From the NCBI RefSeq assembly GCF_003065425.1, contig NZ_CP026950.1, forward strand, positions 1 to 32,244: a stretch of 32,244 bases of DNA, written 5' to 3'. The position numbers and the translations under genes are program-made. This document shows, one piece after another, positions 1-32,244 of this stretch (the stretch's first letter is position 1; every line of letters starts with the position of its first letter). The notes under the pieces were generated by a model. That model did no database searches. It had not been told where the DNA came from and worked only from the letters and a program-made list of their open reading frames with translations. The stretch comes from Mycetocola zhujimingii. Lineage in GTDB: Bacteria > Actinomycetota > Actinomycetes > Actinomycetales > Microbacteriaceae.

Positions 1-927
1 GTGCCTGTGCTCGGTGATCTGCTTAAAGTGATTCAGGAAGCGCCGGACGAGGTTCGGGCTGTCGCGCTCGATCGCGGCAGCATCAAACGCTACAGGGAAC
101 TTACTGACAACCTAGAGGCCTCTCTTATCGGCCTCACCACCGGAGGCCGGCTCGGCGAAATCTTCGCTCATCCCACCGACGTTCCAATGATGCGCGACCG
201 CCCTGTGGTCTATGACGTGTCGTCAGTTGACGATTCGGACACCGATATGCAGGCCGCGATTCTGCTTGCGTGCTGGTCGGCGGGGTTCGGCACGGTGAAC
301 ATCGCGAATGCTCTCGCGGATGCAGGGCTGGAACCGCGGCGCCACTACCTCGTTGTCTTGGACGAGCTGTGGCGTGCGCTACGGGTGGGCCGCGGCATGG
401 TCGACCGCGTGGACGCGCTGACGCGGCTGAACCGGCAGCAAGGTGTTGGCCTTGCGATGATTTCGCACACGATGAGTGACCTGCTCGCGTTGCCGGATGA
501 GGCCGATCGGATGAAGGCGCGCGGATTCGTTGAGCGCGCCGCGATGGTCATTGCCGGGGGTCTCCCCGGCGCGGAGATGCCGATGCTGACGAGTGCTGTC
601 CCTCTTTCACGTGCCGAACAGGAACTGCTGACATCGTGGCAAGACCCAGGTGCCTGGGATACCGGCGCGGGCCGCGAGTCTGAGCCGCCCGGTCGAGGAA
701 AGTTCCTCATAAAGCTGGGTGGCCACCCGGGGATTCCGCTGAAAGTTGAGCTGATCGAATCCGAACGGGCGATCAACGACACCAACAAGCTTTGGCATCC
801 GGCCGTTGCATTTCCTGAACCAGATGAGTCAGATCCGTATATCGGTCTGGAAAGTGCTGGCGATGTCGCCCACGATTTTGAGGTCGACGTCGACGGTGCA
901 GCTATCGAAGAGGATGGTGCGGCATGA
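1..927 (+). CDS. VirB4/TraC-like T4SS ATPase, C-terminal part (5' end missing)
   Basis: This is the C-terminal half of a conjugation ATPase that powers the type IV secretion channel at the membrane. A Walker B stretch (YLVVLDELWRAL, about residues 116-127) is followed by a motif resembling the family's Gln/His sensor region (NRQQGVGLAMISHT). No Walker A precedes it, and reading frame 1 is open from the first base, so the gene begins outside the left edge. The missing N-terminal half matches the truncated gene at 31494-32244, which stops just after its Walker A region; the two halves together give about 559 residues. The stop overlaps the next start (ATGA), so it is co-translated with the VirD4-like gene. 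Confidence 0.85.
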   Translation: MPVLGDLLKVIQEAPDEVRAVALDRGSIKRYRELTDNLEASLIGLTTGGRLGEIFAHPTDVPMMRDRPVVYDVSSVDDSDTDMQAAILLACWSAGFGTVNIANALADAGLEPRRHYLVVLDELWRALRVGRGMVDRVDALTRLNRQQGVGLAMISHTMSDLLALPDEADRMKARGFVERAAMVIAGGLPGAEMPMLTSAVPLSRAEQELLTSWQDPGAWDTGAGRESEPPGRGKFLIKLGGHPGIPLKVELIESERAINDTNKLWHPAVAFPEPDESDPYIGLESAGDVAHDFEVDVDGAAIEEDGAA

Positions 928-2717
928 GCGCATCGAATAGGCGCAACCAGGGCGCGATCGACGGCCAGACAATCGCGATGATTGTTGGGCTTATTCTCGT
1001 CGTTGCGGCGCTTGGCACCACCTGGTTGGCCGTCTCGTGGGGATCCAAACTTGACGGCGTTAACCCGGAGCTGACAACGGATCCATTCGGGCTGTTCTTC
1101 GGCGTGCTGCGCGGCACCGTCGTCTGGCCCGCGTCCGCGACATGGATCGCGGCCGTCACCGCAGGCCTCCTGCTGGTCGTGGCCGTTCTCCTCGCCTTCG
1201 TCGCATCACGAGCGCGTCGACGCCGGAGCAACGTCGACGGCGCAGCTGCTCATATGGGCAAAGGCCGCGACCTTCGCGCTCTGTCCGCCAGCGGCGCGAA
1301 GCGCACCGCGCAGCGTCTTGGTATCGACAATTGGAACGGTGTTCCTATCGGCATTACCGTGGCCGGGAAGCGCCAGCTCTACGGCTCCCCGGAAGATATG
1401 CACATCGATATTTGGGGCCCGCGTACCGGAAAGTCAACGAGCCGGGCGATCCCGGCGATTCTCTCGGCTCCAGGAGCGGTGCTCACCACATCGAACAAGC
1501 GTGACGTGCTCGACGCCACTCGGGACGTTCGGGCGGAGAAAGGCACCATCTGGGCGTTCGATCCGCAGCGCATCGCCGCCGAGCCGCCGAGCTGGTGGTG
1601 GAACCCGTTGAGCTACGTCACCGATGACGTGAAAGCGGCGAAGCTCGCCGCGCATTTCGCGTCGGGCTCTCGCGCCGGGGATTCTCGGGCTGATCCGTAT
1701 TTCGACAACGCCGGCCAAGACCTCTTGGCTGGCTTTCTGCTTGCCGCGGCTCTTGCCAATCTGCCGATCACCAAAGCGTTTACCTGGACGACGACGCCGG
1801 GTGATGAAACGCCGGTCGACATTCTCCGCGAGCACGGGTACGAGCAGATGGCGGATGCCGTCGACGGGCAGGTGAACGGCGAATCTCGCCGTCGTGACAG
1901 CGTGTACGGCACCGCCGCGCAGATGGCGTCGTGCCTGAAGGTGCGAGCGATCGCGGAATGGGTCACCCCGCTCGGCGGCAACGTCGCCGGCGATCACGGC
2001 CCCCAGTTCGACCCGTACGCCTTCGCGCGCAGCAGCGACACCCTCTACAGCCTCTCCAAAGAGGGAAAGGGAACTGCTGGGCCGCTCGTCACCGCGCTCA
2101 CGGCCGCGACCGTCGAAGCAGCCGAAGAACTCGCCACCACTCAGGCCGGTGGCCGGCTCGCAGTGCCGATGCTCGGCGTTCTTGACGAAGCGGCGAACGT
2201 GTGCCGCTGGCACGACTTACCCGACCTGTACTCCCACTACGGCTCCCGCGGAATCGTCTTGATGACAATTCTGCAGTCCTGGTCACAGGGCGTTCAGGTG
2301 TGGGGCCGCGACGGGATGCGCAAACTCTGGTCCGCCTCGAACATCGCCGTCTACGGCGGCGGTGTGAAGGAACCTGAGTTTCTGAACGAGCTGTCCCAAA
2401 TGGTCGGCGACTACGACAAGCACACCACGTCAACGAACGTCGGCCGGGGCAACCGGTCGACGTCGCATCAGGTCCAGCGGGAGCGCACGTTGGATATCGC
2501 CGACCTCGGAGCGTTGCCGCGCGGCCGCGCCGTCGTATTCGCTTCCGGAGCCCCGGCGACGTTGGTTGAAACTGTGCCGTGGATGCGTGGGCCACACGCT
2601 GAGGCTGTGCGCGCCTCGATCAAGGCACACGATCCATCCGCTCGAGCTGCAGGCACTGTGCCCGCTGCCGCTGACGCCTGGCTCGCGGCGGCCCCGATGA
2701 AGGAGGACAAGCCATGA
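924..2717 (+). CDS. VirD4/TraG-type coupling protein (type IV secretory DNA transfer ATPase)
   Basis: This coupling protein docks the relaxase-DNA complex onto the transfer channel and pumps DNA. Two N-terminal membrane helices (about residues 15-38 and 72-95) are followed by a basic stretch and the cytoplasmic ATPase. Walker A is GPRTGKST (165-172) and Walker B is MLGVLDEAAN (416-425). At 597 residues it is the usual size for Gram-positive members. Its start overlaps the upstream ATPase stop by ATGA and its own stop overlaps the next start the same way, so three genes are translationally coupled. The family call is firm; the partner relaxase is presumably the one at 4055-5695. Confidence 0.93.
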   Translation: MSASNRRNQGAIDGQTIAMIVGLILVVAALGTTWLAVSWGSKLDGVNPELTTDPFGLFFGVLRGTVVWPASATWIAAVTAGLLLVVAVLLAFVASRARRRRSNVDGAAAHMGKGRDLRALSASGAKRTAQRLGIDNWNGVPIGITVAGKRQLYGSPEDMHIDIWGPRTGKSTSRAIPAILSAPGAVLTTSNKRDVLDATRDVRAEKGTIWAFDPQRIAAEPPSWWWNPLSYVTDDVKAAKLAAHFASGSRAGDSRADPYFDNAGQDLLAGFLLAAALANLPITKAFTWTTTPGDETPVDILREHGYEQMADAVDGQVNGESRRRDSVYGTAAQMASCLKVRAIAEWVTPLGGNVAGDHGPQFDPYAFARSSDTLYSLSKEGKGTAGPLVTALTAATVEAAEELATTQAGGRLAVPMLGVLDEAANVCRWHDLPDLYSHYGSRGIVLMTILQSWSQGVQVWGRDGMRKLWSASNIAVYGGGVKEPEFLNELSQMVGDYDKHTTSTNVGRGNRSTSHQVQRERTLDIADLGALPRGRAVVFASGAPATLVETVPWMRGPHAEAVRASIKAHDPSARAAGTVPAAADAWLAAAPMKEDKP

Positions 2718-3127
2718 GCGACCTTGACGACTTCCGCGACGACGACAACAAGCCGGCCGAAGAGCCGACTCCTGAACCCCAACTGTTCTACGGTTCCGCT
2801 GATGAGTTCATGCGCGAACGACTGCGCTTCACATACTCGCGCCGTGTCGGCGGCGGTAATGCCTCGTTCCGGTGGTCCGCGCGCTGGTGGGAGCACCCCG
2901 AAGCGCTTGCCCGTATCGATGCGCTCTGGCGTGCCTGGGAGCACCTACGCCTGGACGGAGCAACTGGGTCCAGCGCTTGGTGGATCGAGCACGCCGATCA
3001 CCACATGCCGATCCTGATGAGCCCGGAGGGCCCCTTCGCGAAGTCCGAGGACACCAACCGTCCCGGCGAACCGTTGCCTTATGAAGCTCCCCCAGAGGGG
3101 TTGTTCCCCGACATGCGAGTGAGCTGA
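2714..3127 (+). CDS. DUF4913 domain-containing protein
   Basis: This 137-residue soluble protein has an acidic N terminus and then a Trp/His-rich core (RWSARWWEHPEA, WWIEHADHHMPIL). That pattern is typical of the DUF4913 proteins repeatedly found behind coupling-protein genes in actinobacterial plasmids. Its biochemical role is unknown. It is the last gene of the transfer operon: its start overlaps the VirD4-like stop by ATGA, and a 16-bp stem terminator follows 10 bp after its stop. A role in transfer is inferred only from position. Confidence 0.75.
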   Translation: MSDLDDFRDDDNKPAEEPTPEPQLFYGSADEFMRERLRFTYSRRVGGGNASFRWSARWWEHPEALARIDALWRAWEHLRLDGATGSSAWWIEHADHHMPILMSPEGPFAKSEDTNRPGEPLPYEAPPEGLFPDMRVS

Positions 3128-3137
3128 TCCAGGCAAA

Positions 3138-3172
3138 CAAAAGGGGCCGCGCAAACTGCGCGGCCCCTTTTG
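3138..3172. terminator. Bidirectional intrinsic terminator
   Basis: A perfect 16-bp inverted repeat (left arm 3138-3153, right arm 3157-3172) has a 3-nt AAC loop. A GC-rich core is flanked by A4 on the left and T4 on the right, so it can act on both strands. It separates the plus-strand transfer operon ending at 3127 from the convergent minus-strand mobilisation operon ending at 3185. Confidence 0.92.
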
Positions 3173-3184
3173 TCGTGGACTGTC

Positions 3185-4045
3185 CTAGCGGGCGAGCCCC
3201 CCACGGGTGCGTTGCTGCGCCGTGCCCGTCGACTTGCTGCGGATCTTCGTGGCCTTCCCTGCCTGCGTGCGCACCGCTTCGCGGGGGTGCTTGGCATTCT
3301 CCCCGTCTGCGAGAACCCGTGCAGCGACGGTTTCCTTCGCGATCCCCTTCTCTTCGAGGCTGGTCGCGAACTTCTGCCGGCGTTCGGAACTGTCGTACTC
3401 CTGGGCGCTGGCGCCCCGCTCGTTGACGGCTTCGCCGGCTTGCTTCCAATCGGTCTCGCGTGCCGCGAACTCGTTTGACTCGGCCCTGTCGCCGTCACCG
3501 AGGTTCCAGTCTTTCTCCGACTGCTCCTGAGCATCGCGCTCTCGCCTTTCAGCGCTGGCGAAAAGGAGCTGGCTGGCAGTGAGTTCTTCCGCTGAACGCT
3601 CTCGTTCCGCCCGTGCATCAGCTCGTGCCTGCTCGGCTTCGCGCAATGCCGCGGCCACTTGGGCGGGATCCCCGCCGGGTGCATCGACGTCGATGCCGTA
3701 GCGATCCTGCACCTCCCGACGGATCGTGTCGCCGGCCTCACGAGCAACGTCGTCGTGGTCTCGCCACACGGTCGCTGTCTCGTGAACCAAGGCAATGTCC
3801 TCGACCTTCGCACTGTCCCACCACTCGGCATGCCGTACAGGTTCGAGGCTGGCGCGAGCCGCGCCCCTTTCTGCCTCGAACCTGTTCTGCAGCTCGCGGT
3901 TCTCCTGCTGTGCCGCAGCCTCTCGCGTGTGGCTCATCTGCTCGCGCAATCGGGAGATTCGCTCTCCGAACTGCGATGCCACCGTGAGAGCGATGCGCAG
4001 CGAGTCGTCAAACGATTCGGCTACTCCGTCTGTTTCTTCAGCCAT
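3185..4045 (-). CDS. Coiled-coil protein encoded behind the relaxase
   Basis: This 286-residue, highly charged protein has long stretches rich in Glu, Arg, Ala and Gln (about residues 25-75 and 125-200), predicted to form coiled coils, and a basic C terminus. No catalytic motif or membrane segment is visible. It starts 9 bp after the relaxase stop and is the last gene of the MobC-relaxase operon before the shared terminator. Position suggests an accessory mobilisation protein, perhaps a relaxosome or coupling-protein adaptor; I do not recognise a named family. Confidence 0.7.
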   Translation of the reverse strand: MAEETDGVAESFDDSLRIALTVASQFGERISRLREQMSHTREAAAQQENRELQNRFEAERGAARASLEPVRHAEWWDSAKVEDIALVHETATVWRDHDDVAREAGDTIRREVQDRYGIDVDAPGGDPAQVAAALREAEQARADARAERERSAEELTASQLLFASAERRERDAQEQSEKDWNLGDGDRAESNEFAARETDWKQAGEAVNERGASAQEYDSSERRQKFATSLEEKGIAKETVAARVLADGENAKHPREAVRTQAGKATKIRSKSTGTAQQRTRGGLAR

Positions 4046-4054
4046 GATTGGTCC

Positions 4055-5695
4055 CTAGTCCCTTCCGTGGCCGTCACGCTCGCGTGGCGTGGCTGGCGTT
4101 TTGTGCTTACTCGGTTGCAGCTTGTTGGGCAGCGGTGAACCAGTGCCAGGCGCAGCAAGTCCGTCCGTCGCGCGGCGCAGGGCCTCGTTCTCGGAAGTCA
4201 TCACCCGGCCATCCGTCCGTGGCGTTGTCGCCGAGATCTCCGGCAGGCTCTGCTGTACCTGGGCGAACTTGCTGCGCATCATTGCCGTCATCTGTTCGGC
4301 TCGTCGCGCGTCGCCAGCTGCGGTGTGAGCGTCGAGGATCGCGACGCTGACCCGGCCGAGCTGGCGGAGCATGATGGCTTCGGCCATAGTTCCGCGTCCG
4401 CCGCTGGCGGCCTGCATGAGAATCATTGCGGCGTTCGCTGCAGAGCCGAGCCGCGGAGGTTTCGGCTTCGACTGGTGCGCCCTCAGGTGCGCGCTCCTGG
4501 CCAGCTCCCGGGAGGTCTCAGCGAGCGGTCCTGGCGTCGCCTCAACCCGCTGCGACCATGCCGCGAACACTCCAGAAGTCTCCCGGGCAACGTGAGCCCA
4601 TGTCGCCCGGTCAGTAACTGGGACGTCCCTCAGCTGCTTGCGGAGCTGCGCCACTTCGTCGGTGTACTGCTTCCACAGTTGCGGGTCCGGGGCGGTTTCC
4701 TCGCGGCCCGGCGCAACCGGTCGGTACTGCCATGGGTTCTTGCTGGTCGCGCGCCACTCGTCAGCCGCGGCCTGTGCGGTGGCGGGCGCGTCCGGCCATC
4801 CTTCCCGCAGTCGCGGCAGCGTCAGGTCACGAGCCAACCGGCCACCGCCGTACCAGATCGGTGAAGCGCCCTCGGCAGGTCGAAGAGCAACCGAATAGCC
4901 GGCCACAACGTCGTCGCGTCCAGCGGCGAAACGGGGGCGGATGAGTACCCCGCCGCGACGTAGCCGGCGGACGAACTCGCCCTCGTCAACCGATGCTGTC
5001 GCGGCAGCGCGGACGGTGCGTTCAAGCCGGTGGGCGTCGACCTCAACGGCGCCGGTGCGTTCTTGGCGTGCGCGCTCTGCGGGCTTGACTCCCCGCTCCC
5101 CCAACCCTGCTTCCCGACTCTCCAGTTGTTCCAGCCCGTAGTCGCGCTCAAGATCGCGGCAGACTTTCTGCGCCTTGGCGAAGTCGTTGTGGGTTGTCGC
5201 TTTGGTGCCATCCTCGCGCACCAGGGACACCGCGATGTGCACGTGGTCGTTGCCGTTCGTAGACAGACCGTGACGAACCGCAACCCACCGGCATGGTGCC
5301 TTCCCGCTGGCTTCGGTGAAGCCCATGCGGTCGGCAAAGTCCTGAGCGATCGCACCCCACTTCTCGTCACTCAGCTGGCCTTCTTTGGCCCGCAAGGAGA
5401 GTGAGCAATGCCATACGTTGGCATCTACCTGCGTCGTTGAAACGACACCGGTTTCCGGGTCGGTGATCCGTGCCGTCCGGGTCACGTTGACCCCGAGCCG
5501 TGTTCGCGGCTCATCGAGGTCATGAGCGATCTTGAGCGCTGTCGCCTTGTCTAGCTGATCGAATCCGTACATCGTCAGGATGGCCGAATCGCCCGCCACC
5601 AAGTGCTGCTCCTGGTGCTCGTTGTGTCGCCCGCCGCCAGCGAGGTAGACCATAAGACCGGTCATCTCGTTCCCTCGCGTGACGTTCGGCATCAT
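4055..5695 (-). CDS. Relaxase / mobilization nuclease (MOBP-like)
   Basis: This DNA-strand transferase nicks oriT and leads the single strand into the recipient. A candidate catalytic Tyr17 lies in the early LMVYLAGG segment. The WHCSLSL strand (95-101) and the metal-binding motif NDHVHIAV (149-156, His151 and His153) fit the relaxase/mobilization nuclease fold. The C-terminal half is Ala/Arg-rich and probably contacts partners. The 546-residue length is normal. The start overlaps the MobC stop by ATGA (an adjacent second Met is possible). It sits on the side of the oriT candidate that would be transferred last. Confidence 0.9.
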   Translation of the reverse strand: MMPNVTRGNEMTGLMVYLAGGGRHNEHQEQHLVAGDSAILTMYGFDQLDKATALKIAHDLDEPRTRLGVNVTRTARITDPETGVVSTTQVDANVWHCSLSLRAKEGQLSDEKWGAIAQDFADRMGFTEASGKAPCRWVAVRHGLSTNGNDHVHIAVSLVREDGTKATTHNDFAKAQKVCRDLERDYGLEQLESREAGLGERGVKPAERARQERTGAVEVDAHRLERTVRAAATASVDEGEFVRRLRRGGVLIRPRFAAGRDDVVAGYSVALRPAEGASPIWYGGGRLARDLTLPRLREGWPDAPATAQAAADEWRATSKNPWQYRPVAPGREETAPDPQLWKQYTDEVAQLRKQLRDVPVTDRATWAHVARETSGVFAAWSQRVEATPGPLAETSRELARSAHLRAHQSKPKPPRLGSAANAAMILMQAASGGRGTMAEAIMLRQLGRVSVAILDAHTAAGDARRAEQMTAMMRSKFAQVQQSLPEISATTPRTDGRVMTSENEALRRATDGLAAPGTGSPLPNKLQPSKHKTPATPRERDGHGRD

Positions 5696-6084
5696 GACTG
5701 ATCGAGCCTGTCTAATGCCGCACTGAGGCGTGGAACAAGTGCGCGGTACTCCTGAACGATCGCCTCCGCCTCGGCGGGAAATGTGCTCTCCGTGTTGGCG
5801 AACCGCGCGAGCTGGTTCACGTTGTTCGCAACGTTCGCCATTAGCCGGCGAACAGCGAACACCTCTGCGATAACTTCCTTGCGGTCGGTGTCGGTCTCAA
5901 TGTGTGCGTTCATCGCGGACTCGACCAACAGTCGCGGCACGGTCACGCGCGCAACAACCGCCCGTGCTCGCAACTGTGCGTCCTCTTCCGGGCTCACTCG
6001 GACGTGGTAACGACGTTCACGGGGCTCGTCTGAATTCGCGCGCCTCTGGCGGCCGAACAGACGACGCTCGTTCTTGTCAGTCAT
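5692..6084 (-). CDS. mobC: MobC-like relaxosome accessory protein
   Basis: This 130-residue protein has an arginine-rich N terminus, a ribbon-helix-helix-like stretch (YHVRVSPEEDAQLRARA) and the MobC signature region LLVESAMN with a downstream VANNVNQLAR segment (family pattern: hxNNhNQhAR). MobC proteins bind oriT and help open the nick site. I chose the ATG at 6084 because GGGGAG lies 5-6 bp upstream; the frame stays open to 6144, but that extension runs into the oriT-like hairpins. Its stop overlaps the relaxase start, so the two are co-expressed. Confidence 0.85.
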   Translation of the reverse strand: MTDKNERRLFGRQRRANSDEPRERRYHVRVSPEEDAQLRARAVVARVTVPRLLVESAMNAHIETDTDRKEVIAEVFAVRRLMANVANNVNQLARFANTESTFPAEAEAIVQEYRALVPRLSAALDRLDQS

Positions 6085-6309
6085 GTCTCCCCGCCTTCCC
6101 TGGCCCAGCGCAGCGACCCCGAGAATTCGGGGACCATACGTCAAGTATGCCGACTAAGACGCACAGCGTCTAGGAGAACAAGCGAGTTAGGGTGCCTAAC
6201 TCTATAGCTTGCTCCCGCCGAGGCAGCGCCTGCGGGATACGACAGCTCAGCTGGAGTTGAATCCTGAAAGGCTCTAGCCGCGAACGCGAACCGCTGTTAA
6301 TCTGAGGTC
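6085..6309. other. Candidate origin of transfer (oriT), hairpin-dense intergenic region
   Basis: This 225-bp divergent spacer next to mobC packs several inverted repeats. They are CCCCGA/TCGGGG (6117-6132), CATAC/GTATG (6135-6149), AGACGC/GCGTCT (6157-6171) and a nested pair, GAGTTAGG/CCTAACTC (6184-6202) inside CAAGC/GCTTG (6179-6211). At 6261-6266 there is ATCCTG, which resembles the nick core of IncP-type MOBP origins. oriT normally lies beside mobC/relaxase, so the place fits. The nick position and strand are inferred, not shown. Confidence 0.55.
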
Positions 6310-6609
6310 ATGAGCGACGTGAATGTGAACCCCGACGAAGCGGCTGCTAAAGCGCGCCAGATCATCGAAGCCGACGTAAACAACCGTGTCGAGGCAGTCC
6401 GCAATCTCGCCGACGCTGCCAACGAAGCGGATGCCGCTGAACAGCGGCTAAGGGAAGCAACGGCCGCTCACGAGCGCGCCTGGACCGCTGCACGGAACGC
6501 CGGATGGAGCGAGAAAGATCTCCGCGCGACCGGCGTTCGAGCACCGGGCGGATCCACGCCGCGGCAACGCAAGCGCCGCGCATCCGCCCCAGAAACACAG
6601 GCGCAGTAA
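6310..6609 (+). CDS. Small Ala/Arg-rich helical protein of unknown function
   Basis: This 99-residue protein has an acidic helical middle (Glu/Ala-rich, about residues 10-65), a WSEKDLRATG segment and a strongly basic C-terminal tail (RQRKRR) that could bind nucleic acid. It lies divergently from mobC across the oriT candidate and would be the first gene to enter on a plus-strand transfer. A -10-like TAATCT (6298-6303) followed by six bases and the ATG suggests a leaderless transcript, although GAGG lies close to the start. A strong terminator follows at 6646. No family recognised. Confidence 0.7.
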   Translation: MSDVNVNPDEAAAKARQIIEADVNNRVEAVRNLADAANEADAAEQRLREATAAHERAWTAARNAGWSEKDLRATGVRAPGGSTPRQRKRRASAPETQAQ

Positions 6610-6645
6610 CCGCCGGATAAAGCACCTCTCCCCCACACCAGTTCG

Positions 6646-6679
6646 GGCCCCACCTAGTTCTCCTAGGTGGGGCCGTTTT
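6646..6679 (+). terminator. Intrinsic terminator after the 99-residue gene
   Basis: A perfect 12-bp inverted repeat (6646-6657 and 6663-6674) with a 5-nt loop is followed by GTTTTA. It lies 37 bp downstream of the stop at 6609 and fits a factor-independent terminator for that gene. Confidence 0.88.
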
Positions 6680-6740
6680 ATGTGCCCTGGCAAGTTGTTC
6701 TGCTTTGGGGTGGAACCGGTTGCACTGCGCTCACGAGGGA

Positions 6741-6793
6741 GTCAAGGGTGCTCCGCAGATTCCTTCGGAATCCGGCCTGCGGCCGCCCTTGAC
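6741..6793. repeat. Compound inverted repeat in the spacer before the 6926 gene
   Basis: Outer arms GTCAAGGG (6741-6748) and CCCTTGAC (6786-6793) enclose CCGCAG/CTGCGG (6753-6758, 6777-6782), which encloses GATTCC/GGAATC around a TTC loop (6758-6772). The three nested stems form one long cruciform-capable hairpin in a spacer with no gene (6610-6925). A perfect -35-like TTGACA overlaps its right edge (6789-6794), but no good -10 follows. It could be an operator or a second replication or transfer site; the function is unknown. Confidence 0.5.
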
Positions 6794-6925
6794 ACCCTCT
6801 CCGCTGCGTGCAACTGGCGAGTACCAACCGATGGCGAGGCATCGGCTGCAAGCCGACAATTCGGAGATTTTCAGGACCTGCCAGGTCCGATCCGTTGCGT
6901 GCTCGCCCCTCAGAAAGGACACATC

Positions 6926-7156
6926 GTGAAGACAACCAAGTCCGTCTCCGGTGACGGGAAAAAGTACCTGCCAGCACCCCTTCTGCTGACGCCGAAAGAA
7001 GCAAGCGTTGCCCTGGGACGCACGCTCGAAGAGCTGCGTGAAATGAGGGCGAAGAATGTCGGGCCGACGTTCCATCGACTCGGAGGCCGGCTCATCCGAT
7101 ACTCCGCATCCGGCATCACCGAGTGCATCCGCACGACCGCCCACCCCAGGCACTAA
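6926..7156 (+). CDS. Small helix-turn-helix (excisionase/MerR-like) DNA-binding protein
   Basis: This 76-residue protein has the layout of plasmid excisionase-type DNA-binding proteins: LLTPKEASVALGRTLEELREMRAK (helix-turn-helix, about 20-43) and then GPTFHRLGGRLIRYSASGITECI, the usual beta-wing and closing helix. The GTG at 6926 is preferred because GAAAGGAC lies just upstream; the next gene uses the same GAAAGGACACC ribosome site. It forms a two-gene unit with the 7193 gene and may regulate copy number, transfer or that unit. Confidence 0.75.
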   Translation: MKTTKSVSGDGKKYLPAPLLLTPKEASVALGRTLEELREMRAKNVGPTFHRLGGRLIRYSASGITECIRTTAHPRH

Positions 7157-7192
7157 CCCCTCACACTCCGAAACTCTTGAAAGGACACCATC

Positions 7193-7879
7193 ATGACCGA
7201 CGCACCGCGCAACGCGGATCCAAACCCAACTCTCTACGGGTACACCCGCCACCAGCTCCGGCTAGCAATGATCGGAGCGTTCCAACGCGGGCTCAACTCG
7301 CGTGCCCAGATCGATCAGGACTCGGTAGCGGCAGCCGGCGGGGATACGGCGGCCCACCGCCGGCTCATAACGGCAGAGCTTGATGACACCCGCAAAGCAG
7401 CAGGAATGGTCGAGTGGAGAGCGACCCGAGTCACAAGCCCAGCTTCGGTTAAGAAGCTCATCGAGTTCACCGAGGTCTATGGCCGGTGGCGCGAGAACAG
7501 CCCGGTCGTCGACCAAGTTGCGCGCAGCATCGATGCCAGCATCACCTACAACATCCTCGAAACCGACGCCGACCGGACCCCACCGTTCAAACTCCCCACG
7601 CTAGAAGAAGTGGACCTGGACTCGTGGGACTCAATGGATGCCCGCGCGAACTACACCCCTCCATTCGATCTGGATCGGGCACGCGCAGCGCTACGGGTCG
7701 AGCAACTCGAACAGGCGGTCGCCTCAGCAACCCCACCATCCACTTCCATTGAGACGCTGCGTGCCCAGGCGCTCGATGGGCTAGCCGCTCCAGGCGCCGC
7801 AGCATCCCGGTTAAGCCCCGAGCGTCGGCAGCTCCACCCACCAGCTCAGCGCTCCCGGCCAGAAGGGCTCACTCATTAG
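7193..7879 (+). CDS. Hypothetical protein (228 residues)
   Basis: This soluble protein has no recognised domain. The N-terminal third looks helical (YTRHQLRLAMIGAFQRG). The centre carries two similar short segments, RTPPFKLPTLEEVDLDSW and NYTPPFDLDRARAAL, each with a TPPF core, hinting at an internal repeat. The C terminus is Pro/Arg-rich and probably disordered. ATG 7193 has a GAAAGGACACC ribosome site and lies 36 bp behind the excisionase-like gene. Tandem hairpins at 7891-7919 separate it from the convergent resolvase. Confidence 0.7.
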   Translation: MTDAPRNADPNPTLYGYTRHQLRLAMIGAFQRGLNSRAQIDQDSVAAAGGDTAAHRRLITAELDDTRKAAGMVEWRATRVTSPASVKKLIEFTEVYGRWRENSPVVDQVARSIDASITYNILETDADRTPPFKLPTLEEVDLDSWDSMDARANYTPPFDLDRARAALRVEQLEQAVASATPPSTSIETLRAQALDGLAAPGAAASRLSPERRQLHPPAQRSRPEGLTH

Positions 7880-7890
7880 ATGATCGTCTC

Positions 7891-7919
7891 GGTCCGCTCA
7901 ACGGACCGGCGGAACCGCC
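7891..7919. terminator. Tandem hairpins between convergent genes
   Basis: GGTCCG/CGGACC (7891-7907, 5-nt loop) is followed immediately by GGCGG/CCGCC (7908-7919, 2-nt loop). They fill the 44-bp gap between the plus-strand gene ending at 7879 and the minus-strand resolvase ending at 7924. There is no strong T-run, so this is a probable but weak terminator pair. Confidence 0.55.
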
Positions 7920-7923
7920 GTTG

Positions 7924-8496
7924 CTACGTGCTCTCCCCAGCACGTTTAACCGCCCGGTAAACCGTCGATCGTGCCACATCGAACTGAGTAGCCAGCTCAC
8001 TCGTAGTGTGCTCCCCCGATCGATACAGGGCGACCAAATACTTCTCGAGCGCCGGTGACAGTTTCGGCTTTTTGCCACGCAGTTTGCCCTTCGCTTTGGC
8101 GACCTGCATGCCCTCGCGTGTGCGCATCCGGATCAAGTCAGCCTCGAACTCCGCGATCATCGCGAGCACGTTGAAGAGAAGCTTTCCCGTGGGGTCGGAC
8201 GGGTCGTGGCGACTACCGCCAACATTCAGTGCAACGCCCTTCGCTTCGAGCTCGTCGGCGATGTCATGGGCGTCGCGGATCGAGCGGGCCAGGCGGTCGA
8301 GCTTGGTGACCACAAGCTCATCCCCCTCACGAACGGCCGCGAGAGCTTTCTCTAGTCCTGGCCGGGAACGGTTAGCGCCTGTGAGCCCGTGATCAACGTG
8401 AACGTGCTTCTCATCAACGCCGAGCGCTTGGAGCGCCTCGCGCTGCACAGTGAGGTCCTGCTGGGCGGTAGAGACGCGTGCGTATCCGACCTTCAT
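7924..8496 (-). CDS. Serine recombinase (resolvase/invertase family)
   Basis: This 190-residue small serine recombinase carries the catalytic domain MKVGYARVST with nucleophile Ser9, the conserved LVVTKLDRLARS segment, the FNVLAMIAEFEADLIRMRTREGM long helix, and a C-terminal Hin-type helix-turn-helix (TTSELATQFDVARSTVYRAV). On a plasmid its usual job is resolving multimers for stable inheritance. The start overlaps the stop of the upstream 63-residue gene by ATGA. No crossover (res) site could be recognised with confidence; the 8690-8850 spacer upstream of the pair is the natural place for one. Confidence 0.93.
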   Translation of the reverse strand: MKVGYARVSTAQQDLTVQREALQALGVDEKHVHVDHGLTGANRSRPGLEKALAAVREGDELVVTKLDRLARSIRDAHDIADELEAKGVALNVGGSRHDPSDPTGKLLFNVLAMIAEFEADLIRMRTREGMQVAKAKGKLRGKKPKLSPALEKYLVALYRSGEHTTSELATQFDVARSTVYRAVKRAGEST

Positions 8497-8684
8497 TTGG
8501 CCTGCTCACGAGAATGCTGCCGAATAGCGGTGGCGACGGCATCAAGCCACGTGAGCATGTCATCTGCGGGATAGCGGCCGCCACCCTCGCAGCCAATCTC
8601 GACGGCGCCGCTTTCGGAGATGAACATATCCGGGAAATCGGCGCTTAATACGCGCCCCGGCGCGCCGGGTCGAGTCCCCTGCAC
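8493..8684 (-). CDS. Small protein co-translated with the resolvase
   Basis: This 63-residue acidic protein has the core MFISESGAVEIGCEGGGRYPADDMLTWLDAVATAIRQH. No catalytic motif is evident. A GTG start at 8684 is supported by GAGGAG five bases upstream; an internal Met at residue 20 is the alternative. It overlaps the resolvase start by ATGA, suggesting a linked role such as regulating or assisting recombination, which is inference only. Confidence 0.6.
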   Translation of the reverse strand: MQGTRPGAPGRVLSADFPDMFISESGAVEIGCEGGGRYPADDMLTWLDAVATAIRQHSREQAK

Positions 8685-8685
8685 C

Positions 8686-8757
8686 TTAACTCCTCGGTCG
8701 CCGGGAAGTCCCGCCGTTCTGAAAGTCGAACGGGCTCGTGGTGATTTCTATGGACAT
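8686..8757 (-). CDS. Possible 23-residue leader peptide ahead of the resolvase pair
   Basis: A mini-ORF (begins MSIEITTSPF) has GGAG four bases before its ATG. It ends TAA one base before the GTG of the 63-residue gene, in another frame. This geometry would allow translational coupling or reinitiation. It may be fortuitous: the peptide has no recognisable features. Confidence 0.3.
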   Translation of the reverse strand: MSIEITTSPFDFQNGGTSRRPRS

Positions 8758-8854
8758 CGGACTCCTTCGAAGGCGACGCATACCGACGAGGTCTCCGCCG
8801 TGCCGCAAATGTACCACTGAAGGCCCCCTCACCGGGCATTTAATCGGGTCAGCC

Positions 8855-9049
8855 TTACGGGCGTTGGTCGTCGTTGAATGGTGCGGCTTCGAGGTGCACT
8901 TCAGAGTGTCCCGGTGAACGATCCCCTATCGGCCACGAGATCGATACGGGCGCGCGCGCAAGCGACCTGTATTCCCGCCGCAGGGTATCGAGCGATTCAC
9001 TCTCTGTGCGAACCCGCGACACCACGCTCGGATAACCCCGCATAGGAGA
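8855..9049 (-). CDS. Doubtful small ORF in the spacer before the GAF-like gene
   Basis: This 64-residue frame (begins MRGYPSVVSR) has fairly host-like codon use but no ribosome site: CTCCT sits where a purine-rich tract would be needed. It is the only plausible coding content of the 8758-9078 spacer. It could be a decayed gene or no gene at all. Confidence 0.22.
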   Translation of the reverse strand, partial: SPMRGYPSVVSRVRTESESLDTLRREYRSLARAPVSISWPIGDRSPGHSEVHLEAAPFNDDQRP

Positions 9050-9078
9050 TGTGAACGTAACCCACATCAAGGAGCCCC

Positions 9079-9906
9079 GTGAACCGCCCTATCCATTCCA
9101 ACAACCCATTCCGATCCGCGCCTGACCCATACACTTACCGGATGGCCAAGACGACCTCCCCCACGAACCGCCCCGCGTGGCGGGTAGTGCTCGACGTTGC
9201 AATCCCTGCGGTGATGGCCGGCGCCAGCGCAGTCATGTTCGAGGCCGGAACCATTTGGCCAACGCAATCCGAATTCCTTTTCTGGGCCGCGGCGGCCGTG
9301 CTGCTGATTTCGTTGGTCATTCAGATCATCAGAGGTGTACGCGCGAACCGACTGATTGCGACAACCGATAGTGAAATCGCAGATTTCCGACTCGCCATGA
9401 AAGACAGCATTGCGCCGATGGCGCGACTGCTCGCTGAGATGCCTCAGCTGACCCCGACGCTGAAGCGCCAGCAAGCTAAACGGGTAGCGGACAAAGCCAC
9501 CGCGGCTGCGGCGCACATTCTTCTCAAACACATCCCGAAGGTGCGGGCAAACGTTTTTGTTCTCAATGGAGCTGCAACGGTTCTAGCCCATGAGTCGACC
9601 GGTGGCGCTGGGGATGATCCAAAGGATTTTGACACCAGCACACAAGCCGGAAAAATCGCCATCGCCTGGGCCAAGGCTGGTGGGCCGCCGCTTGTCGTCG
9701 CCGACACTGAAAATGAGCGTCGTCCGGGGATCTCCAAAACGAGTCGCTACCGCTCTTTTGTGTCGGTGGTTATCAGGAGCGGTCCTTACTCATACGGAAT
9801 GCTCACAATTGACTCCCCTGAGCCTGACGCTTTCACCGAGGGAAGCACGGAGGTTGAGACAGCCAAAGTTCTTGCGGAGCTGCTGGCGGTGGGATATGCG
9901 ATCTAG
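9079..9906 (+). CDS. Membrane-anchored protein with GAF-like domain
   Basis: Two membrane helices (about residues 36-56 and 68-88 from the GTG) are followed by a linker helix and a roughly 140-residue alpha/beta region (VFVLNGAATVLAHES, SYGMLTIDSPEPDAF) resembling a GAF sensory domain, without an attached kinase or cyclase. Start choice is open. GTG 9079 has AAGGAG four bases upstream. ATG 9142 sits exactly six bases after a -10-like TACACT (9130-9135), as at the next gene, and would give a leaderless 254-residue protein. Ligand and partner are unknown. Confidence 0.7.
   Translation: MNRPIHSNNPFRSAPDPYTYRMAKTTSPTNRPAWRVVLDVAIPAVMAGASAVMFEAGTIWPTQSEFLFWAAAAVLLISLVIQIIRGVRANRLIATTDSEIADFRLAMKDSIAPMARLLAEMPQLTPTLKRQQAKRVADKATAAAAHILLKHIPKVRANVFVLNGAATVLAHESTGGAGDDPKDFDTSTQAGKIAIAWAKAGGPPLVVADTENERRPGISKTSRYRSFVSVVIRSGPYSYGMLTIDSPEPDAFTEGSTEVETAKVLAELLAVGYAI
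9130..9135 (+). promoter_or_regulatory. -10-like TACACT for a leaderless start at 9142
   Basis: TACACT followed by exactly six bases and ATG 9142 places a predicted transcription start on the A of the start codon. The same hexamer and spacing precede ATG 9940. No convincing -35 is visible. Confidence 0.45.
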
Positions 9907-9939
9907 CGCATTATCAGTGGCCCGCCGTACACTCAAGAT

Positions 9940-10116
9940 ATGAGCGTTCTCGAACCGCAGGTAAGGCCCGTCGGCAAGGTGCGCGCAACAGCGCCCGCCG
10001 AAGCCGTCGAGGATGCTGACCTCTCGGATCCCGAGGTCCGCCGCACACTGATCCGGGAAGCGACCCGAGTAGCGCGCGACGAGCAAGCTAAACGGCGTAA
10101 GCGCCGCTGGTTCTAG
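9940..10116 (+). CDS. Small basic-tailed protein (58 residues)
   Basis: The frame begins MSVLEPQVRPVGK and ends with a basic cluster, AKRRKRRWF. The middle (VEDADLSDPEVRRTLIREA) looks like an acidic helix. It lies 33 bp behind the GAF-like gene and has its own -10-like TACACT (9928-9933) six bases before the ATG, so it may be transcribed leaderless. The pattern would suit a small nucleic-acid-binding or regulatory protein; no family is recognised. Its stop is only 2 bp from the convergent 43-residue gene. Confidence 0.6.
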   Translation: MSVLEPQVRPVGKVRATAPAEAVEDADLSDPEVRRTLIREATRVARDEQAKRRKRRWF

Positions 10117-10118
10117 CG

Positions 10119-10250
10119 TCAGCTGATCTTGACGAACCCGCAATCGTCACACAGCCAGTAGAGGCGGCTCTCTGAGCCGCCGAGAACCATTCGAGTAAGG
10201 CACGTCGGGCAGTTAGGTGTGCTGGCGCAGTCAGCTGCTGTCTCGTCCAT
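10119..10250 (-). CDS. Small zinc-ribbon protein (43 residues)
   Basis: The frame reads through two CxxC knuckles: CPTC at residues 14-17 and CDDC at 34-37, separated by LTRMVLGGSESRLYWL. This is the classic four-cysteine zinc ribbon, so a chance ORF is unlikely. It is the third gene behind the LexA-box promoter at 10789, 59 bp after the 46-residue gene. No clear ribosome site is present, so translation may depend on coupling. Such tiny ribbons usually contact nucleic acid or protein; the role here is unknown. Confidence 0.6.
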   Translation of the reverse strand: MDETAADCASTPNCPTCLTRMVLGGSESRLYWLCDDCGFVKIS

Positions 10251-10309
10251 GCCGACAATTAGACGCTGTTTGAGCAGATTCCGCAGCAGCAACTGGGTAG
10301 CTCACGGCG

Positions 10310-10450
10310 CTATCGTTCGGTGCGGTACGCGAGAACTTCCCAGCCCTCGGGGATCTTCGCCTCAGCTGCGGCACGAGCTGCGGCATAGTCGGGGCCTTCG
10401 GCCTCGACGCGCCGCGTTTCGGCCTGTCGGATAGTGACGATTACCTTCAT
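10310..10450 (-). CDS. Small protein (46 residues) in the LexA-box operon
   Basis: It begins MKVIVTIRQAETRRVEAEG and ends GWEVLAYRTER, predicted to form a beta-strand/helix/strand unit. ATG 10450 has AAGGAG in the preceding spacer; the upstream gene's TAA stop overlaps this ribosome site, indicating coupling. The frame upstream of this Met only mirrors the neighbouring gene. No family recognised. Confidence 0.6.
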   Translation of the reverse strand: MKVIVTIRQAETRRVEAEGPDYAAARAAAEAKIPEGWEVLAYRTER

Positions 10451-10463
10451 GCGTTGCTGCTCC

Positions 10464-10769
10464 TTAGAGTTTGTCGACGGCGCCGGCCCACACCCATGCT
10501 CGGTGCGTCTCTCCCCTGACGTCTTCCCATTCGATCTGCACGGCGCGTTCCGTCCAGGCGATCGCCCGCCCTTCAACGCGCGCGGGAGTTTCCGGATAAC
10601 GCGCCCAGGCGCGGATCGGAATGGGTCTTTGTGCCTGAGTGACCGGGTTGTGCTCCCGGTCCAGCTCGTCCTCGGACAGGCTGATTGGTTTCGGCCGGAT
10701 CAGGACCTCAGTGATCTGTTTCTCCATACGCTTCGCGTAATACTCGGCGTACCTTTTGTTCTGGCCCAT
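10464..10769 (-). CDS. Probable SOS-regulated small protein
   Basis: This 101-residue protein begins MGQNKRYAEYYAKRMEKQ, then has a short acidic linker and a compact C-terminal beta domain (RAWARYPETPARVEGRAIAW ... HRAWVWAGAV). The frame could begin at 10796, but that ATG lies inside a perfect LexA box. ATG 10769 lies six bases after a -10-like TTTAAT, giving a leaderless transcript. I recall similar Trp-rich proteins beside SOS or error-prone-polymerase genes in Micrococcales, but that is memory, not shown here. It heads a three-gene operon. Confidence 0.7.
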   Translation of the reverse strand: MGQNKRYAEYYAKRMEKQITEVLIRPKPISLSEDELDREHNPVTQAQRPIPIRAWARYPETPARVEGRAIAWTERAVQIEWEDVRGETHRAWVWAGAVDKL

Positions 10770-10788
10770 CACCCTATTAAAACACGGT

Positions 10789-10804
10789 TCGAACATTTGT
10801 TCGA
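10789..10804 (-). promoter_or_regulatory. LexA (SOS) box plus -10 for the 10769 operon
   Basis: TCGAAC-ATTT-GTTCGA is a perfect 16-bp match to the mycobacterial/actinobacterial LexA consensus TCGAAC(N4)GTTCGA. On the minus strand it is followed by TTTAAT (10781-10776), then six bases and the ATG at 10769, so LexA would cover the region just upstream of the -10. Repression by host LexA with induction on DNA damage, or by single-stranded DNA entering during conjugation, is inferred from the site. Confidence 0.8.
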
Positions 10805-10826
10805 GTCGGGGAAGTGGGCGGAGTAA

Positions 10827-10862
10827 AGCCCCCGGTCGGGAGAGAGAGAACGACCGGGGGCT
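10827..10862. terminator. Intrinsic terminator-like hairpin
   Basis: A 12-bp inverted repeat (10827-10838 and 10851-10862) with a 12-nt purine loop lies 15 bp after the stop at 10877. It insulates the SSB/ABC-signature genes from the LexA-box operon. On the minus strand only a short TTTA follows. Confidence 0.75.
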
Positions 10863-10876
10863 GGCTTGTGGAGTGT

Positions 10877-11302
10877 CTACTCGGTAGGCCAGTCGTAGAG
10901 CGCGGGTGCGATTGCCCTCTGCGGCTCATCACCGACAAACACAATCGTTCTCGTTGGCTTGTCGAATCCTGCGGCGGCCGCGATAGCGGCCAGGACCAGG
11001 TTCGCATGTCTGTGGTCGAGTCCGGCGACTTCATCGCCCAGCACGATCGGCTCATCGGCCGCGAGGCTGGTCGCGATGCTGAGAAAGCGCCTTTCACCAC
11101 CGGAGAGTGCACCGATGAGGTCGGGGATGCTGGCAAAGTCGATCCAGTGCCGGCGGTTGTCTTCGTCGTATCGGATCCAACGCCGTCCTTCGCCGGCGTA
11201 GCCGCCACGGATGAGCATTTCTGTAGCGGCCTGCAGCGTTGTCATCCCGCGGGCCCAGTCGCGAAGCTCTTGAGCGAGTTCGCTCTGTGTATCGGTCGTC
11301 AT
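10877..11302 (-). CDS. ABC-ATPase-like protein carrying signature and Walker B regions but no Walker A
   Basis: This 141-residue protein contains an ABC-family signature LSGGERRFLSIA (about 67-78), a Walker-B/D-loop-like stretch PIVLGDEVAGLDHRHANLVL (about 85-104) and an H-loop-like end. It has no P-loop upstream, and its N-terminal 60 residues are unrelated (WARGMTTLQAATEMLIRGGY). It starts from an ATG with GAGGA at good spacing, so it is complete rather than truncated. Similar single-half proteins occur in actinobacterial phages and plasmids, to my recollection. It follows the two SSB genes, so a role in DNA end handling or as a dominant-negative partner is a guess. Confidence 0.7.
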   Translation of the reverse strand: MTTDTQSELAQELRDWARGMTTLQAATEMLIRGGYAGEGRRWIRYDEDNRRHWIDFASIPDLIGALSGGERRFLSIATSLAADEPIVLGDEVAGLDHRHANLVLAAIAAAAGFDKPTRTIVFVGDEPQRAIAPALYDWPTE

Positions 11303-11364
11303 CCGGGATCCTCAGTTCTGGTAGCGATGGAGTTTTTTGAGCATGGCAGCAACGGGTGACATCC

Positions 11365-11946
11365 TCAACGCCGGCCTTCGTCGGCGCGCTCGAGGTCAAC
11401 GACGGCACGCATCCAGTAGGTGATCGCGTCGTAGTCCTGGAGGGTTTGTGCGCTGGTTAGCTGGATGCGTGCATCGGCAAGCTCAGCGGTGATATCGCCA
11501 CCGAACCCGGTGAAACCGGTTGCGGCGTCTGTTGCTGAGACCTTGCTACCGATCGGGGTGACTTCCCATCCAGGGGTGGCGCAAGGGCGCGCAGCACCCC
11601 GTTCAGCGGCCGGGGCGGCCGCCTTGGAGCCGCCGAGGTCTACTGCGATGTGGTCGGCGGCAATAACGCGTCGGTACTGTCGCCCTTCTCCGTCTTTCCG
11701 CCAGCTGGTGGTCCGCTCGTTTCCGACGACGATAATTGCTTGGCCGGGCTTAAGCTGCGCAGCTGCGGCCCCTAGCTCGAACTTGGCTTCGACGTGGTGT
11801 GTGGTGGGATTTTCGTCGGTCACCCACGCGCTCTGTCGATACTGCCGGGTTTGTTCGATCACGGTAAGCCTGGTTATTTCCACCTGTCCCGCGGCCTGCA
11901 CGATCGGGACACTGGCGAGACGTCCGGTGACTGTTCTTACGCTCAT
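11365..11946 (-). CDS. ssb: Single-stranded DNA-binding protein with C-terminal extension
   Basis: The N-terminal ~105 residues form an SSB OB-fold (RTVTGRLAS at the start, HHVEAKFELG and AIIVVGNERTTSW in the core). A further ~85 residues end in TLQDYDAITYWMRAVVDLERAD. The usual acidic tail of chromosomal SSB is missing. AAGGAGGAACC before ATG 11946 is a near-ideal ribosome site. It is paralogous to the 12012 gene. Plasmid SSBs protect the entering strand and can blunt SOS induction; its place in the proposed leading region fits. Confidence 0.85.
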   Translation of the reverse strand: MSVRTVTGRLASVPIVQAAGQVEITRLTVIEQTRQYRQSAWVTDENPTTHHVEAKFELGAAAAQLKPGQAIIVVGNERTTSWRKDGEGRQYRRVIAADHIAVDLGGSKAAAPAAERGAARPCATPGWEVTPIGSKVSATDAATGFTGFGGDITAELADARIQLTSAQTLQDYDAITYWMRAVVDLERADEGRR

Positions 11947-11974
11947 GGTTCCTCCTTGCTGGCCGTGGGTGGAA

Positions 11975-12004
11975 GTGAGGGGCCGCCCCGTGGCGGCCCC
12001 TCAC
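11975..12004. terminator. GTGAGGGG-type hairpin between the two ssb genes
   Basis: A perfect 13-bp inverted repeat (11975-11987 and 11992-12004) with a 4-nt loop. It belongs to the same GTGAGGGG...CCCCTCAC hairpin family found at 14326, 15047, 16235 and 19198, each preceded on the plus strand by a GTGG(G)AGTG-like tract. Confidence 0.8.
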
Positions 12005-12011
12005 ACGATGG

Positions 12012-12374
12012 TTATTTCTCGTCGGTTTTCGCGGTGCGGTGCACCTGCGCGGTTGCCCGGTTGAGGTCGACGCCCACGTTCTCGGCTTCGATGACGCGTC
12101 CGTACTGCTTGGCACCCTCGTTCCCCCAGCTGCTGGTGCGTTCGCGGCCGACGACGATAACTGGGTCTCCCTTGTGGAGTGTCGCTGCGGCGTTCTCCCC
12201 CAGCTCAAACTTCGCTTCCACAAAATGCGTGGTGGCGTCGGGGTGTGCGTGCCATTTTCCCTGGCGGTACTCCCCCGTGTTCTCGATGACTCGGAGCTTG
12301 GTGATCTGGATGTTTCCGGCCTGCACTACTTCGGGGTCGACGGCCAGGTTTCCCGTGATGGTACGTGTTGACAT
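12012..12374 (-). CDS. ssb: Single-stranded DNA-binding protein (short paralogue)
   Basis: This 120-residue OB-fold SSB begins MSTRTITGNLAVDPEVV and contains THFVEAKFELGENAA and PVIVVGRERTSSW. It matches the first ~105 residues of the 11365-11946 protein and lacks both its extension and an acidic tail. It lies 28 bp behind the NrdH gene, so it is probably transcribed with it. Two unequal SSBs may serve different steps, such as strand coating and partner recruitment. Confidence 0.88.
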   Translation of the reverse strand: MSTRTITGNLAVDPEVVQAGNIQITKLRVIENTGEYRQGKWHAHPDATTHFVEAKFELGENAAATLHKGDPVIVVGRERTSSWGNEGAKQYGRVIEAENVGVDLNRATAQVHRTAKTDEK

Positions 12375-12402
12375 GTCTCTTCTCCTATCAGTGGTGATCG
12401 GT

Positions 12403-12654
12403 CTAGCTGGTCTTGTTGGCGGCGGCTAACGCGGCGATCTTGTCTGGACGCAACCCTGCCCAGTGGTTCTGATCGTCAACGACGACCACGGGGGCCTGCG
12501 AGTATCCGAGATCCTCGGTCACGTATTCCATCGCGCTCGGTGATTCGGTCAGGTCAACGACTCGGTATTCGATCCCAGCGTTGTCGAGGAATCGATAGGT
12601 TCCGGTGCACTGAACACAGTTGGGCTTGCTGTACACCGTCACGATTTCACTCAT
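12403..12654 (-). CDS. nrdH: NrdH-type glutaredoxin-like redoxin
   Basis: This 83-residue thioredoxin-fold protein has the redox motif CVQC (residues 13-16) and the family's cis-Pro segment SQAPVVVVDD. NrdH reduces class Ib ribonucleotide reductase in actinobacteria and so supports dNTP supply, which would suit copying of an incoming strand. No reductase subunit is in the window, so it would work with the host enzyme. GGAGGGATGAGGAC precedes the ATG, and structured element A lies 25 bp upstream. Confidence 0.88.
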   Translation of the reverse strand: MSEIVTVYSKPNCVQCTGTYRFLDNAGIEYRVVDLTESPSAMEYVTEDLGYSQAPVVVVDDQNHWAGLRPDKIAALAAANKTS

Positions 12655-12679
12655 GTCCTCATCCCTCCCCCACCAACAA

Positions 12680-12830
12680 TTTTTTTTGCCTTCTGGCGAG
12701 AAGATTCGATAGCGAGCGGGAGTGCCGGAGTGCGCAGAATCTCGGGCGAAATAAGCCCGGAGGGCGCGTCCGAGAATCTGGGAACGGAGGTACGGAGCGA
12801 GCTACGATCAGCTGCCAGAAAGGTGAAAAA
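12680..12830. repeat. Structured element A (upstream of nrdH)
   Basis: First of five long imperfect palindromes. Outer arms are CCTTCTGGC (12688-12697 region) and GCCAGAAAGG (12814-12823), with a T-run at the left edge and an A-run at the right. Inner arms pair CAGAATCTCGG with CCGAGAATCTG (two mismatches). The loop is of the GCCC-GGA-GGGC subtype, shared with copy C. The plus-strand 3' arm carries TACGAT (12803-12808). An inner GTGCC/GGTAC pairing needs a G-T wobble that exists only on the plus strand. The rest of the 12655-12940 spacer has a GCCGGC hairpin (12872-12889). Confidence 0.8.
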
Positions 12831-12920
12831 GGAGAAGCACTTCACAGCGCCGCGCAGCGGCTCTATCGGTTGCCGGCCTCCGTGCCGGCTTTCGGTGCTC
12901 TTCATCGCTCGCTCCGTCCG

Positions 12921-12945
12921 ATACTTATTTACGTATTTACTTAAT
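12921..12945. repeat. Single ParA-type iteron copy downstream of the par genes
   Basis: ACTTATTTACGT (12923-12934) repeats 12 bases found at 14002-14013 in the main iteron cluster, and is followed by ATTTACTTAA. It abuts the stop codon of the ParB-like gene (12941), so the par operon is flanked by related sites on both sides. Confidence 0.6.
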
Positions 12946-13303
12946 CGCTCATTTGCGCGACTACGGCCTTGCGGATGGTTTCTTGCAGCTCGGGGTTCGT
13001 GTTCAGCTCAGCAACGAGCGCCCGAATGACCAGGACGTGGGCGACTTTCGCCTTGCCCAGGTCCTCAGCCATTGCTGCGCAGTATGCCAGCAGAGCCCGG
13101 TAGTCCTGAGGAGCGAGGTCTGCACTCACGCGCACGGGCTTGGCCCGAGGCGCGGTGCGCGTAGCGGTGCGCACGGGCGGCGCAGCGGTCCCGGCGTCCG
13201 CGTCGGGTATGTCGGTGGCAGCCGCAGCCGCAGCTGGTCGTGTCGTCGTGGGCCTTTTGCTTAGCTTCGCGGCGCGCGCAGCGATTTCATCTTGCCGGCT
13301 CAT
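12941..13303 (-). CDS. ParA-partner DNA-binding protein (small ParB-type)
   Basis: This 120-residue protein has a long basic, Ala/Pro/Thr-rich N terminus (about 1-60). A C-terminal ~55-residue domain begins RVSADLAPQDYRALLAYCAAMAEDLG and resembles small ribbon-helix-helix-like partition partners. The start overlaps the parA stop by ATGA, the standard arrangement for a ParA and its centromere-binding partner. It probably binds the iterons around 13940-14024 and 12923. It is unrelated in sequence to the ParB-nuclease protein at 17545. Confidence 0.72.
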   Translation of the reverse strand: MSRQDEIAARAAKLSKRPTTTRPAAAAAATDIPDADAGTAAPPVRTATRTAPRAKPVRVSADLAPQDYRALLAYCAAMAEDLGKAKVAHVLVIRALVAELNTNPELQETIRKAVVAQMSD

Positions 13304-13917
13304 GCGGACTCCCCCAGCTGGTCGATTTCCCGTGCGGCGTCGGCATACTTGCCCAAGTCGGTGACGGGTGCGGCAAACGCCTGGGCGATTGGCTCGCGCC
13401 GTGGAATCGTTGTGGCGAGCACGGTGCGCCCGTCGTCAGCGATGAGCTGGCGGAACATGGGTGTCGAGTTCGCGTTGGTGACCGTGCGATTCAGGAGAAC
13501 GGCCACCTGCGGCGGAGTGTCTCGCAGTGACTCGACTTCATCGATCGCTGCCCATACATCGGGCAGCCGCTCGAATTCGAGCATCGTTGGGGCCATGGTG
13601 ACGACGATGGTGTCTGCGGCGCGAAGAGCCGAGTACACAATGCCTGCCTGCTCATCGAGTGGCGGGGTGTCGATAAGAACGACGTCGGTGTCCGGTGGCA
13701 CGATTCCCCGCAGTCGAGCGTGGAGATTTTTGACAGGCAGGGCAATGGTGGGTATTTCCCACTCCCCCTGTTCGCTCCATCGGAGCGCCGATCCCTGCGG
13801 GTCGGCATCGATGATGAGGACGTTCTTGCCCTCGGCCGCGTAGGCGTGCGCGAGGTAGGCGGTGCTGGTGGTCTTGGCAGAGCCACCCTTGAGATTGGTG
13901 ACGGTTATAACCTTCAT
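13300..13917 (-). CDS. parA: ParA-family partition ATPase
   Basis: This 205-residue Walker-type ATPase moves plasmid copies apart. Deviant Walker A KGGSAKTT (residues 10-17), Walker A' IIDADPQGSA and the switch region VLIDTPP are all present. It is the short (Ib) form without an N-terminal regulator domain, so the small partner protein probably represses the operon. AGGA precedes the ATG, and the long inverted repeat at 13941-13978 lies where the promoter must be. Confidence 0.93.
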   Translation of the reverse strand: MKVITVTNLKGGSAKTTSTAYLAHAYAAEGKNVLIIDADPQGSALRWSEQGEWEIPTIALPVKNLHARLRGIVPPDTDVVLIDTPPLDEQAGIVYSALRAADTIVVTMAPTMLEFERLPDVWAAIDEVESLRDTPPQVAVLLNRTVTNANSTPMFRQLIADDGRTVLATTIPRREPIAQAFAAPVTDLGKYADAAREIDQLGESA

Positions 13918-13930
13918 GAAAACATCCTAG

Positions 13931-14024
13931 CGTAAATGAGTATTCACGTAAACACTTATTCAAGTGTTTACGTGAATAAGTGTTTACGTATCAACGTAAC
14001 TACTTATTTACGTGTTTACGTGAA
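13931..14024. repeat. Centromere/operator-like iterons upstream of parA
   Basis: An AT-rich cluster is built on GTTTACGTGAA. It contains a perfect 17-bp inverted repeat (13941-13957 and 13962-13978, 4-nt loop), further direct copies at 13982-13992 and 14014-14024, and ACTTATTTACGT at 14002-14013. It occupies the spacer before parA and runs into the 3' end of the 14008-14283 gene, whose last codons are iteron sequence. Best reading: partition site plus autoregulatory operator; an origin role is less likely. Confidence 0.8.
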
Positions 14025-14283
14025 GTAGTGCGCGGTCACGGTCGAGCTGTGCTCTGAGCGCGGTCTGCTCCGCCTCGAGCTGGAGTCGCTGCTCTTTCGC
14101 CAGAGCGGCGTTGATTCCGTGGCCACGGTTGAAATCAGTGGCCCAGCCGTCGAGCATGCGTTGCCTCCTGTGAAGCTTCGCGATGATCGCGTCAACTCGT
14201 GTGGCCACGGGCATGTCTCCATAGCGAGCGGCGACTGCTTGCTGCGCCGCTTCGGCGCGTGCCTGGGCTTGGGGATCGGTCAT
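14008..14283 (-). CDS. Small helical protein (91 residues)
   Basis: It is Ala/Gln/Arg-rich, begins MTDPQAQARAEAAQQAV and ends in a coiled-coil-like segment (KEQRLQLEAEQTALRAQLDRDRALL). No catalytic motif. It lies after the terminator hairpins of the DUF3846-like gene and its last codons fall within the parA iterons, so transcription through it would read into the par region. No good ribosome site. Function unknown. Confidence 0.6.
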   Translation of the reverse strand: MTDPQAQARAEAAQQAVAARYGDMPVATRVDAIIAKLHRRQRMLDGWATDFNRGHGINAALAKEQRLQLEAEQTALRAQLDRDRALLHVNT

Positions 14284-14325
14284 GGTTTTTCTCGCTTTGC
14301 GCTTGGGTGACCGGGATGGGGGAGT

Positions 14326-14372
14326 GTGAGGGGATCGCCCCTCACGGCTGGCCAGCGGTCAGCTGGCCAGCC
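14326..14372. terminator. Tandem hairpins after the DUF3846-like gene
   Basis: GTGAGGGG/CCCCTCAC (14326-14345, 4-nt loop) is followed directly by an 11-bp perfect repeat GGCTGGCCAGC/GCTGGCCAGCC (14346-14372). They lie 9 bp downstream of the stop at 14382 on the minus strand. The same two-hairpin arrangement follows dprA. Confidence 0.8.
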
Positions 14373-14381
14373 GTGGCGGCG

Positions 14382-14810
14382 TTAGAGGCCCGCGATGATT
14401 GCCAGGGCTGCGGGATGCGCGGCGAGCGTTTCCGTCAACTGGTCGAGCACGACGGGGGAGGGCTTCTCACTTGCTGCGGCGGTGATGCGCTGCACCTGCT
14501 CTTCGGTGAGGCTGATCGTGTCACCGGTCTCATCATTCGAGCCGAGTATCACCGCGTTACCGAAGAGGGCCGCTCTGACGCCGAGAACGTGGGCAAGGAC
14601 GGTCAACGGCAGGTTGAACGAGGACCCGTTGATTGCGCCCTCATCGTCTACGAAGAAGTCAATGCCGCCGTCTACCGAAACGACGTCGAACGTTCGGCAG
14701 CCCACCGCGTTCTGGATGGAAGTGACGGTGTCTCTGCCATCGATGTGGATGTGCCCCAGCGTTCTCGTGGTGATCCGCACCGCTCGTAACTGGTCTGTGG
14801 TTGTAGTCAT
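14382..14810 (-). CDS. DUF3846-like protein
   Basis: This 142-residue protein contains FDVVSVDGGIDFFVDDEGAI and, later, AVILGSNDETGDTISLTEEQVQ, a pattern I associate with DUF3846 proteins of actinobacterial phages and plasmids. The role is unknown. ATG 14810 is chosen because GGGAGAGAGAACC precedes it; the open frame to 14990 only runs through structured element B. Transcription appears monocistronic, bounded by element B upstream and tandem hairpins downstream. Confidence 0.65.
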   Translation of the reverse strand: MTTTTDQLRAVRITTRTLGHIHIDGRDTVTSIQNAVGCRTFDVVSVDGGIDFFVDDEGAINGSSFNLPLTVLAHVLGVRAALFGNAVILGSNDETGDTISLTEEQVQRITAAASEKPSPVVLDQLTETLAAHPAALAIIAGL

Positions 14811-14837
14811 TAGGTTCTCTCTCCCTGTGAACAACTG

Positions 14838-14993
14838 TTTTTTGTGCCTGTCTGGCGAGAGAAATCGATAGCGACCGGGAGTGCCGGAGTGCCCCGAATT
14901 TCGGGCGAAATAAGGGAGCCTGCGACCGCGTCCGAAAATCTGGGAACGCAGGCACGGAAGGGAACTACGATGACCGGCCAGACAGGTCAAAAA
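14838..14993. repeat. Structured element B (upstream of the DUF3846-like gene)
   Basis: Outer arms CCTGTCTGGC (14847-14856) and GCCAGACAGG (14977-14986) are perfect, flanked by T6 on the left and A5 on the right. The inner stem pairs CCGAATTTCGG with CCGAAAATCTGG, with two mismatches. The loop is of the GGGAGCCTGCGACC subtype shared with E and, nearly, D. TACGAT lies at 14966-14971 in the 3' arm. To the right are a GCCGC/GCGGC hairpin and the terminator of dprA, filling the 14811-15104 spacer. Confidence 0.85.
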
Positions 14994-15046
14994 GCTCGAA
15001 AACCAGCGCCGCGCAGCGGCTCCGACGGGTTACCTGGTGGGGGAGT

Positions 15047-15097
15047 GTGAGGGGGCGCCGGCCCCCTCACGGTTGGCCAGCGGTGAGCTGACCAACC
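15047..15097. terminator. Tandem hairpins after dprA
   Basis: GTGAGGGGG/CCCCCTCAC (15047-15070, 6-nt loop) is followed by GGTTGGCCAGC/GCTGACCAACC (15071-15097, one mismatch). They lie just after the dprA stop at 15105 on the minus strand and match the arrangement at 14326. Confidence 0.78.
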
Positions 15098-15104
15098 GCC
15101 TCGC

Positions 15105-16004
15105 CTATAGGGCTTCGACTTCCTCCACTGTGGTGACGAGGGTTGCCCCGTATTCACGGATGAGGCGGTGGCACCCGGCGCTGGCAGCGCTGGTCACTGG
15201 GCCCGGCATTGCACCAACCGGGGTGCCGATCGCGATAGCGTGTCCCGCGACATTTAAGGAGCCACTACGCCAGCCCGCTTCAACGATAAGAACCCGGTTG
15301 GCCATAGCGGCGAGGATCCGGTTTCGCTGCAAAAACCTCCATTTTGTGGGAGAGGTCATTGGTGCCAGCTCGCTGACCAGTACGCCTGCTTCGGCAACCC
15401 GTGCGAACAGAGCGGCGTGCCCGGCGGGGTAGGCACGGTCCAGCCCTCCGGCGAGGATCACGACCGCGTTTCCTTCGCTGGCGAGTGTCGCTCTGGTCGC
15501 TGCGCCACCGATTCCGTAGCCGCCGCAGGAGAGGATGGTGTGACCTCTTCTGGACAGCCCTGAGGCGAGTTCGACACTTTGAAATTCGCCGTAGCCGGTG
15601 GCGGCGCGGCTTCCGAGCACGGCCGTCGTGTTGGTGTCGGTTCCCAGCAACTCCTTCTTGCCCAGAACCCAGAGGCCGTGAGGTCGGTGCACGCCGAGCA
15701 CGTCCAGACGGGTATCCCATTCGGGGTCTTCGGGTGTGATGAAAGTGGAGCCGAGTTTCGCGGCGATGGCGTTTGCCGCACGGAATTCACCTTCCGAGAT
15801 CCGGGGCCGCATGCGCTCTCGCAGCGGGGCGGCATCGATGCCGTCAAAGTTGGTGTGTGAGCCGGTAGCGATTTGGGTGAACGCTTCCACGGCTCCGAGC
15901 CGCTGGATGAGCGCACCGGCTAGACCGTCTCCGGGTTCGCAGAATTGTGCCCATGCTTGGCGTGCTTCGCGGTCATCGGTGACGATTCGGGTAACGGTGG
16001 TCAT
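15105..16004 (-). CDS. dprA: DprA/Smf-like DNA-processing protein
   Basis: This 299-residue Rossmann-type protein binds single-stranded DNA and loads RecA. Family segments are TAVLGSRAATGYG, ILSCGGYGIGGAA, VVILAGGLDRAYPAGH, FLQRNRILAAMANRVLIVEAG and the GTPVGAMPGPV block. The N-terminal ~100 residues resemble the SAM-like cap; the C-terminal winged helix of longer DprAs is absent. ATG 16004 has AGGAGAGAG upstream; the frame to 16142 is only element C. A plasmid copy beside SSBs and ArdC suggests care of the incoming strand, or action on or against defences. Confidence 0.85.
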   Translation of the reverse strand: MTTVTRIVTDDREARQAWAQFCEPGDGLAGALIQRLGAVEAFTQIATGSHTNFDGIDAAPLRERMRPRISEGEFRAANAIAAKLGSTFITPEDPEWDTRLDVLGVHRPHGLWVLGKKELLGTDTNTTAVLGSRAATGYGEFQSVELASGLSRRGHTILSCGGYGIGGAATRATLASEGNAVVILAGGLDRAYPAGHAALFARVAEAGVLVSELAPMTSPTKWRFLQRNRILAAMANRVLIVEAGWRSGSLNVAGHAIAIGTPVGAMPGPVTSAASAGCHRLIREYGATLVTTVEEVEAL

Positions 16005-16027
16005 AGTCTCTCTCCTCTGAACAACTG

Positions 16028-16180
16028 TTTTTTGTGCCTGTCTGGCGAGAGAAATCGATAGCGACCGGGAGTGCCGGAGTGCCCAGAATCTCGGGCGAAA
16101 TAAGCCCGGAGGGCGCGTCCGAGATTCTGGGAACGGAGGCACGGGAGGGAGCTACGATGACCGGCCAGATAGGTCAAAAA
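16028..16180. repeat. Structured element C (upstream of dprA)
   Basis: Outer arms are CCTGTCTGGC (16037-16046) and GCCAGATAGG (16164-16173), with one G-T pair that is a wobble only on the plus strand. The inner stem is a perfect 13-bp repeat (16082-16094 and 16119-16131). The GCCC-GGA-GGGC loop subtype matches A. TACGAT lies at 16153-16158. The adjacent GCTGC/GCGGC hairpin again needs a plus-strand wobble. The ArdC terminator completes the 16005-16301 spacer. Confidence 0.86.
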
Positions 16181-16234
16181 GCTCGAAAAACAGCGCTGCG
16201 CAGCGGCTCCGACGGGTTGTCCTGGTGGGGGAGT

Positions 16235-16291
16235 GTGAGGGGGCGCCGGCCCCCTCACGGCGCTTGGGAGCGCCCGGCCTGGGACGCTCCC
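16235..16291. terminator. Hairpins after ardC
   Basis: GTGAGGGGG/CCCCCTCAC (16235-16258) is followed by GGGAGCG/CGCTCCC (16266-16291) with a 12-nt loop. They lie 11 bp downstream of the ArdC stop at 16302 on the minus strand. Confidence 0.75.
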
Positions 16292-16301
16292 TGCGCTGCG
16301 G

Positions 16302-17192
16302 TCAGGCGGGTTCAGGGTCGTCGGTGTCTTCCGGGTCGAGGATCCCCGCGAGCTGGTGCGCGGTGCGGAGCACGCGGGCTGCGGTGGATTTGATCAGTTC
16401 GGTGTTGCCTTCTGCCCATCCGGCGATGTAGCCGACGCTGTAGGCACTGGTGTCGAACCCGACCAGTCCGGCAACGACGTAGGCGACGGATTCAGCTTCG
16501 GTTTCCATCAGGCCGCGGTGCTCGGCGTATTCGGCCATGTCGTCGGTGTGGCCTAGGAGCACGTGGGCGGCTTCGTGAATGAGGGTCTTCGCGGTGTGCT
16601 CGGGGCTGAGGTTGGCATCAATGACGATGGCCATTTCTTCGGGGTTGGCGTAGCCGTTCTTTCGACCCGGGAGGGGTCGGCGTTCGACTGTCCATCCTTC
16701 GGCGGTGAGGTAGGTCGAGAGTGTGTCGATAACGCCGAAATCGTCGGCCCCGGTCAGCTGGACCGCGATCGCGCTGGGGTCTTCGGCTCCGTCAATGAGG
16801 TCGGTCTGACCAATGTCGAAGACAGACAGGACCGGGAACCGGGCGACGCTCTTTTCTACCTCGTCGCCGTTTTCGTCTTCCTCGGTGATTTTCTTGGTCG
16901 AGTACCCAAAGATGCGGATGCCCGCCTCACCTTTGCGGACCTGTCGGCCGAGTGCCTGCCATTTCCGGAACCCGGCGACGTGGGACGCGTCCGGCTTCTG
17001 GGCGAGGATTAGCAGAACGTTGTTCAGGGAGTAGGCGTGGAACGCCTGTGCGAAATCGAGAAACGCGGTCCAGCGGTCGGAGTTGCGCAGCTGCTCGACT
17101 TGCTCGCTGATCGAGTTGTGCAGCGCTTCGGCCTGAGCCTTCTTTTCCTCAAGAGTCTTGCCCGGTCGGCGGGTCTTGGTGCTGGTGCTCAT
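16302..17192 (-). CDS. ardC: ArdC-like antirestriction protein (ssDNA-binding domain plus metallopeptidase)
   Basis: This 296-residue protein has an ArdC-type N-terminal domain (WTAFLDFAQAFHAYSLNNVLLI, then GFRKWQALGRQVRKGEAGIRIF) and a C-terminal zinc-peptidase-like domain. The latter carries HEAAH at 206-210 and downstream glutamates (ETEAES, 230-235) as the third ligand. ArdC proteins protect entering plasmid DNA from restriction. ATG 17192 is preferred over an upstream Met at 17216, because the GGAGGGAGAGAGGAAAG ribosome site lies between them. The gene is isolated by element D and its own terminator. Confidence 0.9.
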   Translation of the reverse strand: MSTSTKTRRPGKTLEEKKAQAEALHNSISEQVEQLRNSDRWTAFLDFAQAFHAYSLNNVLLILAQKPDASHVAGFRKWQALGRQVRKGEAGIRIFGYSTKKITEEDENGDEVEKSVARFPVLSVFDIGQTDLIDGAEDPSAIAVQLTGADDFGVIDTLSTYLTAEGWTVERRPLPGRKNGYANPEEMAIVIDANLSPEHTAKTLIHEAAHVLLGHTDDMAEYAEHRGLMETEAESVAYVVAGLVGFDTSAYSVGYIAGWAEGNTELIKSTAARVLRTAHQLAGILDPEDTDDPEPA

Positions 17193-17217
17193 CGGTTCTT
17201 TCCTCTCTCCCTCCACG

Positions 17218-17411
17218 TTTTTTGCCGTGAAGGCACGTAGTGCCGGCAGGACGGGAGGGTGGAGTGCAACCTATGGCTGCGGGGGAAAGAATTTCGGCGC
17301 GAAATAAGGGAGCTTGCGACCGCGTGCCGAAATTGTTGGCGGAGCTGGCGGCGCAGCCGCTTGCGCGGAATCCGGACGTCCGTACGCTGCCGCCAGGCTT
17401 CACGGCAAAAA
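17218..17411. repeat. Structured element D (upstream of ardC), divergent long copy
   Basis: Outer arms TTTTTGCCGTGAAG (17219-17232) and CTTCACGGCAAAAA (17398-17411) are a perfect 14-bp pair, although the sequence differs from the CCTGTCTGGC of copies B, C and E; both arms changed together. The inner stem pairs AATTTCGGC with GCCGAAATT. The loop is the GGGAGCTTGCGACC subtype. About 40 extra bases lie in the 3' arm. TACGCT (17383-17388) stands where the others have TACGAT. The rest of the 17193-17544 spacer holds a CCGCGCAGCGG hairpin, a GCCGGC hairpin and the ParB-gene terminator. Confidence 0.8.
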
Positions 17412-17507
17412 TGGCTGTTTCTTGGGTTGGGACAGTGCCGCGCAGCGGCGCCGATTGTTCCTGGTGGAGTGGGAGGTGCCGGCCTCCGTGCCGGTACCGG
17501 GGGAGTA

Positions 17508-17538
17508 CCCGGCGTGACAGGATCTCTGCCACGCCGGG
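17508..17538. terminator. Hairpin after the ParB-nuclease-type gene
   Basis: CCCGGCGTG/CACGCCGGG (17508-17516 and 17530-17538), a perfect 9-bp stem with a 13-nt loop, lies 6 bp beyond the stop at 17545 on the minus strand. Confidence 0.75.
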
Positions 17539-17544
17539 CGGGTG

Positions 17545-18963
17545 TTACTCGTCCGTGTCGTCACCGGCCTCGTCGGTGGTTTCGTCGTCCACGGCTTCGC
17601 TGGTTGGTTCGGTTTCCTTGGGCGTGGTCACGATTTTTTCCACGTCGCTGAGGCCGTATCCCCATGCGGCCAGCTGCGTGAAGTAGCGGGCGTTGATCGG
17701 GTTCGGGTAGCGCCATGTTTCTTTGCTGGTGCTGTCCTCGATGCCGCCGAGAACCGTGGCGAGAGCGACGTGCTGGGCTTTTGCGGGGTGCTGCTCGATG
17801 AAAGCGGCGAGCTTGTCTCCTTCGGAGTAGCGGCCTCGCTCGATCCCGAGCAGGGTGTGGGCCAGATCGTTGCCGTGCCCGATTGCTGTTCCTACCTCGC
17901 GGTGATGGGTGGTGAGGCCCTGTGCGATCACCGTTGCGGTGTCCTTCGGCAGGGTCTTGCGGCTGAGAAATTCAGCCAACCATTCCCGGCGAACAACCTC
18001 AGCGGATGCCCATGCTTTGTTGTTCGCGATCAGGGTTCGGCGTTCCGCTTTCTGATCCTCGGTCATTGGTCCGCTGGTGGAGCCGCTGCCGTTGTTCCTG
18101 CGGAATCCTGCGGCTTTCGGGTCTTTGAGGAAGTAACGCACGTCGGCTTCATCACTGGTGTAATAAGTCCGTACGAACGCGGCGCGGCCCTCTGCCTCGG
18201 CAATGTCCTCGACGGTGACCGGCTCGCCGTCCTTCGTGACCAGTTCGCGGATGCTGGTGTAGTCGGTCTCGTAGTAGCCCCGGTCCCGGGTGAGGATTTC
18301 GTAACCGCGCTCGATCAGCGCGGCAGTGGCTTCCGCTGCGATCTTGTCAAGGCGGCGCTCATCCCGTGCTCGCTGGGCGACGTGGGGGAACGAGGTCGGA
18401 TCGTTCTCGGCCGCGTCGATCAACGATTTCACTGTGTCATCGTCGTCCTCGAACTCGATCAGGACGGCGGCCTGATCGAGAGTGATCGAGTGGCTGACAA
18501 TCGCGGATGCGGCTGTGCCGTTCTCCGCGACAGCGATTCCGGCTTTCACGGTCGCGGCCTTGGTCCCGGTGCGCTTGGCGATCACTGCCGGGGTGAGGCC
18601 CTCGAACGCGAGCTGCTGGAACGCCGCTACCCGGTCGGCATCGGTGACGGCCTCGCGGTGGTCGTTCTCAACCATCTGCTGCACGATCCGATCAACGGTC
18701 GTCTCGTCGGCTTCGACAATGTAAGCCGGGATGGTGCTCAGTCCGGCTTCTCGGGCTGCGAGGGTGCGGCGCTGTCCGGCTCGAACGATCACATTTCCCT
18801 GCTCGTCGCGTCGGGCGAGAATCGGTGTCAGGACACCGTTCTGCTTGATGCTGGCGACGAACTCCCGTGGCAGGGCAGCTTCGGTTCGCACGTTCGCTTC
18901 CACAACGATCAGGTTGGGGTCGATGTGCTCGATGGTGCCCATGCGGGCGGTTGTGTTAGTCAT
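17545..18963 (-). CDS. ParB/RepB/Spo0J-type nuclease-domain protein (leading-region ParB-like)
   Basis: This 472-residue protein has a ParB N-terminal domain (IEHIDPNLIVVEANVRTE ... VIVRAGQRRTLAAREAG, GQRR at 63-66; ENDHRE at 99-104) and a helix-turn-helix (LTPAVIAKRTGTKAATVKAGI, about 123-143). A long C-terminal region ends in an acidic tail. It is far from parA and much larger than the partition partner, so it resembles the ParB-like proteins of conjugative leading regions rather than a centromere binder. GGAGAGAG precedes the ATG, with element E 23 bp upstream. Confidence 0.85.
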   Translation of the reverse strand: MTNTTARMGTIEHIDPNLIVVEANVRTEAALPREFVASIKQNGVLTPILARRDEQGNVIVRAGQRRTLAAREAGLSTIPAYIVEADETTVDRIVQQMVENDHREAVTDADRVAAFQQLAFEGLTPAVIAKRTGTKAATVKAGIAVAENGTAASAIVSHSITLDQAAVLIEFEDDDDTVKSLIDAAENDPTSFPHVAQRARDERRLDKIAAEATAALIERGYEILTRDRGYYETDYTSIRELVTKDGEPVTVEDIAEAEGRAAFVRTYYTSDEADVRYFLKDPKAAGFRRNNGSGSTSGPMTEDQKAERRTLIANNKAWASAEVVRREWLAEFLSRKTLPKDTATVIAQGLTTHHREVGTAIGHGNDLAHTLLGIERGRYSEGDKLAAFIEQHPAKAQHVALATVLGGIEDSTSKETWRYPNPINARYFTQLAAWGYGLSDVEKIVTTPKETEPTSEAVDDETTDEAGDDTDE

Positions 18964-18986
18964 TGGGTTCTCTCTCCATCAACTGA

Positions 18987-19140
18987 TTTTTTTGCCTGTC
19001 TGGCAAGAGAATCGATTGAGAGCGGGAGTGCCGGAGTGCACAGAATTTCGGGCGAAATAAGGGAGCCTGCGACCGCGTCCGAAAATCTGGGCACGTAGGC
19101 ACGGAGCGAACTACGATGACCGGCCAGACAGACGAAAAAA
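18987..19140. repeat. Structured element E (upstream of the ParB-like gene)
   Basis: Outer arms CTGTCTGGC (18996-19004) and GCCAGACAG (19123-19131) extend outward through a G-C pair, a plus-strand T-G wobble and six T-A pairs (T7 at 18987-18993, A6 at 19135-19140). The inner stem is CAGAATTTCGG with CCGAAAATCTG. Loop subtype as in B. TACGAT is at 19112-19117. The adjacent hairpin is CCGCC-GTA-GGCGG, a compensated version of the GCCGC/GCGGC hairpin of the other copies. Confidence 0.85.
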
Positions 19141-19197
19141 TGCTCTTAGAGTCATCGCACCGCCGTAGGCGGTTCCCCTGGTTCTTGGTGGAGGAGT

Positions 19198-19240
19198 GTG
19201 AGGGGGAAAATCCCCTTCACGTGAGCTGGCACCAGCTCAC
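19198..19240. terminator. Hairpin pair in the spacer before the small membrane-protein gene
   Basis: GTGAGGGG pairs with CCCCTTCAC (19198-19220, one bulge), and GTGAGCTGG pairs with CCAGCTCAC (19221-19240, perfect 9-bp stem, 2-nt loop). They match the tandem hairpins that end other genes of the block, but here they separate element E from a plus-strand gene. A TATATT (19251-19256) follows and could be a -10 for that gene. Confidence 0.65.
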
Positions 19241-19316
19241 ACCTCGCCGGGTATATTGACGCTGAGCTCACCGAATGAAACGAGCTGTACTGCACGGCTA
19301 CGTTCTCGGAGGCTCT

Positions 19317-19646
19317 GTGACCACCCTGCCTGTTCCTGGCAACCGTATTGCGGTCGTGGCTCTTGGTTTCGCCGGGGCCGCAGCTCTCTCCGCCGTTGCT
19401 CCCAGGCTTCTGGGTTTGACCTTCAGCCTGGTGATGCTCGGCTGGATGGCCGCCACTGCGTTGGCGCTCACCGCTATCGTTCTCGCCGCCGTGGGGATGG
19501 CTCGACGTCAAACACACCGGTGCATCGCGGTGATCGCGATGCTCCTCGCGATCGTCACAATTCCCGGATCCACGGTGATTCTGGCGATACACACTCACGA
19601 GTTCGCCGATAATCCGGCTGACAAAGTTCCCGGTGGCTATCCGTAG
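19317..19646 (+). CDS. Small membrane protein (three predicted helices)
   Basis: This 109-residue protein is mostly hydrophobic: helices at about 11-31, 33-55 and 65-87, with a basic ARRQTHR loop between the second and third and a short polar C terminus. GTG 19317 is preferred, because GGAGG lies four bases upstream; an in-frame ATG at 19275 without a ribosome site would add 14 residues. It lies alone on the plus strand between the ParB-like gene and rep. Entry exclusion is one possible job for such a gene, but nothing in the sequence shows it. Confidence 0.6.
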   Translation: MTTLPVPGNRIAVVALGFAGAAALSAVAPRLLGLTFSLVMLGWMAATALALTAIVLAAVGMARRQTHRCIAVIAMLLAIVTIPGSTVILAIHTHEFADNPADKVPGGYP

Positions 19647-19654
19647 GGATAGCC

Positions 19655-21703
19655 TCAGGCCACCTGTTGATGCTCGATCGTTTTAGGGCGGCTGAGCGCG
19701 CCGGCCAGAATCAGGTCCCACGCTTCGCCGTGGTGTCCGCGACCGTTGCGGCGCGGGTAGGCGGGGAAGTCGGGTCGGTCGTTTTGAGCGAACAGCGGCA
19801 CGCCGGTGGCACTGCGGCGGCCGCGTCGTTTCTTGTTTCGTTTGGAGAGCCAGGCGAGGTCGGCTCGCCACCATGCCCAGCGTGCGCGTTCGGCGTCGTA
19901 GCGGGCTGCGCGTGCGGCCAGGTACCCGTCGACGCCGAGTTGTGCGGCTGCGGCGTCGCGGGTATCCGCGGCGGTGCGAGTCCATCCGTCTGGGTGTCGG
20001 TCGACCAGGCCGGCGCTGTGCATTCGTGAGAGGGATTTCCTGATTCGGGATGCGCTCAAATTTGTTGCCTTGGTCAGGGACTCCACTGTGAGCGTGTTTT
20101 CTTCCTGCAAGTAGCTGTAAGTAAGTCCTGCTTTCCGTCCCAGGCTATGCGGGGCGGAAAAAACATCGTGTGTAAGATCTGCGAGGCGGGAGCTTAAACG
20201 ATTGATCCACCAGTCGCGTTGATCAGCAGCCGGGCTTTCGCTTGGGTGCGTTACCGCTTGTAGCAACTTCTGGTCTGTCTGTGCTGTGGAGAACTTTTTA
20301 GAGAGCCGGTACTTCGCTCCGTGGGCGCCTTCGGCGGCGTCGACCAGGACGATCCATGCGCTCTCCGGGTCGTCGGTGAGCGGTTCTCTGAGGGCGTGGA
20401 GGGCGAGACGGCAGGCTTCGTGTGAGTAGCCAGTGACTTGGGAAAGACGGCGCTGGTCGGCTTCGACGGTGAGTGAGGCGGCTTGCGCGATGAACAGGCA
20501 CAGGGCATCCAAAACGGCGCGGTGCGAGAATCGCCCGCGTACGCCTTTCTGGGCGCTCCCAGGGCCGCTCAGGCCCCAGCGTCCGGGCATGGCGTCTGCG
20601 GCCGTCTGGACGCGGGCTATGGCCTCGGATGCGGCGATCGCGCGCGCGTTGAACTCAGTATTGGAGCCGTCACCGCTGATCGGGTTGGCGGCGACAAACT
20701 CGACGGCACGCCGCCAGGCGTGCTCGAGCGCGCGTCGGGATTCCGCCGCGCTGCGCGGCACCCGCGGCTGCGTGGGGGTAATCCTGCGCGTGCGTGAGTG
20801 TTCGAGGGCGGGGGAGACGTGCAGCAGAGCGAGGACGTCCGCGAATCGCCAGCGTGCGCGTGCGCAGCCGGCGAGTACGGTCGCCTGGGTGTGCGACGTG
20901 TCGTAAGCGGGCGGCGCGTCGAGAAGATTGAGGATCCGATCAGTGAGCGGTCGTTTCGAACCGGTCAGGTGCGGGTACCCACCCTCATCGACGCTCACAC
21001 CGTGGATCGGCGTGACCGGCGCGAGCTTGATCGTCGCACCGGTATCGATCAAGAAAGCGTGGAGCGATTGCAGCTGCTCCGCCGTTACGCTGTGCGCGGT
21101 GAGCGTGGCAACGGAGCCGATCGGTTCCGAGTACCCGGACTGCCGGTGTGGGGCGCCAGGGGGGCGCACCGAGCCGGTGGCCGGGTTTCTCAGCGGCGTA
21201 ATATCCAGCGACGGCAGGAGCTGCGCAGCGAGGTGTCCGATGGTCCCGACCACGGCAGCGTCGGTGCCGTCGTGGAGGGAGAGCCAGACGTGTCGGCCGC
21301 CTGTGGGACCGGACCTGGTGACCAGGTGTTCAATGTTGAGCTCGTCCAGCCAGTGGCTGAGTTTGGCAGCGTCGTAGATAGCGTTGCCGTGGCCGGCGTC
21401 GAGGTCGAAAGCGATGTAGTGGAAGTATCCGTGAACGTCGGTGAGCGGCATCGCCCATGGTGTTGTCGGCGCGTCCGCTGAAAGCGGGATCGTCGCTGTG
21501 TAGTCGTTCAGATAACCGTCCGGTCCGAGCTGATCAGCGAGCCGAACGCGCCCGCGAGGGCTCAGCTGGCACGTCAAATCCCAGGCTGTCCACTCATCGG
21601 GGGACACGCCCGACGCTAATTCTGTGCCAGAAGTAGCGTCAAAACGGTATACATCGGTTACTATGGGGTCATCCTTTCGGGGATGCCAAAGGCTCCGGTT
21701 CAT
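19655..21703 (-). CDS. Primase-like plasmid replication protein (Rep)
   Basis: This 682-residue protein begins with a primase-polymerase-like domain. HYIAFDLDAGHG (95-106) supplies a DxD-type metal site, TRSGPTGGRHVWLSL (129-143) resembles the sxH motif, and SVRPPGAPHR (178-187) is a block common in plasmid and phage primases. The middle is Ala/Arg-rich, and a C-terminal helix-turn-helix (LTVESLTKATNLSASRIRKSLSRM) could bind the origin. It is the only replication-initiator candidate in the window. The ribosome site before ATG 21703 is poor. An imperfect hairpin region upstream (21717-21798) may control it. Confidence 0.8.
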   Translation of the reverse strand: MNRSLWHPRKDDPIVTDVYRFDATSGTELASGVSPDEWTAWDLTCQLSPRGRVRLADQLGPDGYLNDYTATIPLSADAPTTPWAMPLTDVHGYFHYIAFDLDAGHGNAIYDAAKLSHWLDELNIEHLVTRSGPTGGRHVWLSLHDGTDAAVVGTIGHLAAQLLPSLDITPLRNPATGSVRPPGAPHRQSGYSEPIGSVATLTAHSVTAEQLQSLHAFLIDTGATIKLAPVTPIHGVSVDEGGYPHLTGSKRPLTDRILNLLDAPPAYDTSHTQATVLAGCARARWRFADVLALLHVSPALEHSRTRRITPTQPRVPRSAAESRRALEHAWRRAVEFVAANPISGDGSNTEFNARAIAASEAIARVQTAADAMPGRWGLSGPGSAQKGVRGRFSHRAVLDALCLFIAQAASLTVEADQRRLSQVTGYSHEACRLALHALREPLTDDPESAWIVLVDAAEGAHGAKYRLSKKFSTAQTDQKLLQAVTHPSESPAADQRDWWINRLSSRLADLTHDVFSAPHSLGRKAGLTYSYLQEENTLTVESLTKATNLSASRIRKSLSRMHSAGLVDRHPDGWTRTAADTRDAAAAQLGVDGYLAARAARYDAERARWAWWRADLAWLSKRNKKRRGRRSATGVPLFAQNDRPDFPAYPRRNGRGHHGEAWDLILAGALSRPKTIEHQQVA

Positions 21704-21716
21704 CCGGATCTTTTAC

Positions 21717-21760
21717 TAGCTAGAACCTCGTGGTCGCCAAACTTTGAGGGTTCTGAGCTA
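21717..21760. repeat. Imperfect inverted repeat in the rep leader
   Basis: TAGCTAGAACCTC (21717-21729) pairs with GAGGGTTCTGAGCTA (21746-21760) with two single-base bulges around a 16-nt loop. It starts 14 bp upstream of the rep start. The setting suits copy-number control (leader structure or counter-transcript), but this is inference. Confidence 0.45.
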
Positions 21761-21774
21761 CGAAACTTGGGAGA

Positions 21775-21798
21775 AGCCCGTCGCGAAAGCGGCGGGCT
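21775..21798. terminator. Terminator-like hairpin between rep and the RHH gene
   Basis: AGCCCGTCGC/GCGGCGGGCT (21775-21784 and 21789-21798) with a GAAA tetraloop forms a 10-bp stem including one G-T pair. CTTTCGTTT follows on the plus strand. It lies just downstream of the minus-strand 21806-22030 gene. Confidence 0.65.
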
Positions 21799-21805
21799 CT
21801 TTCGT

Positions 21806-22030
21806 TTAAGCGGCTGGGATGGGCAGCTCCATTCGGCTCGTGTCAGTGTTCCGTGGCGCATATTGCGGCATGGAAAGATCATCGGCCAGCAGCGTGGCGA
21901 GGTAGTCGCTCATTGAAAGACCCAGCTCGTCGGCTCTGTTCCGTGCTGCTTCAGCCAGAGGCACGGCTGGGCGCGTGCCGAGAAGTTCTCGGGGCCCTTT
22001 GGACTTTCGTCCACCGTTTGTTGTGCGCAT
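21806..22030 (-). CDS. Small ribbon-helix-helix-like protein
   Basis: This 74-residue protein has a basic N terminus (NGGRKSKGPRELLG), a predicted strand (RPAVPLAEAARNRADELG) and the helix GLSMSDYLATLLADDL. That layout is typical of plasmid copy-number or partition repressors of the ribbon-helix-helix kind. AGGTGA precedes ATG 22030. It lies just upstream of rep, where a copy-control repressor would be expected; the short AT-rich gap before it (22031-22059, with GTTAAC and GTAACAGTTA) may be its operator. Confidence 0.62.
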   Translation of the reverse strand: MRTTNGGRKSKGPRELLGTRPAVPLAEAARNRADELGLSMSDYLATLLADDLSMPQYAPRNTDTSRMELPIPAA

Positions 22031-22059
22031 GGCTTCACCTAATCGTTAACGTGTAACAG

Positions 22060-22683
22060 TTATTGGGATGTTTTCGGCGTGTCGTCAACATTGCTGCGTG
22101 GGACATTCTGATTGCTGATTTCGTTGAGCCGTTCTCGCAGTTCAGATTTGTGGATAACCCACCGGTTGCCCACATGGAAGGCTGGAATCTCGCCCTCGTG
22201 GATCCAGCTGTAGATGGTCTGTTTGGTCTTCCCGAACAGGGCCATCAGGTCGTGGTAGGTCAACTCGTCGCCGTAGTCCGCGAGGACGTCGACAGCTCGA
22301 GGTGGTTCTGCGGGCGCACGGTTGCTCGTGGACGCCAGCCATGCGTATATCTCGGCCTTAAAGATGATCCAGGAGGCCCGGATCTGGTAGCCGGGGATCG
22401 TCCCCGCCCGGAGCCGGGCAAGGATTGCCGGCTTACCAACGTTGAGAATTTTGGCAAGCTGGGCGGGTGTCAGCGTCTCCGGAAGCGCGCTCCAGTAGGC
22501 GTCATCTTCCATCATGGGCGCGGTGTCTTCATGGGAGTTCCGATTGGGGTCGGCGGCGAATCTATCCGCAAGGGTCAGGTGTTCGTGACCAACGGCGGGG
22601 GTATTGCCGTTCGGGTCGTATCCAGCATTATCCCAGCCAACCTTCGTCGGCGTGTGAACGCCGGCCCTCTTCGCCCCACTCAT
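22060..22683 (-). CDS. Protein with two tandem excisionase-type helix-turn-helix domains
   Basis: This 207-residue protein has two DNA-binding modules: LTPAQLAKILNVGKPAILARL ... IPGYQIRASWIIFKAEIYAWL (about 70-118) and LTYHDLMALFGKTKQTIYSWI ... IPAFHVGNRWVIHKSELRERL (about 140-186). The first ~60 residues are polar and probably flexible. Two wings in one chain suggest binding to a direct-repeat site. ATG 22683 overlaps the FHA-gene stop by ATGA, making this the last gene of the auxiliary transfer operon. Confidence 0.78.
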   Translation of the reverse strand: MSGAKRAGVHTPTKVGWDNAGYDPNGNTPAVGHEHLTLADRFAADPNRNSHEDTAPMMEDDAYWSALPETLTPAQLAKILNVGKPAILARLRAGTIPGYQIRASWIIFKAEIYAWLASTSNRAPAEPPRAVDVLADYGDELTYHDLMALFGKTKQTIYSWIHEGEIPAFHVGNRWVIHKSELRERLNEISNQNVPRSNVDDTPKTSQ

Positions 22684-23450
22684 CGACTTGTCTCCGTTCG
22701 GTCGCTGCCGAACAGGGTTACTCGTAGGCGGACGTCCCCGAGCAGCAAAACATCCCCGTGTTGCAGCTCTTGGGGTTCCCACGGCACTAGCGGTTCCGCA
22801 CTCTGGTTGTCTCTGTGCAGAGTCGTGCCGTTGCCTGAGCGGTAGTCGGTGGCCCAGAGAATGTCGCTGCGCCAGTCGACCCGGAAGTGAGTTTTGGAGA
22901 CGGTCTGGGATGCGTCGTCAATCGTGATGAGCTCGTGGACCTGGTCGCCGTCGCGGAGCGTCGGGTGCCGGCCGATGAGTGCGGAAGTTGTGATGGTGAA
23001 GCGTTGCCCGGTACTGAACGCGAGCACGGCCCACCGCTCAGCGGTGACGGTCACCAGGTGCGTCTCCTCGTCGGGGTGCTCGTCGCGTGCTTGCACAATT
23101 CGAGCGTCGGGGATCCCCGGCGTGTACAGCTGGGTTGTCAGCGCGGGATCCTCAACGGCTAACGTACTGGGCTTCACCGATTCACTGGTGAGGTCGGTGA
23201 CTTTCCCATCGGCGTGGACGCCAACGGTGAAGGTCCCGTTGTGGTCGGTCGCGGCCATCCTGACCGGCCGTCCGAGTTCTTCTGCGACAGTCGCAGCGTA
23301 GGCAATGACCGCTGCCCGGGTGGCTTCTAGCTCGGCGGCGGGATAGTCCACGTGGCGCCCCGCGACGTTGATGTGGGCTCTCCCGTCGGAGTACATGTCG
23401 ACGCAGATAACGGGATATGGCGGAATCAGCTTTTCGTCGCGGCTCAGCAT
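22680..23450 (-). CDS. FHA-domain protein with a shared N-terminal domain
   Basis: This 256-residue protein carries a C-terminal phosphothreonine-binding FHA domain: ALIGRHPTL, SKTHFRVDW, and SGNGTTLHR with the final strand LLLGDVRLRV. Its first ~100 residues (YSDGRAHINVAG ... VRMAATDHNGTFTVGVHADGKV) resemble the N-terminal region of the MinD-like ATPase at 25023-26309 in the same operon. ATG 23450 overlaps the M23-gene stop by 7 bp; a longer frame to 23492 would lie within that gene. It probably reads kinase signals at the transfer machine, by analogy with FHA proteins of ESX and T6SS systems. Confidence 0.82.
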   Translation of the reverse strand: MLSRDEKLIPPYPVICVDMYSDGRAHINVAGRHVDYPAAELEATRAAVIAYAATVAEELGRPVRMAATDHNGTFTVGVHADGKVTDLTSESVKPSTLAVEDPALTTQLYTPGIPDARIVQARDEHPDEETHLVTVTAERWAVLAFSTGQRFTITTSALIGRHPTLRDGDQVHELITIDDASQTVSKTHFRVDWRSDILWATDYRSGNGTTLHRDNQSAEPLVPWEPQELQHGDVLLLGDVRLRVTLFGSDRTETSR

Positions 23451-24535
23451 GTCGACTCCACGCTGTGTCGTTCCCAGACGGGAATCGTGCACAGGTCAAC
23501 GCCACGGTCGCGAAGAAACGCAATCGGATCCACGGCATGCTCGGTCACGGGCTTCCCATCGGTGAAGATCGTGAAATGCAGGTGCGGCCCGTTCGATCTG
23601 CCCGAGTTTCCGGTTTCACCAATCACTTCCTCTACGGTGACCTGTTGGCCTACCGTAACGGAGACGCCCCCGGTTTTGATGTGGTGGTATCGCGACAGAA
23701 TTCCATCGCCGTGGTCGATGATGATGAGGTTCCCGAGGCCGGCCTTTGACGCTCCTTTATCGGTGACTGTGGTGATGACCGTGCCGCTTGCGGCGGCGTG
23801 GATCGGCGTCCCCTCCTTGGTGCCCAGATCAACACCGTTGTGCTTGTAGGCATACCCGATCACGTATGCGGGTCGGTCGCCGTAGAAATCGGTGATGAGC
23901 AGCCCCGGGGTATCCAGAGCGAGCGGCGAGACCCACTCGCCGGTGGCACAGCCGACGCCCACGGCGTCAGCACCAGTCAGCGCCGCGACGACGGCCGTGG
24001 CCGGGGTCCAGAATTTTTCGTAGTGGTAGGGGTCCGCGTTGCGCTGCACATAGTGCGCGGCAATGGTGGGCTCCAGCGAGTCCCAACCCTCGACGCCTTT
24101 GAGAGCGTTGAAGAAGTTTGTTGCGCTGATGGTCGGATCCATCCGGTCGCTGTAGCTTCCCCATGCGCCGTTAGCGCGCTGCTGGAACAGCCCGCGCGAA
24201 TCAGGGCCGGCTGTGTCGCCATAGTCAACGACGGTGAGTGAAGATTCACCCATCGCTGTCATGACTCCGATGGTCTGCGCTCGAGCGTCCAGGTCGAGCG
24301 CCGCCCCGGCATTGACGATAAACGCTGCGTTGCGTAGCTGCTCGCCGGAATATCCGCCCACTTCGCCTTCGGGGACGCTTTCAGGGTTGGCCGTGCCAGC
24401 GGCACCGCCACAGGCGGCGTTTGCTGCACCCGCGCCCCCAAAAAAGAGAATGAAACCACAGAGACAACCGATCACAAGCGCCGGGATCGTGACTATCGCA
24501 ATGATCCCGAGCCCCTTCGCCTGGTTCTGTGCCAT
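23444..24535 (-). CDS. Bifunctional wall hydrolase: lytic-transglycosylase-like plus M23 endopeptidase
   Basis: This 363-residue exported protein has an N-terminal membrane segment (about 9-34). A lysozyme/SLT-like region (78-150) has candidate Glu97 in AMGESSL and SRGLFQQR. The M23 domain has HNGVDLG (His232, Asp236), RYHHI (284-285) and HLHF (His318, His320). It would cut peptidoglycan glycan and peptide to let the channel pass, the VirB1-type role in Gram-positive systems. Its start overlaps the lipoprotein stop (TAATG). Confidence 0.92.
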   Translation of the reverse strand: MAQNQAKGLGIIAIVTIPALVIGCLCGFILFFGGAGAANAACGGAAGTANPESVPEGEVGGYSGEQLRNAAFIVNAGAALDLDARAQTIGVMTAMGESSLTVVDYGDTAGPDSRGLFQQRANGAWGSYSDRMDPTISATNFFNALKGVEGWDSLEPTIAAHYVQRNADPYHYEKFWTPATAVVAALTGADAVGVGCATGEWVSPLALDTPGLLITDFYGDRPAYVIGYAYKHNGVDLGTKEGTPIHAAASGTVITTVTDKGASKAGLGNLIIIDHGDGILSRYHHIKTGGVSVTVGQQVTVEEVIGETGNSGRSNGPHLHFTIFTDGKPVTEHAVDPIAFLRDRGVDLCTIPVWERHSVESTC

Positions 24536-25026
24536 TAGCTCTGCTTGGGTCGGATTCGTTCAGCCAGCCATGCGCCGTTCTCATCGTCGCGTGTGAGTGT
24601 GACGGTGTAGACGCCCGCGTTGGTGGGAACATCGACAATCGCGTAGGTCGCCGTGAGACCCGTGAGCACCGTCGGGTCCCCGGTCACAGCGGTCACAGGG
24701 ATGTTCGCTGGATCAGTGTGCAGATAGGCCGTGGCCCCTTTGGGACTGAGAACGGGGTACATCGCTTCCATCCATGCGTCTGCTGTCAGCTCGGGCTGCC
24801 CGAAAGTTTCAACAACCACAACGGCCGCCTGCGCTGCCGCTTCTTCCGCTGCCGGCGCAGTCGTGGGAACAAGGTCGCCCTCAGTTCCACCGACCGGAGG
24901 CGGCGTTGTCGCCGTTGCGCTCCGGGTCGGCTGTGCTTCGGGTCCGCGATCTGCGGCTGTCGGTGAGGCACAGCCGGTCAACGCGATCGTGGCCAGCGCC
25001 AGGACGATGAGTGGAGGCTGCTTCAT
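24535..25026 (-). CDS. Lipoprotein of the auxiliary transfer operon
   Basis: This 163-residue protein begins MKQPPLIVLALATIALTGCASP, a lipoprotein signal with lipobox LTGC (Cys19). A Thr/Pro/Ala-rich linker and a ~100-residue domain follow (VVVVETFGQPELTADAWMEA ... YTVTLTRDDENGAWLAERIRP), resembling small NTF2/VirB8-like folds. ATG 25026 overlaps the upstream ATPase stop by ATGA; a longer frame to 25062 lacks a signal peptide. It probably sits on the outer face of the membrane beside the wall hydrolase. Confidence 0.78.
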   Translation of the reverse strand: MKQPPLIVLALATIALTGCASPTAADRGPEAQPTRSATATTPPPVGGTEGDLVPTTAPAAEEAAAQAAVVVVETFGQPELTADAWMEAMYPVLSPKGATAYLHTDPANIPVTAVTGDPTVLTGLTATYAIVDVPTNAGVYTVTLTRDDENGAWLAERIRPKQS

Positions 25027-26309
25027 AGCCCGTCCGCAACGCTGGCAGTGACCTGGAGCCACGCCTCACGTGTGCTCGGTGCAAGGGCATCGAAGTTCAA
25101 CGTTCCGCCATCGACAAGAGCATCGTCGTGCGGCACGTAGTGCACAGCTCGCGTCTGCGACCGGAAATGCTGGTCCAGACGACGGTTCAACTCTGGATCA
25201 GAAACTTTTGAAGGTGAGGCGAGCACGGTGACCGCCTCGCGGACTTTCTGCTCATGCCCTTTCTCGTACAGGGCATCAACAAGCCATGCCGCGCTGGCGG
25301 CGGTATCTTCGCGAATGGTGGAAACGATGACGAGCTGATCGGCGGCGTTGAGCGCTGCTTCCCAGTTGGACGCTCGCATGTTGTTTCCGGTGTCAACGAC
25401 GATGACGCGGTAGAAGCGGCTGAGGGTGTGGTGCAGCTCGGTGAATGCGCTCGCGTCGATGGTTGAGGAAGCTGCGGCATCCTCGTCGGAAGCGAGTACG
25501 TCGAATTGCGTCGACCCTTGGGCCCGAACGTAGTTGTCCAGGTCGCCGAGCTGGGCGTTCCGGACGTCATTGAACCGGCTGAGGTCTCGCAGCAGATCCA
25601 CTGCCGTGTTCTGATGCCGCGCGGGTTGCGCCCGCCACCCCAAGGTGCCACGGGTTTCGTTGTTATCCCAAGCGAGGGTTGAACCGCCGCGGTGGGTTCC
25701 GAACGTCGCGGCGAGCAGGAGCGTGGCCGTGGTTTTGTGCGCTCCACCCTTGGGATTGATAACCACTACTGTTCTTGGACCGCGAAGTGAGCGCTGGACT
25801 CGTTCGATGGCATTACGGTGTCCCAGCTCGGACGCGCTCGGTTTCGGCGAGACCAGTCCGCCTGTCAGTCGCCGCACTGTGCCCTGCCAGCCGGTTGTCG
25901 CTGGCCCAACCGGCGCGGGTGGGCGAGACTGCAAAAAATCGTTGAGTGTCGCCCGGGGAGGTGCAGTGACACCCGTTTGGGTTAGCTTTAACTCACTTGC
26001 GGGGGTTTCGACAGCATTTGGGGGCGGCGAAATGACAGCTGCAGTTCGATCTATGTCCGACAGCGCCTCCACGCGCCCATCTGGATGGACCGCAAGCAGC
26101 TGCTCTCCCAGAGCATCACGGGTAGTAAGCCGGACCGCTCTCCCCACCTCGCGCGCCGTGCTTGCAACGCGCTCAAGGATTGCTTCACGCACCGCCTGGT
26201 CGTCGGCGCCGGCCACCGGCTGGACGTTGCCATTGATGACGACAGTTCCTGTGGCGTCGGGCAAAACGGTCGCCTCGATGCGCGGGAACGTAGGAACCGT
26301 ATCGGTCAT
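25023..26309 (-). CDS. MinD/ParA-like ATPase of conjugative type
   Basis: This 428-residue protein has a deviant Walker A KGGAHKTT (187-194), a Walker A'-like AWDNNETRG, and VIVVDTGNN in the switch region. The N-terminal ~90 residues match the N-terminal domain of the FHA protein. A Pro-rich linker leads to WQGTVRRLTGGL (141-152), a segment also seen in ESX-associated EspI-like ATPases as I recall them. It differs clearly from the 205-residue ParA at 13300, so positioning of the secretion apparatus is more likely than DNA segregation. It is ATGA-coupled at both ends. Confidence 0.82.
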   Translation of the reverse strand: MTDTVPTFPRIEATVLPDATGTVVINGNVQPVAGADDQAVREAILERVASTAREVGRAVRLTTRDALGEQLLAVHPDGRVEALSDIDRTAAVISPPPNAVETPASELKLTQTGVTAPPRATLNDFLQSRPPAPVGPATTGWQGTVRRLTGGLVSPKPSASELGHRNAIERVQRSLRGPRTVVVINPKGGAHKTTATLLLAATFGTHRGGSTLAWDNNETRGTLGWRAQPARHQNTAVDLLRDLSRFNDVRNAQLGDLDNYVRAQGSTQFDVLASDEDAAASSTIDASAFTELHHTLSRFYRVIVVDTGNNMRASNWEAALNAADQLVIVSTIREDTAASAAWLVDALYEKGHEQKVREAVTVLASPSKVSDPELNRRLDQHFRSQTRAVHYVPHDDALVDGGTLNFDALAPSTREAWLQVTASVADGL

Positions 26310-26581
26310 GACGTGCCTTTCTCCAGATTCGATGCGACGAGCGCAAAGTCCTCATTGTGATGAGTGAGCAGATATGTGCGGAGTTGGTCGCGGGAGATGC
26401 GCCAGCTTTTGCCAATCTTCACTCCCGGCAGTCGCTTCCGGGGGTCGTGCTGCAACAGCAGCTTCCGCACGATTCGCGGATCCAAGCTCAGCACCTCGGC
26501 GACCTGGTTGACGCTGAGCATGTGGCCATACGCGCTCAGCATGCCGTCCGGCCAGGCGGTTAGGGCTTGGTTTTCGTCCAC
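26306..26581 (-). CDS. Helix-turn-helix (excisionase-type) regulator heading the auxiliary operon
   Basis: The 91-residue form begins at GTG 26581. The core is LSVNQVAEVLSLDPRIVRKLL followed by LPGVKIGKSWRISRDQLRTYLL, the excisionase-type winged helix. The start is uncertain: GTG 26581 lies six bases after a -10-like TACGAT (26593-26588, minus), fitting a leaderless transcript; Met residues at 26542 and 26521 and an ATG at 26620 are alternatives. The stop overlaps the ATPase start by ATGA. It probably regulates this operon and the divergent transfer operon. Confidence 0.75.
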   Translation of the reverse strand: MDENQALTAWPDGMLSAYGHMLSVNQVAEVLSLDPRIVRKLLLQHDPRKRLPGVKIGKSWRISRDQLRTYLLTHHNEDFALVASNLEKGTS

Positions 26582-26712
26582 AGGTTGATCGTAACCGAAT
26601 ATCAGGACGAAAACACACACATTAGGCCCAATGCGTATATTCTAGGTATGATTCAGGAAGTGTTGTTACTGGTCGTCCGGCTGGGTACAGCACCATCAGA
26701 GGGGACACCCGC
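26582..26712. promoter_or_regulatory. Divergent promoter region of the two transfer operons
   Basis: This is the only spacer between the minus-strand auxiliary operon and the plus-strand channel operon. It holds TACGAT (minus, 26593-26588) for the regulator, an AT-rich patch with plus-strand TATATT (26636-26641) and TATGAT (26647-26652), and AGAGGGGA before ATG 26713. No strong -35 is evident, which suggests an activator or a weak basal promoter. Confidence 0.5.
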
Positions 26713-27333
26713 ATGACCAATGCGAACCCGTGGCTGTCTGGCCCGGAAAAGCCGCTGGACCAAAGCGAGTTGACGCCCCCGCCCGCAAGCCGCCGGGCGA
26801 CACGACTGGGCGCCACGGCCCCTCAGCCCGGTGTCCCGGTGCCCGATATGGCCGACCGCCTCCCACGCCGCGCTGCTGCGTGGCCGGCATCGGTTTGGTG
26901 GCTCGGCGTGCACGGCGGCGCTGGGGAGTCCACACTGGCCACGCTTGCCTCCGGGACACGACCTGCAGATCACGCATGGCCTCTGCCCTCAGCGAATATC
27001 ACCGCTCATCACGTCGTCTTGGTCGCCCGCACGAACTATGCGGGTCTGACGGCGGCACAACGTGCCGCAACGGAATGGGCAGCCAAGACTCTCCCTCAGG
27101 GAGTGTCACTCGCTGGCCTTGTCCTCATCAGCGATGCTCCTGGCCGCCTCCCCAAGCCTCTCCGGGAGTTTGAGCAGGTGATTGCCGGTGGTGTTCCACG
27201 CGTGTGGAGACTTCCGTGGGTCGAAGGATGGCGTCTCGCTCCACCTTCCCCTGATGATCGCTTGCCAAAAGAGTTTCGCCAACTGTTCTCTGATCTATCT
27301 CTCACGCCCTCGAGCACTTCCGCTCAGAACTGA
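26713..27333 (+). CDS. DUF6668-like protein with degenerate P-loop
   Basis: This 206-residue protein has a Pro/Arg-rich N terminus (about 1-55), then WWLGVHGGAGESTLATLA, which resembles a deviant Walker A without the usual Lys before Ser-Thr (GES instead of GKS). The remainder looks like a MinD-type fold (HVVLVARTNYAGLTAAQRAA ... LAGLVLISDAPG). I associate this with DUF6668 proteins that lead actinobacterial transfer operons. With the lysine missing, ATP hydrolysis is doubtful and a scaffold role is likelier. First gene of the operon, 11 bp before the pilin-like gene. Confidence 0.72.
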   Translation: MTNANPWLSGPEKPLDQSELTPPPASRRATRLGATAPQPGVPVPDMADRLPRRAAAWPASVWWLGVHGGAGESTLATLASGTRPADHAWPLPSANITAHHVVLVARTNYAGLTAAQRAATEWAAKTLPQGVSLAGLVLISDAPGRLPKPLREFEQVIAGGVPRVWRLPWVEGWRLAPPSPDDRLPKEFRQLFSDLSLTPSSTSAQN

Positions 27334-27344
27334 AAGGCTTCACC

Positions 27345-27650
27345 ATGTCTCTCTCCCTCGTCACGGCTCACGTGCTCACGGCCGCTGGGCAGGCGTACAC
27401 CTCGTTGCTTCCCGACCCGGACCCCGTGGCCCCTCCGGGTTTCGAGGCCGTCGGAACAATCCTCGCGTGGGCTAAGTGGGTAGGGCTGATCGCTGCGATC
27501 CTCGCGCTCATCGCTGTGGCCGTCATGTTCATGTTCAACTCTCGCCGCGGTGAAGGCGGCGAGCACATGAAAACTTTCGTCGCGATTCTCGTCGGCGTCA
27601 TGGTTATTGGCGCGGCGACAGCACTTGTCGGCTTTATCTCGGGCAGCTAA
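27345..27650 (+). CDS. VirB2-like/pilin-type small membrane protein
   Basis: This 101-residue protein has an N-terminal hydrophobic stretch and two membrane helices (about 44-63 and 76-98), joined by a short positive loop with RRGEGGEHM. Size and topology suit a TrbC/VirB2-like channel or pilus subunit. The second half resembles a segment near the N terminus of the VirB6-like protein at 28391. GAAAGG precedes ATG 27345. It is second in the transfer operon. Confidence 0.72.
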   Translation: MSLSLVTAHVLTAAGQAYTSLLPDPDPVAPPGFEAVGTILAWAKWVGLIAAILALIAVAVMFMFNSRRGEGGEHMKTFVAILVGVMVIGAATALVGFISGS

Positions 27651-27668
27651 CGATCCCCAAGGAGCCAC

Positions 27669-28385
27669 ATGAGCACCACGAATAGCCCCTTCCGCAGGAA
27701 GGGCTTCCTCGCCGCCACGGTCGGGGTAGGCATTATCTTGCTGGCCGCCATCGTCGTCCTGGTCACGACGCTCCTGGGTAGTCCGGACGAGACTCCCTCC
27801 ACAAGCGCGCCCACCTCGTCACCTAACAGCTCTTCTTCTGCGGATCCGGTTGAGGATCCAAGTGTGTGTGGCCTCGAAGCCTTCGAGACAGAAGACACCT
27901 TGAGCGGAGCGCCCGACGTGGAGTGGGAGCTCATTGGAACAGTGGCCGCACCTTCAAGCGAAAGTGCGGGGCCCGGTTCCATCGATGAAGGCTTCCGAAC
28001 TTGCTACGCCCACACTGCCGAAGGGGCACTTGTTATGGCGGCAAACTTCCTCGCTATGGGAAGCGACGCGACTCTGGGCGATCGTCTCCTCGATCTGGTG
28101 GCTCCAGGCCCCGGTCGAGATGCCTTAGCCAGCGAACTGGGTAACAGTTCGAGTTCATCGACGCGTGCTCAGATCGCTGGCTTTGCGATCGGGGCCTACT
28201 CCGAGGACGCGGCCACTGTCGACTTAGCGATGAACTACTCCGACGGCACCCTGATCAGCATTCCAATGAAGCTTCTTTGGGTTGAGGGCGACTGGAAGGT
28301 TGAAGTGACTGCGACTGGGGAATACCCACTCGCTCCTGCACAGCTCGACAATCTGGGCGGTTACACGCCGTGGTCAGGGGCCTAA
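27669..28385 (+). CDS. Single-pass membrane protein, VirB8/TcpC-like candidate
   Basis: This 238-residue protein has a basic N terminus (SPFRRKG), one membrane helix (about 12-37) and a Ser/Thr/Pro-rich linker (40-65). Its outer domain ends in an NTF2-like strand pattern (IGAYSEDAATVDLAMNY ... IPMKLLWVEGDWKVEVTATGEY). That layout matches VirB8/TcpC-type channel proteins, though sequence similarity cannot be tested here. AAGGAG lies five bases before the ATG. Position between the pilin-like and VirB6-like genes supports the call. Confidence 0.68.
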   Translation: MSTTNSPFRRKGFLAATVGVGIILLAAIVVLVTTLLGSPDETPSTSAPTSSPNSSSSADPVEDPSVCGLEAFETEDTLSGAPDVEWELIGTVAAPSSESAGPGSIDEGFRTCYAHTAEGALVMAANFLAMGSDATLGDRLLDLVAPGPGRDALASELGNSSSSSTRAQIAGFAIGAYSEDAATVDLAMNYSDGTLISIPMKLLWVEGDWKVEVTATGEYPLAPAQLDNLGGYTPWSGA

Positions 28386-28390
28386 GCATT

Positions 28391-29983
28391 ATGTACATCA
28401 GACTGGCCGCTCCTGAGTCTGAGTGCGCCCCAACCGACTTGATCTGCCAAGCCAAAGAGAAAGTGGGCGACGGTATTCGGGGTATCTCTAATGATGTTGT
28501 CGAGAATCTGGCTCACGACGTCGTTGAGGCGTTCGGAAAGGCCGTCGCGAGCATGGGCACGATGTGGGTCAATGTGCCCACGCCGGTGTTAACAGCGGGC
28601 GACGGGACAACCGAAACGTTGACGAATCCGCCCGGTGGGGACGAATTCACCACGATCTTGAGCTACGTGACTTATATCGGCCTAGCTTTAGCAGTGCTCT
28701 CGATCATCGCTCTGGGAGCGCTTATTGCGATCCGGACTCGGCGTGGCGAGGGGATGCGAAATGTAGGCGCACTCGGCGTCATATTCATAGCGGTCATTCT
28801 TATTTCGGGCGCGTCCGCGCTGGTAGGTGCCCTACTAGGATCGTCGGCCCCGGAGGGTTCATCCTCAACGGTGGGTTTCTTGCAGAATTCGCTTTGGTAT
28901 TACGTGGGTGGGCTAGCCGTCCTCTCCATCATCATTGGTGGAATCAGGATGGCTTGGGAGCAGCGAGCTCAGCCAGGGAAAGACCTTATTCAGTCGTTGA
29001 TAACACTCATCGTCGTATCGGGATCGGGACTCGCAATCATTGGTCTCGCGGTAACTGCTGCGGATGCGTTTTCGGTGTGGGTGCTCAATGGTGCGACTGA
29101 CTGCGACGTATCGGTGGGCGGCGAATCTCAATGCTTTGGGGCGAACGTGGCCGGACTCATCACGCTCAGTCTTACCTCGCCCCTCGGGACGCTAGGGGTT
29201 CTTATCCTCGGGACGATCGCATTGCTCATGACCTTCGTGCAGGTCGCGATCATGGTTATTCGCGCCGGGCTATTGGTAATCCTCGCCGGGGTGCTTCCCC
29301 TCACTGCGAGCTTCACCAATACTCAAATGGGGAAACAGTGGTTCGCGAAAGCCATCGGCTGGACTCTCGCTTTCATTCTCTACAAGCCTGCGGCCGCGTT
29401 GGTTTACGCGGCCGCGTTCAGCCTCACCGGCACTGACGCCTTTCAGGACGATGATGGTGGGCTCTGGACGGTACTTACAGGCCTGGCGCTGATGCTCATG
29501 GCGCTCGTTGCTCTCCCCGCTCTATTGCGTTTCGTCGCACCAATGACTGGCGCAGTGGCGGGTGGCGGAGCTGCCGGCATGGCGATGGCGGGCGCTGCCG
29601 CAGGGGTTGGCGGCGAGTTGGCGTCTGGAGCTATTCGGCGGATGAGCAGTTCCGGATCCACTCCGTCAAACGCCGGTGGTGGTGGCGGATCGTCCGTCGC
29701 TGCTTCGCCGAATGGAGCCACCTCAGGAGGTGGGCAAGCTGCGGGTAAAACTGCGACGTCGGGCGCAGTCGCCGGAAAGAGCGCTGCCACTGGCGCCGCC
29801 ACCAGCGCTGGCGCAGCGGCCAGCGGGGGCGCAGCGGCCGCCGGTGCAGCCGCAGCTGGGCCAGCAGCTCCGGTCGCGCTGGGCGTAGCAGCGGCAGGCA
29901 AGGCCGCATCCGGCGCTGCGACCGCGGCGAAGAGCGCCGTTCAATCGGCGGCCAATGACTCATCTGGACCTAGCGGTTCCTGA
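28391..29983 (+). CDS. VirB6/TrbL-like polytopic channel protein
   Basis: This 530-residue protein has a polar N terminus (about 75 residues), then roughly eight membrane helices between 95 and 415, and a long Gly/Ala/Ser-rich low-complexity C terminus. It is the usual layout of actinobacterial VirB6/TrbL-like transfer proteins. The segment with the first two helices and an intervening RRGEG loop resembles the separate pilin-like protein. ATG 28391 with AGGGG upstream is chosen; GTG 28370, overlapping the previous stop, is the alternative. Confidence 0.83.
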   Translation: MYIRLAAPESECAPTDLICQAKEKVGDGIRGISNDVVENLAHDVVEAFGKAVASMGTMWVNVPTPVLTAGDGTTETLTNPPGGDEFTTILSYVTYIGLALAVLSIIALGALIAIRTRRGEGMRNVGALGVIFIAVILISGASALVGALLGSSAPEGSSSTVGFLQNSLWYYVGGLAVLSIIIGGIRMAWEQRAQPGKDLIQSLITLIVVSGSGLAIIGLAVTAADAFSVWVLNGATDCDVSVGGESQCFGANVAGLITLSLTSPLGTLGVLILGTIALLMTFVQVAIMVIRAGLLVILAGVLPLTASFTNTQMGKQWFAKAIGWTLAFILYKPAAALVYAAAFSLTGTDAFQDDDGGLWTVLTGLALMLMALVALPALLRFVAPMTGAVAGGGAAGMAMAGAAAGVGGELASGAIRRMSSSGSTPSNAGGGGGSSVAASPNGATSGGGQAAGKTATSGAVAGKSAATGAATSAGAAASGGAAAAGAAAAGPAAPVALGVAAAGKAASGAATAAKSAVQSAANDSSGPSGS

Positions 29984-29994
29984 TCGGAGACCTC

Positions 29995-31494
29995 ATGACA
30001 AGCACAGAAGCTCCCCGGAGCTACGGAAACTGGACCAAGCCCAAAACGGCTGGCCTGATGGGCCTGGGCTCGATCGGTACGGCGATCTTGTTCGTTGGGG
30101 CTGGCTTCAGCGTCGTCATCACAATGGCATCGAACATCCTGAACGGAATGATCACCGCCGCCGTCTTCGGACTCTTCCTGCTGGCCGTCGCTGTCAAAGA
30201 CAAGCACGGTCAGAGCCTGCTCATGCGGGCCACAACGAAGGTGGGCTGGATGAGCACGAAAGCTAAGGGAACACACATCTACCGTTCTGGCCCGCTCGGC
30301 CGCGCCGATTGGGGAACGGCGCAGTTACCGGGTCTCGCCGCCGGTTCCCGCCTGACCGAATGGAAGGACAGCTACAACCGTCCGTTTGCGCTCCTGCAGG
30401 TACCCTCAACGTCGGATTACACCGTTGTGATCGGCACCGAACCAGACGGTTCCGCTCTCGTCGATCGCGAGCAGGTTGACATCTGGGTTGCGGAGTGGGG
30501 CATGTGGCTGGCGAGTTTGGGCGATGAGCCCGGCATCGAAGCTGCCTCGGTCACCATTGAAACGGCTCCTGACACTGGGACTCGTCTGCGTCGTGAAGTC
30601 ACGAGGCGGATCGACCCGAATGCGCCCGAGTTCGCCAAGCAGCTTCTGAATGACCTGGTTGAGCAATACCCCGCTGGATCGGCCACGATCAAGGCCTTTG
30701 TGGCGTTGACGTTCAATGCGGCCGCTCGGACTGGAGGCAAGAAACGGACGCCCGATGAGATGGGTCGCGAGCTGGCATCTCGGCTTCCCGGCCTCACACA
30801 GGGCCTTGCGTCAACCGGCGCCGGAGCGACGCGCCCGCTCAGCGCGCAGGACCTCTGCGAAATCATCCGCGTCGCATACGACCCCGCAGCCGCACCTCTC
30901 ATTGACACGGCAAATGCAGCGGGCGAACCACCGGAGCTCTATTGGCCGGAGGTCGGCCCAACGGCGCATCAAGCGAACTGGGACACGTATCGCCATGACT
31001 CCGCTTTGTCGGTGACATGGATGATGAGCGGCGCCCCGCGCGGCAACGTCCCCTCGAGGGTTCTGGCCCGCTTGCTCGCCCCGCATCGTGATGTCGCGCG
31101 AAAACGCGTCACACTGCTGTACCGTCCGATCGACGCGGCGAAGGCGGCCGCGATTGTCGAAGCGGATGTGCGAGCGTCGTCGTTCAACTTGCAGTCTTCT
31201 GACAAGCCGACGGCTCGCAGCATGACCACTACGCGTGCCGCATTGGCGACCGCGCAGGAAGAAGCGTCCGGCGCTGGCTTGGTGAACTTCGGCCTGCTCG
31301 TCACGGCGACGGTTGTAGACGCCTCTCAGGAGGCGGACGCCCGGGCGGCCATCGATAATCTGTCGGCAACGGCGCGCCTTCGGTTGCGGGTCGTGCACGG
31401 TTCGCAGGATTCCGCTTTTGCCGCCGCGCTGCCGCTCGGGCTCGTCTTGCCGAAACATCTTCGTGTGCCGTCAGAGGTAAGGGAGCAGTTGTAA
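29995..31494 (+). CDS. SCO6880-family transfer protein
   Basis: This 499-residue protein has two N-terminal membrane helices (about 20-40 and 44-64) in a VirB3-like hairpin, followed by a large cytoplasmic domain (TSDYTVVIGTEPDGSALVD ... LAEWGMWLASLG-like region, ARLRLRVVHGSQDSAFAAALPLG). This is the composition of SCO6880 proteins, which precede the VirB4-like ATPase in Actinobacteria and seem to carry its N-terminal part. The stop overlaps the ATPase start (TAATG), supporting a physical partnership. GGAG precedes the start. Confidence 0.85.
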   Translation: MTSTEAPRSYGNWTKPKTAGLMGLGSIGTAILFVGAGFSVVITMASNILNGMITAAVFGLFLLAVAVKDKHGQSLLMRATTKVGWMSTKAKGTHIYRSGPLGRADWGTAQLPGLAAGSRLTEWKDSYNRPFALLQVPSTSDYTVVIGTEPDGSALVDREQVDIWVAEWGMWLASLGDEPGIEAASVTIETAPDTGTRLRREVTRRIDPNAPEFAKQLLNDLVEQYPAGSATIKAFVALTFNAAARTGGKKRTPDEMGRELASRLPGLTQGLASTGAGATRPLSAQDLCEIIRVAYDPAAAPLIDTANAAGEPPELYWPEVGPTAHQANWDTYRHDSALSVTWMMSGAPRGNVPSRVLARLLAPHRDVARKRVTLLYRPIDAAKAAAIVEADVRASSFNLQSSDKPTARSMTTTRAALATAQEEASGAGLVNFGLLVTATVVDASQEADARAAIDNLSATARLRLRVVHGSQDSAFAAALPLGLVLPKHLRVPSEVREQL

Positions 31495-32244
31495 TGCCCG
31501 CTCTGGACGCGGCCAGCCGCCGCGCGCTCAAGTCGAAAACACGTGAGCTGCCAACTCCGAAAAAGGCCAAGGCGGAAAAGAAAGCCGAGAAAGAGAAGCA
31601 TCCCTCAGTGCGCCGTGCTGGGCCGCGCGGCTGGCTGGGACGGGGCCGCGGCGAGGCCAGCGTTATCCAGCCCGCAGACGAATGGCGGGGTACCACCGTC
31701 CAGGTTTGTGGCCTTCACCCATTCTCCGTGGGTACCGGAACGCCCATGATCGGTGTCCCGCTCGGGTTGCAGCTCATCACTGGGGCCACCGTTTGCGCCG
31801 ACCCGGTTTCATGGTTCCAGGAAGCGGATCTCATTAACAACCCCTCTATGTTCGTGCTCGGGTTGCCCGGTCTCGGGAAATCGACGCTGGTCCGCCGGAT
31901 CGCTGCCGGCGGTGCAGGGTTTGGCACACTGCCGTTGGTTCTGGGCGATCTGAAGCCCGACTACGTGGACATGATTCGTGCTCTCGGCGGCCAGGTCATC
32001 ACCCTTGGTCGCGGCCGTGGACACCTCAACATTCTTGATCCTGGCGAGGCCACCGCCGCCGCCGAACGGTTGCGGCTGGCTGGCAAAGAAAAGGAACGAC
32101 AGCAAGTGCTCGCGGATGCGCACGGCCGCCGTCACACGATGGTGTCGGCGCTGCTGACGATTCTCCGGAAGGAGCCTCCCACGGAGCGGGAGGAAGCGAT
32201 TCTTGACCGGGCGCTGAAAGTTCTTGATGAGCGTGGCGCCGGTG
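31494..32244 (+). CDS. VirB4/TraC-like T4SS ATPase, N-terminal part (cut by the window end)
   Basis: These 250 codons are without a stop: a Lys-rich N terminus (about 10-50), a beta region and Walker A GLPGLGKST (123-131), followed by LVLGDLKPDYVDMIRALGG. The frame is cut after DERGAG at the last base. Walker B and the C-terminal ATPase half are absent here and are found at 1-927, so the gene almost certainly continues there on a circular molecule. The start overlaps the SCO6880-like stop. Confidence 0.88.
   Translation, partial: MPALDAASRRALKSKTRELPTPKKAKAEKKAEKEKHPSVRRAGPRGWLGRGRGEASVIQPADEWRGTTVQVCGLHPFSVGTGTPMIGVPLGLQLITGATVCADPVSWFQEADLINNPSMFVLGLPGLGKSTLVRRIAAGGAGFGTLPLVLGDLKPDYVDMIRALGGQVITLGRGRGHLNILDPGEATAAAERLRLAGKEKERQQVLADAHGRRHTMVSALLTILRKEPPTEREEAILDRALKVLDERGAG

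Follow-up and report, generated by a model that had tools for sequence, protein, structure and literature searches.

Long hairpins occur on a 32-kb plasmid and on many of its relatives, and judging from their sequences they seem designed to activate protective genes while only the entering strand is present, and to be silent once the DNA is double-stranded. We consider it probable that these elements are promoters formed by the folding of the entering plus strand into a long hairpin, and the best reading is that they work like Frpo of plasmid F, to which they are unrelated in sequence. In the accounts available to us, single-stranded-DNA promoters have been shown for plasmids F and ColIb-P9 of enteric bacteria; a covarying, sequence-unrelated actinobacterial class with the right polarity would imply more than one origin of gene expression ahead of duplex formation. 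Such promoters had been proposed for this DNA in an earlier sequence-only reading, and covariation, the polarity of the entering strand and a -10 that appears only in the folded form all lend support to that interpretation.

The window, i.e. the whole stretch of 32,244 nucleotides that was analysed, carries five elements located as that reading had placed them, each before a minus-strand gene:

12680..12830, plus (folding strand): element A, upstream of nrdH-ssb (minus strand); -10-like TACGAT at 12803-12808
14838..14993, plus: element B, upstream of the DUF3846 gene; TACGAT at 14966-14971
16028..16180, plus: element C, upstream of dprA; TACGAT at 16153-16158
17218..17411, plus: element D, of a second type, upstream of ardC; TTGCGC at 17361-17366 and TACGCT at 17383-17388, with a spacer of 16 nt
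18987..19140, plus: element E, upstream of the ParB-like gene; TACGAT at 19112-19117

The genes and the candidate origin of transfer to which we refer are the following:

4055..5695, minus: relaxase (MobA/VirD2-like, Pfam Relaxase)
5692..6144, minus: MobC/NikA-like relaxosome gene
6184..6214, plus: oriT candidate, inverted repeat GAGTTAGG-GTG-CCTAACTC followed by TATAGCTTGCTC, nick placed on the plus strand
12012..12374, minus: ssb (SSB), below nrdH
12403..12654, minus: nrdH (glutaredoxin-like)
13300..13917, minus: ParA-like ATPase, beyond the DUF3846 gene
14382..14810, minus: DUF3846 gene
15105..16004, minus: dprA (DNA_processg_A)
16302..17192, minus: ardC-like anti-restriction gene
17545..18963, minus: ParB-like gene

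The gap between element and start codon measures 23-27 nt for all five minus-strand genes, slightly narrower than the 22-27 bp first given. Identity among A, B, C and E is 82-90%, and when element B was searched against its own genome it matched C (E 1e-54, 90%), E (E 1e-53, 90%) and A (E 3e-36, 82%), 44 nt of the D apex (93%), and besides the elements a single 18-nt chance match. The elements A, B, C and E are of one type and D is of another, a separate structural type with its own relatives, which has its own arms and an apex in common with the others, and whose perfect 14-bp stem (TTTTTGCCGTGAAG) is indeed present. The arms of element A pair as described, but their outer stem, CCTTCTGGC/GCCAGAAAGG, holds a one-base bulge. 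The TACGAT of the 3' arm was correctly read in A, B, C and E, as was TACGCT in D; on the gene-sense duplex the reported TATCGAT is found in A, B and C but is AATCGAT in E. Folding of single sequences against shuffles, carried out for B and D, showed that the plus-strand DNA of B beats 200 of 200 shuffles (z -3.57), as does its minus-strand RNA (z -4.74), and that D reaches z -3.20 with one shuffle equally good.

Of 398 Microbacteriaceae genomes, 69 carry the A/B/C/E type according to a covariance model; W01-W04 contributed training sequences to the models. Misses in genomes beyond this family count as soft, since per genome only the few top-ranking candidates were scored. A search of 50,697 phage records with element E returned nothing, and a phage origin was rejected. 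Five of the 136 matches were set aside, namely the mirror strand at 18988-19136, the partial D apex at 17290-17334, the contig-end partial L048:15952, L073:179 and L099:6587. The alignment, A4, has 132 rows, 129 of them distinct; 128 distinct rows (without L048:15952) served for the counts of -10 hexamers, duplex counterparts, folding energies and mismatches. Among the 129 distinct copies, 91.4% of 4156 cells pair, compared with 72.5% after column shuffling and 34-39% when slid, which bears out the earlier observation that the arms change together. Furthermore, 664 changes on both sides were observed against 196 in column shuffles and 80-113 in slid controls, and 31 of 33 pairs show such changes; covariation in homologues is hence far above both controls, by statistics that ignore kinship.

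The mismatches give a hint as to which strand folds. With 58 representatives, A.C mismatches in the folded plus strand number 33 against 93 in shuffles, and G.T pairs 127 against 169; this stronger depletion of A.C points mildly to folding of the plus strand. By DNA folding energy, too, all 128 elements prefer the plus strand, but so do 279 of 290 shuffled sequences, and energy was dropped as strand evidence because the shuffles carry the same bias. If the elements were instead RNA leaders, read from upstream and folding as minus-strand RNA to control translation, decay or termination, the good fold of that RNA in element B and the position next to the ribosome-binding region would be accounted for. 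However, neither the window nor the four related loci searched gave an Rfam match at a family's gathering threshold; read as RNA, the elements would have A.C mismatches wherever G.T pairs are tolerated, and pyrimidine mismatches in place of the CGNAG/CGNAG loop; and the fixed TANNNT of the complement, the relaxase polarity and the loss of TANNNT from the sense strand would be left unexplained. Given the Rfam result and the mild preference for plus-strand DNA, a riboswitch or RNA leader was rejected, and we find it hardly credible.

The most constant feature of the elements is a -10-like hexamer. TANNNT lies in the last 40 nt, i.e. in the plus-strand 3' arm, of 127 of the 128 copies, the exception being element L087 with GAGGTT; by alignment column the count is 123, with four more copies that have TATCGT when one additional base is included. 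On the gene-sense duplex opposite the -10, TANNNT occurs in none of the 128 (24% in shuffles). In line with the earlier proposal, the elements would thus present a promoter only when folded. The avoidance extends along the gene-sense strand, where the last 60 nt of the element together with 22 nt of leader contain TANNNT in six of 128 copies against 55.6 expected, and where promoters of the form TTGNNN-N16-19-TANNNT number none against 3.1 expected in the 128 copies. In 95 of 128 copies the TA of the -10 is unpaired, in an internal loop whose two flanking pairs are intact; the other 33 lack one of these pairs. In most copies a GGNACG-like box, a poor match to TTGACN and a weak -35, is found 16-17 nt upstream of the -10 (GGCACG in 43 and GGAACG in 30 of 128), and the D type has CTTGC in 13 of 13 copies, with a -10 that keeps the second A and the last T in all 13 and the first T in nine. 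When the structural types are read jointly as one class of single-stranded-DNA promoter, the device that would turn them off in the duplex is a mismatched template stretch opposite the -10, usually one base longer.

A palindrome before a gene might also be a repressor site, or form a cruciform, controlling a double-strand promoter, by analogy with EGeRS on pLS20 plasmids, where repeated regulatory sequences precede establishment genes according to the portion of PMC8708921 available to us. The position just before genes suits this explanation, under which the mixed directions on short-TrwC or relaxase-less contigs (see below) would be unremarkable. It is very unlikely, however, given that the gene-sense duplex avoids TANNNT and carries no TTG-TANNNT promoter, and that the transferred strand, described in that portion as non-template on pLS20, appears to be the template here on 29 of 29 main-group contigs.

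The choice of genes is in keeping with promoters folded from the entering strand. Counted over every match that had 300 nt of flank, the 5' end of the element is followed at 15-45 nt by a start codon in 93 of 133 cases, and the other side shows one in 20 of 134. For six elements no reading frame reached 60 aa within 130 nt; for the rest the longest frame was chosen per element, which may differ from the real gene, and the 123 distinct proteins scanned include ParB_N (23), DprA, glutaredoxin and DUF3846 (11 each), ArdcN (10), SSB (8) and DUF3560 (3). The elements are thus found just before leading-region establishment genes.

We used relaxase polarity as a proxy for the transferred strand. On contigs with Pfam Relaxase or full TrwC, the folding strand is opposite to that of the relaxase gene for 83 of 83 elements (29 of 29 contigs), so that the transferred strand would be the template strand throughout this main group, whereas on seven contigs with a short TrwC-like form the strand rule fits only 11 of 20 elements, a grouping by relaxase type that was made after the counts were known. 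Over all scored contigs 94 of 103 elements obey the rule, as do 30 of 36 contigs; 39 contigs were entered and 36 had a relaxase. The relaxase search covered 36 G genomes, and 69 genomes have elements. The score leaves aside contigs that have elements but no relaxase of these two families (e.g. G313:C70, G313:C57, G141:C18, G078:C10, G193, G011:C4, G139, G134:C18, G134:C14, G090:C29, G221 and G145, the last two of which lay outside the relaxase search, and G318:C1, whose TrwC is 2 Mb away); the fifth element of G330:C1 and the second of G041:C8 fit the rule and are outside the count. Both directions occur on at least nine further contigs with no relaxase of these kinds nearby (G155:C34, G205:C2, G396:C2, G141:C18, G078:C10, G318:C1, G011:C4, G139:C8 and G193:C3). 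The rule consequently stands for contigs with Pfam Relaxase or full TrwC and fails on short-TrwC and relaxase-less ones. On the strand that is cleaved at an origin of transfer, the nick is preceded on its 5' side by the inverted repeat. The candidate oriT would accordingly make the plus strand, on which the elements fold, the entering strand in the window, as had been supposed, and relaxase polarity points the same way; the candidate orientation agrees in the window and in four of 11 other loci. An ATCCTG motif near 6262, noticed by eye, was set aside in favour of the inverted repeat with GCTTGC. Nearness of the elements to oriT varies among plasmids, and in NZ_CP016283 they lie ~89 kb from the relaxase round the circle.

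These observations suggest the following mechanism. The 3' arm of the hairpin would serve as the non-template strand bearing the -10-like TANNNT; RNA polymerase with the housekeeping sigma factor would bind the hairpin as though it were duplex, melt it at the ready-made -10 loop, start transcription ~7 nt below the -10 within the outer stem, and pass from the AT-rich base of the hairpin to the single-stranded template, so that the leader would measure ~40 nt. The products, which include SSB, ArdC, DprA, ParB-like proteins and NrdH, would protect and establish the plasmid. Second-strand synthesis would then give the template arm a perfect complement, thereby displacing the -10 from its register (the arm reads CTACGAT, the duplex CTATCGAT or CAATCGAT), and we propose that the promoter is silenced in consequence. 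Such a register shift would be a simple switch, open to direct test.

The transcripts from the hairpins may also prime second-strand synthesis. The elements could indeed be single-strand initiation sites (sso/ssi) in the first place, recruiting RNA polymerase, primase or a primosome for the second strand, with gene placement secondary. This would predict the same strand and the same folded form; Gram-positive sso and Frpo of F are described as folded promoters that make primers in the available portions of PMC4595007 and PMC7736820; and 258 plasmid records contain the type II apex, in some of them not directly before a gene. On the other hand, priming needs neither several copies per plasmid, mostly 15-45 nt before a start codon, nor a choice of establishment genes, and we regard this reading as unlikely on its own, although it does not exclude the promoter reading, Frpo doing both. 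That the hairpins with a type II apex in Pseudomonadota are promoters built in this way is not supported: they have longer folds and no consistent TANNNT by eye, and model R2 finds none.

We are also inclined, with less assurance than for the window itself, to think that in Actinomycetota two or more structural types of promoter that work obligately on single-stranded DNA, with a built-in duplex-off switch, evolved independently of F-like plasmids; contigs would carry up to six copies as a regulon-like set, alongside relaxases of the MOBP and MOBF classes. One interchangeable apex module would be common to these and to plasmids of Pseudomonadota and Bacillota, so that the class or a linked priming function may be far wider than is now known. 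The models offer a route to establishment genes on such plasmids, unknown ones included.

As compared with known systems, the elements resemble first of all Frpo of F, a hairpin of the entering strand with a -10 and a -35 according to the part of PMC9849209 available. Like Frpo (ssiD) of F and ssi2/ssi3 of ColIb-P9, they occur in more than one copy in the leading region; the F repeat stops 21 nt short of ssb, and the window elements likewise lie directly before establishment genes, which in both cases share a strand with the tra genes seen. The F repeats are presumably Frpo2 and Frpo1, as assigned from their place and 89.6% identity. Silencing by duplex conversion is reported for F and would apply by analogy here. 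Direct homology was rejected: the F repeat gave a best blastn E of 0.42 against window positions 12601-19200, with no significant similarity, and model R2 had no match in the F leading region. The window elements are shorter (~150 nt, against at least 522 nt for the F repeat), belong to a different phylum, and have a different apex and a poor -35. A second likeness, on the proposed reading, is with ssoA-type origins of Gram-positive rolling-circle plasmids, where, in the available text of PMC4595007, host RNA polymerase reads a folded single strand as a promoter. These origins and sso1 of ICEBs1 are known primer makers, likened to our elements by description only. To our knowledge, they are not placed before a set of genes. 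Finally, EGeRS of the pLS20 family in Bacillus are also repeats before establishment genes on a Gram-positive conjugative plasmid, for which the authors, in the portion of PMC8708921 at hand, argue against single-stranded-DNA promoters because the transferred strand is the non-template; the elements described here show the opposite polarity on all 29 main-group contigs.

The contig, 32,244 bp at full length, is the second of two contigs in its genome, and carries long, imperfect palindromes at all five places where the sequence-only reading had put them, each ahead of a minus-strand gene:

12680-12830, plus strand: element A, before nrdH with ssb
14838-14993, plus strand: element B, before the DUF3846 gene (parA farther on)
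16028-16180, plus strand: element C, before dprA
17218-17411, plus strand: element D, before ardC
18987-19140, plus strand: element E, before the ParB-like gene

The gap to these minus-strand genes measures 23-27 nt, the lower end of which had been given as 22. The five had also been taken for copies of one element; A, B, C and E do form one family, and D has only its apex in common with them. When B was used as a query on its own genome, C, E and A were matched at E-values of 1e-54 to 3e-36, and besides these relatives there was one chance match of 18 nt. None of 200 shuffles folds as well as B does in plus-strand DNA (z -3.57), and the palindromes are not due to chance. A scan of Rfam returned no family reaching its gathering score.

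Several other features lie nearby. Two neighbouring SSB-like genes (11365-11946 and 12012-12374) stand behind element A, the first falling under the Pfam cut-off. Repeats of the GTGTTTACGT/ACGTAAACAC type cluster at 13931-14030, directly upstream of the ParA-like gene (13300-13917), and look like a partition site or an operator. The same 24-nt GC-rich palindrome, GTGAGGGGGCGCCGGCCCCCTCAC, occurs past the 3' arm of B (15047-15070) and again past that of C (16235-16258), where it perhaps terminates the preceding gene. A candidate replication protein of 682 aa is encoded at 19655-21703; it matches a winged-helix domain weakly and an AEP primase very weakly (E 0.02).

R1, a covariance model of the A/B/C/E type built on 16 copies, was used to fit A4, the alignment of the copies, which is consequently biased toward R1's own pairs: over 33 named pairs and 129 distinct rows, standard pairs fill 91.4% of the cells, compared with 72.5% in shuffled and 34-39% in slid controls. 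By a statistic that ignores kinship, 31 of the 33 pairs change on both sides (664 cells versus 196 shuffled and 80-113 slid), so that the arms do change together in the homologues, as had been claimed, and far beyond either control. A structure-free MAFFT alignment of the first 16 sequences contained 39 pairs, 20 of them with both-side changes. The CGNAG/CGNAG loop has a GNA-like form on each of its sides in 88 of the 128 copies; the sheared G.A zipper is a structure known for single-stranded DNA, and the loop is compatible with it.

The 3' arm contains TANNNT in 127 of 128 copies (123 by column, plus four with TATCGT if an extra base is allowed; 127 when counted within the last 40 nt), which bears out the conserved plus-strand -10-like motif pointed out earlier. 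Its variants are TACGAT (67), TACGGT (22), TAGGTT (22) and others, the inner letters co-varying with the 5' arm. The first T and A are unpaired in an internal loop, where two or three letters of the template side stand across from them; the pairs flanking this loop are intact in 95 of 128 copies. The spacer to the upstream box is 17 nt in 82 copies and 16 nt in 34 of the 128; the box reads GGCACG in 43 and GGAACG in 30, and the -35 of this type is weak. On the gene-sense duplex strand opposite, TANNNT occurs in 0 of 128 copies, compared with 24% in shuffles. When the element's final 60 nt are taken together with 22 nt of leader, that strand has TANNNT in 6 of 128 copies versus 55.6 expected, and TTGNNN-N16-19-TANNNT in none versus 3.1 expected; the minus-strand duplex does offer the poorer -10-like sequence. 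The motif is kept in the folded arm and depleted on the gene-sense strand, so the hairpin provides a -10-like motif that is missing from the duplex.

A first ATG or GTG start (frame of at least 60 aa) lies 15-45 nt off the 5' end of the element in 93 of 133 cases, and on the opposite side in 20 of 134. The 123 distinct downstream proteins include ParB_N (23), DprA (11), glutaredoxin (11), DUF3846 (11), ArdcN (10), SSB (8) and DUF3560 (3), families that are mutually unrelated; the element is their common feature.

Related elements were found in 46 plasmid records of Clavibacter, Curtobacterium, Cryobacterium, Arthrobacter, Herbiconiux and others, many with the match confined to the 50-nt apex. 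R1 matched 69 of 398 Microbacteriaceae genomes, in 30 of 85 genera; in 64 chosen sources it gave 136 matches at E <= 1e-3 and 132 at E <= 2e-7. R2, the second model of this type, matched 7 of 396 genomes across the order and 2 of 296 across the class, every one from Microbacteriaceae, and beyond this family it matched two named plasmids, Cutibacterium acnes pTZC1 (E 2e-7) and an Arthrobacter plasmid that had itself been used in training. These results place the A/B/C/E type mainly in Microbacteriaceae.

Element D as query matched 83 plasmid records, 50 over at least 80% of its length, from organisms including Dietzia, Gordonia and one Corynebacterium. In 13 aligned copies CTTGC is retained at the -35 place; at the -10 place all 13 have A as the second letter and T as the final one, and 9 begin with T. 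ArdC and ParB genes are among the neighbours. The D type seems to be a second version of this design.

A 54-nt apex module, GGGTCGTGGAATACCG...GGATATGCCGCGAAAGCCC, common to many Microbacteriaceae elements, recurs in 258 plasmid records (Burkholderia 106, Pseudomonas 67; also Serratia, Escherichia, Geobacillus and Alicyclobacillus), with copies at these loci:

L060:10690-10760
L106:4990-5070 (pWW0)
L125:3001-3072
L126:3001-3070
L109:3001-3054

It lies inside longer hairpins in four folded Pseudomonadota copies, and in B. ambifaria and S. plymuthica about 90 nt ahead of a DNA methyltransferase gene; it is possibly a priming site or a site on single strands that a protein targets.

Which strand enters the recipient can be approached through the transfer genes:

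4055-5695, minus strand: relaxase
5692-6144, minus strand: MobC-like gene
6184-6214, upstream of mobC: candidate oriT, made up of an inverted repeat and, after it, TATAGCTTGCTC

Known oriTs of this kind have their repeat on the strand that is cleaved, 5' of the nick. By this rule, the orientation of the candidate repeat makes the plus strand of the window the entering one, in agreement with the sequence-only reading and against transfer of the minus strand first; if the candidate is the oriT, A-E would follow the nick by about 6.5-13 kb. The inverted repeat with TATAGCTTGCTC also occurs in the loci L113, L116 (there TATGCTTGCTAC), L095 and L096, with differing arms that keep their complementarity. 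These copies are opposite in strand to the relaxase, though in L095 the other strand gives a further match; under a perfect-arm rule, 7 of 12 loci gave no match.

For contigs other than the window, relaxase direction served as a proxy for the entering strand. Elements fold on the strand that is opposite to the relaxase gene's on all 29 contigs that have either a Pfam Relaxase (23, with 69 elements) or a full TrwC (6, with 14 elements), a grouping made post hoc with the counts already seen, on mutually related contigs of which one (G330:C1, 849 kb) is not of plasmid size. Eleven of 20 elements follow this rule on the seven contigs whose TrwC-like relaxase is of a short form, and 94 of 103 over all 36 scored contigs; both directions occur on at least nine contigs without a nearby relaxase of these families. 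Opposite-strand elements lie near each other at L093:9246-9697, L094:9380-9828, L074:9289-11022 and L077:8088-11364, on contigs with short TrwC-like relaxases; some genes behind them are ardC-like or ParB-like, and one encodes about 103-134 aa of no known function. Among 58 representatives, in an alignment whose underlying model allows G.T pairs, the plus strand has 127 G.T pairs versus 169 shuffled and 33 A.C versus 93. Because G.T is retained more than A.C relative to shuffles, the plus strand is mildly favoured as the folding strand; folding energies gave no decision between strands.

Our literature search found no actinobacterial single-stranded-DNA promoter, most subscription papers being outside its reach. 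Among known systems, Frpo1 and Frpo2 of the F plasmid are described as stem-loops with -10 and -35, loss of which abolishes early expression (PMC9849209). In Samuel et al., BLAST placed Frpo homologues in 6,006 of 21,907 elements, further ones being sought by consensus (PMC11541004); the main text contains neither "Actinobacteria" nor "Actinomycet". A 2026 survey ran those sequences against PLSDB (PMC12826799). For the Bacillus conjugative plasmid pLS20, a report gives a polarity argument by its authors against ssDNA promoters there (PMC8708921). In plasmid F the leading genes are co-directional with the tra genes, and the elements here have the same polarity. From the comparative tests of that function, most of which they pass, A-E would work like Frpo, and we infer expression from the single strand; A-E are not sequence homologues of Frpo.
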